64,000 nucleotides of DNA from Bowmanella denitrificans (GTDB taxonomy: Bacteria; Pseudomonadota; Gammaproteobacteria; Enterobacterales; Alteromonadaceae), in assembly GCF_002887595.1 (NCBI RefSeq), contig NZ_PEBU01000008.1, positions 186,001-250,000 on the forward strand. The letters run 5' to 3'. The position numbers and the translations under genes were made by a program. Below the pieces are notes generated by a model. The model did no database searches. It had not been told where the DNA came from and saw only the letters and a program-made list of their open reading frames with translations. Below are positions 1 to 64,000 of the stretch, piece after piece (position 1 is the first letter of the stretch; the number at the start of each line of letters is the position of its first letter).

Positions 1-891
1 TGCGTTGGCACGCACCAACACCTGTGCATTACAGGTCTGATGGTCATCCACAGCATGGGGTAAAGGAACGAAAATTGCCGCCAGACCACTGCTGGCGATC
101 TCCGATACGGTAAGTGCACCAGAACGGCAGATCACCAAATCTGCCCAGGCATAGGCCTGCCCCATATCCTGAATAAATTCTTCAACCTGCCAGTTATTCT
201 GTTGGCCCATATGCTGACGGTAAGCATCAGTGGCTTCTGCCAGTCGCCCACCACCGCATTGATGACGAATCTCAATATTCTGCAGGCCGGCAAAATGTGC
301 GGGTAACAGTTCATTCAACGCTTTAGCCCCCAAACTGCCCCCCACCACCAGCACATGCACTTTGCCTTCGATTTGGCGATATGGCTTTGGCAAAATATTG
401 CGACGTACGGGATTACCCACCCATGCCACTTTCGCGCCGGGCTTAAAGGTCTGATCAAAACCGCTCAGCACTTTTCTCGCCAGGCGGCTGAGTAATTTGT
501 TGGTCATACCAGGCACGGCATTTTGTTCATGAACAAGCAAAGGTATTCCGCACAACCAGGCAGCCATGCCTCCGGGGCCGCTGGCAAAACCGCCCATGCC
601 CAATACCACATCCGGTTTAAAGGCCTTGATTGCGCGTCTTGCCTGCCAAATGGCGTGGATAATACTAAATGGCGCTTTGAGCAGTCTCAGCAATCCATTA
701 CCCCGCACTCCACTGATGCTCAGAAAACTAATAGGGTAACCTGCGGCGGGAACAACCTTGGCCTCCATCTTCTGTGCAGTGCCCAGCCAGTGGATTTGCC
801 AGCCTTGCGCCGCTAACCAATCAGCCACCGCCAGCCCCGGGAAAACATGCCCACCAGTGCCACCGGCCATAATCATAATCCTGCCACTCAT
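1..891 (-). CDS. murG: MurG, lipid II-forming GlcNAc transferase (3' end outside window)
   Basis: Undecaprenyl-PP-MurNAc-pentapeptide N-acetylglucosaminyltransferase, which makes lipid II from lipid I on the cytoplasmic face of the inner membrane. The reading frame is open from ATG at 891 to base 1, giving 297 residues of the roughly 355 usual for the family, so the C-terminus lies beyond the window. Visible motifs are the N-terminal glycine loop [10 protein letters not shown] (residues 10-19), HEQNAVPG in the middle and a GGSLGA loop at the start of the C-terminal domain, all typical of MurG. Its ATG overlaps the ftsW stop (ATGA), which implies translational coupling. It is the last dcw gene seen here. 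Confidence 0.96.
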
Positions 892-2096
892 GACACTTTA
901 CCCCGTTTACGGTCACTCAGGGCCTGGACACCGTCCATACGCAATTCAAAATCAATTCTGAGTAACAGGGCGACCGCCATGGCCATCAGAATCAGGCTGT
1001 TACCACCATAGCTGACCAATGGCAAAGTCAGCCCTTTGGTGGGCAGAATGCCTGCACTGGCCCCGACATTAACGGCTGTCTGGAAACTGAACCAGATACC
1101 AATGGCATGGGCCAGATAGCCTTCAAATGGCCGCCCCTGCTGTAACGCCAGGTTACCCAGCCGCAAGGCTTTCAATACCAACATCAGCAACAATGCCAGT
1201 ACAGCGCAGATACCGACAAAGCCCAGTTCTTCTGCCAAAATGGCGGCAATAAAATCGGTATGGGCTTCAGGCAGATATTCCAGTTTCTGCAGACTGTTAC
1301 CCAGACCCTGACCAAATATATCCCCCCGCCCATAGGCCATCAGTGACTGAGTCAATTGGTAGCCACTGCCAAAGGGGTCCGCCCAGGGATCCAGAAAAGC
1401 GGTAATACGTTTAAGGCGGTACTCTTCAAATACAATCAGTGCGACCACGGCACACAGCCCACTGAGCAGCAAACCAAAAAACTGCCAAAGCTTGGCCCCG
1501 GCCAGAAACAGCAGACCTATAGTGGTGGCGAACATCACCACTACGGTACCCAGATCCGGCTGCATCAAAAGCAGCAAGGCCAGAATAAACAACACCCCCA
1601 ACGGCTTGATAAAGCCTTTGAGGTTTTCTGTCACTTCTTCATAACGGCGCACCAAATAGCCAGCGAGATAGCAGAAGAAAAATAGTTTGGCCGGTTCAGC
1701 AGCCTGGATGGTAATTGGCCCCAGTGCCAGCCAACGAGTACTGCCATTAACATTCCGCCCCACCAGCAATACCGCCAACAGCAACAGAATAGCCAATAAC
1801 AGCAACCAACCGTTGAAGGTACGCCACCAGCGCATGGGCAGTTGCATGGTGACCAGTGCCGCCACCATGGCTATGCCCATATAAATACCGTGTCGGATAG
1901 CAAAGTGAAAAGGATTGTCATAAATACGCGCCGCTGCGGGCATGGATGCCGATGTAACGACGATCATACCCACCGACATCAGCGCCAGGGCGATCAGCAA
2001 CAAACCCAAATCATAAGGGCGCATGCCACGCACATCGTGACGTAACTGAAACAAACGCTGCAGATTTTGCCCCATCAGGCTTTGCGGCATATTCAT
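888..2096 (-). CDS. ftsW: FtsW, septal SEDS peptidoglycan polymerase
   Basis: SEDS-family glycosyltransferase of the divisome, working with FtsI (PBP3) at the septum. The 402-residue protein is almost wholly hydrophobic, with about ten membrane segments after a short cytoplasmic N-terminus. It carries the SEDS signatures [14 protein letters not shown] and, near the C-terminus, LPLVSYGG. Length fits the family (about 380-420). It lies between murD and murG and overlaps each by four bases, as in the E. coli order. FtsW is preferred over RodA because of this dcw position. Confidence 0.97.
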
Positions 2097-3397
2097 GGCA
2101 ATGCCTCCACAGCCTGGGCAAACACCTGACCACGGTGATGGTAGTTATCAAACATATCCAGACTGGCACAAGCCGGGGACAGCAGCACCATATCACCGCT
2201 GTCAGCCAGGCTATCGGCCAGGGCAACGGCCTTGGCCATACTGTCAACCAGCTCAGCACCGGATTTTAATGCGGCTATTGCCGGACCGTCTTTACCCAGA
2301 CAGATAAGTTTGTCCACCTTGGCCAGACTGGGAAGCAATTCGTTAAAGTCCGCCCCTTTACCATCCCCACCAGCAATCAACAGCAGCTTGCCCGACACTT
2401 GCCCGCGCAAGCCGTTAATAGCGGCCTCGGTAGCACCAATATTAGTGCCTTTGGAATCGTCCACCCAACGCACACCACGGTGCTCACGCACCAGCTCACA
2501 GCGATGTGGCAGACTTTTAAAGCTACCACAGGCGATACGAATACCTTCGGTTGTGGCGCCACCCGCCAGCGCCAATGCAGCGGCGGCCTGTATATTCAGC
2601 AGATTATGTTCGCCTACCAGGCTGCACTGATGCACATTCAGCAGTGCTTCCCCCTGATTTAAGACCCAGCCGCTGTCAGATTGATAACCCAGCCCATCAG
2701 CTGGTGAATCAAGACCAAAGCTGATGATATTTGCGCTGTGCTCGGGACGAGTTAGGGCATCCAGACGACTGTAAACACAAAGTGCGGCCTGAGCATAAAT
2801 ACGCAGTTTTGCTTGCCGGTAGGCGGCAAGGTCAGCATAGCGGTCAAGATGATCAGGGCTGATATTCAGGATGGTGGCTGCCTTGGGTGCCAGACTGTAA
2901 GTGGTCTCAAGTTGGAAACTGGACAGCTCCAGCACCGCCACATCATAATCCTGAGCGAGTAAATCCAGCGCCGGTGTGCCGATATTACCGCCCATGGCGG
3001 TTTTAATACCGCTGGCCTGCAACATGTCACGCACCAGCGTGGTCACCGTACTTTTGCCGTTGGAACCGGTGATCGCCAGCACAGGTTTGCGGTTAAAGCG
3101 GGCAAACAGCTCTATATCACCGATCACCTCGACACCTGCGGCTTTGGCAGCCTGTATGGCAGGGGCAGCCAATGGCAGCCCGGGACTAAGCAAAATCAGT
3201 TGCGCCTGGCTAAGCCTGCTGGCATCAAAGGGCCCAAGATGCACTTTCACATCCTCGGGTAGCTGAACATCCAGGTGCGGACGACTGTCATAAGCCGTGA
3301 CTTTAGCGCCTTGTGCCAACAAAAAGCGCACGCAAGACTGCCCGGTCAGGCCCAGCCCTACTACTGCTACTTGTTTGTCGACCAGCTTATAGTTCAC
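2093..3397 (-). CDS. murD: MurD, UDP-MurNAc-L-Ala:D-Glu ligase
   Basis: Cytoplasmic ATP-dependent ligase adding D-glutamate to UDP-MurNAc-L-Ala. The 434-residue product has the N-terminal Rossmann-like UDP-binding part (VVGLGLTGQS near residue 15), the Mur-ligase P-loop ITGSNGKST and the central ISPDHLDRY motif. Length and motifs are standard. Eleven bases separate it from mraY upstream, and its stop overlaps the ftsW start by four bases. Confidence 0.97.
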   Translation of the reverse strand: MNYKLVDKQVAVVGLGLTGQSCVRFLLAQGAKVTAYDSRPHLDVQLPEDVKVHLGPFDASRLSQAQLILLSPGLPLAAPAIQAAKAAGVEVIGDIELFARFNRKPVLAITGSNGKSTVTTLVRDMLQASGIKTAMGGNIGTPALDLLAQDYDVAVLELSSFQLETTYSLAPKAATILNISPDHLDRYADLAAYRQAKLRIYAQAALCVYSRLDALTRPEHSANIISFGLDSPADGLGYQSDSGWVLNQGEALLNVHQCSLVGEHNLLNIQAAAALALAGGATTEGIRIACGSFKSLPHRCELVREHRGVRWVDDSKGTNIGATEAAINGLRGQVSGKLLLIAGGDGKGADFNELLPSLAKVDKLICLGKDGPAIAALKSGAELVDSMAKAVALADSLADSGDMVLLSPACASLDMFDNYHHRGQVFAQAVEALP

Positions 3398-3408
3398 TAT
3401 TCGTCCTG

Positions 3409-4491
3409 CTACCTGAGTTTAAGGGTGGCCAGACCCACCAACACCAGAATTAAAGAAATAATCCAAAAACGTACAATCACCCTCGGCTCCGGCCAGCCTT
3501 TCAGCTCGTAGTGGTGGTGAATAGGTGCCATACGAAATATCCGCTGCCCACGAAGCTTGTACGAGCCCACCTGCAGAATCACCGATAGGGCTTCCATCAC
3601 AAACACCCCCCCCATAATCACTAACACCAGTTCCTGGCGAACCAACACCGCCAGAATTCCCAATGCGCCCCCCAATGCCAGCGAACCGACATCGCCCATA
3701 AATACCATGGCCGGATAGGTGTTGAACCACAAAAAGCCCAGCCCGGCGCCGACAATGGCTGTACAAACAATCACCAGCTCACTGGTCAGAGGAATATGTG
3801 GAATATTCAGATAGGCAGAGAAATTCACATTGCCCGTTACATAGGCAAAGATGGCGAAAGCCCCCGCCACCAGAATAGTCGGCACAATAGCCAAACCATC
3901 CAGGCCGTCGGTGAGGTTCACCGCGTTGCTGGTGCCAACCAGCACAAAGTAGGTCAGCACCAGATACATCAACCCAAGTTGCGGCATGACTTCTTTAAAG
4001 AAAGGCACCAACAAGGCAGTTTCTGCGGCCTGCTGGCTGCTGCTGTACAAGTAAAACGCCACCAGGATAGCCACCACAGACAGCCAGAAATACTTCCAGC
4101 GGGCAATTAACCCTTTGGCATCCTTGCGAATCACTTTGCGGTAATCGTCGACAAAGCCAATCACCCCATAGCTGGCCACCACAAACAGGGTGACCAGTAC
4201 ATACCTGTTGGTCAGGTCGGCCCAAAGTAACGTGCTGCTGATGATCGCAGCCAGAATCAGCACCCCGCCCATGGTTGGGGTACCGGATTTGGACAAATGC
4301 GACTGAGGACCGTCGGTTCTGACCGTCTGCCCGATTTGCATATGCTGTAACCAGCGTATCATGCGCGGTCCCAGTACAACGGAAATCACCAGGGCGGTCA
4401 GGGTGCTTAAAATCGCCCGCATCGTCAGGTAAGAAAATACGTTAAAGCCTGTATCGAACTGCCGTAACCACTCGGCCAGCCAAATCAGCAT
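3409..4491 (-). CDS. mraY: MraY, phospho-MurNAc-pentapeptide translocase
   Basis: Integral membrane enzyme transferring phospho-MurNAc-pentapeptide to undecaprenyl phosphate to form lipid I. The 360-residue length matches the E. coli enzyme. Visible family motifs are GFVDDYRKV (catalytic aspartate pair), [21 protein letters not shown] and the [12 protein letters not shown] histidine cluster near the C-terminus. About ten transmembrane segments are apparent. The start overlaps the murF stop by seven bases. Confidence 0.98.
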
Positions 4492-5879
4492 GCGATACGC
4501 TCCCTGGCCCGTTCAAACTTTCCCACGGGAGACTCCTCGATGGCTTTAACCACCCTTTCCATACGTGCGCTACGCGAGCCCTTAATCAAAATGCTGATAT
4601 CACGTTGTTCGCTTTGCAGTTCGCCTTGCAGGTAGGCAATCAGGGCGTCCACCTCGCTGAAATGTCGCCCCGCTGCACCAAACTGGTCACTGGCCTGTTG
4701 ACTCAATACGCCCAAACTGAAAAGGTTATCCACCCCTCTGGATAGCGCATACTGGCCCATTTCTTCATGGTAAAAACGGGCTTTTTCACCCAGTTCGGCC
4801 ATGTCACCCAAGACTAAAACCCGACGACCTGGAAAACTGGCCAGTAAGTCGATGGCTGCCTGTGTAGAGGAGACGTTGGCGTTATAGCTATCGTCAATCA
4901 GCCTGACCTGATTGGTCAGCGCCTTAATATTCAGGCGACCACGTACTTGGCCCATCTCCTGCAGCCCCATCTTGATGTCTTCCAGGCTGGCGCCCACTTC
5001 CATGGCAAGAGCAGCAGCACACAAGGCATTGGAAACATTATGCATACCCGGAACGGCCAAGGTCAGATCCAAATTACCTTTGGGTGTGTGCATCTGGAAC
5101 TGTGCACAACCATCCATACCCAATGCCACATCAGAAGCATGGAAATCACCGGCCGCTTCACCGAATTCCTGAATGCGCAGGTGATTCAGTTTGCCTTTCC
5201 AGAAGGCCAGAAACTGGCTATCGGCATTGAGCACCGCCAGGCCCTTGTCAGGTAAGCCTTTGAATATCTCGCTTTTAGCCCTGGCGACACCGAACAGGCT
5301 ACCAAAGCCCTCCAAATGAGCGGCGGCAGCATTGACAATGGTGGCCACATCAGGCCTGGTCAATGCCGTGGTGTAGGCAATTTCACCCAGATGGTTTGCC
5401 CCCAGCTCTATCACCGCATACTGATGATCGGCTTCCAGTCGCAACAGCGTCAGGGGCACACCAATGTCGTTATTGAAATTGCCCTGAGTGGCCAGCACTT
5501 TGCCCTTGCGAGACAAAATAGCCGCCACCATTTCTTTTACTGTGGTTTTGCCGCTGCTACCGGTAATGGCAACGGTTTTAACCGGCACCAGTTGCCTGAC
5601 CGCACCGGCCAGTTTACCCAGCGCCAGTTTGGTATCCGGCACCAGAATAAAGGGCAAGCTGCTTTTCACCGGCTGACTGACAATCAAAGCGGCAGCGCCT
5701 TTTTGTTCTGCCATTTCGACAAAACCATGCCCATCAAAATTTGGACCGGACAGAGCGACAAACAGGTCACCCGTTTGCAAAGTGCGGGTATCGGTACTGA
5801 CCCCGCTGATATCCTTGTTTTCACCTTGCAGCTCGGACTGCAGTTGCTCAGCAATCCATTCAAGTGTTACAGAGATCAC
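4485..5879 (-). CDS. murF: MurF, D-Ala-D-Ala-adding ligase
   Basis: Cytoplasmic ligase adding D-Ala-D-Ala to the UDP-MurNAc-tripeptide. The 464-residue product shows a MurF-type N-terminal domain ([16 protein letters not shown] near residue 25), the P-loop [12 protein letters not shown] near residue 106, [11 protein letters not shown] and, in the C-terminal domain, LGDMAELG. It overlaps murE by four bases and mraY by seven, so it is an internal cistron of the dcw operon. Confidence 0.97.
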
Positions 5880-7372
5880 GCGCTTGTCCCCTTTATTAAT
5901 GCCGATGCGAAGGCCCGCTCGTCATAGTTGATCTTGTTATTGCCAATAATCTGATAGTTTTCATGGCCCTTACCGGCCAGCAGAATCACATCTCCGGCCT
6001 GGCATTCACTCATCGCCAGGCGGATGGCAGCCTGACGATCCAGTTCAATCAGAGCCGATTCCTGGTGCTGCATACCGGCCTGAATATCCCTGGCAATAGC
6101 CAATGGCTGTTCAGAACGGCTGTTGTCATTGGTGATAATGGCCAGATCAGCCAGTTGCTCGGCTATTTTTCCCATCAGTGGTCGTTTGCCTTTATCCCTG
6201 TCACCACCACAACCAAACACGCATAACAGACGCCCTTGGGTATGCAGCCGCAAGGCCTTCAGCGCCTGCTCCAGTGCATCCGGCGTATGGGCGTAATCCA
6301 CCACCAATGTGGGCAGGTTTGGCTGATGAAAAACCTCAAGCCGACCAGGTACGGTACTGATGTGCTGAACGGCATTCGCGACCTTTTGCAACGAATGACC
6401 AAAGCTGAGTTGGACAGCCATGGCAGCCAGCAGGTTCAATACATTAAATTGCCCTAACAAAGGGGACCGTATTTGTACCTCACCCCAGCTGCTGATAATG
6501 CTGATTTGGCAACCATCAGGCTGATAATTTACAGCGCTTGCCAGCAGATAAGGCTGCTCAGGATAAATGGCTTGCTGCATGCCGTAGAACACAATATCCA
6601 TGCGTCCGCGAGCCTGCGCCAGCCAGTTTTCACTTTCGCCTTCATGCTGGTTCAGCACCGCAGTTTTCAGGCCTTTTTGCTCAAGTAACAGGCGCTTGGC
6701 CGCCGCATAGCGACTCATATCACCGTGATAGTCCAGATGGTCACGAGTTAGGTTGGTAAAGACCGCCACATCGGTTTTGACACTGGCGATACGATGCTGA
6801 ACCAGGGCATGAGACGATGCCTCCAGCGCCACCAATCCGGCGCCTTTCTCCTGCATCTGGCGCAACAACCTATGCATGCTGATGGCATCCGGTGTGGTAT
6901 TGGTACCTTCTTGCACTTGTCCAAGCAGTCCCGCTCCCAACGTGCCTATGGTGCCAGCGGTCTGGCCCATGGCCTGACTCAATTGGGCAATAAGCTGCAC
7001 TGTGCTGGTTTTGCCGTTTGTTCCTGTCACGGCTGCCACTTGCAGTTGCTCGGCCGGATAAGCATAAAATTGGGCGGCCAAGGCAGACAGCTTCTCTGCC
7101 AGCCCGTAAAACTGCACAATCAGCGATTGCTCGCGCATTTCCATGACACCGTGCGCGCTGGCCTCGGTAGTTTCAGCCAGGATGGCTTTAGCGCCCAAAC
7201 TGATTGCCTGGGGAATAAAATCCCGACCATCCAGTTTGTGGCCAATCAGCGCCACAAAGAGTTTATGAATGGCGACATCACGGCTGTCCAGCACCATATC
7301 TGTCAGTTCAATGGCGGGTGCATCAATACCAAATGGCAGCAACAACTGGCGCAGGGTCATATCATGAATCAT
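5876..7372 (-). CDS. murE: MurE, meso-diaminopimelate-adding ligase
   Basis: Cytoplasmic ligase adding the third stem-peptide residue, presumably meso-diaminopimelate in a Gram-negative. At 498 residues it matches the family. It has the P-loop VTGTNGKTST, the NLTRDHLDYHG motif and the DYAHTPDAL C-terminal linker. In the amino-acid recognition site it reads DNSR, where E. coli-type DAP-adding enzymes have DNPR. The arginine that contacts DAP is kept and the proline is replaced by serine. The start overlaps the ftsI 3' end by 11 bases. Confidence 0.96.
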   Translation of the reverse strand: MIHDMTLRQLLLPFGIDAPAIELTDMVLDSRDVAIHKLFVALIGHKLDGRDFIPQAISLGAKAILAETTEASAHGVMEMREQSLIVQFYGLAEKLSALAAQFYAYPAEQLQVAAVTGTNGKTSTVQLIAQLSQAMGQTAGTIGTLGAGLLGQVQEGTNTTPDAISMHRLLRQMQEKGAGLVALEASSHALVQHRIASVKTDVAVFTNLTRDHLDYHGDMSRYAAAKRLLLEQKGLKTAVLNQHEGESENWLAQARGRMDIVFYGMQQAIYPEQPYLLASAVNYQPDGCQISIISSWGEVQIRSPLLGQFNVLNLLAAMAVQLSFGHSLQKVANAVQHISTVPGRLEVFHQPNLPTLVVDYAHTPDALEQALKALRLHTQGRLLCVFGCGGDRDKGKRPLMGKIAEQLADLAIITNDNSRSEQPLAIARDIQAGMQHQESALIELDRQAAIRLAMSECQAGDVILLAGKGHENYQIIGNNKINYDERAFASALIKGTSA

Positions 7373-9104
7373 GTCGTCCCCCTTTGGCTGCTGACGCCAG
7401 GGAATTCACCGTCTTGTCGTCTGGTGGCACGTTCAGAAGCTGCAGGGCACCGGCCATTATGCGGGCAAAAGTTGGCGCGGCAGTATCTCCACCATGGTAA
7501 AGATCGCCGCCTGGCTCATTTATCATCACTACGACCACAAGCTGGGGATCAGAGACCGGCGCAATACCGGCAAAGTTATTCACGTATTCTTCCCCATAAC
7601 CACCCGCAACCGCCTTGCGGCTGGTACCGGTTTTGCCTGCGACCCGATAGCCCGGCACTCTGGCCTTAGTTGCCGTTCCACCGTCCAGTACTACCGTTTC
7701 CAGCATTTGCACCATAGCCTGCGCATTGCCTTTGCTGAGCACTCGCTCTGATGACACAGTCTGATTGGACTTGATAATGGACAATGGGCGCTTAATCCCG
7801 CCTGAACCTATCACGGAATACATGCGCGCCAGTTGCATTGACGTCACAGCGATGTTGTAACCGAAGGACAAGGCTGCCAGTTCATGCTGAGACCAACGGG
7901 ATCTGTCGTGAAAAATCCCGCCGCTTTCACCGACCAGATGCGTGCCGGTATCGCCAATCAGTCCCATCTGGTAATAGAGTTCGATAAAGTGTTCTTTAGG
8001 TACAGACAACGCCAGTTTAGACGTGCCCATGTTACTGGACTTACGGATAATACCGGTCAAATCCATCTCGCCGTAATTGCGTGCATCCTGTACCAGGCTG
8101 CCCCCCAGGCGCATCCACCCTGGCGATGTATCAATAACTTCATCCAGTTTGACACTGCCAAATTCCAATGCCGCCAATACCGCTAATGGCTTGGCCGTTG
8201 AACCTGGTTCAAAGGTGTCGGTAATGGCGCGATTGCGGATCCGATGCGGCGACACGCCAACCCGGTTATTGGGGTTGAACGATGGGCTATTCACCATCGC
8301 CAGAATTTCACCACTGTGAATATCCACTACCACCACGGAACCAGAAGCCGCTTTGTAAGTACCCACTGCCTGTTTCAGCTCTTTATATGCAAGCGCCTGA
8401 ATGCGCTGATCTATGGTTAGCTGTAAATCCTTGCCGGGTTCACTTTGTGTTTCATCAAGAATTTCAACCTGACGCCCCTTGGCATCGCGGCGAATTTTAC
8501 GTTCACCCGGTGTGCCGGTTAACCAGTCGTTGTAAAGCCGCTCAATGCCTTCAATGCCCCGGTCATCCACATCGGTAAAACCGATTAACTGCGCGGATAC
8601 TTCCCCCACAGGGTAATAACGGCGTGATTCGTTGCGTAGGTAGATTCCGGGTAAATCCAGTTGATCAACATAATCGGCCATGGCGGGAGAGACCTGGCGC
8701 TGGATATAAACAAAACGCTTTTTAGGGTCGCCAAGCTTGGCACGAATGTCTTTTAGATCCTGTCCCAACACTTCTGCCAGGGCCTGCCAACGGCGCAGGT
8801 CGGCAAATCCGCCGTTATCATGAACCAGCTTGGGGTCTGCATAGATAGCCCGTACCGGCACACTAACCGCCAGCTCTTCACCGTTACGATCGGTAATATT
8901 GCCTCGGTGAGCCTGGGTATAGCGGGTACGTTTGGTTCGATTATCACCCTGCTGAATCAGTGAATCCGGTTCGATAACCTGAATATAGGCCGCCCTGGCG
9001 ACCAACGTCGCAAACACGCAGACCACCACGAAGGCCACCAGCATAAAACGCCATTCCACCAGGCGTGGCTTTTGGTTTTTCTTGGCTTGACCGGCGGTGC
9101 TCAT
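7362..9104 (-). CDS. ftsI: FtsI (PBP3), septal transpeptidase
   Basis: Class B penicillin-binding protein and transpeptidase of the septum, partner of FtsW. The 580-residue product has one N-terminal membrane anchor (about residues 19-38), a pedestal domain with RGNITDRNG near residue 67, and a transpeptidase domain. The catalytic motifs are all visible: STAK (Ser302), SSN and KTGTS. Length matches E. coli FtsI (588). It overlaps ftsL by four bases and murE by 11. Confidence 0.97.
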   Translation of the reverse strand: MSTAGQAKKNQKPRLVEWRFMLVAFVVVCVFATLVARAAYIQVIEPDSLIQQGDNRTKRTRYTQAHRGNITDRNGEELAVSVPVRAIYADPKLVHDNGGFADLRRWQALAEVLGQDLKDIRAKLGDPKKRFVYIQRQVSPAMADYVDQLDLPGIYLRNESRRYYPVGEVSAQLIGFTDVDDRGIEGIERLYNDWLTGTPGERKIRRDAKGRQVEILDETQSEPGKDLQLTIDQRIQALAYKELKQAVGTYKAASGSVVVVDIHSGEILAMVNSPSFNPNNRVGVSPHRIRNRAITDTFEPGSTAKPLAVLAALEFGSVKLDEVIDTSPGWMRLGGSLVQDARNYGEMDLTGIIRKSSNMGTSKLALSVPKEHFIELYYQMGLIGDTGTHLVGESGGIFHDRSRWSQHELAALSFGYNIAVTSMQLARMYSVIGSGGIKRPLSIIKSNQTVSSERVLSKGNAQAMVQMLETVVLDGGTATKARVPGYRVAGKTGTSRKAVAGGYGEEYVNNFAGIAPVSDPQLVVVVMINEPGGDLYHGGDTAAPTFARIMAGALQLLNVPPDDKTVNSLASAAKGGRHDS

Positions 9105-9421
9105 TTTATTCTCACCACCACTTCGTCTTCAGGTTGCGGCCGACGCATATTCAGTTGCTTACGCACCAGCGTTTCCACCCGGTTGTGTTCGGTCAGTGCG
9201 CTTTGCTCAAGCAACAGATGGCGCCATTCCACATCCAGTTGATCACGCTGTTGCATGAGCTGTTCATGGACAATAGTCAGTTGACGGTTGTGGTGAGAAC
9301 TGAGAATCACCGCAGCTGCACTTCCCAGTACCATTAAATACAACAAAACCCGCCCGGGGTGGCGAGTCAGGTCAGTCCATATCAGCCCAACCAGGCTGAA
9401 TTGGGTTTGGCCATCTTTCAT
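9101..9421 (-). CDS. ftsL: FtsL, divisome bitopic protein
   Basis: Small bitopic division protein forming the FtsQLB complex that activates FtsWI. The 106-residue product has a short cytoplasmic N-terminus, one membrane helix (about residues 25-42) and a periplasmic heptad-rich coiled coil ending in a charged tail. Sequence conservation in FtsL is weak, so the assignment rests on topology, length and position between rsmH and ftsI. It overlaps each neighbour by four bases. Confidence 0.93.
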
Positions 9422-10353
9422 AGCTTTTCCGCCACCCTGAGCACCGAACTTCGAGCCCGGTTGTTAACCGACAGCTCAGCTTCGGACGGCATAATAGCCT
9501 TGCCCACCAACTTCATGGCTTTGCTGGCGTTCAATTCTGCCTCGGTGAGTGGTAGCCCGTGCGGCACCTGACGGCCCCGGCTTTGCTCACGCATAAAGCG
9601 CTTCACCAGCCGATCTTCCAGGGAGTGGAAGCTGATGACGGCCAGGCGGCCACCGGAATTTAATGCGGTCAGAGCATGTTTTAACGTGTCGGTGACTTCA
9701 TCCAGCTCGCGGTTAATAAAAATGCGGATAGCCTGAAAACTGCGGGTAGCCGGGTGCTTATGTTTGTCTTTAAATGGCACCGCCTGATCGATAAGCTCCG
9801 CAAGTTGTCTGGTGCGGGTCAGGGGCTGCTCGTCACGGGTGGTCACAATGGCATGTGCAATACGCCTTGCGAAGCGTTCTTCTCCGTATTCTTTGAGTAC
9901 CGGTACGATTTCTTCCAGATCCGCCTGTGCCAGCCATTGTGCGGCACTGATCCCCCGGGTGGTGTCCATGCGCATATCCAGCGGACCGTCACGCATAAAA
10001 CTAAAGCCACGTGCGGGGTCATCCAGTTGTGGTGAGGAGACCCCCAGATCCATCAAGATACCGTCAACTTTGCCCACCAAGCCCAGATCTTCAACCACAT
10101 TCAATAGATTGGAAAAAGCGCAATGGAAAATCTGAAAACGCTTGTCATCAGCAAGTGCCTGAGCGGCCTGTATAGCCTGAGGGTCGCGGTCCAGCCCGAT
10201 AAGACGGCCAGTTTCGCCCAGGTTAGCCAAAATGGCACGCGAATGCCCGCCGCGGCCAAAAGTCGCGTCGAGGTAGATGCCGTCTGGTTTTACTGCTAAC
10301 GCCTCAACGGATTCCTGCAGTAACACCGACTGATGAACAAAATCGGTGGACAT
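9418..10353 (-). CDS. rsmH: RsmH (MraW), 16S rRNA C1402 N4-methyltransferase
   Basis: SAM-dependent methyltransferase that modifies C1402 of 16S rRNA. The 311-residue length matches the family (about 313). The SAM loop [10 protein letters not shown] lies near residue 29, and [14 protein letters not shown] and the late ISFHSLEDR motif are present. It shares one base with the mraZ stop and overlaps ftsL by four bases. Confidence 0.98.
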
Positions 10354-10811
10354 TAGAATGAAAAGTCCTGAAGTCTCTCGGTTAATTCGAAACCGCCCTG
10401 CTGTTCGGTTTCAATATCAGCATGAATTTGCTGTTGCCAGATTTCTGCGTCCCAAATCTCAAATTTATTGAGCTGGCCAACCAACATGACCTGTTTATCC
10501 AGCCTGGCATGCTGGCGCAGCGGCCCTGACAACAAAAAACGCCCGCTGTTATCCATATTGCCTTCCAGCGCATAACCCAAAAGCAGGCGTTGCAACCGGC
10601 GTTCATGGGGGTTCATACTGGACAGGCGAGCCAGCTTTTGCTCAATTTCTTCCCATTCGGTAAGTGGGTAAAGCAGCAGACAGGGTTGCTGACTATCTAT
10701 GGTACACACCAGCTGTCCCTGACAATCATCCAGCAAAGACTGCCGGTAACGAGTTGGAATCGTTACACGTCCTTTGTTATCCAGACTGATTGCGTTAGCG
10801 CCGCGGAACAT
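10353..10811 (-). CDS. mraZ: MraZ, dcw operon DNA-binding regulator
   Basis: First gene of the dcw operon. It encodes a 152-residue SpoVT/AbrB-fold regulator with two tandem MraZ domains: N-terminal [16 protein letters not shown] and second half [12 protein letters not shown]. In E. coli, MraZ represses its own operon by binding GTGGG-type repeats. Matching repeats lie just upstream at 10838-10862, so autoregulation is likely. The ATG at 10811 is preceded by a purine-rich GGGG stretch. Confidence 0.97.
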
Positions 10812-10837
10812 TCCCCATGCCTTTTAAAGTTATTTTT

Positions 10838-10862
10838 TCCACTTTCTGCCACTTTTACCCAC
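10838..10862 (-). promoter_or_regulatory. MraZ operator: three GTGGN repeats at 10-bp spacing
   Basis: On the minus strand, GTGGG, GTGGC and GTGGA occur with starts exactly 10 bp apart, separated by TAAAA and AGAAA. This is the known MraZ target architecture of TGGGN-type boxes with 5-nt spacers. The array lies just downstream of the predicted -10 element, where bound MraZ would block initiation. Confidence 0.85.
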
Positions 10863-10869
10863 AAATGAC

Positions 10870-10899
10870 AGTTTAGGTATCCCCAGTACAGAGTGTCAA
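10870..10899 (-). promoter_or_regulatory. Predicted sigma-70 promoter of the dcw operon
   Basis: On the minus strand a perfect -35 box TTGACA (10899-10894) is followed after 18 bp by TAAACT (10875-10870). The expected start site is near 10863, at the edge of the MraZ boxes. The promoter lies about 60 bp upstream of the mraZ ATG. Confidence 0.75.
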
Positions 10900-11044
10900 G
10901 GAATAAAAATCTGCGCTTTTCCGGGCTGCAAGCCAGATATATCAAGGGTTTTGTGGAAGTAATTGATAAGGTGGAGAAAAGTGGTAGCTTGTGAGTATCG
11001 ATGTACTGATTTAAGAATTTTTACTATAGACAGGAGAGGACAAG

Positions 11045-11070
11045 TGGGGCGGACTAGCGATACCGCCCCA
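11045..11070. terminator. Stem-loop after the SapC gene
   Basis: TGGGGCGG (11045-11052) pairs with CCGCCCCA (11063-11070) around a 10-base loop. It begins seven bases beyond the SapC stop. The T run follows the stem on the plus strand, with an A run before it for minus-strand transcripts. As a terminator of the minus-strand SapC gene it is therefore imperfect but plausible. Confidence 0.6.
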
Positions 11071-11076
11071 TTTTTA

Positions 11077-11853
11077 CTAGTTAGCTTTTTCTGCTTCAGC
11101 AGGCTGAGCTTCGGCCTGTTCTTTAGGCAGAATCTGAATAGAGGCAATAGGCTGTTCAGATTTTTGCGAAAACTGCACCAGGCGGTTCAGTTGGCCCATA
11201 GAACCCAGCATGGCATAGATAGCGCCAAGGAAACCGTTGCGGTGCAATTTCAGTACCTGCTCGTCGTCCAACTTCAGCAGTTTCTCTTCGCTGACGTTGT
11301 ATAAACCCACCAATTGGCGTTGCTCGCCATTGGCATAACGAATGCCCAGGCGCACTTCATCAACCAGATCCAGATCCACCAGTTGCTTAACAAACTCCTG
11401 GGTTACGTTTTCGCTGTTAACCAGATCAGACAACATACGCTGGCGGCTTTCCAGGTACTCGGATACTGAACCATCTTCTTTAAACAGCTCAAAACCATCA
11501 TCTTCGCCCACCAGCTCACTGTCTTTGTCAATAAAGATAGACAGCTGTTCACCATTGGGACGCACATCAAAAGGATAACGCTGCAGATTTAATGGGGCGA
11601 AATGGCTCTGCCAGCCTTCTTCAGAGAAATACAGGTTCACACCTTCGTTCAAACCATACAGACCGGCCACATGATAACGATTGGCAGATTCATCTTTGAT
11701 CAACACCAGTGGAACGGCGCTGGACGCGCGCGCGAATTCACGAATAGACACACCAACCAGGTGCGAGGCTTTACCATGAGCCAGAGTGGGATCCTGCTTA
11801 ACCTTCAGCTTCTTGTGAGCTTCCTTATCCAAAATAACGTAGTTGCGAGCCAT
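11077..11853 (-). CDS. SapC family protein
   Basis: A 258-residue product recognisable as the SapC family. It has an N-terminal block with VGVSIREFARASSAVPLV, then GLYGLNEGVNLY, and a central acidic section. The C-terminal tail is rich in Ala, Glu and Pro and looks disordered. No signal peptide is seen. SapC was named from an S-layer-associated gene and its biochemical role is not established. In marine Proteobacteria it often lies beside TonB receptors, but here it stands alone between the dcw promoter and a 500-bp gap. ATG at 11853 is preceded by GAGAAC. Confidence 0.8.
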   Translation of the reverse strand: MARNYVILDKEAHKKLKVKQDPTLAHGKASHLVGVSIREFARASSAVPLVLIKDESANRYHVAGLYGLNEGVNLYFSEEGWQSHFAPLNLQRYPFDVRPNGEQLSIFIDKDSELVGEDDGFELFKEDGSVSEYLESRQRMLSDLVNSENVTQEFVKQLVDLDLVDEVRLGIRYANGEQRQLVGLYNVSEEKLLKLDDEQVLKLHRNGFLGAIYAMLGSMGQLNRLVQFSQKSEQPIASIQILPKEQAEAQPAEAEKAN

Positions 11854-12354
11854 GTTTCAGTTCTCTTTTTATATGAATGTGAATGACTAAGTGGCGCCAA
11901 GTGTCCGCTATTTCAAGGCAAATGTCATCCGCCAGGCGCAACTGCTTGCATTTTATTCAATATGTGCTACTGCACCGAAAACTTAACATCTTAATTTACC
12001 AGCAGAAAAACGCGGCTACTCAAATATACAAAATTAGCTGGGAGGATTGAGTGACTCGCAACACTTTGTAGCTCTAGTAACAGAACCATGAGTTTATATA
12101 GTGCGTTACAAGCTCTTCTTCAGGCTGTTTTGGCTTTGTGTTGCGATGCTGGCACTAACCAGTTTTACCGAGCAACAGAATCCGACCACAACACGTCCGG
12201 CTCCGCGTGTAGTGCCGATGCAATAACCCAATTTGATTACGCTGTTGTCGAATTTAATACTACCTTTTGATATAAGTTATACCCATTCTTAACATCGGCA
12301 CACTCATCTTTGCTAAAGGTTAGTGCCACTCCAAATACAAAGGCAATACTTCAT
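11854..12354. other. Intergenic region between SapC and the Cds1-like gene
   Basis: About 500 bp between divergent genes. It must hold promoters for both, but I see no convincing -35/-10 pair. It holds two short overlapping plus-strand frames (12088-12270 and 12101-12226), of which only the second looks protein-like. No RNA gene or repeat was recognised. Confidence 0.5.
12101..12226 (+). CDS. Possible 41-residue membrane-anchored small protein
   Basis: This GTG-started frame encodes a basic N-terminus (VRYKLFFR), a hydrophobic stretch of about 16 residues and a polar Thr/Pro/Arg tail ending PRVVPMQ, a layout typical of small inner-membrane or secreted proteins. An in-frame stop lies just upstream at 12089-12091. 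No good ribosome binding site is visible, and an overlapping 60-codon ATG frame (12088-12270) competes, so this is tentative. Confidence 0.25.
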   Translation: MRYKLFFRLFWLCVAMLALTSFTEQQNPTTTRPAPRVVPMQ

Positions 12355-13401
12355 ATGTGCAGAGAATGGGCTCACAAGGCCATTGAAAGTATTCAGGCGG
12401 ATTTCCAACGTTCTTCAGACACCCATTTGATCAAACTCGAAGTACCGGGTTTTGAACAAATTGATTTCTACTTAAAAGATGAAAGCACACACCCTACCGG
12501 CAGTTTGAAACATCGATTGGCACGTTCGTTATACCTGTATGCCCTGACCAATGGCTGGATTAATCAACAAACCACCATCATCGAGTCATCCTCTGGCAGC
12601 ACGGCGGTATCTGAAGCTTACTTTGCCCGACTACTTGGCTTACCTTTTATTGCAGTCATGCCCAGGCATACGGCGCAGCGAAAGATTCAGCAAATTGAGT
12701 TTTATGGCGGACAATGCCATTTCGTTGAAAAAAGTGACCAGATCTACGCGGAGTCCATGCGCCTGGCCAAAGAACTCAAGGGTCACTATATGGATCAGTT
12801 TACTTATGCAGAACGAGCGACTGACTGGCGGGGCAACAACAACATCGCCTGCAGTATTTTTGAGCAGATGCATTACGAACGCCACCCCATCCCGGCTTGG
12901 ATTGTTATGAGCGCAGGCACCGGTGGCACCAGTGCCACTATTGGCCGTTATATCAGATATAAATGCTATGACACCCGCTTATTGGTGGTAGATCCAGACC
13001 ATTCGGTGTTCTACCCCTACTTTCTCTCCGGCAATGCCAATCTGACTTCCTGTGGCAGTAAAATAGAAGGTATTGGTCGACCAAGGGTTGAACCCTCGTT
13101 TGTCCCCAGCGTGGTGGACGATATGCTGCAGGTGGCGGACGGAGCCAGTATTGCCACCATGCTATGGCTGGAAAACCTGTTGGGCCGCAAGGTCGGGCCG
13201 TCAACCGGCACCAATATGTGGGGGGCACTGATCAAAGCAGATGAAATGCGCCGACAGGGTAAGGGTGGCTCCATTGTCACCCTGTTGTGCGACAGCGGTG
13301 AACGTTATCTTGAAACCTACTATAACAAGGATTGGGTGGCGCAAAATATTGGCGACTGCAGCCCGAATCAGCAAGCTTTGCAACAAATGTTACAGAGCTG
13401 A
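12355..13401 (+). CDS. Cds1-like PLP-dependent L-cysteine desulfhydrase / cysteine synthase family
   Basis: Fold-type II PLP enzyme of 348 residues from ATG 12355. A TTG 15 codons upstream (12310) is possible, but the family begins near CREWAHKAI. The motif [11 protein letters not shown] carries the likely PLP lysine (Lys52). [20 protein letters not shown] and [12 protein letters not shown] are substrate- and phosphate-binding loops. The pattern, including [17 protein letters not shown] and [13 protein letters not shown], is that of actinobacterial Cds1, which releases H2S from cysteine. Function is inferred from that resemblance. It lies 75 bp upstream of msrPQ on the same strand. Confidence 0.8.
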
Positions 13402-13476
13402 GCATGGCACTGCTGAAACAAAATAACCGTTTTGCCTGTCATCTCTGGTATCCCTGTTAACGGAACCAGAAACATT

Positions 13477-14472
13477 ATGCTGATTAAGCGCCCCACATCC
13501 TGGACACTTAAAGACAATCAGGTAACAGACGAAAAAATCTACCAGCAAAGGCGGCATCTGTTAAAGCAAATGGGCTTTATCGGTGCCGGGGCGCTGCTGG
13601 CCTCGCATCAGGCCAGCGGCATCAGCTTATTTGGCGATGATGAACCCAGATTTAAAACTCATGTGCTGGACTATGCTGAGGCGCAACAGCAAAGCCAGAT
13701 TCTGACACCTGAAACCAAGGTTACCAGCCATAACAATTTTTATGAATTTGGCACCGATAAAAGCGATCCCAAGGCCAATGCCCAGGCATTTCAGGTCGAT
13801 CCCTGGCAGCTCAGAGTGGATGGCCTGGTGGAAACCCCTTTTACCCTGTCGTTTGATGAACTATTCAAATTAGCGCCACTGCAAGAACGCATTTACCGCC
13901 TTCGCTGTGTCGAAGCCTGGTCTATGGTGATCCCCTGGATTGGCTTCTCGCTGAATGCCTTGTTGAACAAAGCCCGGCCTCTTAGCAGTGGTAAATATGT
14001 TGCCTTTGAAACGCTGTACGACCCTAAGCAGATGCCAGGTCAAAACAACCCTTTTCGCGGCGGCGGTATTGATTACCCCTATGTAGAAGGCCTGCGTATA
14101 GACGAAGCTGCACATCCGCTGAGTTTTCTGGCGGTAGGGCTTTATGGTAAAAGCCTGCCGGCACAGAATGGCGCCCCTATCCGCCTGGTGGTGCCCTGGA
14201 AATATGGCTTTAAAAGCATTAAATCCATTGTACGAATCAGCGTGGTTGATAAGCAGCCACCCACTACGTGGAATCTGTTGGCGGCACAGGAATATGGCTT
14301 TTACGCCAATGTTAATCCCAAAGTGGATCACCCACGCTGGAGTCAGGCCAGAGAGAGACGTATCACCACGGGTGGCCTGTTTTCCAGTAACCGAATCGAC
14401 ACACAGCTGTTCAACGGCTATGACGAAGTGGCCAGCCTCTATTCTGGTATGGATTTAAGGCAACATTACTGA
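13477..14472 (+). CDS. msrP: MsrP, periplasmic methionine sulfoxide reductase catalytic subunit
   Basis: Molybdopterin enzyme reducing protein-bound methionine sulfoxide in the periplasm. ATG 13477 has a GGA-type ribosome site and gives 331 residues; a TTG at 13432 would only add 15 unlikely residues. A Tat signal is visible (RRHLLK at residues 25-30 followed by a hydrophobic stretch). Cys144 in [10 protein letters not shown] matches the molybdenum-ligating cysteine. C-terminal GGLFSSNRI and [12 protein letters not shown] are also MsrP-like. Its stop overlaps the start of msrQ (TGATG). Confidence 0.95.
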
Positions 14473-15074
14473 TGGTTAGAGGACTGAGTCGCAGGAACAT
14501 CTTCTGGCTCAAGGCTCTGATTCACTTACTCAGTCTGGGCTGGGCCTTGCTTACCTATTACCGGGCCGGTACGGATCAGTTAGGCGGCGATCCTGTAGAG
14601 GGCATTTTGCACTTTACCGGCATCGGGGCATTTAACCTGCTGTTGTTATGTCTGATTATTTCGCCACTGGTCAGGTGGTCTCGTATCAGCCAGTTTATGC
14701 AGGTGCGCCGGTTACTGGGGTTGTATGCTTTCTTCTATGCACTGCTGCACCTGGCCAGTTACATTCTGTTCGAGTTGCAATTGGAATGGCAGTTGCTGCT
14801 CAGTGAAATTGTCAAACGGCCTTATATCACTGTAGGTTTCAGTGCCTGGATAATTCTGCTGGCCCTGACACTGACCTCAAACAAAGCCGCCCAGCGCCGT
14901 CTTGGCCGCAACTGGCAAAAATTACATAACTGGGTTTATCTGGCCGCCGGACTCATTGCCCTGCACTATATCTGGTCGGTAAAGTCCGATATCACACAAC
15001 CGCTTGTGTATATCGGGGTGTTGTTACTGCTGTTAAGTTTCAGAAAAGATAAGTTACTGAAGCTGTGGCGTTGA
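14472..15074 (+). CDS. msrQ: MsrQ, heme-containing membrane subunit of MsrPQ
   Basis: Inner-membrane heme b protein of the ferric-reductase-like family that passes quinol-derived electrons to MsrP. The 200-residue product has about six membrane helices with histidines placed for heme ligation (ALLHLASY, KLHNWVYL, ALHYIWS). Length matches the family. It is translationally coupled to msrP through a one-base overlap. Confidence 0.94.
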   Translation: MVRGLSRRNIFWLKALIHLLSLGWALLTYYRAGTDQLGGDPVEGILHFTGIGAFNLLLLCLIISPLVRWSRISQFMQVRRLLGLYAFFYALLHLASYILFELQLEWQLLLSEIVKRPYITVGFSAWIILLALTLTSNKAAQRRLGRNWQKLHNWVYLAAGLIALHYIWSVKSDITQPLVYIGVLLLLLSFRKDKLLKLWR

Positions 15075-15159
15075 GATGGCAGATGGCAGATTGAACTGAC
15101 CCCAATAAAGTAGACAAGGGTTGCAAACTATTGTTTTCAAATGCCATAAGCCAGGCTCC

Positions 15160-15376
15160 GCCCGCCAGGGATGGCGGTAGTGCAGAAAACGCAGGAGCAG
15201 TTTTTCTGCCCGTCCATCCCTGGACATCGCCGGTGAATGCTCCTGCTACACCGGCATACGCCCGCCAAGGATGGCGGAAGTGCAGAAAACGCAGGAGCAG
15301 TTTTTCTGCCCGTCCATCCCTGGACATCGCCGGTGATTGCTCCTGCTACACCGGCATACCGTCCATCCCTGGACAT
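15160..15376. repeat. Tandem array of a 100-bp palindromic repeat (array 1)
   Basis: Two copies with an exact 100-bp period (15160-15259 and 15260-15359) differ at only a few bases, followed by an 18-bp partial copy to 15376. Each unit chains hairpins: CCGCCA/TGGCGG, GCAGAAAA/TTTTCTGC, GTCCA/TGGAC and GCCGGTG/CACCGGC. CAGGAGCA/TGCTCCTG offers an alternative pairing across them. The same family recurs at 62331-62530. No coding potential, target duplication or transposase is seen. It lies between the convergent msrQ and DUF3718 genes. Confidence 0.9.
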
Positions 15377-15378
15377 AA

Positions 15379-15404
15379 AAAACCCCGCTGTGTTGCGGGG
15401 TTTT
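15379..15404. terminator. Bidirectional rho-independent terminator
   Basis: AAAACCCCGC pairs perfectly with GCGGGGTTTT around the loop TGTGTT, with T-rich flanks in both directions. It separates the plus-strand msrPQ/repeat side from the minus-strand DUF3718 gene. Confidence 0.9.
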
Positions 15405-15411
15405 GCATAAG

Positions 15412-15472
15412 TTGGGCTAAAGCACTCTCTCAAATTAAGAGGCGTCAAGACCTTCAAGAGAGTGCTGCCCAA
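15412..15472. repeat. 16-bp perfect inverted repeat with a 3-base bulge
   Basis: TTGGGC (15412-15417) and AGCACTCTCT (15421-15430), separated by TAA, pair with AGAGAGTGCT (15457-15466) and GCCCAA (15467-15472). The 26-base loop has no T tract after either arm. It lies 95 bp beyond the end of the DUF3718 gene. It may be a mobile-element remnant or a structured 3' end. Confidence 0.7.
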
Positions 15473-15567
15473 TCCTGTGGAAGCTGGACGATGCCAGCCG
15501 CCTTAGTCCGTTTAATCAGCTAATTTATGTTCGAAAGTCTGAATCTGAGACGCCGGATAAAATTCTA

Positions 15568-15963
15568 TCAGTTGATCCTGGCCAACAATTCCTGACCTAT
15601 GGGACTGGCGATATGGCCATTACTTTCTGCCCACTGTTGCAGCAGTTGCCCATCGGCTTCGGCCTGAGTCAGGTCAGATTTGCTCATTTTTTTGATCATA
15701 AAGGTGCCGACTTCGTTGGCGCCATTTTCCATCGCATAGCGAATCAGGCTATTGCCACCACAGCTGATCCCTGTGTAGTAGTCACCCAAACGCAGGTTGT
15801 AGTCATCCTGCACTTTTTTGACTTTCTTACGCAGTTCAGATTTATCATCGTTTTTTACGATGGTGCAGATATTCTGCAAATCTTCGTTGATATCGGCTTG
15901 GCTCACAGGAGTAAAAACGAAACCTACCAGGCTGGCGATAACTGCAATAGCTGACTTTTTCAT
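15568..15963 (-). CDS. DUF3718 family secreted protein
   Basis: A 131-residue protein with a clear Sec signal peptide (MKKSAIAVIASLVGF, cleavage after the VSQA region). The mature part is small and charged, with two cysteines (in NICTIV and GISCGGNS) that could form one disulfide. The pattern fits DUF3718, a family I know from Shewanella/Alteromonas-type genomes and whose function is unknown. It stands alone, with terminators on both sides. Confidence 0.75.
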   Translation of the reverse strand: MKKSAIAVIASLVGFVFTPVSQADINEDLQNICTIVKNDDKSELRKKVKKVQDDYNLRLGDYYTGISCGGNSLIRYAMENGANEVGTFMIKKMSKSDLTQAEADGQLLQQWAESNGHIASPIGQELLARIN

Positions 15964-16152
15964 GGGTGTTGCCTCTAAACAAATTTATACATTCGGGTCT
16001 TGACGGAGATAAGCTTATAAAAGGATTGGCAAAGGTGACAGACTAGCGCCAGTACCTATGTATAAGTTCTTATACCCTAGCCTGGGCAACCGCAGGAATG
16101 CGATGCTTACCCCGCAGTACAATGCAGATGAAATAAGCAATAGTCTTAGCAA

Positions 16153-16185
16153 AAGACAGGCTTCAACAGAGGTGTTGCCTGTCTT
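16153..16185 (-). terminator. Terminator of zapE
   Basis: AAGACAGGC (16153-16161) pairs with GCCTGTCTT (16177-16185). On the minus strand the stem is followed by TTTTGC. It begins just downstream of the zapE stop codon. Confidence 0.85.
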
Positions 16186-16197
16186 GGTTAACTTGAT

Positions 16198-17301
16198 TTA
16201 AGGCAGGTGCTGTAAAGCGAGATAATCGTGAGACTGCATTTCTTTCAGGCGACTCAGGCAGCGCTTAAACTCAAAGTTCAGACGCCCCTCGGTATAAAGC
16301 GCCTCTAACGGCACCGCCGCCGACATAATCAATTTGACATTGCGCTCATAAAACTCGTCCACCATGGCAATAAAACGCCGGGCAATATCGTCCACTTGCT
16401 GCCCCATTTGTTCCACATTGGCCACCAGCACAGTGTGGTAGCAACGACTCAGCTCCATGTAGTCAGCCTGACTGCGGGGACCATCACAGATAGCGCGAAA
16501 GTCAATCATTAGCACCCCATCAGCCTCACGCAAACTCTGAATTTTACGTCCTTCCACTTCTATTGGTTGGTGTTGAGTACCTTCTTCCGGTGCCAACTGG
16601 ATAAAGTATCTGTGCAAATTTTCCGTGGCATCTGTGTCCAGTGGATGATGATAAATTTCTGCTTGTTCGAGAGCCCGAAGCCGGTAATCAGTACCGCTGT
16701 CGACATTCACCACAGCGCAGTGCTGCTTAATCAAATGAATGGCAGGCAGGAACCTGGCCCGCTGCAAACCATTTCGGTACAACTCATCCGGCACAATATT
16801 GGAGGTGGCAACCAGCACGATACCATGACTGAACAGTTCCTCCATCAAGGTACCTAAAATCATCGCATCGGTGATGTCCGACACAAAAAACTCGTCAAAA
16901 CAGATCACTCTGGCTTCTTTAGCAAAGCGTCTCGCTACGGTTTTCAGGGGGTCAGACTGGCCAGCCAGGGCCTTAAGTTCATGATGCACCTTATGCATAA
17001 AACGATGAAAGTGAATGCGCATCTTGTGCTCGAACGGTAAGCATTCAAAGAAGGTATCCACCAGATAGGTTTTACCCCGTCCTACCCCGCCCCAAAAATA
17101 CAGACCTTGAACCGGGGCAGGTTGACCTCTGCTGAATAGCCCTTTCAAGCGCCCCGTCACGCCTTTCTTGGGCTTTTCCACCAACAACTTTTCATACAGT
17201 TCCTGCAGATGCCGAACCGCATTCTCCTGCGCAGAATCGGCAAAAAAGTCCGGCGATTGCAGATCCTGCTGGTATTTTTGCCACGGGGTCATAGATAACA
17301 T
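16198..17301 (-). CDS. zapE: ZapE, AFG1-type division-associated ATPase
   Basis: AFG1/LACE1-type P-loop ATPase. In E. coli, ZapE associates with the Z ring under stress or low oxygen. ATG 17301 gives 367 residues, matching the family (about 375). The open frame extends to 17655, but that stretch is antisense to the zapG start and unlike ZapE. Walker A is GGVGRGKTY and Walker B is VICFDEFFVSDI. Sensor-like LVATSN and the C-terminal FEFKRCLSRLKEM are typical. It is divergent from zapG, as in E. coli. Confidence 0.93.
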   Translation of the reverse strand: MLSMTPWQKYQQDLQSPDFFADSAQENAVRHLQELYEKLLVEKPKKGVTGRLKGLFSRGQPAPVQGLYFWGGVGRGKTYLVDTFFECLPFEHKMRIHFHRFMHKVHHELKALAGQSDPLKTVARRFAKEARVICFDEFFVSDITDAMILGTLMEELFSHGIVLVATSNIVPDELYRNGLQRARFLPAIHLIKQHCAVVNVDSGTDYRLRALEQAEIYHHPLDTDATENLHRYFIQLAPEEGTQHQPIEVEGRKIQSLREADGVLMIDFRAICDGPRSQADYMELSRCYHTVLVANVEQMGQQVDDIARRFIAMVDEFYERNVKLIMSAAVPLEALYTEGRLNFEFKRCLSRLKEMQSHDYLALQHLP

Positions 17302-17530
17302 GTGTCGCGATCCACTGATGATGCCAATCGACTCAAATATGTCCCAACGGACGGCCGAATGCTTGAATAAAAATAAACTGGCCGCATAGTTTGCGTAGCG
17401 GGTATTATTAAGTAAAGGGTGTCGGCGGTAAAATCTGCACTTTGATCGCTTGATAGCGGCAAATGCCGTTTTCCACTGCCACCATGTTTGCACGCCGCGT
17501 GCTTTTTGTTGTTTATTTGGGGGAGAGGTT

Positions 17531-17968
17531 ATGGACTGGATAGTAGGACTCTTGCTGCTGGTGTGCGGGGCTGTCATCGGCTTTTTTGCGGCCAGATACA
17601 GCCTGAACAAATCGGGTGACAAACAATCCGGTATGGCGATAGAGCAGGACATCAAACGCTTGATGTCAGAGCAGGCCGCTATCCATATCAGTGAATGTCG
17701 TCAGATGCTGGCTACAATCGACCAACAAAGCGAGATGCTTAAGAGCCAGATGGAGAACTACGAGTCTCTGCTGACTCAGGTGGACACTGAGCAGGACAAG
17801 CCTCAGCTCAATTATTTTGGCGAGCAGGCGTCAGCCTATTTGCGCAATCAAAGTAAAAAACAACAACCGGTCAGCCAGACCACAGACTATCAACCCAGGG
17901 ATTATGCCAATGCCGGGACGGGTTTGTTTAAAGGTACCGGTAAAAGCACGTCATCGTCTGCGGACTAA
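17531..17968 (+). CDS. zapG: ZapG (YhcB, DUF1043), envelope/division membrane protein
   Basis: A 145-residue protein with one N-terminal membrane helix (about residues 3-20), a helical coiled-coil region and a polar, probably disordered tail, matching DUF1043 (YhcB). The family links elongation and division. ATG 17531 is set by a strong ribosome site (GGGGGAGAGG, five bases before). The open frame continues upstream to 17450, but those residues are not YhcB-like. Confidence 0.9.
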   Translation: MDWIVGLLLLVCGAVIGFFAARYSLNKSGDKQSGMAIEQDIKRLMSEQAAIHISECRQMLATIDQQSEMLKSQMENYESLLTQVDTEQDKPQLNYFGEQASAYLRNQSKKQQPVSQTTDYQPRDYANAGTGLFKGTGKSTSSSAD

Positions 17969-18047
17969 ATTTGCATTGAACTTTCTACCCGCCCACTGTG
18001 TCTGTTGAATACTTTTGTCCTTGAATCAGCCTGGAGAAATAGCAGCA

Positions 18048-19421
18048 ATGAAAACAGCCTTTGGACGAAACATCACCAAGGTATTTGCCATCAGTGCACT
18101 GGCCATAGCCAGTGCGTCATTCACTACCAGCGCCGCCATTCCGTTTTTCGGCGACGACGATAAGGTGCCTTCATTGGCCCCGATGCTGGAAGAAGTGAAA
18201 CCCGCAGTCGTAAGCATCTCGGTGGCTGGCACGCAGGTGTCCAGACAAAGAGTGCCGGAAATGTTCCGCTTCTTTTTTGGCCCCAACGCACCAGACGAGC
18301 AAGTGCAGGAACGTCCGTTCCGCGGCCTGGGTTCCGGCGTCATTATTGACGCAGACAAAGGCTATATCATCACCAACAACCATGTGGTGGATCAGGCCGA
18401 TAAAATCACCGTCACACTGGTTGACGGCCGGGAATTGGAAGCCAAAAAACTAGGCTCTGACGAACAAAGTGATATTGCCTTACTGCAGGTCAAGGCCGAC
18501 AACCTGCATGCAGTTAAAGTGGCCGATTCAGACCAACTTCGGGTCGGCGACTTTGTGGTGGCCATAGGTAACCCCTTTGGCCTGACCCAAACAGTTACCT
18601 CCGGTATTGTCAGTGCGCTGGGCCGCAGTGGTCTTAATATCGAAGGTTATGAAGACTTTATTCAAACCGATGCTGCCATCAACCGTGGTAATTCAGGTGG
18701 CGCTCTGGTTAACCTGCGCGGCGAACTGGTGGGAATCAATACCGCCATTTACGGCCCCAACGGCGGCAACGTCGGGATTGGTTTTGCCATTCCTTCCAAT
18801 ATGATGAAGAACCTGTCTGATCAGTTAATTGAATTTGGTGAAATTCGCCGCGGTCTGCTGGGCATTCTTGGTGGCGACCTGGATTCCGAACTGGCCAAGG
18901 CCATGGACCTGGATGTACACCAAGGTGCATTTGTACGCGAAGTGAATGCCGGTTCAGCGGCGGAAAAAGGCGGTATTGAACCAGGTGATATTATTTTGTC
19001 CATTGATGGCAAGGATATCCGCAGCTTCACCGAACTGCGCGCTAAAATAGGCACATTAGGCGCTGGAAGCAAAGTGAAACTAGGGCTGCTGCGCGATGGT
19101 AAACGCAAGAATGTGGAAGTCACCCTGGGTGATTACACCTCTGCTAATGTCGCCGCCAGTGAAATTCACCCCTTCCTTGAAGGTGCGAATCTGTCAGATG
19201 GTAAAACGGAAGACGGTATCAATGGTGTGTTAGTCTCAGATATCGCCAGTCGTTCGCCTGCTGAAAGGCTGGGATTACAGAATGGCGATGTAATAGTAGG
19301 CATCAACCGCCAACGTATTCAGAATGTCAGTGAGTTGCGCAGTTACCTGCGTGACAATGAAGGCGTAGTAGCCCTGAATATCAAGCGAGGTAAGAGCTCG
19401 CTCTATCTGGTGATTCGTTAA
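18048..19421 (+). CDS. degQ: DegQ-type periplasmic serine protease/chaperone
   Basis: HtrA-family periplasmic protease. ATG 18048 gives 457 residues beginning with a Sec signal (about 1-30, cleavage near TSAA). The catalytic triad is His112 (NNHVV), Asp142 (SDIALL) and Ser216 (GNSGGAL), followed by two PDZ domains (about 250-350 and 360-455), as in DegP/DegQ. Its place before degS and after zapG matches E. coli degQ. A terminator follows it, so degS is transcribed separately. Confidence 0.93.
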   Translation: MKTAFGRNITKVFAISALAIASASFTTSAAIPFFGDDDKVPSLAPMLEEVKPAVVSISVAGTQVSRQRVPEMFRFFFGPNAPDEQVQERPFRGLGSGVIIDADKGYIITNNHVVDQADKITVTLVDGRELEAKKLGSDEQSDIALLQVKADNLHAVKVADSDQLRVGDFVVAIGNPFGLTQTVTSGIVSALGRSGLNIEGYEDFIQTDAAINRGNSGGALVNLRGELVGINTAIYGPNGGNVGIGFAIPSNMMKNLSDQLIEFGEIRRGLLGILGGDLDSELAKAMDLDVHQGAFVREVNAGSAAEKGGIEPGDIILSIDGKDIRSFTELRAKIGTLGAGSKVKLGLLRDGKRKNVEVTLGDYTSANVAASEIHPFLEGANLSDGKTEDGINGVLVSDIASRSPAERLGLQNGDVIVGINRQRIQNVSELRSYLRDNEGVVALNIKRGKSSLYLVIR

Positions 19422-19440
19422 TTCGCACCAGATTGCCACC

Positions 19441-19468
19441 AAAAGGCTGCCTCCCGGCAGCCTTTTTT
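19441..19468 (+). terminator. Terminator of degQ
   Basis: AAAAGGCTGCC pairs with GGCAGCCTTTT around TCCC and is followed by further T residues. It lies 20 bp after the degQ stop. Confidence 0.92.
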
Positions 19469-19574
19469 CTGTCATAACAGTATCTTGCTTATTACTCAGT
19501 GCTGCGCCTTGATACTGTCATCCACTGCATGACAATGCTATCCTCTGGGCAGTTTTGAATCATCATCAGCGCCC

Positions 19575-20675
19575 GTGAAAAATTCAAGTTGGCTCGTTTT
19601 CTTGATTAAGTCCATATTGCTGGGCATTTTTGTTGCAGGCATTCTGCTGCTGGCTATGCCAGAGTTACGCAACAATGCAGGCCTGAGCTTCAACCTGTTT
19701 CAAAGTGCAGGAAGTAAGCCCCCGCCGTTGAGTTTTGCCGAGGCCATAGGCAAAGCCGCGCCTGCCGTTGTAAACATTTACAGCACCAGCTACGACACCA
19801 GGCCACTGTATTATCGTCGCCAGCCTATTGAACGCACCAGTTTGGGCTCAGGTGTGATTATGACGTTTAACGGCCATATCCTGACCTGCTACCACGTAAT
19901 TAAAGATGCTGAACGCATTAATGTGATGTTACAGGATGGCCGTATACTTGAAGCCTCCTTAGTGGGACAGGACCCTCACACGGATTTGGCAGTACTGAAA
20001 GTAACAGACGAAAATCTGCCGGTTATCCCCCAGAGCGAACAGTACAACACCCGGGTTGGTGACCTGGTATTAGCCATTGGTAATCCCTACAACCTTGGTC
20101 AAACCATTACCCAGGGCATTATCAGCGCCACTGGCCGTGGTGGACTGAGTAACTATGTCAGTAACGCCAACTACGCCGATTTTATCCAGATGGATGCGGT
20201 ACTAAATGAAGGTAACTCCGGTGGCGCACTGGTGGACAGCAACGGCACATTAGTGGGCATCAATAATGCCAATTTCAAAACCCTGGATCGTAACCGCCGA
20301 ATAAAGGATGTGGCCGGCATATTCTTTGCCGTGCCTTATGCACTGGCCAAACGGGTTATGGACGATATTATTGCCCATGGCCGGGTGATCAGAGGCTATC
20401 TGGGCATTAGCGGTGCGGAAATTATCAGTGACGCCGGCATTCTTGTCACCGGTGTGGACCCTTTAGGTCCGGCGGCGCGCTATGGGATTCGCACTGGCGA
20501 CATTCTGGTAAAAATTGACGGCAAGCCCATCGAAAGTACCTTTAAAACCCTGGATCAGGTTGCAGAAACCGCCCCTGGCTCCGAGTTAACCTTTGAACTT
20601 CTGCGAGAGGACGAAGACAAAAAACGCACCACCGTCAGCGTTACCGTGAAAGTATCTGAATTAACCAGTAGTTAG
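19575..20675 (+). CDS. degS: DegS, membrane-anchored stress-sensor protease
   Basis: Inner-membrane-anchored HtrA protease that starts the sigma-E cascade by cutting RseA when its PDZ domain senses misfolded porins. The 366-residue product has an uncleaved N-terminal anchor (about residues 8-28), triad His107 (CYHVI), Asp137 (HTDLAV) and Ser215 (GNSGGAL), and a single PDZ domain. The single PDZ and the anchor separate it from DegQ. The start is GTG at 19575 with no clear ribosome site. Confidence 0.93.
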   Translation: MKNSSWLVFLIKSILLGIFVAGILLLAMPELRNNAGLSFNLFQSAGSKPPPLSFAEAIGKAAPAVVNIYSTSYDTRPLYYRRQPIERTSLGSGVIMTFNGHILTCYHVIKDAERINVMLQDGRILEASLVGQDPHTDLAVLKVTDENLPVIPQSEQYNTRVGDLVLAIGNPYNLGQTITQGIISATGRGGLSNYVSNANYADFIQMDAVLNEGNSGGALVDSNGTLVGINNANFKTLDRNRRIKDVAGIFFAVPYALAKRVMDDIIAHGRVIRGYLGISGAEIISDAGILVTGVDPLGPAARYGIRTGDILVKIDGKPIESTFKTLDQVAETAPGSELTFELLREDEDKKRTTVSVTVKVSELTSS

Positions 20676-20686
20676 ACCCAAGCAAA

Positions 20687-20707
20687 AAAGGCCGCAATGC
20701 GGCCTTT
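20687..20707. terminator. Shared terminator between degS and murA
   Basis: AAAGGCCGC pairs with GCGGCCTTT around AAT, flanked by an A run on one side and T on the other. It can serve the convergent degS and murA transcripts. Confidence 0.88.
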
Positions 20708-20726
20708 CTAGTCAGGTTATGTGGGG

Positions 20727-21986
<1,260 letters not shown>

Positions 21987-22244
21987 TTACTCCGGCATAA
22001 TAAATTTGCGTTCACGCTGCCACTCTTCGGGCGTAAAAGCTTTAATGGAAAGGGCGTGAACTGTGCCATCGGCAATCAGGGCAGAAAGGGGGCCGTAGAC
22101 CATCTGTTGTTTCTTGACCCGGCTGACGCCGTCAAACACAGTGGATACCGCAATTACCTGGAAATGGGAGCCTTCTCCCTTTACATACAATTCACTCAGT
22201 TCCAGGGCATCTCTGAGTAATTGTTCGATTTGATTGATTGGCAT
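21987..22244 (-). CDS. ibaG: IbaG (YrbA), BolA-family protein
   Basis: An 85-residue BolA/IbaG-type protein with the short alpha-beta fold and [17 protein letters not shown] near the middle. In E. coli, IbaG responds to acid and cooperates with monothiol glutaredoxins in Fe-S handling. It is encoded between mlaB and murA, as in E. coli, and is probably cotranscribed with both. Confidence 0.92.
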
Positions 22245-22276
22245 GACGAGAACTTCCAGCCTGTGACACAGGCTGG

Positions 22277-22576
22277 TTATTGTAACGGCAAAAGTGATTC
22301 CACGTCGCTGATTTTTGCTAACTTGCGTAAAGTAACTGGCAAGTTATGCAACTGCACCTCGACTTTCTGTTTATGTGCCTCTCCCACCAGTTGCACCAAC
22401 CAGGCCAGGCCAGCCATGTCTGACTGCTGAATCCCGGCCAAATCCAGCACCAGACTGTTATGTTTCCATAGCTGCTGACACGCAGATGCCAGGCCCATCA
22501 CATGGTCACGGGTGAGACTGCCGCTCAAATCAAACTGACCCGGCTGTGATTGGGCCCTGAGGCTCAGCCCGCTCAT
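22277..22576 (-). CDS. mlaB: MlaB, STAS subunit of the Mla phospholipid transporter
   Basis: A 99-residue STAS-domain protein that stabilises the cytoplasmic face of the MlaFEDB ABC complex. It has the family's central [17 protein letters not shown] segment. In E. coli the matching segment reads DTAG and its threonine (Thr52) is functionally important; here the residue is methionine. It overlaps mlaC by four bases. Confidence 0.9.
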
Positions 22577-23226
22577 GCGTTATCCTTGGCCACTTTTTGC
22601 AGGTTAATCGGCTGAGCATTTTTCTCTTTCATCAGTTTAATCACCGCATCAATGCCATCCTGACGAATAATGCCTTCCAGTTCACTTTGCTTACTGGACA
22701 ACATACTGATGCCTTCTGCCACCATGTCATAGGCTTTCCATTGCTCGGTGTTGTTACTCTTACGCACTTTAAAGGCCAGCTTGATGTCAGGTCTGCCAGG
22801 CTCTTTGATCAATGCCCGTACTGTTACCACCCGGTCTTCGTCCAGTTCACCACGGTTTGGCTCAAACTCCACCGTCTGGTTGTCATATTGTGCTAGTGCC
22901 AGTGCATAAGTTGTGACCAGATAATCACGAAACACTTGTACATACTCAGGAATGCGCTCACGAGGCACCGATTTAAAATGCTTACCTAAGACTTTAAGGG
23001 CAGCAAACTTATAATCGATATAAGGCAACAGCTCCTGCTCCATAATCTGGCGCAGCAGTTCAGGGTTAGCCTGAATGTCCCCTCTTTCCCCTTTTATACG
23101 ATCAAACGTCTTAGTCGCCACAGTCGACAACAATTGATAGGGATCATCCGACTCCTGGGCCACGACCTGGCAGGATACTACCATTGCCGCAACGGCGAAC
23201 CAGGACAGTAGTTTCTTAACTAACAT
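22573..23226 (-). CDS. mlaC: MlaC, periplasmic phospholipid shuttle
   Basis: Periplasmic carrier of phospholipid between the outer-membrane MlaA complex and MlaFEDB. ATG 23226 is chosen because GGAGAG lies just upstream; the GTG at 23238 would place that ribosome site inside the gene. The product has 217 residues with a Sec signal (about 1-24) and MlaC motifs (YIDYKFAALKVLGKHFK, AYDMVAEGISML). Confidence 0.95.
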   Translation of the reverse strand: MLVKKLLSWFAVAAMVVSCQVVAQESDDPYQLLSTVATKTFDRIKGERGDIQANPELLRQIMEQELLPYIDYKFAALKVLGKHFKSVPRERIPEYVQVFRDYLVTTYALALAQYDNQTVEFEPNRGELDEDRVVTVRALIKEPGRPDIKLAFKVRKSNNTEQWKAYDMVAEGISMLSSKQSELEGIIRQDGIDAVIKLMKEKNAQPINLQKVAKDNA

Positions 23227-23258
23227 ATTTCTCTCCACGCAAACTAGAATTCTTGGCC

Positions 23259-23726
23259 TCAGTCATTATTGCGACTGAACAGGAACTGGCCGATCAAATC
23301 TTCAAGAACCAGAGCCGACTTAGTGTCTTCAATATACTGGCCCGGTTTCAGGACATCGTTCTCATCCAGCATAAAACCTGGCTGTAGCCCTACATACTGC
23401 TCTCCAAGCAGCCCAGAAGTAAGAATAGACACTGAACTGGTCTGCGGAAACTTGTCGAATTCCTTACCGATGATCAATGTCACAACAGGAGTAAAATCAT
23501 CATCATCCAGGCTGATATTACCTACCCTGCCAATGACCACCCCACCGACTTTTACCGGTGAGCGCACTTTCAACCCACCGATATTGTCAAACTTGGCCTT
23601 GAGTATATAGGTTTCACCATTGCCACTCAGGCCTCGGTCCGCCACTTTCAGGGCCAGCATGATGAGCGCAGCAGCAGCCAATGCCACAAACAACCCAACA
23701 AGTACTTCAATCTTTCTCGAATTCAT
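23259..23726 (-). CDS. mlaD: MlaD, MCE-domain substrate-binding subunit
   Basis: Inner-membrane anchored MCE protein, forming a hexameric ring on MlaE. ATG 23726 (MNSRKIEVLVG) gives 155 residues: one membrane helix (about 7-29) and the MCE domain (FDNIGGLKVRSPVKVGGVVIGRV, with the hydrophobic LTSGLLGEQYVGL region). A longer start at 23753 is not supported by family length. It lies 13 bp after mlaE. Confidence 0.95.
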   Translation of the reverse strand: MNSRKIEVLVGLFVALAAAALIMLALKVADRGLSGNGETYILKAKFDNIGGLKVRSPVKVGGVVIGRVGNISLDDDDFTPVVTLIIGKEFDKFPQTSSVSILTSGLLGEQYVGLQPGFMLDENDVLKPGQYIEDTKSALVLEDLIGQFLFSRNND

Positions 23727-23739
23727 TGCCAATCCCCTG

Positions 23740-24519
23740 TCAATGCGTACCAAACATTAATGCTGTCAAAACAAAATCCAATCCCAGTACCGCCAGTGAT
23801 GAATACACCACTGTCTGGGTGGTCGCCTGGCTAATGCCTTCGGACGTAGGCACAGAGTCATAACCTCTAAACACTGCTATCCAGGTCACCACAAAGGCAA
23901 ACACCAGGCTCTTTATCACGCCATTCATAATATCTTCGTCAAATTCTACCGCCGCCTGCATCACTGACCAGTAACTACCGGAATCCACCCCTAACCAGTC
24001 AACACCCACGACCTGGCCCCCCAGTATCCCCACGGCACTGAAGATAATGGCCAACATGGGCATAGAAATCACACCCGCCCACAATCTGGGCGCGATAATG
24101 CGTCTGAGCGGATCTACCGCCATCATTTCCAGGCTGCTTAGTTGTTCGGTGGCTTTCATTAAGCCAATTTCAGCGGTCAGCGCGGAACCGGCCCGCCCAG
24201 CGAATAACAGCGCCGTTACCACGGGACCCAACTCGCGCAACAATGACAACGCCACCATCGGCCCCAGGCTTTCCTCTGCACCGTAGTCCACCAACACGGT
24301 ATACGCCTGTAGTGCCAGTACCATACCGATAAAGGCGCCAGACACGATAATGATCAGCAGCGACTGCACACCAACTACATACATTTGCCTGATAGTCAGT
24401 GGGATATTTTTAAGCTGCGGCCTGGCAACCAGCGCGCCTACTAACAAATAAGCTGCCCGACCTAACCCTGCTAAGCCCTGCAAAGTAGACCTGCCAAGGC
24501 GTGCAAACCATTCCATCAA
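23740..24519 (-). CDS. mlaE: MlaE, permease of the Mla ABC transporter
   Basis: The 259-residue integral membrane permease dimerises in the MlaFEDB complex. It shows MlaE-family motifs: an amphipathic N-terminal helix, [45 protein letters not shown] (conserved glycine-rich core) and about five membrane helices. Start and stop overlap or abut mlaF and mlaD. Confidence 0.96.
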
Positions 24520-25325
24520 TAATTCTCCAACAACTGCTGCGCAATGTTCTCGGCAGGATAATGAAAAGGCACGGGTCCATCAGCACGTCCAAGCAGGAAC
24601 TGCTGAACCAGAGGTGACTGATGGGAACGGATTTGTTCTGGCGTACCTTCACCAATAATCTGTTTGTCCGCCAGAATGTAGACATAGTCAGCAATAGACA
24701 TCACTTCCGTGACATCATGAGTAACCACCACGCTCGTCAGACTCAGGGCGTCATTCAGTTCTTTAATTAACTTCACCAACACGCCCATAGAAATAGGATC
24801 CTGACCAGCGAATGGCTCGTCATACATAATCAGTTCAGGGTCTAACGCAATAGCCCTGGCCAGTGCAGCACGCCTCGCCATGCCGCCGGAAAGCTCGCTG
24901 GGCATCATTGCGGCGGCCCCGCGTAACCCAACTGCCTGCAATTTCATCAGTACCAGTAAACGGATTAATTGTTCAGAAAGGTTTGTATGCTCACGAAGTG
25001 GGTAGGCAACATTGTCAAACACTGAGATATCAGTAAACAGGGCACCACTTTGAAACAACATGCTCATTTGTCGGCGTACCTCAAACAAGCGTTTACGTCC
25101 CATACCGGGAATCGATTCACCTTTAAAGCGAATATCACCGCTATCCGGACGCAGCTGACCACCAATTAGCTTAAGCAGTGTGGTTTTACCTATACCGCTG
25201 GGGCCCATAATGGCGGTGGTTTTACCCTTTCTCAGACGAAGGGAAATATCCTGGTAAATCAACCGATCACCGCGGGAGAACGTCAGGTTATCTACACTTA
25301 CCAAGTCTTCCATTTCCACATCCAT
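24516..25325 (-). CDS. mlaF: MlaF, ATPase of the Mla ABC transporter
   Basis: ABC ATPase powering phospholipid transport. The 269-residue product has Walker [10 protein letters not shown], signature LSGGMARR, Walker [15 protein letters not shown] and a switch histidine in VVTHD. The start may be 25325 or the ATG four codons later (25313). It is first in the mlaFEDCB-ibaG-murA operon and diverges from yrbG across 249 bp. Confidence 0.96.
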
Positions 25326-25483
25326 CTAACAAAATACCGCTCTTGGGCGCACCAGAGTGGGGGTATTGTAATGTTTTTCAAGAAACTGCAACAAAGTTAA
25401 AAAGTAATAAGTTGTGTTCTAAATGTTCGAATTTTGTCTGACCAGGCCTGGTTAACCCCTATCTGGCCTGGATCTGTCAAATT

Positions 25484-25501
25484 GTAAACGGTACAGTTTA
25501 C
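25484..25501. promoter_or_regulatory. Inverted repeat GTAAAC-N6-GTTTAC in the mlaF/yrbG divergent region
   Basis: A perfect 6-bp dyad around GGTACA, 74 bp upstream of yrbG and 158 bp upstream of mlaF. Size and symmetry suit a dimeric regulator. The binding protein is unknown. Confidence 0.35.
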
Positions 25502-25574
25502 TTTCGCAAATCCATGATGCGCACTGATAGGCAAAAGGCTTGGATTTTGCGACAATCGCCACAAGGTCAACGAT

Positions 25575-26552
25575 ATGGACATCTTTCAGCAGCTAGTGAT
25601 TACAGAATCCCTGATTTTCCTGGCCGGTCTGGCAGTATTAAGTTGGAGTGCCGATGGATTCATCCGCGGTGCTTCTGCGCTGGCGGGAAATTTTGGACTG
25701 CCCCCCATGCTCATTGGTCTGACTATTGTAGCCATGGGGTCATCTGCGCCGGAGATCATGGTCAGTGCAAGTGCCTCACTAGCGGGCAACAGCAACACCG
25801 CAGTTGGTAACGCCATCGGCTCAAATATTGCCAATATCGGCCTGGTGTTAGGCATCACGGCCCTGTTCAGGCCGCTGCTGGTATCCTCTGGCACGTTGTG
25901 GCGGGAATTACCCATAGTACTGGCGGTGTCTTTACTGGCCACCTATTTATTATGGGACGGCCGTCTGGGCTACCGTGAAGGGTTGCTGTTGTTATTATTA
26001 TTTTTCCTGGTGATTGGCCTGCTTGCCTGGCTATCACTACGCAGCGACAAACAGGATCCTCTTAATCAGGAAATAGCCGGAGAAATATCCAAAATGGCTT
26101 CAGCTAAAGCCGTGTTGTGGATATTGGCTGGTTTGCTTTTATTACCACTCAGCGCTCATGTGATGGTGGCTTCGGCAGCTGATATTGCCCGGCATTTTGG
26201 CATTAGTGACTTGGTGATTGGCCTGACCGTCATCGCAATCGGTACTAGTTTACCTGAGCTGGCCGCCAGCTTAGCAGGCGTCATGAAAGGTGAAGACGAT
26301 CTGGCTTTGGGCAATATATTAGGCTCCAATATTTTTAATATTTTGGCAGTACTGTCCATGCCGGGGCTGTTGGCTCCGGGAGCCATAGATTCCCTGGCGA
26401 TACAACGGGATTTGCCAACCATGCTGGCTTTGACCATGCTGTTGGTATTTTTTTGCATCGCTATCCGCGGACGGCGGCAGATACAGCGTTGGCAAGGCGG
26501 ACTGTTATTGGCTTGCTACCTGGCTTACCAGGCCAGTTTGTTTCAACATTAA
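25575..26552 (+). CDS. yrbG: YrbG-type Na+/Ca2+ (CaCA) exchanger
   Basis: Inner-membrane cation/calcium antiporter family protein of 325 residues with about ten membrane helices in two homologous halves. Each half carries the CaCA alpha repeat: GSSAPEIMVSASASLAGN(S) with GNAIGSNIANIGLVLG in the first, GTSLPELAASLAGVM with GNILGSNIFNILAVL in the second. It heads the kdsC-lpt-rpoN operon, as in E. coli. Confidence 0.94.
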   Translation: MDIFQQLVITESLIFLAGLAVLSWSADGFIRGASALAGNFGLPPMLIGLTIVAMGSSAPEIMVSASASLAGNSNTAVGNAIGSNIANIGLVLGITALFRPLLVSSGTLWRELPIVLAVSLLATYLLWDGRLGYREGLLLLLLFFLVIGLLAWLSLRSDKQDPLNQEIAGEISKMASAKAVLWILAGLLLLPLSAHVMVASAADIARHFGISDLVIGLTVIAIGTSLPELAASLAGVMKGEDDLALGNILGSNIFNILAVLSMPGLLAPGAIDSLAIQRDLPTMLALTMLLVFFCIAIRGRRQIQRWQGGLLLACYLAYQASLFQH

Positions 26553-26569
26553 CCGGAATTAGAGGCCAC

Positions 26570-27124
26570 ATGAGCCATACCCAGACCCCCTACGGCACGT
26601 TAGACACTTCTATCTTTAAGCGCTTTGCCAATATCCGCTTGTTAGCCTGTGACGTGGACGGTATTTTTTCCGACGGCCGAATCTATCTGGGAAATGATGG
26701 TGAAGAATTAAAAGCCTTTCACACCCGCGACGGTTACGGCGTCAAAGCGCTGATGAAAATTGGGGTAGAAGTGGCTGTCATCACTGGACGCAAATCTCAA
26801 ATAGTGGAAGACAGGATGCGCGCACTGGGCCTGCGCTATATCATCCAGGGGCAGGAAGATAAACAACAGGCCTTGCAGGACATAGCTGGGCAGATGAAAC
26901 TCAATACAGAGCAGATAGCTGCCATGGGTGACGATATGCCCGATCTGGGCATGTTCAGACAAGCAGGTATCAAGATTTCGGTACCCGACGGTCATCCAGT
27001 GGTGATACAACAGGCCGATTTTATTACCCGTTGCCAAGGTGGATTTGGTGCCGTCAGAGAGGTCTGCGATATGATATTGCAAGCCAATAATCAACTAACC
27101 CAAATACACGGCATTAGCCTATGA
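26570..27124 (+). CDS. kdsC: KdsC, Kdo-8-phosphate phosphatase
   Basis: HAD-type phosphatase converting 3-deoxy-D-manno-octulosonate 8-phosphate to Kdo for LPS inner core. ATG 26570 follows an AGAGG ribosome site and gives 184 residues (E. coli 188). The start at 26453 would overlap the yrbG frame and is rejected. Motif I is CDVDGIFSDG, followed by VITGRKS and GDDMPDLGMF. kdsD, normally just upstream, is absent: yrbG ends 17 bp before. Confidence 0.95.
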   Translation: MSHTQTPYGTLDTSIFKRFANIRLLACDVDGIFSDGRIYLGNDGEELKAFHTRDGYGVKALMKIGVEVAVITGRKSQIVEDRMRALGLRYIIQGQEDKQQALQDIAGQMKLNTEQIAAMGDDMPDLGMFRQAGIKISVPDGHPVVIQQADFITRCQGGFGAVREVCDMILQANNQLTQIHGISL

Positions 27125-27678
27125 ATCGCCTGACCTTAAGTATTCTGCTGCTGTTTGTGCTGATACTGGCTACCAACTACAACTGGTGGCTGGACAGTGA
27201 ACAGCCACAAACCAGCAAGCAAGGTGAAGAAGTCTGGCAGCCAAATTACCTGGCCCGCAACATGCAAACCAGTTTGTATAATGACGATGGTGTTCTGACT
27301 CATAGTATCCACGCTAAGGTGATGGAGCATTACGACATGCTGGGTTTTACCCTGTTCCAGCAACCTCAATACAGTATCTTTGTTGACACGAACGAGCCCC
27401 CTTGGGAAATTACCGCCGACGAGGGCACATTATACGAAGACAACCGCATTCAGTTGGAAACCAATGTAGAGATACGCAGTCTTAGCAACGAAGGACTGCT
27501 GCAAACCATCAGCACCAGCTTTATCGAGATAGACCTGAACAGCAAAACCATGCATTCTGACCAGCCTGTTACCATCAGCGGTGTCAATTATGTCATCAGA
27601 GGCAATGGATTTAGCGCAGATTTGAACACCAAACAATTTGAACTACTGGATCACGTAGAGACCATCTATGGTAAATAA
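27121..27678 (+). CDS. lptC: LptC, LPS export bitopic protein
   Basis: Bitopic inner-membrane protein linking LptB2FG to the LptA bridge. The 185-residue product has an N-terminal membrane helix (about 5-22) and a periplasmic beta-jellyroll with EITADEGTLYEDN and IQLETNVEI repeats. It overlaps kdsC by four bases and lptA by eleven. Confidence 0.95.
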   Translation: MNRLTLSILLLFVLILATNYNWWLDSEQPQTSKQGEEVWQPNYLARNMQTSLYNDDGVLTHSIHAKVMEHYDMLGFTLFQQPQYSIFVDTNEPPWEITADEGTLYEDNRIQLETNVEIRSLSNEGLLQTISTSFIEIDLNSKTMHSDQPVTISGVNYVIRGNGFSADLNTKQFELLDHVETIYGK

Positions 27679-28186
27679 AATTAAACTGCATGTGCTGACG
27701 GCGGCCGTTCTTCTGAGTGCTTCCGCTGCAGCAATCAATAAGGATTTTAACGAACCTATTAAGGTGGCCTCCAAATACCAGTCCGGTGACGGTATCAATA
27801 AAGTGTCCATTTTTCGCGAAAATGTGAAAATCACCCAAGGCACCCTGAGTATTGATGCCGATGAAGTGGAAGTGAATGCCGAACAAGGTAAAGGACGGGA
27901 AATTTTTATTGCCAAAGGCGAACCAGCCGAGTACCAACAAACTATGGCCGACGGCAGTCGTATTCGGGCATTGGCCAATCATATCGAATATCAGGTGGAT
28001 AAACGAACTCTGACCTTAAAGGGAAATGCTGAGCTACATCAAAACAGCAGCAGTGTTAGCGGTGATAACATTGAGTTCAATATGGAGAAGGAACAGTTAG
28101 TCGCACAAGGCTCGGACGACGGTGATGGCCGGGTAGAAACAATTTTCCAGCCAGAGCCCAAGAAGAAACCGGTCCAGGAGAAGTAA
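27668..28186 (+). CDS. lptA: LptA, periplasmic LPS bridge protein
   Basis: Periplasmic jellyroll protein that carries LPS from LptC towards LptD. The 172-residue product has a Sec signal (about 1-22, cleavage near SAAA) and OstA/LptA repeats, with IDADEVEVN and a later [15 protein letters not shown]. The start codon is inside the end of lptC. Confidence 0.95.
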
Positions 28187-28190
28187 ATTC

Positions 28191-28916
28191 ATGCCAACAC
28201 TTAAGGCCTCGCATCTGGCGAAAAGCTACAAAAATCGCCAGGTGGTGCGTGACGTGAGCCTGCAAGTCAGTACCGGACAGATTGTGGGTTTGCTCGGCCC
28301 CAATGGCGCAGGAAAAACCACTTCCTTCTATATGATTGTTGGCCTGATTCCCATGGACAAAGGCCAGATATTTATTGATGACCAGGAACTCAGCCACCAA
28401 CCAATGCATGTGCGGGCCAGACTGGGCATTGGCTATCTGCCCCAGGAGTCATCCATCTTCCGGAAACTAAGCGTTTATCAAAATCTGATGGCGATTCTGG
28501 AAACCCGCAAGGATCTCAACCAGGAGCAACGGGAGCAGGAGGCGGATGCATTGTTGGATGAATTTAACATCAACCATATCCGTCATAGCACCGGCATGAG
28601 TCTGTCCGGAGGAGAAAGACGGCGGGTGGAAATCGCCCGGGCCTTGTCAGCCAACCCCAGATTTATATTGCTGGATGAGCCCTTTGCCGGTGTCGATCCC
28701 ATTTCGGTCAGCGATATAAAAAAGATTATCCATCATCTGAAAGACAGAGGCATCGGCGTTCTGATTACCGACCACAATGTCCGTGAAACCCTGGATGTAT
28801 GTGAAAAAGCATATATCGTCAGTCATGGTGAATTAATTGCGGAAGGCTCAGCCGAACAGGTACTTAACGACAAGCAGGTCAGAGATGTATACCTGGGTGA
28901 GCAATTCAAGCTATAG
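28191..28916 (+). CDS. lptB: LptB, LPS export ATPase
   Basis: Cytoplasmic ABC ATPase of LptB2FG. The 241-residue length is identical to E. coli. Walker A is GPNGAGKTT, the signature is [15 protein letters not shown], Walker B is [13 protein letters not shown] and the switch histidine is in ITDHNV. It follows lptA by four bases and precedes rpoN. Confidence 0.98.
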
Positions 28917-28995
28917 TTAAGCCAAACAGGCATTGAACTTGCCATGAACGACCATATCAATACCCTGAAGGCCATTGGAAGATAATAAGAAGTAG

Positions 28996-30474
28996 ATGAA
29001 GCCCGCATTACAGCTAAAATTCAGCCAGCAGCTCACCATGACGCCGCAACTGCAACAGGCCATTCGTCTGTTGCAACTGTCGACCCTGGATCTGCAACAG
29101 GAAATCCAGGAAGCCCTGGAATCCAACCCTTTGTTGGAAGCGGATGACGGCCAGGATTTTTCCACCGGCGACGATCAGGACCTCAACAATGTCAGCAACG
29201 ACAGTGCTTCTGCCAATAGCGAAGACAATGACCGCATGGAAACCGGTGAAGCGCTGGAAAAACAGGAATTACCAGACGACTTACCGGTAGATACTACCTG
29301 GGATGAGTATTACAGCGCTTCTTCAGGCCCCTCCTCCTCAGCCGCCAGCTCAGATGAGGACAATATTTACCAGGGTGAAACATCCGACAGCATTCAGGAT
29401 CACTTGCTGTGGCAAATGCGTCTGACCCCTTTCAGTGAAACTGACACCGCTATTGCTATCGCTATTATCGACAGCATTGATGAGTCAGGTTATCTTACGG
29501 TCAGCACCGAAGACATTCTGCAGAGTCTGGATATCGAAGACGAAGAAGTGGAACTGGATGAGGTGGAATGCGTGTTAAAACGTATCCAGATGTTTGATCC
29601 TGTGGGGGTAGGCTCGCGCTCAGTGCAAGAATGCCTATTGGTGCAACTTCGTCAGTTTGGCGCTGAAACCCCCTGGCTGGAAGAAGCCAAGGCGTTGATT
29701 CTGGAGCATAGCGAACTGCTGGCCAGCAAAGACTACCGTACCCTGATGCGCAAGGCACGTTTGAAAGAAGACGAATTGCGTGAAGCACTGCGGTTACTGC
29801 AAACCCTGAATCCCAGGCCAGGCAGCGCCATCGTCACCAGTGAACCAGAGTACGTTATTCCAGACGTGTCAGTGACTAAGAAAAATGGCCGCTGGGTGGT
29901 AGAACTAAACCCTGATAGCCTGCCCAAGTTGAGTATCAATCAGCAGTATGCGGCCATGAGCCGCAATGCCAGAAATTCCAGCGACAGCCAGTTTATCCGC
30001 TCTCATATGCAGGAAGCCAAATGGTTTATCAAGAGTCTGGAAAGCCGGAATGAAACGCTGCTTAAAGTGGCTAATTGCATAGTACAGCAGCAACAGGGAT
30101 TTTTTGAATATGGCCCTGAGGCCATGAAACCAATGGTGCTGAATGATGTCGCAGAAATGGTGGATATGCATGAATCCACTATTTCCCGGGTTACGACCCA
30201 GAAGTATATGCATACACCACGTGGCATTTTTGAGCTGAAATACTTCTTCTCCAGCCATGTGGCAACGGAAAGTGGTGGCGAGTGCTCGTCTACTGCTATC
30301 CGCGCTCTGATTAAAAAACTGGTGGCGGCAGAAAAACCCGCCAAACCGCTGAGTGACAGCAAGATTGCGCAGTTGTTGGCCGAGCAAGGCATTATGGTTG
30401 CCCGGCGGACAATCGCCAAATACCGGGAATCCTTATCGATTCCCCCATCCAACCAACGCAAGAGTCTGCTTTAA
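28996..30474 (+). CDS. rpoN: RpoN, sigma-54 factor
   Basis: Alternative sigma factor recognising -24/-12 (GG/GC) promoters, used with enhancer-binding activators such as NtrC. The 492-residue product has the glutamine/leucine-rich activator-responsive N-terminus (residues 1-50), an acidic linker, the core-binding domain, the HTH region ([14 protein letters not shown]) and the C-terminal RpoN box [10 protein letters not shown]. Position after lptB and before hpf-ptsN is the common gammaproteobacterial arrangement. Confidence 0.98.
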
Positions 30475-30501
30475 GACTTACCAACAAAAGGAAGAGGCAT
30501 T

Positions 30502-30789
30502 ATGCAAATCAACCTTACTGGTCATCACGTTGAAATCACCGATTCTCTTCGCGCCTATGTTGACAGCAAATTTACCAAGTTGGAGCGACATTTCGATCAT
30601 ATTAACAATGTCCATGTTATCCTGAATGTGGAGAAACTTAATCAGAAGGCGGAAGCCACTCTGCACCTCAATGGTGCCGAGGTTTTTGCCACCTCCGAGC
30701 ATACCGATATGTATGCCGCCATTGACAGCCTTATAGATAAGCTTGATCGCCAGGTGCTCAAGCATAAGGAAAAAATAAAACGCCATTAG
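30502..30789 (+). CDS. hpf: Short hibernation promoting factor HPF
   Basis: Ribosome-binding protein of the HPF/RaiA family that promotes 100S dimers in stationary phase. The 95-residue length equals the E. coli short form, with MQINLTGHHVEITDSLRAYV at the N-terminus and a basic C-terminus. The ribosome site is GGAAGAGG. It follows rpoN by 27 bp. Confidence 0.96.
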   Translation: MQINLTGHHVEITDSLRAYVDSKFTKLERHFDHINNVHVILNVEKLNQKAEATLHLNGAEVFATSEHTDMYAAIDSLIDKLDRQVLKHKEKIKRH

Positions 30790-30800
30790 GCTCAAACAAA

Positions 30801-30829
30801 GCCATAAACAGGCCCCGCCTGTTTATGGC
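30801..30829. repeat. Perfect 13-bp hairpin between hpf and ptsN
   Basis: GCCATAAACAGGC pairs with GCCTGTTTATGGC around a CCC loop, 12 bp after the hpf stop and 19 bp before ptsN. No T tract follows, so simple intrinsic termination is unlikely. A processing or mRNA-stability element fits better. Confidence 0.75.
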
Positions 30830-30847
30830 CACAACACAAAACTCAGC

Positions 30848-31291
30848 ATGGAAATCAAAGACATCCTCTCCCTTGATTGCACTTCCTGTGCCATTCAGGG
30901 GACCAGTAAAAAACGCATTCTGGAATCTATCAGTGATATCGCGGCCAGGCATCTGCCAGAAATTGGTCAGGATGCGATCCTCACCAGTCTGCTGAACCGT
31001 GAAAAAATGGGTAGTACCGGCATTGGTTGTGGCATTGCCATTCCCCATGGCCGTTTGGCCGGACTGGAGAAAGTCACGGCAATATTGTTAACCAGCCAGC
31101 CAGCCGTCGCGTTTGAAGCCATTGATAATCAGCCTGTGGACATCTTCTTCGCTATTCTGGTACCAGAAGATCAGGCACAGGGACATCTGCAAACCCTGGC
31201 CACTATAGCAGCCAAACTGAATGACAAGGAAACGGTGAAAAAGCTACGTCATGCCCAATCAGATCAGGAACTATTTGAGGCCATAGTGTGA
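30848..31291 (+). CDS. ptsN: PtsN, nitrogen-PTS EIIA protein
   Basis: EIIA(Ntr) of the regulatory phosphotransfer chain PtsP-NPr-PtsN, which controls potassium handling and other processes through phosphorylation state. The 147-residue product carries the phospho-accepting histidine in GIAIPHGRL. It shares four bases with rapZ, as part of the rpoN operon. Confidence 0.96.
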
Positions 31292-32136
31292 AACTCATTA
31301 TTATCAGCGGGCGCTCCGGCTCGGGTAAGTCTATTGTCTTAAGGGCATTGGAAGATCTGGGTTATTACTGTGTGGACAATATTCCGGTTAATTTGCTACC
31401 GACTCTGACCCACACGGTTGTCGATGAGTATGATCAGGTTGCCGTCAGCATTGATGTGCGTAACCTACCCAAAGACCCTGAAGAGTTGGTAGAAATTCTT
31501 GACTACCTGCCCTCTAACTGGGAGCTGACCATACTTTATCTGGATGCCAGTGACGACGTGTTAATCAAACGATTCAGCGAAACCCGTCGTCTGCACCCGT
31601 TATCCAAACACAGTAAGTCGCTGACCGACGCTATTCAGTCAGAAGCCTTATTGCTTGCCCCGATTATCGAGCGGGCCGACTTATACATCGACACCGGTGA
31701 GTTATCGGTGCATCAGTTGGCCGAACTGGTGCGTGAACGCATCCTGGGAAAAAAGAGCTCGCGCCTGGTATTGGTTTTCGAATCATTTGGCTTTAAACAT
31801 GGTATTCCCAAGGATGCCGACTACGTATTCGATGCGCGATTTTTGCCTAACCCGCACTGGGAGCCTGAGCTGAAGAGCCTGACCGGTCTGGATCCGCAAG
31901 TGGAAGCATTTTTAGGCTCCCAGGCCATTGTTACCAAGTTTATCTGGCAAATACAGAACCTGATATCAACCTGGTTACCTCATCTGGAGCGCAATAACCG
32001 CAGCTATGTGACCATAGCCATTGGTTGTACTGGTGGTCAGCATCGCTCCGTTTACGTGGCAGAAAGCCTGGCGCGCACATTCAAGGCGGTACATCCGGAT
32101 GTACAAATAAGACACAGGGAGTTGTCACGAAAATGA
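31288..32136 (+). CDS. rapZ: RapZ, RNase adapter / nucleotide-binding protein
   Basis: In E. coli, RapZ guides RNase E to the small RNA GlmZ and so tunes GlcN6P synthesis for the envelope. The 282-residue product (E. coli 284) has Walker A GRSGSGKS, a middle GLTG-type region and the C-terminal [14 protein letters not shown] motif that senses GlcN6P and binds RNA. It is overlapped on both sides by four bases (ptsN, npr). Confidence 0.97.
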
Positions 32137-32405
32137 GACTGGAAAAGGTCCTGTTAATCCAGAATAAATTGGGGTTACATGCCAGAGCAGCCACCCAATT
32201 AGCGAAACTGGCCAATCAATTCGATGCCCAGGTAACGCTGGTACAGGGCGACAAGTCAGCTTCAGCCACCAGTGTATTAGGTTTGATGATGCTGGAAAGC
32301 AGCATGGGCAAGGAAGTACTGGTGATCAGCGAAGGGCAGGATGCCAAAGCCGCACTGCTGGCAGTGGAACAATTAATTCAACAGAAATTTAATGAGGCAG
32401 AGTAA
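32133..32405 (+). CDS. npr: NPr, nitrogen-PTS HPr-like phosphocarrier
   Basis: HPr-family phosphocarrier passing phosphate from PtsP to PtsN. ATG 32133 overlaps the rapZ stop (ATGA) and gives 90 residues. The active-site histidine is in GLHARAA, and the HPr helix motif [16 protein letters not shown] is complete. The frame is open upstream to 32025, but that stretch is rapZ sequence in another frame. It is the last gene of this operon. Confidence 0.96.
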
Positions 32406-32473
32406 ATTTCAGTAACCGCTGGTATTTAATACTGTACTAAGCAAATCACCTTCGCAGTTTGTCATTAGCCTAT

Positions 32474-33211
32474 CTAGACGGTCTTACTGGAGTAGCGCAC
32501 CGCCTGATTAATTTGCCCCATCTCTGCTTCAGTTAAATTTCGCCACTGGCCAGGCTTAAGATTGCCCAGTTGCACCTGCATAATACGCTCACGTTTGAGA
32601 CGCACCACCTGATAACCAAGAAACTCACACATGCGGCGAATTTGTCTGTTCAGTCCTTGTGTCAGAATAATCCTAAATGAAAAGCGTCCGGTTGCTTTTA
32701 CCTGACAAGGTTTGGTTATGGTGCCCAGAATAGGTACCCCCTGGCTCATCTGACGCACAAAACGTTCACTCACCGGCTGATTGACGGTCACCAGATATTC
32801 TTTTTCATGCTCATTACCGGCGCGCAGGATCTTGTTAACAATATCCCCGTCTGTGGTCAGAAAGATCAGCCCCTCTGAATCTTTATCCAGCCGCCCGATA
32901 GGAAAAATACGCTGGCGATGGCCGATGGCATCGACAATATTGCCCTGCACATCGCGCTCTGTGGTGCAGATAATGCCAACCGGCTTGTTATAGGCAATAT
33001 AGACACGATCAGATTTGTCTTCGGCACTGGCACCAACCGGCTTGCCATCCACACTGACATGATCGCCGGGCATCACCTTAGTACCAAGCTCTGGCACTTT
33101 GCCGTTAATGCTAACCCGTTTTTGTTCAATCAGCTTGTCTGCTTCGCGACGGGAACAGTAGCCTGAATCGCTGATAAATTTATTAAGCCTGATGGCGCCG
33201 TTTTCGCTCAT
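32474..33211 (-). CDS. rluF: RluF-like 23S rRNA pseudouridine synthase
   Basis: RsuA/RluF-type pseudouridine synthase; E. coli RluF modifies U2604 of 23S rRNA. ATG 33211 is set by a strong GGAGG ribosome site and gives 245 residues. An N-terminal S4 domain (RLNKFISDSGYCSRREADKLI) precedes the catalytic domain with aspartate in GRLDKDSEGL and GLNRQIRRMCEFLGY. RluF is preferred over RluB/RluE by the S4 domain and sequence pattern, though the target base is inferred. It is convergent with npr. Confidence 0.85.
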   Translation of the reverse strand: MSENGAIRLNKFISDSGYCSRREADKLIEQKRVSINGKVPELGTKVMPGDHVSVDGKPVGASAEDKSDRVYIAYNKPVGIICTTERDVQGNIVDAIGHRQRIFPIGRLDKDSEGLIFLTTDGDIVNKILRAGNEHEKEYLVTVNQPVSERFVRQMSQGVPILGTITKPCQVKATGRFSFRIILTQGLNRQIRRMCEFLGYQVVRLKRERIMQVQLGNLKPGQWRNLTEAEMGQINQAVRYSSKTV

Positions 33212-33290
33212 ATATCCTCCAGCGCCTTTGCGCCGGGGAATTTTAATCCATGCAGCGGTGCAGATCACGGTAAAACTGGTTTATGCCGAT

Positions 33291-33316
33291 GCCTTTGCGT
33301 ATTTCTCAGCAAAGGC
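33291..33316 (-). terminator. Stem-loop downstream of the cupin/DUF1272 genes
   Basis: GCCTTTGC (33291-33298) pairs with GCAAAGGC (33309-33316) around ten bases, starting 15 bp after the DUF1272 stop. There is no strong T tract, so terminator function is tentative. Confidence 0.5.
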
Positions 33317-33330
33317 AGACTGGTTGCGCC

Positions 33331-33639
33331 TCAACGTTGGGACGGACGGATAGCTTTGAGTGACTGACTGAAGGTCTGCATATCTTCAGGGCTGTAACGG
33401 CTGTGTACGGCTTTGTTTGAGGCCGGTTGATGCAACAGGCTGACTCCGGGTCGGTATGCTTGCTTTGGCCGAATGGGGCGCGCAGTAAAGCCCCCGCCGC
33501 AATTAGGACAGACATTTTGCAGAATATGTTCCACACAGTGCTGACAGAAGGTGCACTCATAGCTGCATATCCAGGCCTGCTCTGAATCGGGCGGCAGCGG
33601 GCAGTTGCAGCACTCACAGGTGGGTCGCAGCTCCAGCAT
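33331..33639 (-). CDS. DUF1272 cysteine-rich zinc-ribbon-like protein
   Basis: A 102-residue protein whose first half carries about nine cysteines (CECCNC, CSYEC, CQHC, CPNCGGG), the DUF1272 pattern, which probably binds zinc. The basic second half lacks recognised motifs; DUF1272 proteins are often shorter, so this is a tail extension. ATG 33639 overlaps the cupin stop by one base (TGATG), implying coupled translation. Function is unknown. Confidence 0.8.
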   Translation of the reverse strand: MLELRPTCECCNCPLPPDSEQAWICSYECTFCQHCVEHILQNVCPNCGGGFTARPIRPKQAYRPGVSLLHQPASNKAVHSRYSPEDMQTFSQSLKAIRPSQR

Positions 33640-33950
33640 CAGATACTGCCCTGTTTTTCCACCACCAGAATGCGCGCTGGTCCCACAGGAAAGGCGCAAT
33701 GGGCGGTGCCGACACCAGCATAGAAAATATCACCACAACCAAGCAGTGCCTTATGCTCCTTGCCTTTATCCCGATAACGCATCTCCACTTCGCCATCCAG
33801 CACCACAAAGACCTCATCGCCATCATTGACATGCCAGTGATAGGATTGATCCGTCCAGTGCAATCGGGTGCTGATCCCCTGCATACAGGCAATGTCTTTG
33901 GCCCCCCATGGGCGCTCGGCGGTAAACTCTCTAGCCCGAATCACTTGCAT
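33639..33950 (-). CDS. Cupin-domain protein
   Basis: A 103-residue single-domain cupin with the metal-site histidines in YHWHVNDGDEVFVVLDGE and a later GVGTAHCAF. Small cupins of this type bind a divalent metal and act as dioxygenases, isomerases or ligand sensors; the sequence does not tell which. It is coupled to the DUF1272 gene downstream and lies three bases after the metallophosphoesterase gene. Confidence 0.82.
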   Translation of the reverse strand: MQVIRAREFTAERPWGAKDIACMQGISTRLHWTDQSYHWHVNDGDEVFVVLDGEVEMRYRDKGKEHKALLGCGDIFYAGVGTAHCAFPVGPARILVVEKQGSI

Positions 33951-33953
33951 CTT

Positions 33954-34913
33954 CTACTCCTCGGTACAGGAAGGTGGTGTTAATTCCTGAGTCAGAGCCG
34001 TTACTTTAAAAGGCTGCTCAGGGTCTTCTGTGACTTTCACCGTCAACGCGTCGATAAGGTTGTAATCCCCGGCACCGTTTAATCGCCACAAATTCACAGT
34101 ATCAGGGCCTCCAAAGTGTTTATCCAAACACATGGGCTCCGTATCACCATGTGCGAACAACACTGGTTTACCAAAGGCTTTTGCCACGTCGCGTAATTGA
34201 CGGCGATATTGCAGGTAAGGATCACATTGATGGGTGCTGTCAGCGCGACAAACAGGCTTGCCTTCCCCCACAGTGATATCGGCATGGGTGGCAATCACCA
34301 TGGCTTTGGCTTGCTTGAGCTTGGCAAAAGCCAGGGCCTGCTCAAGCCAGATTTGATTTGCCTGGTCACGCATTTCTACCTGCTGTAGCGCAAAGTCAGC
34401 ATCATCCAGATATATCTGTGCGCGGCCATTGACCGTTCCCAATATATGCAGGGTAACAAAAACCGTCTCTTCCACCAGCCAGCGGGCATTCTCAGGGTAT
34501 TCCTCCTGCCGGCTTAATTGCCATTCGGCCAGCCCTGACGGGGCGGGATGGTAAAAAATCTCGCGTAACTGGTTCAGCACCTGGTACTCGCTGACGGGAT
34601 GGGGATTACTGGGCCTGTCGCAATCGGTCCAATCATTATCCCCTGGCGTCACAAAAACCCGGTCCGGCTTTAAGGCATATAAATCATCGCGAATCGCCGT
34701 CAATCCTGCCTGGCTACAAGGTGCCTTACTCCCCTGCATATCCCCGCCGTGAATAACAAAAGCAGCATCCGAGGCCATAATGGCCGGCCGGATCAGCTTC
34801 TTATACACATATTCCTGTGTGTCTGTGTAAGGTAGGTCCTGCAGCAGAATAAAACTGGGTCCTGCCAGTGTATGCGCGCTGAACAAAGCGATTGCCAGAA
34901 TCAGATTACGCAA
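33954..34913 (-). CDS. Exported calcineurin-like metallophosphoesterase
   Basis: A 319-residue predicted periplasmic phosphoesterase. I choose TTG 34913 because TGGAGA lies six bases upstream and the protein then begins with a clean Sec signal (RNLILAIALFSAHTLAG). The ATG at 34973 would add 20 residues before the signal. Metal-binding motifs include VIHGGDMQGSK, TPGDNDW and ATHAD. The substrate is unknown. Confidence 0.8.
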   Translation of the reverse strand: MRNLILAIALFSAHTLAGPSFILLQDLPYTDTQEYVYKKLIRPAIMASDAAFVIHGGDMQGSKAPCSQAGLTAIRDDLYALKPDRVFVTPGDNDWTDCDRPSNPHPVSEYQVLNQLREIFYHPAPSGLAEWQLSRQEEYPENARWLVEETVFVTLHILGTVNGRAQIYLDDADFALQQVEMRDQANQIWLEQALAFAKLKQAKAMVIATHADITVGEGKPVCRADSTHQCDPYLQYRRQLRDVAKAFGKPVLFAHGDTEPMCLDKHFGGPDTVNLWRLNGAGDYNLIDALTVKVTEDPEQPFKVTALTQELTPPSCTEE

Positions 34914-35009
34914 GGTGTGTCTCCATCTAAAAAAGGTCGAGTCTCCAACGCTTATGTGACGGAGGCAAGACAATGTGGCACTGCTAAGCTCAGATGCCTG
35001 GATAAAAGG

Positions 35010-35474
35010 TTAAACAGCCAACTCAAGCAAAGGCAACATTCGCCCTGCGATACTGGCCGAGGGTAACTCGCCGATCCGTTTAGCCCCCATCGCCAGATAG
35101 AACATTTCGGCGTGCGGATCACTCTGAATAATTAAGCTGGTTATATTGTGTTCCGCCATGTGTTGTTTCACCCAGTCCATCAGCGCCCGCCCTACCCCCT
35201 GCCCTATTGCTTGCGGCTCGACAAATAAGGCGTCCAATTGCCATTGCCCGGCATGGGTTTTATCAATCAGCGCATAGCCCAGTACAATATCTTTGCCTTC
35301 AGCAACCTGGCAGGCCCACTGCTCACTCAGTAATTGCTGGCAGGATAGCGTTAATTCGTCGGCCACAGCGGCCATAAAATCTGCAGAATAGGCCCAATAG
35401 GCTTTAGAGCGCAGTGCTAAAACAGACAGCGACTGCGCCTCTTCGACTTTGGCGGCTCTGAGCACAAATGACAT
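35010..35474 (-). CDS. GNAT-family N-acetyltransferase
   Basis: A 154-residue GNAT protein with the acetyl-CoA loop in VEPQAIGQGVGRALMDWV and a C-terminal FYLAMGAKRIGE segment. ATG 35474 overlaps the stop of the transporter gene by one base (TGATG). The frame is open nine codons further, but that lies inside the upstream gene. The substrate cannot be told from sequence. Confidence 0.85.
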   Translation of the reverse strand: MSFVLRAAKVEEAQSLSVLALRSKAYWAYSADFMAAVADELTLSCQQLLSEQWACQVAEGKDIVLGYALIDKTHAGQWQLDALFVEPQAIGQGVGRALMDWVKQHMAEHNITSLIIQSDPHAEMFYLAMGAKRIGELPSASIAGRMLPLLELAV

Positions 35475-36388
35475 CAGGATACCACCTGCTGCAACAGCCA
35501 ATACCAGGACGGCAGAGTGATAAAGCTAAGCACCAAACCCAACCCCACCAACGCGGCCACAAATCTGGGGGCTAATGCGGCGCCTATGGCCAGCGCGCCA
35601 GCCGATACCATAGGTGGCATTGCCGCCTGAAATACACCGACCTGCAACAACAGACCATCAGGCTGCAACGGCAAGAGCAGGATCAGGGCAATGGCGGGCA
35701 TCAGCACTAATTTAACCATCAACGCAAATCCCAGCGGCAGGGCTTCTTTGCCATCCAGTTTGAGGCGAAACTGAAAGCCCACCGCCACCATGATCACAGG
35801 CACCAGAGTAGCAGCCAGACTATCCAGCAGGCGCTGCATAAATTCAGGATAAGGCCAGTCTTTGAGCAGCAACGCCAGCAATAAGGCAATAAAGGAGGGA
35901 AACAGTAGCACCCGTCTGGCCATCTGACCGGCAGAAGGCGCGCTGGCCTGCGGGTTGTACCAGGCACAGAGCAGGGTGGCATAAGTGGCCAGGGCCAGAA
36001 ACGAACCAAGCTGATCGTAAATAATCGCATAGGGCATAGCCTGCTCGCCAAAAAAGGCCTCGACCATGGGAAAGCCCAGAAAGGACGTATTCCCCAGCGG
36101 CAATACCACCAATAGCGCAGCGATTAAATGCCGGTCCCATTTCATTATCTTACCCACCAACAACACCAGTGTGGCCACTATTAACAAAATGATCCAGGGC
36201 AGTACTGCCGGCATCCACAACTGGGCAGAAAACGTCATCAATGGGATTTTTTGCAACACCAGAGCAGGCAAGGCCACGTAAAGTACGTACTGGTTCAGCA
36301 CCATACCTGTGTCGGCAGGAAACTGCGGCAGACGGCGAAGCTGACTGCCGATTAACAGGTAAATCAAGACCAGGGCAAAACTTTCCAT
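35474..36388 (-). CDS. AEC (auxin efflux carrier) family transporter
   Basis: Inner-membrane transporter of about ten helices. ATG 36388 gives 304 residues, the usual size; the open frame reaches 36583 but the extra N-terminus is hydrophilic and unlike the family (ATG 36397 is also possible). Family features include an LNQYVLYVALPALVL segment in the first half and a second bundle ending with the FITLPSWYWLL helix. Bacterial members export malate, amino acids or similar, and the substrate is open. It is translationally coupled to the GNAT gene. Confidence 0.85.
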   Translation of the reverse strand: MESFALVLIYLLIGSQLRRLPQFPADTGMVLNQYVLYVALPALVLQKIPLMTFSAQLWMPAVLPWIILLIVATLVLLVGKIMKWDRHLIAALLVVLPLGNTSFLGFPMVEAFFGEQAMPYAIIYDQLGSFLALATYATLLCAWYNPQASAPSAGQMARRVLLFPSFIALLLALLLKDWPYPEFMQRLLDSLAATLVPVIMVAVGFQFRLKLDGKEALPLGFALMVKLVLMPAIALILLLPLQPDGLLLQVGVFQAAMPPMVSAGALAIGAALAPRFVAALVGLGLVLSFITLPSWYWLLQQVVS

Positions 36389-36619
36389 GCAAAGCATATA
36401 TATCAAGCCAACATGAGGCGACTCTAGCCCGCTTTTAGTGCTGAGGCCAACCGACTTTAGGCGAATAGCAAGAGTGACCGCCAAAATGCCCTGTTTCTCA
36501 AAATAGTTAAATATTTGAAAATTAAGTATTAATTTGTAATCACGGGTTGTGCTTGGAAAGAACTGGCGATAATTTGGCGGCAATCACTCCCCCTTAGCAC
36601 CATTACAGGAAGTAAGCTT

Positions 36620-37753
36620 ATGAAAACAGCCAAGCTGATTGCCGGACTTTGTCTGTTGCTGGCAGATTTAAGCCAGGCCGCACCGTTGCCAGCTTACCAG
36701 TTAACGGATTTAGGCACCCTGGGTGGTGCAGAGTCTCAAGCCATGGGCCTGAACGATCTGGGCCAGGTGGTGGGTTGGTCAACCCGCAACAACCGGCCGG
36801 AATGTCTTGCCAGTGAGCAGAACGCGCCATGTCGCTATGGTTTTGTCTGGCAGCAAGGTCAGATGCAAGACTTAGGGCATGCACATCCCGACGCTGAAAG
36901 GACCTATGTGGTAGAGATCAATGACGACGGCATTATGGTCGGCTATGAAACCGACTACTACCCACTAAGCGGTTCGATCACCCGCCCCATTAAAGGCGAC
37001 AAACAAGGCCTGACTTTGCTGGCAGTAGCACATGAAAACGGTGGAGGTCAGGCGGAAGATATTAACCGCCAGGGCGAAATTGTGGGTTGGAGCTATGATG
37101 AGCAGGGCCAGCAGAATCTGACCGTCTGGCATGGCAAGGAAATGCAATTGCATGCAATGGACAAGGAATACTACCGCCGAGGTTTAGGCATAAACGACAG
37201 TGGCAATCTGGTGGGATATCAATACAGGCCCTACAGTTTTCGGCCAAATTCTGCGCTGCTCTATCAGCATCATGTCGTCAGCCAGTTATCGGACCAAAGT
37301 GAAGTATGGTCCGAAGCCAAAGATATTAACAACCTGGGTATGGTAGCGGGTGAGTTAGCCTCCGGGCCACATCGTCCGCCCCTGGCAGCTCTGTGGCTTC
37401 CTCTGCTGGGCGGTGAAATGCAGACCCTTGAGCTGGGTACCCTGAAAAATTACAGCGCCTCATCGCTACGCGGGATTAATGATCAAGGCGTGGCAGTCGG
37501 CCAGGCCTGGGATGAAGACGGCCATGCCAGGGCGATTATCGTATTACAGGGTAAGCTGATTGACCTCAATACGCTGGTTAGTAGCCAATGGCCATTGATC
37601 AGTGCTGAAGATATCAACAATTATGGCCAGATTGCCGCCACCGCACTGGTCAACAACCAAATGCGTGCGGTATTGCTGACGCAATCACCAAATCAGGGTG
37701 ACCCATTATGCAGGTCCAGTCGCAAAGCCTGTCGACATCGCATACCACAGTAA
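36620..37753 (+). CDS. Exported HAF-repeat protein
   Basis: A 377-residue protein with a Sec signal (about 1-21, LSQA/A) and at least five beta-propeller-like HAF repeats of the type DLGTLGG...GLNDLGQVVGWS, ...INDDGIMVGYE, INRQGEIVGWS, INNLGMVAGE and INDQGVAVGQA. Such proteins are extracellular or periplasmic with unknown role. The ribosome site GGAAG precedes ATG 36620. The last 20 residues are cysteine- and arginine-rich and unlike the repeats. Confidence 0.85.
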   Translation: MKTAKLIAGLCLLLADLSQAAPLPAYQLTDLGTLGGAESQAMGLNDLGQVVGWSTRNNRPECLASEQNAPCRYGFVWQQGQMQDLGHAHPDAERTYVVEINDDGIMVGYETDYYPLSGSITRPIKGDKQGLTLLAVAHENGGGQAEDINRQGEIVGWSYDEQGQQNLTVWHGKEMQLHAMDKEYYRRGLGINDSGNLVGYQYRPYSFRPNSALLYQHHVVSQLSDQSEVWSEAKDINNLGMVAGELASGPHRPPLAALWLPLLGGEMQTLELGTLKNYSASSLRGINDQGVAVGQAWDEDGHARAIIVLQGKLIDLNTLVSSQWPLISAEDINNYGQIAATALVNNQMRAVLLTQSPNQGDPLCRSSRKACRHRIPQ

Positions 37754-37789
37754 TCATTATTCAGCTTGCGGCATTGCATCTGGATGCCG

Positions 37790-40396
37790 CTAGTTCGCCC
37801 CCTCAGCAGCCACCTCAGGCGTGGACGCTTCAGTCTGTGCAGAATTGTACCTACGAATAAAGGTGACTTTCACACGTTTAGATACCAGGAAATAGCTAAT
37901 CCAGATTAGGCTGGTGACCAGCATTGACAACCATTCAGTGACCTCTGCAGCCTCCACTGCGAAGTCAGGCCCGCCAAGTACAGAGGTCAGGTAGAGATCT
38001 ATCCCGATAATCAGCAACATAGCGGCTTTATACATTACATAGACTTTGGGCAGAGTTTGCCTGCGTTTAAAAAACAACCATAAAACGGTTATTGTCCCGA
38101 CCAGCAACATGACATTGGTAAACAACTCGACGCACAGCAGCGTCATCATCGGAAAATCGTAGTGCTGAGATATAACTGCCCACTGTTTCGCTGACGCCAG
38201 ATACCAGAGATCCCGGCTTTGAAAAACCAAGGCAAGCGGGGTAATTAACAGACCCAACATCGGCAGAATCAGCCACCCACCAATGCCAGATGAACAAAAT
38301 ACCTCGGGGTGGTATGGCTTCACGGGGGGATCATAACGGATAACTTTGATACTCAGCCACACACAAACCAGCAAACTAACGAGTAGTAATAATATTACCG
38401 GCCAGTTAATGTCTTTCACTGCAAATTGGTAGGTACCAAAGTTCAAAGCCGGGTCGACTTTCTGAATCTGGTAAAAGCCCTCTTCATGAGCGGCCCCAAT
38501 ATTCTTCGCGTAGTCCGAGTAATACTCGGGCTCTATCACCGACTTTTTCGAACCATATGAATACGCCAGCTCCAAGGTTTCACCATCAAATCGCACCACC
38601 TTGCTGTAGTCAAAAGCCTTGTCTTTTACATTCACCTGCTCATCAGCAAAATTGGAGTCTGCCGGCATTTTGATTCGGGTAATATGTGTGAATTCAACCG
38701 GATGAGAGAAAGACATCGGATAGCGGCGGGCTTTTTTTTCAACTCTGAGCAAATGGTCATCCATCAGAAAAGGCTCAAAATTGACGCTTACAAAGTCAGA
38801 ACCAGCCTCGGCCTGCCATATGGGGGACACAACATAGTTTTCAGTAACGGTAATACGATTTAAGCCATCGTCATCATATACTGTCAGATCAGCGGAAACC
38901 TTGGCATTTTCAAAGTACTTTTGCGTGTACTCAAGATAGTTCTGCTGCATGGTTTTAAGATTAGACCCGGCCAGTTGCTCTCTGAACTGATCGGCATAAA
39001 AGCCGTCATAACTGGTGGTCACTTCATACGTGGCCTCATCATGAGATGTGCGCAAGTCAACATATTCAACGACTTTCTTACGATGCACCTGCAGGATATC
39101 TGCCGACATGTTTTGTAAATTCGCAGTGTCTTTTGCAATAACCAAGGCATAGTCAAAGTCAGCCTGATACAAATGAGCCAGATTGCCACTTTGGTAAGTT
39201 CGAGTGGCATCTAACCAGTAGGTTTGGTTATGCAGCTTTGCTCTTACAATGGCATGATTGAATCTCAATGGCGTTGGCAGGCTGTCAGGTAGGGCCAGAC
39301 CACTCTGGGTATTCACCAGGGCGACGTTTGCTTCAATACCTAAACCATTGAGAATACTCACCAGCAGTAAGGCTTTGTCCTTGCAATCTCCATATCGTTG
39401 CAACAGCACCTGTGCCGGGCTATGAGGTTGATGGGAGTGAATACCCATCTCGATTCCCAGATAGCGAATGCTCTCCTGGGAAAATCTCAGCGCAGACAAC
39501 AACTGCTCTTCAACCGAGTGGTGTGTGCTGCGAATCTCATCAATCACCGTCGCCATTTCTTGTGGCCTGGATTGAAACAAAGGTATCGCCCACTCCACCA
39601 CATCCTGCCAACTGGCATAGTCACTCACCTGGACAAACGGAAAAGGGTCATACCAGCCAGGGATGTTGTCTTCCCATTCTATTTCTTCCAGCATGGCTTG
39701 TTGCCAATGATAAACGCTGGTGCCGTTGTGCGTCTCAATGCTGGGTTCGATATCAGTGAGGTGATTCTGAATATATAAAGGCCTGTTTTCTTGCCACACC
39801 AATCTGTAATTGACTAACGCCGCAGGTACCCGCCAGCCCAGTGCAAGCTGATTGGAAAAATGTCCGGCATACACCGGGTTAACACCTACCACGCTGTAAC
39901 TGTAGTGAACCACGTCGCCAACCCGAACATCATCCAGTACCAAGCTTAAAGTCTTGCGCCCATTGTAAATTTGATACTCTCGTTGCGTTTCTAATTGCAA
40001 CAGGCTAATTCTGGCGCGAGGCAGACGAGGTTCAGATACGCCGCTGCGAATCACCTCGACATCATGCAAAATAACCTGCTCATAGCTGGGGTCAAAATCG
40101 ATTTCGATATTGGAAATATATCCCAGTCCCTCGGCATTCAGGGCCTGCTCGGCGAAGTGTTCAAAACGACTCTGTTGTGTCTCTTGAATTTTCCATTGCC
40201 TGTCTACCAGCAAATGAGCTATACCATTGAAATTATTCATTATTTCAACAGACTCTAAGGCAGGAATGGAAGCTGGAACCGCCCAGTCAGGCTGCGCAGC
40301 AACCCGGTATTCATCGTTCGGTGATGCATAGGATGAGAACGCCCAACACACCAATAGCAAAATGAGCAGAGAGGTTCTAAAGCGAGTAGCGTTCAC
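37790..40396 (-). CDS. DUF3857/transglutaminase protein with membrane C-terminus (DUF2569-like)
   Basis: An 868-residue protein with a Sec signal (about 1-24), a periplasmic DUF3857 beta domain (about 40-250), then a transglutaminase-like domain with a complete catalytic triad: Cys338 (RYGDCKDK), His381 (FNHAIV) and Asp396 (YWLDAT). After a further beta region come one membrane helix near residue 700 and a four-helix C-terminal part starting GIGGWLILPMLGL, which resembles DUF2569. The family's substrate is unknown. It is convergent with the HAF-repeat gene, 36 bp away. Confidence 0.85.
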   Translation of the reverse strand: MNATRFRTSLLILLLVCWAFSSYASPNDEYRVAAQPDWAVPASIPALESVEIMNNFNGIAHLLVDRQWKIQETQQSRFEHFAEQALNAEGLGYISNIEIDFDPSYEQVILHDVEVIRSGVSEPRLPRARISLLQLETQREYQIYNGRKTLSLVLDDVRVGDVVHYSYSVVGVNPVYAGHFSNQLALGWRVPAALVNYRLVWQENRPLYIQNHLTDIEPSIETHNGTSVYHWQQAMLEEIEWEDNIPGWYDPFPFVQVSDYASWQDVVEWAIPLFQSRPQEMATVIDEIRSTHHSVEEQLLSALRFSQESIRYLGIEMGIHSHQPHSPAQVLLQRYGDCKDKALLLVSILNGLGIEANVALVNTQSGLALPDSLPTPLRFNHAIVRAKLHNQTYWLDATRTYQSGNLAHLYQADFDYALVIAKDTANLQNMSADILQVHRKKVVEYVDLRTSHDEATYEVTTSYDGFYADQFREQLAGSNLKTMQQNYLEYTQKYFENAKVSADLTVYDDDGLNRITVTENYVVSPIWQAEAGSDFVSVNFEPFLMDDHLLRVEKKARRYPMSFSHPVEFTHITRIKMPADSNFADEQVNVKDKAFDYSKVVRFDGETLELAYSYGSKKSVIEPEYYSDYAKNIGAAHEEGFYQIQKVDPALNFGTYQFAVKDINWPVILLLLVSLLVCVWLSIKVIRYDPPVKPYHPEVFCSSGIGGWLILPMLGLLITPLALVFQSRDLWYLASAKQWAVISQHYDFPMMTLLCVELFTNVMLLVGTITVLWLFFKRRQTLPKVYVMYKAAMLLIIGIDLYLTSVLGGPDFAVEAAEVTEWLSMLVTSLIWISYFLVSKRVKVTFIRRYNSAQTEASTPEVAAEGAN

Positions 40397-40574
40397 AAGC
40401 GCGTCCTTGCATTAAATGTTAATAGCAGATTTGATGATCATTTTATCTTACCAACAGTTTGTCCGGTAAGAACACTTAACTTCATCTTGCGATAAGATTC
40501 CTGCTGATCTGCTGTTCGTCTTCCACTAAACTAACAACAGAAAATCAATAAGTTGCACAAGGGCCCGAGCTAAG

Positions 40575-41936
40575 TTGGAACCGGCATTCGAATCACAATC
40601 CTCATACCAGCAGCTACAGGCTATTAATGACGCCCTGTCCAGCGGCATGTATGTGCACGTGCGCAAGATGCTCCATCATATGCCAGCGCCGGATGTGGCT
40701 TTTATGCTGGAGTCCACGCCAGCCAAGAGCCGAGCCGTGCTCTGGCAACTTATAGACCCTGAATTCCACGGTGATGTGCTGGAAGAGCTGTCCGAAGATG
40801 TGCGCAACGGCATCATCCGCCAGATGGTACCGGAAAAACTCGCGGACGCCCTGGAAGATATGGACACCGATGATTTGGCCGAGCTTTTGCGCGGTCTGCC
40901 GGATACCATTTTCCAGCAGGTACTGCACTCCATGGATGAACAGGACAGGGTCAGGGCCGAACAGGCACTGTCTTTCGGTGAGGGTACCGCCGGTTTTATT
41001 ATGAATACCGACACCATCACCCTGCGCCCGGAAGTGACCGTCGATGTGATCCTGCGCTATCTGCGTTTAAAAGGAGAAGTGCCGGAAGACACCGATGCCT
41101 TCTATGTGGTGAATCGTCACGACAAACTTATTGGGATTGTGCCGGTGATCCGCCTGCTGACCGCCACCTCAGATATGACGGTGGAGGAATTGATGGATGA
41201 AGACGCCGAAACCATTCCAGTGGACATGCCCGAGGGTGAAGTAGCTAAACTGTTCGAGCGCTACAACTGGATTTCTGCTCCTGTGGTGGATGGCGAAGAC
41301 AGGCTACTGGGCAGAATCACCATCGACGATGTGGTGGATATCATCCGTGAAGAAGCCGAACACAGCATGATGAGCATGGCCGGTTTGGATGACGAGGAAG
41401 ATACCTTCGCGCCGGTAATGAAAAGTACCGGCCGACGCTCTATCTGGCTGGGGGTTAATCTGGTCACGGCATTACTGGCGGCGATGGTCAGCGATTTATT
41501 CGAAGCCACCCTGAGTCAACTGGCCGTGCTGGCTATTCTCAATACCATTGTGCCCAGTATGGGTGGCGTGGCCGGTAACCAGACATTAACGCTGGTTATT
41601 CGGGGCATGGCGCTGGGCCATGTCAGTCCCAGTAACAGCCGTTGGCTGGTGAGTAAGGAACTGGCCATTGGTGCACTGAACGGCATTATCTGGGCTGTAC
41701 TGATTGCCGGTGTAGTGGCCATCTGGAAACAGGATCTGACCCTGGGCGGCATTATCGCCTTTGCCATGATGATCAATATGCTGGCGGCAGGACTTGCTGG
41801 CGCAACGCTGCCACTTTTGATGAAACGCCTGAAAATCGATCCGGCGCTGGCCGGTTCGGTTATTCTCACCACCATCACGGATGTGGTCGGTATTTTTGCC
41901 TTTTTAGGCACCGCCACGTTGTTGATGATGCCCTGA
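40575..41936 (+). CDS. mgtE: MgtE magnesium transporter
   Basis: Mg2+ channel-type transporter of 453 residues: N-terminal MgtE_N helical domain (about 30-130), paired CBS domains (about 135-255) that sense Mg2+, and a five-helix pore domain with GGVAGNQTLTLVIRGMALG and ATLPLLMKRL. The start is TTG 40575; no in-frame ATG or GTG lies between the upstream stop at 40527 and it. In many related genomes mgtE follows npr directly; here 8 kb separates them. Confidence 0.95.
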   Translation: MEPAFESQSSYQQLQAINDALSSGMYVHVRKMLHHMPAPDVAFMLESTPAKSRAVLWQLIDPEFHGDVLEELSEDVRNGIIRQMVPEKLADALEDMDTDDLAELLRGLPDTIFQQVLHSMDEQDRVRAEQALSFGEGTAGFIMNTDTITLRPEVTVDVILRYLRLKGEVPEDTDAFYVVNRHDKLIGIVPVIRLLTATSDMTVEELMDEDAETIPVDMPEGEVAKLFERYNWISAPVVDGEDRLLGRITIDDVVDIIREEAEHSMMSMAGLDDEEDTFAPVMKSTGRRSIWLGVNLVTALLAAMVSDLFEATLSQLAVLAILNTIVPSMGGVAGNQTLTLVIRGMALGHVSPSNSRWLVSKELAIGALNGIIWAVLIAGVVAIWKQDLTLGGIIAFAMMINMLAAGLAGATLPLLMKRLKIDPALAGSVILTTITDVVGIFAFLGTATLLMMP

Positions 41937-42054
41937 TGCTGTAACGGAAGCATCTGAAAAGCCATAATTTTTTTGCGGTTAAAGGCTTTTTGTCGTTATC
42001 TTGGTCTATCCTAAGGAGGCTGAACTTCCTTACCAATAACAGTGAGATAGACGC

Positions 42055-44037
42055 ATGGCAAAAGATCTGATGATAAAGACCAAGGCCAGTTATCTGGGGG
42101 CCGGCTTACTGGGTGCCGCCTTAGTAGTAATCTACCTGGTAATGCAATGGCTGGCGCTGCCCATTATTCAACAGGAAGTTGAACAAGAAGCCCTGGTCAG
42201 GGTGTCAGACAGCGCGGCGCAGTTGCGCAATGAACTGAATCAGGGTGCTATTCTCACCCAGAACCTGGCCGCTTTGGCGCAACATCTGCCGCTGGATGAC
42301 GCTCAGTTCAACAGCCTGATGCCGGTTCTAATCAACCAATTCGGCAACGCCAATATTGCCGGCGGCGGTATCTGGCCAGAACCCAATGCCTTTAATGCCA
42401 GTCAGTCCCGATACTCCTTTTTCTGGGCCCGTGACAATAGTGGCCGTCTGGTCAAATCCGATGATTACAACGACCCCAGTGGCAACGGCTACCACAATGA
42501 AAGCTGGTATCAGGCTGGTAAGCAGTTAAAAGCTGGCCAGTGTGGCTGGTCTGAAGCTTATGAGGATGCGGCCAGCGGTGTGGCTATGGTAACCTGCACG
42601 GTTGCCATTAAACGCCAGGGCAAATTCTGGGGGGTAGCCACGGTCGATCTGGTGCTATCCGGTTTAGCTGACTTGTTCCGCACCCAAAACAAAGCATCCG
42701 GCGGCTATATATTCTTGCTGGGTGCCAATGATCAGATCATCAGTTTCCCGGATATTCGCGACCAGCGCCTGGATATGCAAAATCTTCAACAGGTTGCCGG
42801 TCAGGACAAAAGTTTGCGCCCATTGCTGGAGGCTATTAGTCAGGGGAAAAGCATCAGTTCTTTGCCTGAAGGCGTGGTTCAGGGCGACACCAGCCTGCTG
42901 GCCCTACAGTCATTGCCGCAGGAAGGCATGAAGATGGGCCTGGTATTACCCAGTCAGGTGGTACAGGAGCCGGTTAGTCACCTGAGTTTCAGCCTGTATG
43001 GCACCCTTTTGCCACTCATCGCCTTGTTTGTTGGTTTACTGATTTTCTATGCTAACAAGGTGCTGGGGTGGGTTAATGAAACCACCGAACAGATACAACG
43101 GCTGATACGGGGCGGTGCGTCGGCCACTCTGAGTATTGATAAGCTGGACGAAATAGGCCTGTTGAAACAGGCGGTGAATAATTATGGCGAGCACCTTAAT
43201 GGTTTGCTGCGCCAAATCGCCGCTGAGGCGGCAGAATCCAAGCAACGAGCCGAAGAACTAAGCAGCATGGCTCACGATCTCAAAGACCGTGCAGAACATC
43301 AACTTAGTGAAAACAATATGCTGGCCGCCGCCATTAATCAGATGGCCAGTAGTGCAGCAGAAGTGGCCAATAATACCCGTACCACCTCCGACACGGTGGA
43401 TGACTCACAAGGCTTGGTAAAACGGCGTTTGCAGGATGTGGTGGCCAACAACCAGGCCAATCAGGAACTGGCCGGTGTGTTACAGCAAACCGCTGACATC
43501 ATTAACCGCCTGTCCGGTGATGCCCAGCAAATGGGCGCGGTGCTGGATGTAATCAAAGGCATATCAGAGCAAACCAACCTGTTGGCGTTAAATGCTGCCA
43601 TTGAAGCGGCCAGAGCCGGGGAACAAGGGCGCGGCTTTGCTGTGGTAGCCGACGAGGTACGTACCCTGGCAGGACGCTCACAGTCCTCTGCCAATGAAAT
43701 AGAGAATATGATTGCCCAGCTACAAAGTTCAGCCAAGCAAGGCGTGGATATTATCCTCAGCTCACAATCCCTGTCGGAACAAACTGTTGAGCGTTCCAAT
43801 AAGGTGATCGCTGGCTTTAATGAGATTGTCGAAGCATTCGGGGGCATCAGCGACAGCACCTCGCAGATCGCTACCGCCGCCAGCGAACAGGCCAAAGTGG
43901 CGAATGAAATTCACCGCCTGGCCGAGGGCATTCGCGAGAGTAATGAGATGAACTCCCGCGATGCCACGGCGCTAAGCGAGTTGAGTCGCTCGTCGACCGC
44001 CTTGTCTACCCGCCTGTATGAGCTGAGCCATCCCTGA
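42055..44037 (+). CDS. Methyl-accepting chemotaxis protein with periplasmic Cache-type sensor
   Basis: A 660-residue chemoreceptor: N-terminal membrane helix (about 13-33), periplasmic sensor of about 270 residues with PDC/Cache features ([39 protein letters not shown]), a second helix (about 315-335), a short linker and a cytoplasmic signalling hairpin whose tip reads [19 protein letters not shown]. No C-terminal CheR-tethering pentapeptide is seen. The ligand is unknown. Its last 32 bases overlap the convergent MFS gene. Confidence 0.93.
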
Positions 44038-45277
44038 TGGGGGCTGCAGGGCTCTGCTGCAGGGTACCCTGGCGGAAATAGAACAGAGTTATTAAGATGG
44101 CAGCGATGGGGATAAGCGACAAATAAAATGCCGTTTGTCCACTAAAGCTGCCAAACACCAGTCCGGTAATCATTGAACCTGTGGTGCCGCCCAGCGCCGA
44201 GAAAATCACTATCAACCCAGTCATCGCGGCATGTTGGATTTTGGGCAAAGATGACAACATAATAGAATTGATAGCCGGGTAGATGGGTGCCATAAACAAG
44301 CCAATCAATGGAAAAACAAAGGCCGCCAGCGGCGCATTACCCCAACTCATCTGTGCCTGCGGCATGGCCAGATTGGCCAGAGGCATGGAAACCAGCACCA
44401 ATGCCGCCATCGCCAGCAGACAAATATTCAGCAACACATACCAGTTGATTCGGGTCATCAATACCCCGGCGCCCAGTCTGCCTATGGCCAGACAGGCGGC
44501 AAAAATACTGGTCGCCTGCACGCTCATATCGGCGGGTAAGTGCAGAACCTGGTTATTAAAGGTGGGAAGCCAGGTGCCCAGCCCTTGTTCAATCAATACA
44601 TATAGAAAAGCAGATAGTACAAATACCAACACCAGCGGTTTAAGGGCTAATTTCAGCATGGCCAGAAAATCCTCCATGGGCCGGCTGCTCTGCTGAGGGA
44701 CAGGGTTGGCAAATGGTGTGCGCCACAGCAACAGGAAATTCAGCCCGCCCAACAAGGCCAGACACCAGTAAACGTTCAGCCAGTTGCTTGAAGCAGGATC
44801 ATCACCATCGATAAAGGCACCAAACAACCAGTAACCAGACAACACCCCCACCATAAAAATCCCTTCAATGGTATTCATAATGGATGCGTGCTGCTGCTTA
44901 TCGTCACTGATAAGCCCCACAGTGGAATACAACGACACTTTGACCAACCCAAAGGCACTGCCGACACAGAAAAACAGCACTTTGGTCATCCAGAATACCG
45001 GCAGCAGAGGCATTAACAGGCTAACCCCGGTGACCAGCAGGGTCCCCAGCATCATGGCGTTACGATAGCCAAACCTGGGCAAGTAAGCCGCCAGCATAAA
45101 AGACACCAGTGCAATTGGCAGATCCTTAAAGCCTTCCAGCACACTGGCAGCCTCTTTACTGACCCCATAACCGTTGATCACCTGCAATATCACAGTGCCC
45201 ACACTGTTGAGCAAAATAGCAAACAGGAAGTAGGTCAGCATGAGGGAATATTTTACTCTGACACTGTTGCTAATCAT
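44006..45277 (-). CDS. MFS permease of the disaccharide locus
   Basis: A 423-residue major-facilitator protein with 12 predicted helices. It lies divergent from the GH65 phosphorylase gene across 138 bp holding a LacI-type operator. The job inferred from context is inner-membrane uptake of an alpha-glucobiose delivered by the TonB receptor. No signature fixes the substrate. A predicted promoter uses the operator's TTGCAA as -35, with TAAACT 16 bp further on. Confidence 0.85.
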
Positions 45278-45348
45278 CTGTATCTCCGTGCTGATAAAGA
45301 CAGGCAGTATTGCCCCGACCTATTTGAGTTTACCTAAATTTAACACAA

Positions 45349-45364
45349 TTGCAATCGATTGCAA
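45349..45364. promoter_or_regulatory. LacI-type operator TTGCAATCGATTGCAA between MFS and GH65 genes
   Basis: A perfect 16-bp palindrome with central CG, the LacI-family operator pattern. An identical copy lies upstream of the TonB receptor gene (52952-52967). Each half supplies a TTGCAA hexamer that can act as -35 for one of the divergent genes, so binding would repress both. Confidence 0.85.
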
Positions 45365-45415
45365 AAACAGCTAACCTTGTCACTATTGCTCCTCATTCCA
45401 AGGTTTATCGCTGCT

Positions 45416-47752
45416 ATGAACGTTTCACCCAAACACCTGCTTTTCACCCCTCAGCCCTGGCAACTTGAAACTGACCGGTTGATACCTGAACAAGCAATGT
45501 TGGAAGAAACCTTGTTTGCATTGGCCAATGGTTATCTGGGTACCCGGGGTACTATGGAAGAAGGGCCACAACCAGGCCAGCAAAGCTGCGAAGGCTCCTA
45601 TTTAAACGGCGTCTACCATAGCGAGAAAATCACCTATGGTGAGGTGGCCTATGGCTATGCCAGCCACAACCAGAAAATGCAGCAGGTCCCCAATGGCAAG
45701 ATAATGCAGTTAAGGTTGGACAATCAGCTGGTCAATCTGTCTGATGCCACAGCAGGTAAACGCTGGCTGGATTTTAGCTCCGCCAGTTTACACCGGCAAA
45801 TGCATTGGCAAAGTCCAACAGGCAAGCAAATTCTGCTGACCACCAGCCGTTTCGCGTCACTCAGTCAGCCGAATTTAATCTGTCAGCGCATGGAAATTGT
45901 GGCGCAGAATTTCAGTGGTGACGTTGATCTCAGCAGCCTGCTGGATGCCGCTTATCAGTTCAGCCCCAATAAGGATGATCCCAGAGTAGGCGTGCTCAGT
46001 CTGGATGACAGTCTGATGCTACACCAGCAACAGAGCACCGATGAACAAGCCTGGATGCTGCATCAGGTAAAAGACGGCCCCTTCCGTATTGCTTCAGCCA
46101 CCACTGTCAGTGCGTCACAGCCGGTCGACAATATCTCGCACATCAACAGCGATAAACAAGTTGGCCAGCAGTGGCGGTTTAAGCTGGAGCAAGGCGTTAA
46201 GCTGATCGTGGATAAATTTATCTGCTACCAACATGACCAGCAAATGGCGTTCGGTGAGCTACTCCTTTCTTGCCAGAATAAGTTGCAACAGGCCAGAACC
46301 ATGGGCTGGGACCAGATGCTGGCCGAGCATCAGCATCAGGTAGCCGAGTTCTGGCAAAATAGCGATGTGCAGATCAATGGTGACCCGGCATTGCAGCAAG
46401 GCATGCGTTTTAATCTACTGCATTTATTTATGTCCATTGGCAAGAACGGCCACTGCAATATGGGGGCAAAAGGGCTGACCGGACACGGTTATGATGGTCA
46501 TTATTTCTGGGACACCGAAATTTATATTCTGTCGGTGATGACCGCCACTAACCCGGAGCTAACCAAACAGTGCCTGACATTCCGCTATCGCACTTTGGAT
46601 GCAGCCCGTCAGCGTGCCCGGCAAATGTCCCATTCCCTTGGTGCGCTTTACCCCTGGCGCACCATTGGCGGCGACGAATGTTCGGCCTTTTTCCCGGCAG
46701 GCACCGCGCAGTATCACATTAACGCCGCCATTGCCCATGCCATTCGCAGCTATTTTACCGCCACGGCAGACTGGGCCTTTATGCAGGATATGGGCGCAGA
46801 AATGTTGTTTGAAACCGCCAGGCTGTGGCTTAGTCTGGGGCATTTTAACCGGCAAAAACAAGGTCGCTTCTGTATCGACGGAGTGACCGGGCCGGATGAA
46901 TATACCGCCATTGTCAGCAACAACTTCTACACCAATGCTATGGCCCAGGCACATCTGCGCTTTGCGGTACAAATTGCCGCTAAGTTCCAGGACAAAAATC
47001 GTCCTGCTTACCAATTGTTATGCAAAAGTATTGGCTTGAATGACGCCGAGATCTCAAGCTGGGCAAAAGCGGCAGACAATATGTATCTGCCTTATGATGC
47101 AGAGCTCGGCATCCATGCCCAGGATGACAGCTTTCTGGATAAAAAGCCCTGGGACTTTGCCAACACTCCCGCAGACAAATACCCTTTGCTGCTGCATTAC
47201 CATCCCCTGGTGATTTATCGCCACCAGGTGTTAAAACAAGCCGATGTGGTGCTGGCCATGTTTTTACTGGATGACGCCTTTGACCAGCAGCAAAAGGCCA
47301 GGAATCTGTCGTACTATGAGCCGCTCACTACCCATGATTCCACCTTGTCCAGTTGCATTCATAGCATTGAGTTTGCTGAAACCGGTCAGTATCAGCGCGC
47401 CTATGAATTTTTTCATGACAGCGTGCGTATGGACATAGATAACCGTCATGGGAACACTGAGTACGGTATCCATACTGCGTGTATGGCAGGCTCCTGGATG
47501 AGCATTGTGCAGGGCTTTGCCGGGCTGAGGATACGCCCGGATGAGCTGGCCTTCACACCGCATTTACCTGCCCACTGGGACAGTTACAGCTTCAATCTGC
47601 AATACCAGGGGCGGCACTTACAGGTTTCTGTAGCCAAAGACGGCGTGCGCTATCTTCTCAAGCAAGGTGCAGCGCTCAGCATCCGCCATCACCAGCAGGA
47701 ACTCACCCTAAGCAGCAACCAAACCCTGCATGTCGCAAAGGTGCAGTTATGA
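45416..47752 (+). CDS. GH65 alpha-glucoside (disaccharide) phosphorylase
   Basis: Cytoplasmic GH65 enzyme splitting an alpha-linked glucose disaccharide with phosphate into beta-glucose 1-phosphate and glucose. ATG 45416 gives 778 residues; the frame is open back to TTG 45359, next to the operator. The N-terminal beta-sandwich (LANGYLGTRG) precedes an (alpha/alpha)6 barrel with GHGYDGHYFWDTEIY and the general acid Glu495 in GVTGPDEYTAIVSNN. The acceptor-loop region reads YPWRTIGGDECS. I cannot separate maltose, kojibiose, nigerose and trehalose specificity. The 3' end overlaps pgmB by four bases. Confidence 0.9.
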   Translation: MNVSPKHLLFTPQPWQLETDRLIPEQAMLEETLFALANGYLGTRGTMEEGPQPGQQSCEGSYLNGVYHSEKITYGEVAYGYASHNQKMQQVPNGKIMQLRLDNQLVNLSDATAGKRWLDFSSASLHRQMHWQSPTGKQILLTTSRFASLSQPNLICQRMEIVAQNFSGDVDLSSLLDAAYQFSPNKDDPRVGVLSLDDSLMLHQQQSTDEQAWMLHQVKDGPFRIASATTVSASQPVDNISHINSDKQVGQQWRFKLEQGVKLIVDKFICYQHDQQMAFGELLLSCQNKLQQARTMGWDQMLAEHQHQVAEFWQNSDVQINGDPALQQGMRFNLLHLFMSIGKNGHCNMGAKGLTGHGYDGHYFWDTEIYILSVMTATNPELTKQCLTFRYRTLDAARQRARQMSHSLGALYPWRTIGGDECSAFFPAGTAQYHINAAIAHAIRSYFTATADWAFMQDMGAEMLFETARLWLSLGHFNRQKQGRFCIDGVTGPDEYTAIVSNNFYTNAMAQAHLRFAVQIAAKFQDKNRPAYQLLCKSIGLNDAEISSWAKAADNMYLPYDAELGIHAQDDSFLDKKPWDFANTPADKYPLLLHYHPLVIYRHQVLKQADVVLAMFLLDDAFDQQQKARNLSYYEPLTTHDSTLSSCIHSIEFAETGQYQRAYEFFHDSVRMDIDNRHGNTEYGIHTACMAGSWMSIVQGFAGLRIRPDELAFTPHLPAHWDSYSFNLQYQGRHLQVSVAKDGVRYLLKQGAALSIRHHQQELTLSSNQTLHVAKVQL

Positions 47753-48420
47753 GTATCCAAGCCGTAATTTTTGACCTGGACGGGGTGTTAACCGATACCG
47801 CTGAGTACCACTTCCTTGCTTGGTCAGCCCTGGCACACAAGCTTGGTGTGCCCTTTGACCGGCAAGACAACGAACAACTCAAAGGCGTCGACCGTATGGG
47901 ATCATTACAGTTTATTCTGGATAAAGGTGGCCTGCAGCTCCCCGGCGATGAAAAGGACATGCTGGCAAAAGCAAAGAACACACATTACCAGCAACTGATT
48001 GAAAATATCAGCCAAGCCGATTTATTTGACGGTGTTCACCCGCTGTTCAACCGCTTGAAACAGGCGGGAATCGCCATAGGCCTGGCGTCAGCCAGTAAGA
48101 ATGCTGCCATGGTGCTGAATAAGCTGGGAATCAGCGCAGCATTTGACTACGTAGCCGACGCCGCCGCCATAAGGCAAGGCAAACCCCATCCGGAAATCTT
48201 TCTGACCGTGGCTAAGGCGCTTGGTATACCAGCGCAACATTGTGTCGGGGTGGAAGATTCGCTGGCTGGCCTGCAAAGCATTCTCGACGCCGGTATGTAC
48301 GCTGTGGGCATAGGTGAAAAACAGCTGCTTAAAGACGCCAATCTGGTCTATGCACAGATAGGCCAACTGGATCTCGATGAGGTGTTGATGCTTGGGCGTA
48401 AAGCTCCGACTACAGGCTAA
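47749..48420 (+). CDS. pgmB: Beta-phosphoglucomutase
   Basis: HAD-superfamily enzyme turning beta-glucose 1-phosphate into glucose 6-phosphate, the expected partner of an inverting GH65 phosphorylase. The 223-residue product has nucleophile Asp9 and acid/base Asp11 in IFDLDGVLTDTAEYHF, the cap region, LASASKNA and VGVEDSLAGLQSI. It is translationally coupled to GH65 through a four-base overlap. Confidence 0.95.
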   Translation: MSIQAVIFDLDGVLTDTAEYHFLAWSALAHKLGVPFDRQDNEQLKGVDRMGSLQFILDKGGLQLPGDEKDMLAKAKNTHYQQLIENISQADLFDGVHPLFNRLKQAGIAIGLASASKNAAMVLNKLGISAAFDYVADAAAIRQGKPHPEIFLTVAKALGIPAQHCVGVEDSLAGLQSILDAGMYAVGIGEKQLLKDANLVYAQIGQLDLDEVLMLGRKAPTTG

Positions 48421-48525
48421 GGATAATTGGTCAGGGTCAATTTCAGCACTATATCTGCACAAATATTGTTCTACCAGACTACATAACGTAGAATCCGCGG
48501 CCATTTGTTAACCGGGAATAACGCG

Positions 48526-49392
48526 TTGAAGTTGTGGTGGCTATTTCTGTTGGTGTCTTTTTCGGGCTGGGGGCAAAGCATTACCTGGTTGGCGGATGCC
48601 GCACCGGGTTTTGACAAGCAAGTACGACTGGATGAGCAAACCCGCGATCTGATTTTACAGGACTTGCCGGATTTGCAAGTGCGCATCGAAATCAGCAATC
48701 CACAGCGGGCCATAAAGCTTCTGGCGCAACGCGATGATATTTGTGTGGGTGACAGAATTTACACGCCAGCCCGCCAGGAATTCAGCGTGGCAACCCAGCT
48801 TCCTCAGGTGGTGGTGCTGGGGCTGCGCTTATATGTGCGCGATACTGCCGCACGATTTCCCCAAATTCTGCACAAAGCCACAACTCAAGGGCTATCCATT
48901 GTTGATCTGCTGACAGAACAAGGAGCCGCTTTTAAACTGGGTATTGTGGAAGGTCGTTCCTATGGTGGAGCGGTAGACCAGGCACTGCGGCCGTTTCTGA
49001 CATCTGATTTACTCTATCGGCGGGCGGGCACAGACATGGGCGCCGGTGTCATTGCCATGCTTAGGTCAGAGCGTATTGATGCTTTACTGGAATTCCCCAA
49101 TATATATCAACTCTATGCCGGGCAATCAGGCCAGACAACAAGCCAAAGTTTCAGCCTGAAGGAAACGCCGGCTTATAATATTGGTTTTATCTTGTGCTCC
49201 AACAGTGAAACCGGGCGCTATGCTGCGGGCGTCCTGTCCAAGCGTATTGCCGTTTTGTCTCAGACTTCTGCGTATCTGCAAAGTCATCTGAATTGGTTTG
49301 ATGTTTCCTTGCATGCAGAGCTTACCCGCTATTACGACAAAGTGTATGGCACAACCTTTTCAAGCCAGCCCTCTGTAAGCTATGCCCGATGA
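48526..49392 (+). CDS. Periplasmic solute-binding-like protein in the sugar locus
   Basis: A 288-residue exported protein. I take TTG 48526, which has GGGA upstream and gives a Sec signal (KLWWLFLLVSFSGWGQS); TTG 48505 is the alternative. The rest resembles family-3 type (amino-acid/ABC-like) substrate-binding proteins of the uncharacterised kind found singly in marine bacteria: ITWLADAAPGF at the start and KLGIVEGRSYGGAVDQAL as domain hinge. No ABC permease or ATPase accompanies it. The link to sugar use is by position only, 105 bp after pgmB. Confidence 0.7.
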   Translation: MKLWWLFLLVSFSGWGQSITWLADAAPGFDKQVRLDEQTRDLILQDLPDLQVRIEISNPQRAIKLLAQRDDICVGDRIYTPARQEFSVATQLPQVVVLGLRLYVRDTAARFPQILHKATTQGLSIVDLLTEQGAAFKLGIVEGRSYGGAVDQALRPFLTSDLLYRRAGTDMGAGVIAMLRSERIDALLEFPNIYQLYAGQSGQTTSQSFSLKETPAYNIGFILCSNSETGRYAAGVLSKRIAVLSQTSAYLQSHLNWFDVSLHAELTRYYDKVYGTTFSSQPSVSYAR

Positions 49393-49448
49393 AAGAGCAA
49401 GATTCGCAACGGTAAGCATAACTCCAACTGGTTTTGCGCCAATACAGA

Positions 49449-50468
49449 TCAAAGTGCTTTGCGGCTGGATTCACGCACCACAAGCTGCACATCCATGACT
49501 TGTGAACGCACGGTTTTACCGGCCAGTTTGTCTAACAATTTACGCACCAGCAATTTGCCCCCTTCCAGCGTCTGCTGCCGGATAGTGGTGAGTGAAGGAT
49601 GGCAGAACATCGACAAGGCCACATCGTCAAACCCAACCATGGCGATATCTGCAGGGATGTGTCTGCCCGCTTCAATCAGCTTTTTCATTGCACCCAGCGC
49701 AATCACATCGCTAACCGCAAAAATACCGTCCACGTCCCCTGCGCCATTTTCCAACAGGCGGGTTGCACTGCGATAACCCGCTTCGCTGGTGAAATCGGTT
49801 TCCAGTCTGAGCGATTCATCCACCTGGATACCGGCTTGCTGCAGGGCCAGACAATAGCCCTGCCAGCGCTGCTCCATTTCGCTGTGACTGGTGTCGCCCA
49901 GAAAGGCAATACGCCGGCAGCCCTGGTTAAGTAAATGGTTAACGGCCAGAAAGGCGCCCATCTTATTGTCGCTACCAACGGTACAATACTGACTGTCCGG
50001 TAACATTGCCCCCCACACCACAAAAGGACAATCCTGTTCGGCCAAACGATCAATGCGCGCATCATGCTCCCCCTGCCCGATGACAATCAGGCCGTCGGCA
50101 CGTTTGGAATCGAAGTAGTAGTCGCGCCAATCGTCTGAGGCGGTGCGGGTATTAGACAGCAACATGTCGTAACCATGACGAGTCAGTTCATCGGCAATGG
50201 CACCCAGCATATCCAACAGCCAGGGATCAGAAATACCCTGTTCGGTGCGCTCTTTGAACAACACCACCACGGCAATCACCATGGTTTTCTGGGTACGCAA
50301 TGCCCGGGCTTTAGCATTGATCTTAAAATTATGTTCACGGGCCACTTGCTGAATCTTATGCCGGGTTTTTTCGGCAATCAGCGGGTTGTCATTCAGCGCG
50401 CGGGAAACGGTGGACTCGGAAACGCCAAGGAGTTTGGCAATATCGGCAATGCTTTTGGCGCGCGTCAT
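49449..50468 (-). CDS. LacI-family transcriptional regulator of the disaccharide locus
   Basis: A 339-residue LacI/GalR repressor: N-terminal HTH (IADIAKLLGVSESTVSRALNDNPLI, broken here for length only by family layout), hinge helix near residue 50-57 and a periplasmic-binding-like sensor domain (VMVGFDDVALS near the C-terminus). It presumably binds the identical palindromes at 45349 and 52952, the only such sites seen. Its own upstream region (50469-50578) has no copy, so autoregulation is not evident. Confidence 0.9.
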   Translation of the reverse strand: MTRAKSIADIAKLLGVSESTVSRALNDNPLIAEKTRHKIQQVAREHNFKINAKARALRTQKTMVIAVVVLFKERTEQGISDPWLLDMLGAIADELTRHGYDMLLSNTRTASDDWRDYYFDSKRADGLIVIGQGEHDARIDRLAEQDCPFVVWGAMLPDSQYCTVGSDNKMGAFLAVNHLLNQGCRRIAFLGDTSHSEMEQRWQGYCLALQQAGIQVDESLRLETDFTSEAGYRSATRLLENGAGDVDGIFAVSDVIALGAMKKLIEAGRHIPADIAMVGFDDVALSMFCHPSLTTIRQQTLEGGKLLVRKLLDKLAGKTVRSQVMDVQLVVRESSRKAL

Positions 50469-50532
50469 GGATCAGCTTATTCAGATGGGTGTTGGGGCAA
50501 GGTTATCAAATTGCCCCACCGGTGGAAAAGCG

Positions 50533-50559
50533 AAAGGTGGCTGCGAGCTGCCACCTTTT
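50533..50559 (-). terminator. Terminator after the TonB receptor gene
   Basis: AAAGGTGGC (50533-50541) pairs with GCCACCTTT (50550-50558), about 20 bp beyond the receptor stop and upstream of the LacI gene. It isolates the two same-strand transcripts. Confidence 0.8.
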
Positions 50560-50578
50560 GTTATTTCTATCAACGACT

Positions 50579-52837
50579 TCAGAAGTTGTAGCCGATGCTC
50601 AGGTTCATTGACCTTGGCATAATGTAACGGCCATTAGGTGCCGTGGGGTTGCGGGGATCCCCCTCGGTCAGCCCGTCTTTATCGGTCAGGTTGTCCACCG
50701 ACAGGCGCACATTCAATTGGTCTGTCACCTCCCAGTATGCGCCCAGATCAATCTTGGTATAACCGTCCAACTCGCCTAGATTCTCGTTACTGATCCAGCG
50801 GTCATCTACTGACGTCAGAGTACCATACAGCGTCACAAAATTGCCGCCAGCCAGTTCAACATCGTAGCTTGGGGTCAGACGGAACTGCCAGCCAGGCTGA
50901 CGCTGCGACTCGTTACCCACCAAATCCACATCAGCGCTTTTGGTAATTTCCGTGCTTTGAATCGTGGCGTTTAGATTCAGGTTCAGGCCAAAATCAAAGG
51001 TGTAATTACCGTCCAGCTCAATCCCTTTTGCTTCGTTTACCGACAAGGTGGCCGGTTCACCCGGACGGGTTACCGTGCTGCTTTCCACTTCGTTAAAGAA
51101 AGCCGTGGCATACAGGCTGTAATTATCAGCGGCCAGCTTATAACCCAGCTCATACTGGGTGACATCGAAGATCAGGTCATTGCCGATTTCATACTGCCCA
51201 TAGTTGTCACGAAAATCATCGAAGTAAGGCATTTTACTGCCGTCATTGACGCGGGCAAAAATACCGGAATTGTCAGTGAGCATGTAATTGGCCCCAGCCG
51301 TCCAGGACGTGGTGTCCTCATCGTATTGCACTGGCTTGTTGATAGTGCCGTCCAGATCTTCATCCACCGAATAGTCAATCTTGTGATTTTCACGGCGAAT
51401 ACCCAAATCCAGGGTCAGATCATCAGTGGCCTTATATTCAAAGGCGGTATAAAACGCTCGGGTGGAGCCGTCACCCGTGGCATTAATATCGTAGTTCCAA
51501 GTGCAGCTGTCATCATTATCGTTACAATCTATGCCGGTCAGATTCTCGCCGCCCGGCGCCACCACATGATATGACTGATTACCAATTGACCACCAGTCTT
51601 TGGCTTCAAAGTTGGAGGTATACAGGCCGAATGTCACCTTCAGGGCGTCGATTTGTTTGGTCAGCGACAAGTCGTTGGTAAAAGACTCAATCTCTTTCAA
51701 CACCACCCAGCGGCCAATCTGTTGCACCAAGGTGTTGCCTGCATAGGTTTTGCCGGTCACCGCACCGGTAGCACTTTCACCGTTATCCGCTACCGCAGCC
51801 AAAGTAGTGGGTGCACCTTCAGGTACTAAACCATAAGTATTCGCATCGCCCTTGGTAAAATTAAAGCGGTCCGAGAACTGCCAGCCATCGGCAAATTCCA
51901 GTTGGATTTTACCGCCGGACACCGAACCGTCCCAGCCCCGACCATTACCAAAGTCAAAGGCCTGGGTGCTACTGCCTTCAGGGCCATATTGAATGCTGGC
52001 CTGCCGGTTAAGGGTACCAATTTGGGTATATTGGTTGTCTACCCCATCCACCAGCGGGGTGGGCAAATACCAGACACCATGGTCATCTGTGACCCGGGTG
52101 TAGAAGTTCATTTTGCCGTTATCCAGTTCTTTAGTGATATTGATAGTGAACTGATGGCCCTTCTCGGAATTGAATCCGGCATCGCGAATACCCGGCGAAC
52201 TGGAAACATAACCACCCACCATATAATAAAGACCGTCCGAGATGGCGCCGCTGACCATGGCATCCACACGTTGCAGGTCATAATCTGAGGTGCTGTATTT
52301 AAATACCCCTTCGGTAATATCCGAACCTTCTTTCAGCAGGAAGTTGGTGGTCAGGCCGGGCTGGCCGTTTGAGATCACCGGGTTAGTACCACCACGCAGG
52401 CCTTCCATATAAGCCACAGTTTCATCCATACGAAACAGCGTGGAGTTTTCCAGGAATGACAGGGTTGGCGGCTGATACAAGGGCGCCCCTTCCATTTGCA
52501 CGGTCAGAAACGGGGCATCTCCGGTACCAGGGAAACCGCGCACAAACACATTGGCCCCGGATACCCCGCCGGAACTCTCAGACCAGACGCCGGGCACAGC
52601 CTTAAATAAGTCTGCGGTACTCTTAGGGGCCAGCTTCTTAATGGCTTCGGCCGACAGGTTGGTTATGGCAAAGCCGGCATCTACTTTACGCACAGCGGTG
52701 CCGGTGGGTGTACCTGTTACCACGATTTGCTCAAAATCCTTGGCCTGTTCTTTATTATCAGGTGTTTCCTGCCCCCAGGCATGACCGCTCAGGGCGGTGG
52801 AAACGGCTAAAGCCAGGATGAGTTTATTGCTTTTCAT
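50579..52837 (-). CDS. TonB-dependent receptor of the disaccharide locus
   Basis: A 752-residue outer-membrane receptor: Sec signal (about 1-22, GHAWG), TonB box FEQIVVTGTP, plug domain (PGVWSESSGGVSGANVFVRGFPG) and a 22-strand barrel ending in the aromatic-terminated SLNIGYNF. An operator identical to that of the MFS/GH65 genes lies 114 bp upstream of its start. It is inferred to import the glucobiose or a longer glucoside that the locus degrades. Confidence 0.92.
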   Translation of the reverse strand: MKSNKLILALAVSTALSGHAWGQETPDNKEQAKDFEQIVVTGTPTGTAVRKVDAGFAITNLSAEAIKKLAPKSTADLFKAVPGVWSESSGGVSGANVFVRGFPGTGDAPFLTVQMEGAPLYQPPTLSFLENSTLFRMDETVAYMEGLRGGTNPVISNGQPGLTTNFLLKEGSDITEGVFKYSTSDYDLQRVDAMVSGAISDGLYYMVGGYVSSSPGIRDAGFNSEKGHQFTINITKELDNGKMNFYTRVTDDHGVWYLPTPLVDGVDNQYTQIGTLNRQASIQYGPEGSSTQAFDFGNGRGWDGSVSGGKIQLEFADGWQFSDRFNFTKGDANTYGLVPEGAPTTLAAVADNGESATGAVTGKTYAGNTLVQQIGRWVVLKEIESFTNDLSLTKQIDALKVTFGLYTSNFEAKDWWSIGNQSYHVVAPGGENLTGIDCNDNDDSCTWNYDINATGDGSTRAFYTAFEYKATDDLTLDLGIRRENHKIDYSVDEDLDGTINKPVQYDEDTTSWTAGANYMLTDNSGIFARVNDGSKMPYFDDFRDNYGQYEIGNDLIFDVTQYELGYKLAADNYSLYATAFFNEVESSTVTRPGEPATLSVNEAKGIELDGNYTFDFGLNLNLNATIQSTEITKSADVDLVGNESQRQPGWQFRLTPSYDVELAGGNFVTLYGTLTSVDDRWISNENLGELDGYTKIDLGAYWEVTDQLNVRLSVDNLTDKDGLTEGDPRNPTAPNGRYIMPRSMNLSIGYNF

Positions 52838-52951
52838 TGCTGGTCCCCAGTTATCTTTTTGACTTAGTTAGCTTTTATCTGGTCTGACAGGGAGTTTGTA
52901 GCCACCTTGTCAGCCACTGTGTGAGCTGAGATAGCTTAAAAGTAGATCGAA

Positions 52952-52967
52952 TTGCAATCGATTGCAA
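52952..52967. promoter_or_regulatory. LacI-type operator TTGCAATCGATTGCAA upstream of the TonB receptor
   Basis: Identical over 16 bp to the site at 45349-45364. On the minus strand its inner TTGCAA is followed after about 17-18 bp by a TATCT-containing -10-like stretch, so a bound repressor would cover the -35. Confidence 0.85.
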
Positions 52968-53176
52968 TAATCAAGGCTGAATTTTGTGTAAAAAATGTTA
53001 ATTTAAGGTTTTCACTGCTGTTTCAGTTACAAATTAGTTACAATAATTGGCAAAATTATCGTCGAACAGGCCGTTTTAGCAGCAAGAATTGCTCCATCAG
53101 AATGGAAACGATTGCATTTGGCGTGATCAGCTTAGGAGTAAACAGATTCAATGGCTGCAAAGTGTTGCTTTGGCAA

Positions 53177-53209
53177 CCTTCGTGGTGCAAGAGTTTTCAA
53201 CCACGAAGG
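53177..53209. terminator. Inverted repeat downstream of arcB
   Basis: CCTTCGTGGT pairs with ACCACGAAGG around 13 bases, 20 bp after the arcB stop. No T tract follows on the minus strand, so termination would have to be weak or rho-assisted. Confidence 0.5.
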
Positions 53210-53228
53210 CTAATCGGGATGCTGCAGG

Positions 53229-55571
53229 CTAGTCGTCAATGGTCTGATCAGACAACCAGTTATGCAGAGATTGCATATCCAGTTTCAGGGCTTCCTGCAG
53301 CTCTTCTACCCAGTCATACACATTCTGCCACCAGGCGGGGTGATCGCCCTGCTGAATCTGATTGGCAATTTTCTGCACTCTGGAAAGCCCCACCGAGCCT
53401 GCCGCGCCTTTGATCTTATGGGCCTGGGCACAGACCTCATCCTTGTCTTTGGCGCTTAGATTGGTAAGCAGAATTTCCATGTACTGAGGAATACTCTGGT
53501 TAAACACATTAACGCTGGTGCTGAGCATTTCCGCGCCGATAGTGTCCACCAGCATCTGCAGCATCTCCAGATCCAGCACGGATTCGCTCTTGGTCTGGCT
53601 ACTTTCAGGTAAACGAGGCAACTCAGAGGCATCACAGAACAATTGATTAAATACCTCGACCACCCGGCTCTTCTTGATTGGTTTGGAAATAACGTCATCC
53701 ATGCCCTGGTCCAGATACTCCTGGCGGGTCTTAATCACATTGGCGGTCAAGGCCACGACCGGCGTGCCGGTGACCAGTTCTTCCTCGTGCATTTTGCCCA
53801 CCACGTCAAAACCTGTCATGTCAGGTAATTGAATATCCAGCAAAATCAGGTCATATTCATTGGCCCGCGCCATATCCAGCGCCTGTCGGCCGGTCATGGC
53901 CACTTCCACTGTCTGACCGAGTTTCTCCAGCAGCGCTTTGGCCACCATCACGTTCAGTTCAATATCCTCCACCAGCAGGATTTTAAGACCCGTCACCCTG
54001 ATTTCGGCCAACTGGGCTGGACGGGTGCTGATAGCCAGAGGTAACTCAACGGTAAAGCAAGTGCCCTTGCCGACTTCACTGCTGACCCGGATATCGCCGT
54101 GCATCAGTTCAACCATCTTTTTGCAGATTGCCAGGCCAATCCCGGTGCCAGTTGCGCTTTGGTGATCAGGGTGTTTGACCTGATAATACATGGCGAAGAT
54201 TTTATGCAGCTCTTCCTCAGGGATCCCCACCCCGGTGTCTGCCACCTTGAACAGCACGTTACAAATACCGTTTTTAGGCGTTTCTGCCGACAACGTAAAA
54301 CTGACCGAGCCCTGCTGGGTAAACTTCACTGCATTAAACAGCAGATTCCACAGCACCTGGCGTAACCTGGTGCCGTCTGCTTCGACAAAATCTGGCAACG
54401 GCTCAAGCATCTGGGTCTGGAAATTCAGATTCTTATCGGCCACCAACAGTTGGATAATACTGGACAATTCACCGAAGAAATCTTTCAGGCTGACAGTTTT
54501 CAATGCCAGTTCCAGCTTGTCCCGGCCCAGCTTGTCCAAATCAATAATGTCGTTAAAGATATTCCCCAGGGTGATGGCACTGGCGTAGATGGTACTGACC
54601 CAACTGTACTGCTCATCGGTCAGCTTTGTATCGCGCAGCATACGGCTTAAGCCGACAATGCCATTTAAAGGGGTACGCAGTTCGTGGCTAATTGTGGCAA
54701 TAAAGGCGGTCTTATCCCGGCTGGCTTTTTCCAATGCCACCTGCGAATGTTTACGCTCGGTAATATCCCGGCCAAAGGCCAGCAAACCGAGGCGATTGGC
54801 CTCTTTGTCAAAAAACGGCACCTTACGCATTTCGTAGTACCGCTTGCTGCCATCAGCAAAGCGCAGCCATAGCTCTTCGGTGATGCCCATATTGTTTTCC
54901 AGCACTTCATGGTCACTTTCCACCACCTGCCGGGCCAGATCTTCGTCATACACTTCATGAGGAGTCAGGCCAATTAGCTCGGCTTCGGTCTTACCCGTCA
55001 TTTGCTCTGCTACGGTATTGCAACCAGCAAAGCGTCCTTCTTCATTGCGGTAGTAAATTAAATCCGGACTGGCATCAATAATAGAGCGCAATAAGGTGGA
55101 TAATCGCAGAGCCTGTTGCTCTTTTTCTGACTTTTCATGAATTTCCTGCTCCAGCTCAGCGAAGACCTTCTCTCTGTCTTCCTGCGCCTTACGGCGCTCT
55201 TCAATCTCGATATTGAGCTGGCGGATATTATTCTGCAGTTCACGATTCAGCAGCACATCCTCTTCGCGCAGACTTTCTAACTGCGCCACCACATCTTTGA
55301 GGTTGTGCCGACTGGTTTCCAGTTGCCTGACCAGTTCACTGAAAAAATACAGCACCCAGGGCGCACTCAGTAGGGTCAGCATAATCGCAGAAATAAAGTC
55401 TTCCAGATGCACTTCACCAGTCATATACAAACGGATAAAGTAAGAGCCGGCGATGGTAAACATCAAGGTCAGCAACACAAACAGGATACTGATTCGCAAG
55501 GTGCCAAAGCGCCCGACAAACTGGGCAAAACGAATGGCCCAGGACTCATTTTGATTGGAAGCTTGCTGCAT
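53229..55571 (-). CDS. arcB: ArcB-type hybrid sensor kinase
   Basis: Tripartite kinase of the anoxic redox control system. ATG 55571 gives 780 residues (E. coli 778); an upstream start at 55619 is not family-like. Order: two membrane helices (about 28-48 and 60-80), leucine-rich coiled coil, PAS domain (about 155-275), HisKA with His296 (ISHELRTPLNG), HATPase, receiver (LILLDIQLPDMTG) and Hpt (AHKIKGAAGSVG). Of the two PAS-region redox cysteines of E. coli ArcB, the first is kept (Cys184 in FAGCN) but the second is Tyr245. It lies next to gltBD, as in E. coli. Confidence 0.93.
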   Translation of the reverse strand: MQQASNQNESWAIRFAQFVGRFGTLRISILFVLLTLMFTIAGSYFIRLYMTGEVHLEDFISAIMLTLLSAPWVLYFFSELVRQLETSRHNLKDVVAQLESLREEDVLLNRELQNNIRQLNIEIEERRKAQEDREKVFAELEQEIHEKSEKEQQALRLSTLLRSIIDASPDLIYYRNEEGRFAGCNTVAEQMTGKTEAELIGLTPHEVYDEDLARQVVESDHEVLENNMGITEELWLRFADGSKRYYEMRKVPFFDKEANRLGLLAFGRDITERKHSQVALEKASRDKTAFIATISHELRTPLNGIVGLSRMLRDTKLTDEQYSWVSTIYASAITLGNIFNDIIDLDKLGRDKLELALKTVSLKDFFGELSSIIQLLVADKNLNFQTQMLEPLPDFVEADGTRLRQVLWNLLFNAVKFTQQGSVSFTLSAETPKNGICNVLFKVADTGVGIPEEELHKIFAMYYQVKHPDHQSATGTGIGLAICKKMVELMHGDIRVSSEVGKGTCFTVELPLAISTRPAQLAEIRVTGLKILLVEDIELNVMVAKALLEKLGQTVEVAMTGRQALDMARANEYDLILLDIQLPDMTGFDVVGKMHEEELVTGTPVVALTANVIKTRQEYLDQGMDDVISKPIKKSRVVEVFNQLFCDASELPRLPESSQTKSESVLDLEMLQMLVDTIGAEMLSTSVNVFNQSIPQYMEILLTNLSAKDKDEVCAQAHKIKGAAGSVGLSRVQKIANQIQQGDHPAWWQNVYDWVEELQEALKLDMQSLHNWLSDQTIDD

Positions 55572-56265
55572 GAAGAGAATTTCCGCTGACAATAGTTGTC
55601 GGCATCCTAGCAAGAGCATGGCCGATTCCCCAAGCTGAATTTATACCCGTTCTATCAGCCGCAGCTAAATCACCAAGCGCGCAGATTGGAATTTTTATTC
55701 ACATTTAACGTATATAAATTCAACCAAAGTATTCTTAAAAAAGCCCCTTCTTCAGCCTTCTTGGTCAGCCTATACCACTAGGATTTTTAGTTATATGCTA
55801 AAAACCAAAACATCAAATTGGTCAGATGGCGACCGTTTTGGGATTTTTATCCTAACTTTACCTCAAAATAGCTATTCGCATTCCAACCTTATTACTAAGG
55901 GGGAATTGATTTGTCGAAGCATTGTGGTATTTTCATTAGCCGCACTTTATGAGTGCATAAAGATTCGTTATTGGTGCAGACAGGCTTGAGGTCGGCCAAT
56001 ATACAAATAGGAATGCGGAACCGGCCTTAGGGCCAAGAGGCGTCGATACTGGATACGTCCGGTGCGATAAGAATAGCGGCGGTAGGGAAAAAACCGCTCT
56101 GTTCAGAAAGAAAGACTGGTAACCCCAAATAAAAATAGAACCTGTAACAGGTCATCCTAACGACACAGGCGCATGAGAAAACGGACCAAAAAGAGTCCAG
56201 CACATGCCATCCCTGAATAAAAAACATCACCCTGCCCAGTCGAACGGTTGAAGGAGTCATGAGTA
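55572..56265. other. Long intergenic region between arcB and gltB
   Basis: Nearly 700 bp between divergent genes. It holds the AT-rich arcB upstream region, a GCAC-N7-GTGC dyad at 55941-55957, a GG-N10-GC spacing at 55983-55996 with poor flanks, and AAGGAG before gltB at 56251-56256. A 64-codon frame at 55795-55989 shows no protein-like features. A long leader or missed small RNA is possible. Confidence 0.5.
55941..55957. promoter_or_regulatory. Candidate NtrC binding site upstream of gltBD
   Basis: CGCACTTTATGAGTGCA is a dyad with GCAC-N7-GTGC spacing, the NtrC consensus pattern known from glnA upstream regions. It lies about 310 bp before the gltB start, a normal enhancer distance. A clear sigma-54 promoter was not found. 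Confidence 0.45.
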
Positions 56266-59200
56266 ATGAGACTATATAACCCGAACGATTCTCGGGATAA
56301 CTGTGGTTTCGGCCTGATCGCCCATACACAAGGGCAGGCCAGCCACAGTCTGGTAAAGACCGCTATCCATGCGCTGGATCGTATGCAGCACAGGGGCGGC
56401 ATAGCCGCTGACGGCAAAACGGGTGACGGCTGTGGTTTACTGCTGCAAAAGCCCGATGCATTCTTCCGCGCCATTGGCGAGGAGAATGGCTGGAAGCTGG
56501 CCAAGAAATACGGCGTCGGCATGGTATTTCTCAGCCAGGATCCGGTACTGGCCCAGCAGGCTCGCGATATCCTTAATGAAGAGTTGCAAAAAGAAACTCT
56601 GGATGTACAGGGCTGGCGCGTGGTGCCGACTAATCCGGCGCTGTTGGGTGAACTGGCATTAACCGGTCTGCCCCAGATTGAGCAGGTGTTTGTCAATGCC
56701 CCGCCAGGCTGGCGTAAAAAAGATGTGGAACGCCGTTTGTTTATGGCGCGTCGCCGTGCTGAAAAACGCATGAGCCACGATCCGGACTTTTACATTGCCT
56801 GTCTGTCGAATCTGGTCACCATCTATAAAGGCCTGGTGATGCCCAAAGATCTGCCTAATTTCTATCAGGATCTGGCAGACGAACGCATGCAATCGGCTAT
56901 CTGTGTTTTCCACCAGCGTTTTTCTACTAATACGCTGCCCAGATGGCCGCTGGCCCAGCCATTCAGATTCCTGGCTCACAATGGCGAAATCAACACTATT
57001 CGCGGTAACCGCGAGTGGGCTGAAGCTCGTACCTATAAGTTCCGCACGCCGCTGTTGCCCGATTTACATGACGCGGCCCCTTTTGTGAATTTCGAGGGCT
57101 CTGATTCCTCGTCACTGGACAATATGCTGGAGCTGTTCCTGGCCGGTGGTATGGATTTATTTCGTGCCATGCGCTTACTGGTGCCACCTGCCTACCAGAA
57201 TAACCACACTATGGATCCGGATCTTAAGGCGTTCTATGAGTTCAACTCCATGCATATGGAGCCCTGGGACGGCCCGGCCGGCATCGTGATGACCAATGGT
57301 CGTCATGTAGCCTGTAACCTGGACAGGAATGGCCTGCGCCCGGCCCGTTATGTGATTACCAAAGATGGCCTGATTACCCTGGCCTCAGAAATTGGTATCT
57401 GGGATTACCAGCCAGAAGACGTATTGGAAAAAGGCCGGGTCGGTCCCGGTGAAATGCTGGCGGTGGACACATACACCGGCAAAGTACTGCGCTCCAGTGA
57501 AATAGATGAAGATCTGAAAAACCGCCATCCTTACCGGGAATGGCTGGACAAGCATATCAGTCGCTTGCTGCCCATTCAGAAATGCGATGCCAGCCTGATT
57601 GGTGTGCGGCTGTTTGACGACGACATGATGAATACCTACTACAAGCAGTTTAATTACAGCTACGAAGAGATTCAGCAAGTCATTAAGGTGCTGGCCAAAG
57701 ACGGCCAGGAAGCAGTAGGCTCAATGGGTGACGACACCCCCATGGCTGTGTTGTCGAGCAAGCATCGTACCTTGTACGACTACTTCCGCCAGCAGTTTGC
57801 CCAGGTCACCAACCCGCCCATTGATCCGCTGCGGGAAAACCATGTGATGTCGCTGGCCACCTGTATTGGCCGCGAACAGAATGTATTCAGCGAAACCTCG
57901 GGTTACGCCAATCGCGTGCTGTTTGAATCGCCGATTATGCTCTACACCGACCTGAAACAGTTGCGTGAATTTGACTCCGAGCACTATTACTCGGAAGTCA
58001 TTGATCTGAACTATCAGCCGGAAGAAGGCTTGAAAGCCGCCATTAAGCGGGTTTGTGATGAGGCCGAATATCTGGTCAGACAAAAAAAGGCCGCCTTTGT
58101 GATCCTGTCGGACCGCAAAATCAAGGCTAACCGTCTGCCGATTCCGGCCCCTATGGCTGTCGGCGCCGTACAGCGTCGTCTGGTGGAAAAAGCCTTGCGC
58201 TGTGACGCCAATATCGTCATCGAAACCGCCTCAGCCCGCGATCCACACCACTTTGCCGTGCTGCTAGGTCTGGGTGCCACTGCGGTATACCCGTTCCTGG
58301 CCTACGAAGTGATTGAGCAAATGGCCGACAAGGGTGAACTGGATATTCCGGTAATGGACGCCGTGCTGAATTACCGTAAGGGCATTAATAAGGGCCTGTT
58401 TAAGATTATGTCGAAAATGGGCATCAGCACCGTGGCCAGCTATCGCTGCGCCAAGCTGTTTGAAGCCATAGGTATACACCAGGACGTGATGAAGCTGTGC
58501 TTCCAGGGTGTGCCCAGTCGTATCCAGGGTGCCAACTTCGATGATTTTGAGCAGGACATTCAAAACCTTAACCGCATTGCCTGGATCAAGCGCAAAACCA
58601 TCAGCCATGGCGGCCTGCTTAAATATGTGCACGACGGTGAATACCACGCCTACAACCCCGACGTGGTCAGCACCTTGCAAAAAGCCGTAGTCAGTGGCAA
58701 CTATGCCGACTACCAGGCCTTTGCCGAGTTAGTTAACCAGCGTCCTGCCGCCCATATCCGCGATCTGTTCAAGCTGAAATTCAGCGACCAGGCCATTGAT
58801 ATCAATGAAGTGGAAGCAGCAGAAACGCTGTACCCACGTTTCGATACGGCAGCCATGAGTATCGGTGCATTAAGCCCTGAGGCACATGAGGCTTTGGCCA
58901 TTGCCATGAACCGACTGGGCGGTCAATCCAACTCCGGCGAAGGCGGGGAAGATCCGGCCCGCTTCGGTACCGAGAAAAATTCCCGTATCAAACAGGTGGC
59001 CTCTGGTCGTTTTGGCGTCACCCCGCACTATCTGGTCAATGCCGACGTGCTGCAGATTAAAGTCGCACAGGGCGCCAAGCCCGGTGAAGGCGGACAGCTA
59101 CCCGGCGATAAGGTCAACAAATACATTGCTGAGCTGCGCTATTCGGTACCCGGTGTCACCCTGATTTCACCGCCGCCACACCATGATATTTATTCTATCG

Positions 59201-60732
59201 AGGATTTGGCGCAGTTGATTTTTGATCTTAAGCAGGTCAATCCCAACGCCCTGATCTCGGTCAAACTGGTATCTGAACCTGGTGTCGGCACTGTTGCCAC
59301 TGGTGTGGCCAAAGCCTATGCCGACCTGATTACCATCTCAGGTTATGACGGCGGTACAGGGGCCAGCCCGCTGACCTCGGTAAAATATGCCGGCAGCCCT
59401 TGGGAACTGGGGCTGGCAGAAAGCCAGCAAGCCCTGGTGGAAAACGGCCTGCGTCATAAAGTACGGGTACAAACCGACGGCGGTCTGAAAACCGGCCTGG
59501 ATGTGATAAAAGCCGCCATCCTGGGGGCGGAAAGCTTTGGCTTTGGCACCGGCCCGATGGTGGCACTGGGTTGTAAATACCTGCGTATCTGCCATTTGAA
59601 TAATTGCGCCACGGGGGTGGCCACACAGGATAAGAACCTGCGTGACAACTATTTTATCGGTCTGCCAGAAATGGTCATGAACTACTTTAAGTTTATTGCC
59701 CAGGAAGTGCGTGAACTGATGGCTGCCCTTGGCGTACGTAAACTGGAAGAGCTGATTGGCCGTACCGAATTGCTGGAAGTGATTGACGGTATCAATGCCC
59801 GCCAGCAGCGTTTGGATCTATCGCCGATTCTGGCCAAACCCCAGGCCGGTGAACATACCAGACTGTTCTGTTCTGAGGTGACCAATGCACCAATGGACAA
59901 GGGCGAACTGAATCTGCGCATTCTCGACGATGTTAAAACTGCCGTAGAGAACAAGTCAGGCGGTAACTGGCGCTACAGTATCCGCAATACCGACCGTTCG
60001 GTGGGCGCGCGCATCTCTGGCTTTATCGCCCAAAAACATGGCAACCAGGGGATGGCGGATTATCCGCTGCGTATCACCTTAACTGGCACAGCTGGTCAAA
60101 GCTTTGGCGTATGGAATGCAGGCGGTCTGGAGCTGCATTTGATTGGTGATGCCAACGACTATGTGGGTAAAGGCATGACCGGTGGCAAGATTACCATCCA
60201 CCCACCGGTTGGTGTGCACTACGCGACCCGCGACAGCGCGATTATGGGTAATACCTGTTTGTACGGCGCAACAGGCGGCAAACTTTTTGCTGCTGGCCGA
60301 GCCGGTGAACGTTTTGCGGTTCGCAATTCGGGTGCCATTGCCGTAGTGGAAGGCACCGGTGATAACGCCTGTGAATATATGACCGGCGGCATCGTCGCCA
60401 TTTTGGGGCAAACCGGGGTTAACTTCGGGGCCGGTATGACCGGCGGCTTTGCCTATGTACTGGATCAGGCCAATGACTTTGACCGTCGCGTGAATGGCGA
60501 TTTAGTAGAAGTGATGGGGGTTGAAGATAAGCCCATCCTGGTCGAGCACCTGCGTGGTCTGATCAACCAACATTACGAAGAAACCGGCAGCGAGCACTCA
60601 CTTGAGATCCTCAGCCAGTTTAGCAAATACCTGAAGCAGTTCCGTCTGGTTAAGCCAAAGACCAGCGACGTTAAGAATCTGCTGGGACATATCAGCCGCT
60701 CCAGCGCCGAGTTGCGCGTGCAGGCCCAGTAA
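56266..60732 (+). CDS. gltB: GltB, glutamate synthase large subunit
   Basis: NADPH-dependent glutamate synthase alpha subunit, which makes two glutamates from glutamine and 2-oxoglutarate. The 1488-residue product has the class-II amidotransferase domain with nucleophile Cys13 ([10 protein letters not shown]; the 12-residue propeptide must be removed), a central domain, the FMN/2-oxoglutarate domain ([25 protein letters not shown]), the 3Fe-4S cysteines ([15 protein letters not shown]) and the C-terminal GXGXG beta-helix. AAGGAG precedes ATG 56266 by nine bases. gltD follows after 15 bp. Confidence 0.98.
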
Positions 60733-62163
<1,431 letters not shown>

Positions 62164-62190
62164 AAAATGGCTGACAAAAGTACCCAGTGA

Positions 62191-62228
62191 TTTCTGTACT
62201 ACCACCAGGGAGAATGGCTGTACAGAAA
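62191..62228. repeat. Inverted repeat after gltD
   Basis: TTTCTGTAC (62191-62199) pairs with GTACAGAAA (62220-62228), with a 20-base loop, starting 27 bp after the gltD stop. It probably forms a 3' end structure in the gltBD transcript. Confidence 0.55.
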
Positions 62229-62240
62229 ACACCAGGGCAT

Positions 62241-62261
62241 CATAGCCTATGCAAGGCTATG
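62241..62261. terminator. Stem-loop downstream of gltD
   Basis: CATAGCCT pairs with AGGCTATG around ATGCA. There is no long T tract, so it is a weak terminator candidate for gltBD. Confidence 0.45.
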
Positions 62262-62330
62262 GAACAGCTTTAGCTGACCTGCTTTGAGCTACAAAGACGT
62301 AGATCATGATTGTCGACCCACTGCATTGAT

Positions 62331-62530
62331 ATAGCCGATGAATGCTCACTACTACATCGGCATACGAACGCCATGGACATCGCCGATGAGTGCTCCCTGC
62401 AACATCGGCATACGACCACCATGGAGGGTGGAAGTGCAGAAAACGCAGGAGCGGTTTTCTGCCCGTCCTTCCATGGACATCGCCGATGAATGCTCCCTGC
62501 AACATCGGCATACCGTCCTTCCATGGACAT
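62331..62530. repeat. Array 2 of the 100-bp palindromic repeat family
   Basis: Hairpins GCCGATG/CATCGGC occur at 62334-62361, 62382-62409 and 62482-62509. The last two are exactly 100 bp apart. Between them lie CCACC/GGTGG, GCAGAAAA/TTTTCTGC and the GTCC/GGAC element, in the same order as at 15160-15376, and the array ends with the same kind of 18-bp partial copy. The first copy is shortened (48 bp to the next). It sits between convergent gltD and a TonB receptor gene. Confidence 0.9.
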
Positions 62531-62569
62531 ACCCCATCCAGGGTTTCCCTGTTGTGTTATGTGCCGAAT

Positions 62570-64000
62570 TTACATCCTGACATTAATCCCCGCCGTGTAA
62601 TAACGACCCAGACCATCATATAAGGTACCGCCGCTATTAATGTTAGGCAGGAAGGCCGGTTGCTTGTCGGTTAGATTGTTAATATCCAGATACAGGTTGA
62701 TGTTTTCGGTCAGGCCATAGCCCAGATGCAGATTGTGCTTAAAGTAGGACGGTACTTTATTGTCAAACCAATCTGGGTATTCCTCAGGCTGAGCGGTTTT
62801 GTTAAAGGTGGACTCACCGACGTAGTTAACTCCCCATGCCAAGGTTAGGCTGCCGGTACTGTATACCGTATTCACCTGGGCACGGACCCTGGGGAAGTCC
62901 CAGCGTCCGGCCAGGCTGCTGATGTCCTCGGGATCATTAGGGTTCTGGCGAAACTCACGCTTGTCCAGGTAAGTACCTTTAAAGGTCAAACCCAGTTCAC
63001 CGTCTCCAAGAGCATAACGATAGGAGATATCCAGGTCAGTTCCCCTGGCGGCAAACTTTGACGCATTAATATTCTGCACCGAGATATTGTTTATCTGGCC
63101 TTCACCATCACGTTTAATCAGGCTGCAGAATTCTTCATTCAGGCCAGCGCCGTCAACGCAATTAGCCAGTACGTCAGAGGCATCGAAGCTGGTGATGGCA
63201 TCCGTTATCTCAATATCCCAAAAATCAATGGCCATGTTCAGATCTTGAGTCGGCGTCACCACTAATCCCAGAGTCAGCGTATCGGCTTCTTCCGGTTTTA
63301 ACGCCAGATTACCGCGCGTGATAACCTGACGGGTACCAAATGAAGCTTCAGAGACAAAATTCTCGTCAATACCCAGCGCCTGACAATTGGCACGCCGATT
63401 TTGCGGATCACGGCCGTTGTCCAGTTCGGTATTGTGACAAGGGTCAGTGACCCGCGCGCCGACAATAGAATTCGGCGCAAACAGCTCTTGAATGTTGGGT
63501 GCTCGTACCGCCTTGGAATAGGTGCCTCGCAACCTGAACATATCGTTAAAGGTCCAGTTCAAGGCGGATTTATAGGTCACATCCGAGCCTGTTTCACTAT
63601 GATTAGCCAGACGGGCGGCCAGTTCCAGCTCCACTCTTTCTGCTACCGGCGTGTCTTCCAACAACGGCACTATGGCTTCGCCGAATATTTCTTTAACATC
63701 AAAGCTGCCTTTTACCGGATTCAGATAGCTATTTTCCTCACGGCTTGGCCCCGTGCGACTTCCCACCAAGCCGGAACCCACGCCATCGGCGTCCACGGCC
63801 TGAGCCAGAGGATCTGGAATGCTGGATGAACTCTCCTTGCGATACTCCAGGCCTGCAGCAAAGGCCACCATACCGGCAGGCAACTCGAACAGATCACCAT
63901 TTAAGGAAAAGGATGCCAGCGTCTGCTTAATCTCATCTTCCTGACGTAGCGTTACCGCCACATAATCAATGGCAGCCTGGCTGGCCTGGTTATTGATTGG
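62570..64000 (-). CDS. TonB-dependent receptor, C-terminal part (5' end outside window)
   Basis: The frame is open from the window edge (base 64000) to a stop at 62570, 476 residues, so the N-terminus with signal, TonB box and plug is missing here. The visible part is outer-membrane barrel with receptor motifs such as LELAARLANHSETGS, RAPNIQELFAPN, an external loop with paired cysteines, and the C-terminal NINLYLDINNLTDKQP. It ends GINVRM rather than in the usual aromatic residue. The ligand is unknown. It is convergent with gltD. Confidence 0.88.
   Translation of the reverse strand, partial: PINNQASQAAIDYVAVTLRQEDEIKQTLASFSLNGDLFELPAGMVAFAAGLEYRKESSSSIPDPLAQAVDADGVGSGLVGSRTGPSREENSYLNPVKGSFDVKEIFGEAIVPLLEDTPVAERVELELAARLANHSETGSDVTYKSALNWTFNDMFRLRGTYSKAVRAPNIQELFAPNSIVGARVTDPCHNTELDNGRDPQNRRANCQALGIDENFVSEASFGTRQVITRGNLALKPEEADTLTLGLVVTPTQDLNMAIDFWDIEITDAITSFDASDVLANCVDGAGLNEEFCSLIKRDGEGQINNISVQNINASKFAARGTDLDISYRYALGDGELGLTFKGTYLDKREFRQNPNDPEDISSLAGRWDFPRVRAQVNTVYSTGSLTLAWGVNYVGESTFNKTAQPEEYPDWFDNKVPSYFKHNLHLGYGLTENINLYLDINNLTDKQPAFLPNINSGGTLYDGLGRYYTAGINVRM

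Follow-up and report, generated by a model that had tools for sequence, protein, structure and literature searches.

The 64,000-nt stretch of Bowmanella denitrificans DNA analyzed here (hereafter, the window) contains two arrays of short hairpin repeats whose stems differ by paired base changes, raising the question of what keeps these stems paired and what kind of element the repeats represent. The first-pass annotation had reported double changes from G-C to A-T at two stems and had offered two causes, selection on the folded form or a copying mechanism that preserves it. The double changes are real at both stems (the two array-1 stems lie inside 15162-15255), and the reading that we favor, with a probability of roughly 0.55, is that the arrays are non-autonomous mobile repeats that work like REP/BIME elements and need their fold for recognition.

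Layout of the arrays and of the repeat unit

Array 1 contains a 100-bp repeat twice, each made of a unit A and a unit B of ~50 nt apiece. R1 and R2 below denote the models of units A and B, respectively.

15159..15376, plus strand: array 1, in the order A-B-A-B plus a terminal half unit (the B1 hairpin)
15159..15209, plus: unit A copy 1 (R1 model match and fold), GGA loops on the plus strand
15162-15166 (CCGCC) and 15173-15177 (GGCGG), plus: arms of P2, the first hairpin of unit A copy 1
within 15159..15209, plus: hairpin P3 of unit A copy 1, its tip carrying GCAGGAGC
15212..15258, minus: unit B copy 1 (R2 model match), formed by hairpins B1 (short) and B2 (long), with its GGA loops on the minus strand
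15229-15235 (GCCGGTG) and 15249-15255 (CACCGGC): B2 stem of unit B copy 1, the second stem of array 1
15259..15309, plus: unit A copy 2 (R1 model match)
15312..15358, minus: unit B copy 2 (R2 model match)
15361..15376, minus: terminal B1 hairpin plus AT, the right end of array 1, assigned from sequence and like the ends of other arrays
15377..15404, no strand assigned: host intrinsic terminator, AAAAAA-CCCCGC...GCGGGG-TTTT, standing without an array in three congeners
62190..62310 (limits approximate), plus: probable degenerate extended unit, CTACCACCAGGGAGAATGG ... AACAGCTTTAGCTGACC..., resembling the extended units at L019, L020, L024 and L250, with no model score
about 62312..62530, plus: array 2 (locus L008), in the order B-B-A-B plus a terminal B1, its right end without an A-tract, unlike most arrays
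62312..62364, minus: degenerate unit B (R2 model match, 32.7 bits)
62369..62412, minus: unit B (R2 model match)
62413..62462, plus: unit A with arms CCACC/GGTGG (R1 model match and fold)
62416-62420 (CCACC) and 62427-62431 (GGTGG): arms of this unit A, from sequence
62465..62512, minus: unit B with arms GCCGATG/CATCGGC (R2 model match)

Throughout array 2 the B stem is the same, with GCCGATG at 62334, 62382 and 62482 and its CATCGGC partners at 62355, 62403 and 62503. In array 1, B2 of unit B copy 2 and the terminal B1 fold into two hairpins, and the repeats fold better than their dinucleotide shuffles, with z scores of -5.8 and -3.7 in array 1 (one per copy) and -5.8 in array 2. A long A-B helix present in the minimum-energy fold was not upheld, the loop letters of A1 and the following B1 being complementary in only 6 of 21 neighbor pairs picked out by eye.

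Each unit spans ~50 nt and consists of two neighboring hairpins, both of which have GGA in the loop; the first is short with a six-base ANGGAN loop and the second longer with an AGGA or NNGGA loop. Unit A runs from P2 (CCNCC-ANGGAN-GGNGG) through a short linker into P3, a longer stem tipped by GCAGGAGC. On the minus strand, the sequence from B1 into the following B2 has the same order: a short hairpin GTCC-AGGGAT-GGAC, then GGTAT, then a long GGA-tipped hairpin. Because R1, which was built from A only and contains no B sequence, still matches B1-B2 stretches on the opposite strand (L026 at 34.8 bits, E 1.7e-6; L016 at 27.8 bits; L034 at 27.3 bits), we regard A and B as a single architecture that occurs in two orientations. 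Both orientations thus occur inside arrays, as in the alternating arrangement of REP/BIME, and elsewhere in the genome neighboring units also stand as A-A, B-B and A-B. In the A units of the same genome, which were found by similarity, the A and the GGA of the P2 loop are invariant and both N are mixed in 30 of 30 rows; in the cross-species set described below, these letters were imposed by the search pattern.

The unit also occurs in larger forms. An outer stem around P2-P3 scores at least 15 in 24% of 105 copies from other species, against 5% when flanks are swapped between copies, and, among the 80 loci listed from the pattern scan of named genomes, extended forms carry a further GGA hairpin within P3 (e.g., L125, L136 and L160). 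At L118, L122, L155, L159 and L176, all in other species, the two-hairpin unit lies inside an outer stem that starts GTAGGAG, an arrangement resembling a GTAG-type REP whose loop holds the unit. Longer composites with extra hairpins inside P3 (CTCC-ANGGAT-GGAG, AACAGCTTTAGCTGGCCTGC and GCTAC-AGGGA-GTAGC) are found at L018, L019, L020, L024, L250, L260 and window positions 62190-62310, and A may be a shortened derivative of such a composite element. In a sponge-symbiont Methylococcales bin (L185 and L128), the unit repeats head to tail every ~49-52 nt, fivefold at one contig end.

Covariation within and between species

By themselves, the paired changes between the two arrays of the window are little proof, because the copies inside one array are nearly uniform: a single stem type fills 15 of the 18 arrays having at least two B units (L003, L004 and L009 are mixed, as read from the alignment), and the two arrays therefore show about one event per stem. 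The changed stems also sit in different units, one being the short hairpin of A and the other the long hairpin of B. The case shows the reach of covariation in interspersed repeats when copies are not independent.

Alignments from the same genome comprised 24 of 30 A units (six length variants being left out) and 32 of 50 B units. Double changes occur at 5/14 pairs in A, with a covariation score of 0.237 (shuffled 0.102, slid partners at most 0.041), and at 5/11 pairs in B, with a score of 0.276 (shuffled 0.107, slid at most 0.090); for both units the score lies above all 500 shuffles and all six slid controls. Weaker measures discriminate less: the number of double-change pairs was equaled by 10/500 (A) and 22/500 (B) shuffles, and the 8 further pair types in B fall below the shuffled mean of 10.8. 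The cross-species set, consisting of 78 of at least 116 named-record loci (without L156 and L167) obtained with a DNA pattern that constrains neither one of the P2 pairs nor any part of P3, has double changes at 14/14 pairs, with 259 double-change cells, 46 further pair types and a score of 0.463 (shuffled 0.129, slid partners at most 0.083). Over the full set of 116 loci obtained, the unconstrained P2 pair is Watson-Crick in 104 of 128 copies, where shuffles give 47.5 on average and 62 at most; 17 G-T or T-G and 2 A-C are among its mismatches.

As an approximation of R-scape, we used a tree-aware null (FastTree, parsimony substitution counts, alignments simulated on the tree and an APC-corrected G statistic, at E<0.05). 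The covariation above phylogenetic background that had been predicted for an alignment of all copies is borne out across species, where 7/14 pairs are significant. It also holds for the family, with 4/14 (A) and 2/11 (B) pairs in alignments restricted to the best 74 of 101 rows for A and the best 78 of 105 for B, each with 70 distinct rows, and these family alignments, like the cross-species one, were fitted to the model, which favors the model's structure. Within the one genome the prediction stands for B (2/11) and falls for A (0/14, two pairs being at E 0.054); the covariation claim for A would thus fail on this genome alone, and most of the evidence comes from outside the window. Of the off-structure column pairs, 1/1211 passes the same null across species and has the look of a genuine additional pair: columns 1 and 22 (T-A 53, C-G 41, C-A 5, A-A 1, one gap) close P2 over conserved G, A / A, A letters, in which we infer a tandem G.A-type loop.

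Terminators, congeners and spread

Arrays end in a characteristic manner, with half hairpin B1 plus AT placed directly against an A-tract at 24/28 loci of the genome. These are 21 of 24 loci (the exceptions being L008, L018 and L028) together with L312, L313 and L315 of four further B loci, the fourth, L314, having one T between; L316 and L317 are without such a B1-AT end. A strict test for an A-run plus hairpin is passed by 18 of the first 24 loci, as against 11/8473 AT dinucleotides in the window. At 20 loci chosen from the listed R2 matches in 13 related genomes (7 genus groups), the A-tract is present in 20/20, the strict test is passed by 13/20, and a terminator-like hairpin is visible by eye in 20/20. 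Based on ORF calls only, and leaving out L033, the right-hand gene faces the array in 22/23 loci, and the left-hand gene points towards it in 12 loci and away from it in 9, the other 2 having no left-hand gene called.

Comparison of orthologous sites reveals presence and absence between close relatives. Array 1 is missing behind the same left gene (msrQ-like by resemblance) in 4/4 congeners, three of which have the same terminator and downstream flank directly. Of 16 other flanks searched, seven were not recovered as loci and nine were, giving nine further sites (24 loci compared) that are occupied in some congeners and empty in others. Specifically, L025 is empty in 4/4 congeners; at L003, as at L006, two congeners have an array and two have none; three congeners are occupied and one is empty at L014; L011 and L019 each have one occupied and one empty congener; L026 has one empty congener, as does L004, although the empty locus for L004 may be a paralogue; and L022 is empty in G014, the second locus compared for it being too diverged to judge. 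Insertion rather than loss presumably accounts for this pattern, and some of the empty sites could be losses. No target duplication or terminal inverted repeat was evident by eye at the array-1 site, where the congeners are too diverged for exact junctions.

At E<=0.01, the 5.48-Mb genome yields 38 R1 (A) and 59 R2 (B) matches; among the R1 matches, at least one (C12:102635-102684) represents B1-B2 sequence read from the opposite strand, and C11:43773-43820 spans parts of A and B. With stricter filters than in that search, R1 matches 40/147 genomes and R2 49/147 genomes of the family, each in 22/52 genus groups, and R1 matches 19/398 genomes of the phylum, of which 17 belong to the same class, a count that takes in this genome and its family. 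A pattern scan of named genomes found at least 116 stretches, and the 80 listed carry gammaproteobacterial titles or simply 'Proteobacteria', apart from one Spirochaetes and one Verrucomicrobia bin. Similar arrays occur in Bowmanella pacifica (Alteromonadaceae; L160). The pattern found one stretch in viral contigs, and blastn against plasmids and phages returned no match. We describe a structure-conserved repeat family of many gammaproteobacteria, with no Rfam family matched here and a near-fixed place against terminators.

The strand that is kept, and possible causes

If a cruciform or symmetric repair maintained the stems, G-T and A-C mismatches would be expected at about equal numbers; on the GGA strand they are unequal. 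In the family rows selected as above for the tree-aware null, G-U to A-C counts are 26:8 for A and 17:9 for B, the latter taken on the minus strand; across species they are 47:14, or 31:13 when the outermost P3 pair, which may fray, is removed. The asymmetry has p 2.7e-5 across species and is not significant for B alone (p 0.17), and these p values are optimistic since the copies are related. The G-U excess makes selection on one folded strand probable, and such an asymmetry fits RNA and single-stranded DNA alike.

Selection on the sense strand in mRNA was unsupported. Stem integrity of A units is 0.946 where the left gene is co-directional (16 units) and 0.928 where it is opposite (15 units; L021, with no left gene called, left out). 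Across species, the GGA strand is that of the upstream gene in 23/41 cases (p 0.53) and that of the downstream gene in 10/36 (p 0.011), counting one copy per locus in the first 100 of 112 rows (76 loci, 18 inside an ORF). A purely mRNA-level role fits less well, since A stems are equally intact with or without read-in from the left gene and the GGA strand has no upstream-gene bias and runs against the downstream gene.

Under the mobile-repeat reading, new copies would arise only where a putative trans-acting factor can recognize the folded GGA strand, be it RNA or single-stranded DNA, and surviving copies would thus carry compensated stems, which we infer to be the cause of the covariation. 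Within the window's family, arrays usually abut the U-tract of an intrinsic terminator with a fixed orientation; they would grow and be homogenized by local duplication. Several points go against this reading: no mobilizing gene was found, array 2 lacks the A-tract end, and the facts of fold and loop also fit an RNA-level function.

The main rival is such a function, which we regard as possible although unlikely: as RNA, the double hairpins would bind a CsrA/RsmA dimer, the arrays would be sponges or 3'-region control elements, and the stems would covary because the protein reads the loop. Passages of PMC7652899 give the CsrA/RsmE rule as ANGGAN hexaloops, GGA in the loops of short-stem hairpins and bridging of two sites 10-63 nt apart; the P2 loop fits this rule closely, being ANGGAN with neither N constrained, and the two GGA of a unit are spaced by 22 nt, within that range. 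The P3 tip, left free by the search pattern, has GGA in 88/101 copies against 34% after shuffling, but P3 loops of 4-5 bases are not of canonical size. In the 20 other-genus loci (16,120 nt; B arrays), ACANGGATGT occurs 25 times and RUACARGGAUGU 5 times, compared with none of either in the 64-kb window, so that the window's own arrays lack ACANGGATGT. The genome has one csrA, and it is the GGA strand that shows the G-U excess. However, units point both ways in one array, the strand shows no upstream-gene bias and a bias against the downstream gene, and the arrays sit beyond the terminator of the right-hand gene. CsrB/RsmZ-type RNAs, which bind CsrA/RsmA, share the series of GGA-loop hairpins, the ANGGAN hexaloop and the variable stems, whereas the present family is dispersed, in both orientations and at sites that vary between species, with no Rfam match at cut-off (best PrrB_RsmZ score at eight loci, 19.3 bits against a cut-off of 44).

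Template switching and hairpin-primed repair are known to act at quasipalindromes, and such mutational upkeep could keep palindromes perfect without selection on the fold. It would yield paired changes, and the arrays are indeed homogenized; we nevertheless consider it very unlikely, as it is expected to be strand-symmetric, unlike the mismatch counts above, as loops stay fixed while stems drift, and as columns 1 and 22 form an extra covarying pair (C-G or T-A) on the far side of an internal loop that is itself conserved. Between the two causes first proposed, then, selection on the fold of a single strand fits better than symmetric copying, because G-U outnumbers A-C on the GGA strand and the loops are kept as the stems drift. 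That the B1 hairpin following the U-tract is an immobile host accessory, aiding 3'-end formation or blocking read-through, would agree with A-tract abutment in one orientation at 44/48 loci, but is highly improbable given that the same terminators stand without an array in congeners and that A-unit copies occur elsewhere too, one inside an ORF (L104).

Returning to mobile repeats, REP/BIME (GTAG- or CGTC-tagged; RAYT/TnpA-REP) likewise comprise many short hairpin repeats in alternating orientation and mosaic tandem arrays, with single-strand recognition proposed. The present family differs in its two-hairpin ~50-nt unit with conserved GGA loops, in having no constant GTAG or CGTC tag, in the lack of a significant Y1_Tnp link and in an array end usually fixed at a terminator. 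As to the unpaired GTAG/GGAG or CGTC that marks a REP, GTAG precedes P3 in 1/30 aligned A units, and CGTC is lost in ATCC-type B1. Terminators are targets of group IIC introns. These introns insert in one orientation, as the arrays do, beside a DNA stem-loop, a target described in PMC10190682; in contrast to them, the window and eight loci gave no intron RNA match in Rfam, and the genome has no reverse transcriptase (PF00078, 0 matches). MITEs, in passages of PMC10969869, are short, non-autonomous, folding repeats, and presence and absence between related genomes is likewise a shared trait, but no terminal inverted repeats or target duplication were made out by eye at the array-1 site.

Searches for known relatives gave little. 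Rfam returned nothing at gathering cut-offs in the window, and at eight loci, at E up to 5, only cspA at L004 above cut-off, which belongs to the neighboring gene, along with 19 matches below cut-off. We found no account of the repeat or its letters in open-licence literature, and it is not described in passages of PMC7652899, PMC10190682, PMC10969869, PMC9788540, PMC3733652 and PMC2267715 or in the search entries for PMC2817692 and PMC8266576. Y1_Tnp genes are present in 28/40 genomes with an A unit and 59/107 without one (Fisher p 0.13, not significant); one-contig genome G005 has unit copies and no Y1_Tnp match, and in the Bowmanella genome no unit was seen beside the two Y1_Tnp-like genes (part of one flank being masked). 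At L031 (G000:C5:181222-181548), a Y1_Tnp gene has GGAATCGA runs, short repeats of another kind, in its surroundings together with a masked stretch, with no family unit seen.

The family raises two testable questions: what moves repeats in which the usual tags are missing, and whether a global RNA-binding regulator can have binding sites within selfish repeats. In a combined form, which we consider rather improbable, gammaproteobacterial mobile elements at intrinsic terminators, moving without reverse transcriptase or, in at least one genome, Y1 transposase, would have double GGA hairpins that are true CsrA/RsmA sites, forming a self-spreading decoy network that rewires a global regulator.

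Some single copies have other settings. The A-unit copy at L104 lies in an ORF that, judged by resemblance alone, is like that of a type I restriction specificity subunit, and whose frame is seemingly kept open; L099, L108, L111, L113 and L115 are single copies at the 3' end of an apparent EF-Tu gene in several genomes; and L316 (G000:C29, in the same genome as the window) is a lone A-type copy with arms CCTCC/GGAGG just ahead of an apparent 5S rRNA gene.
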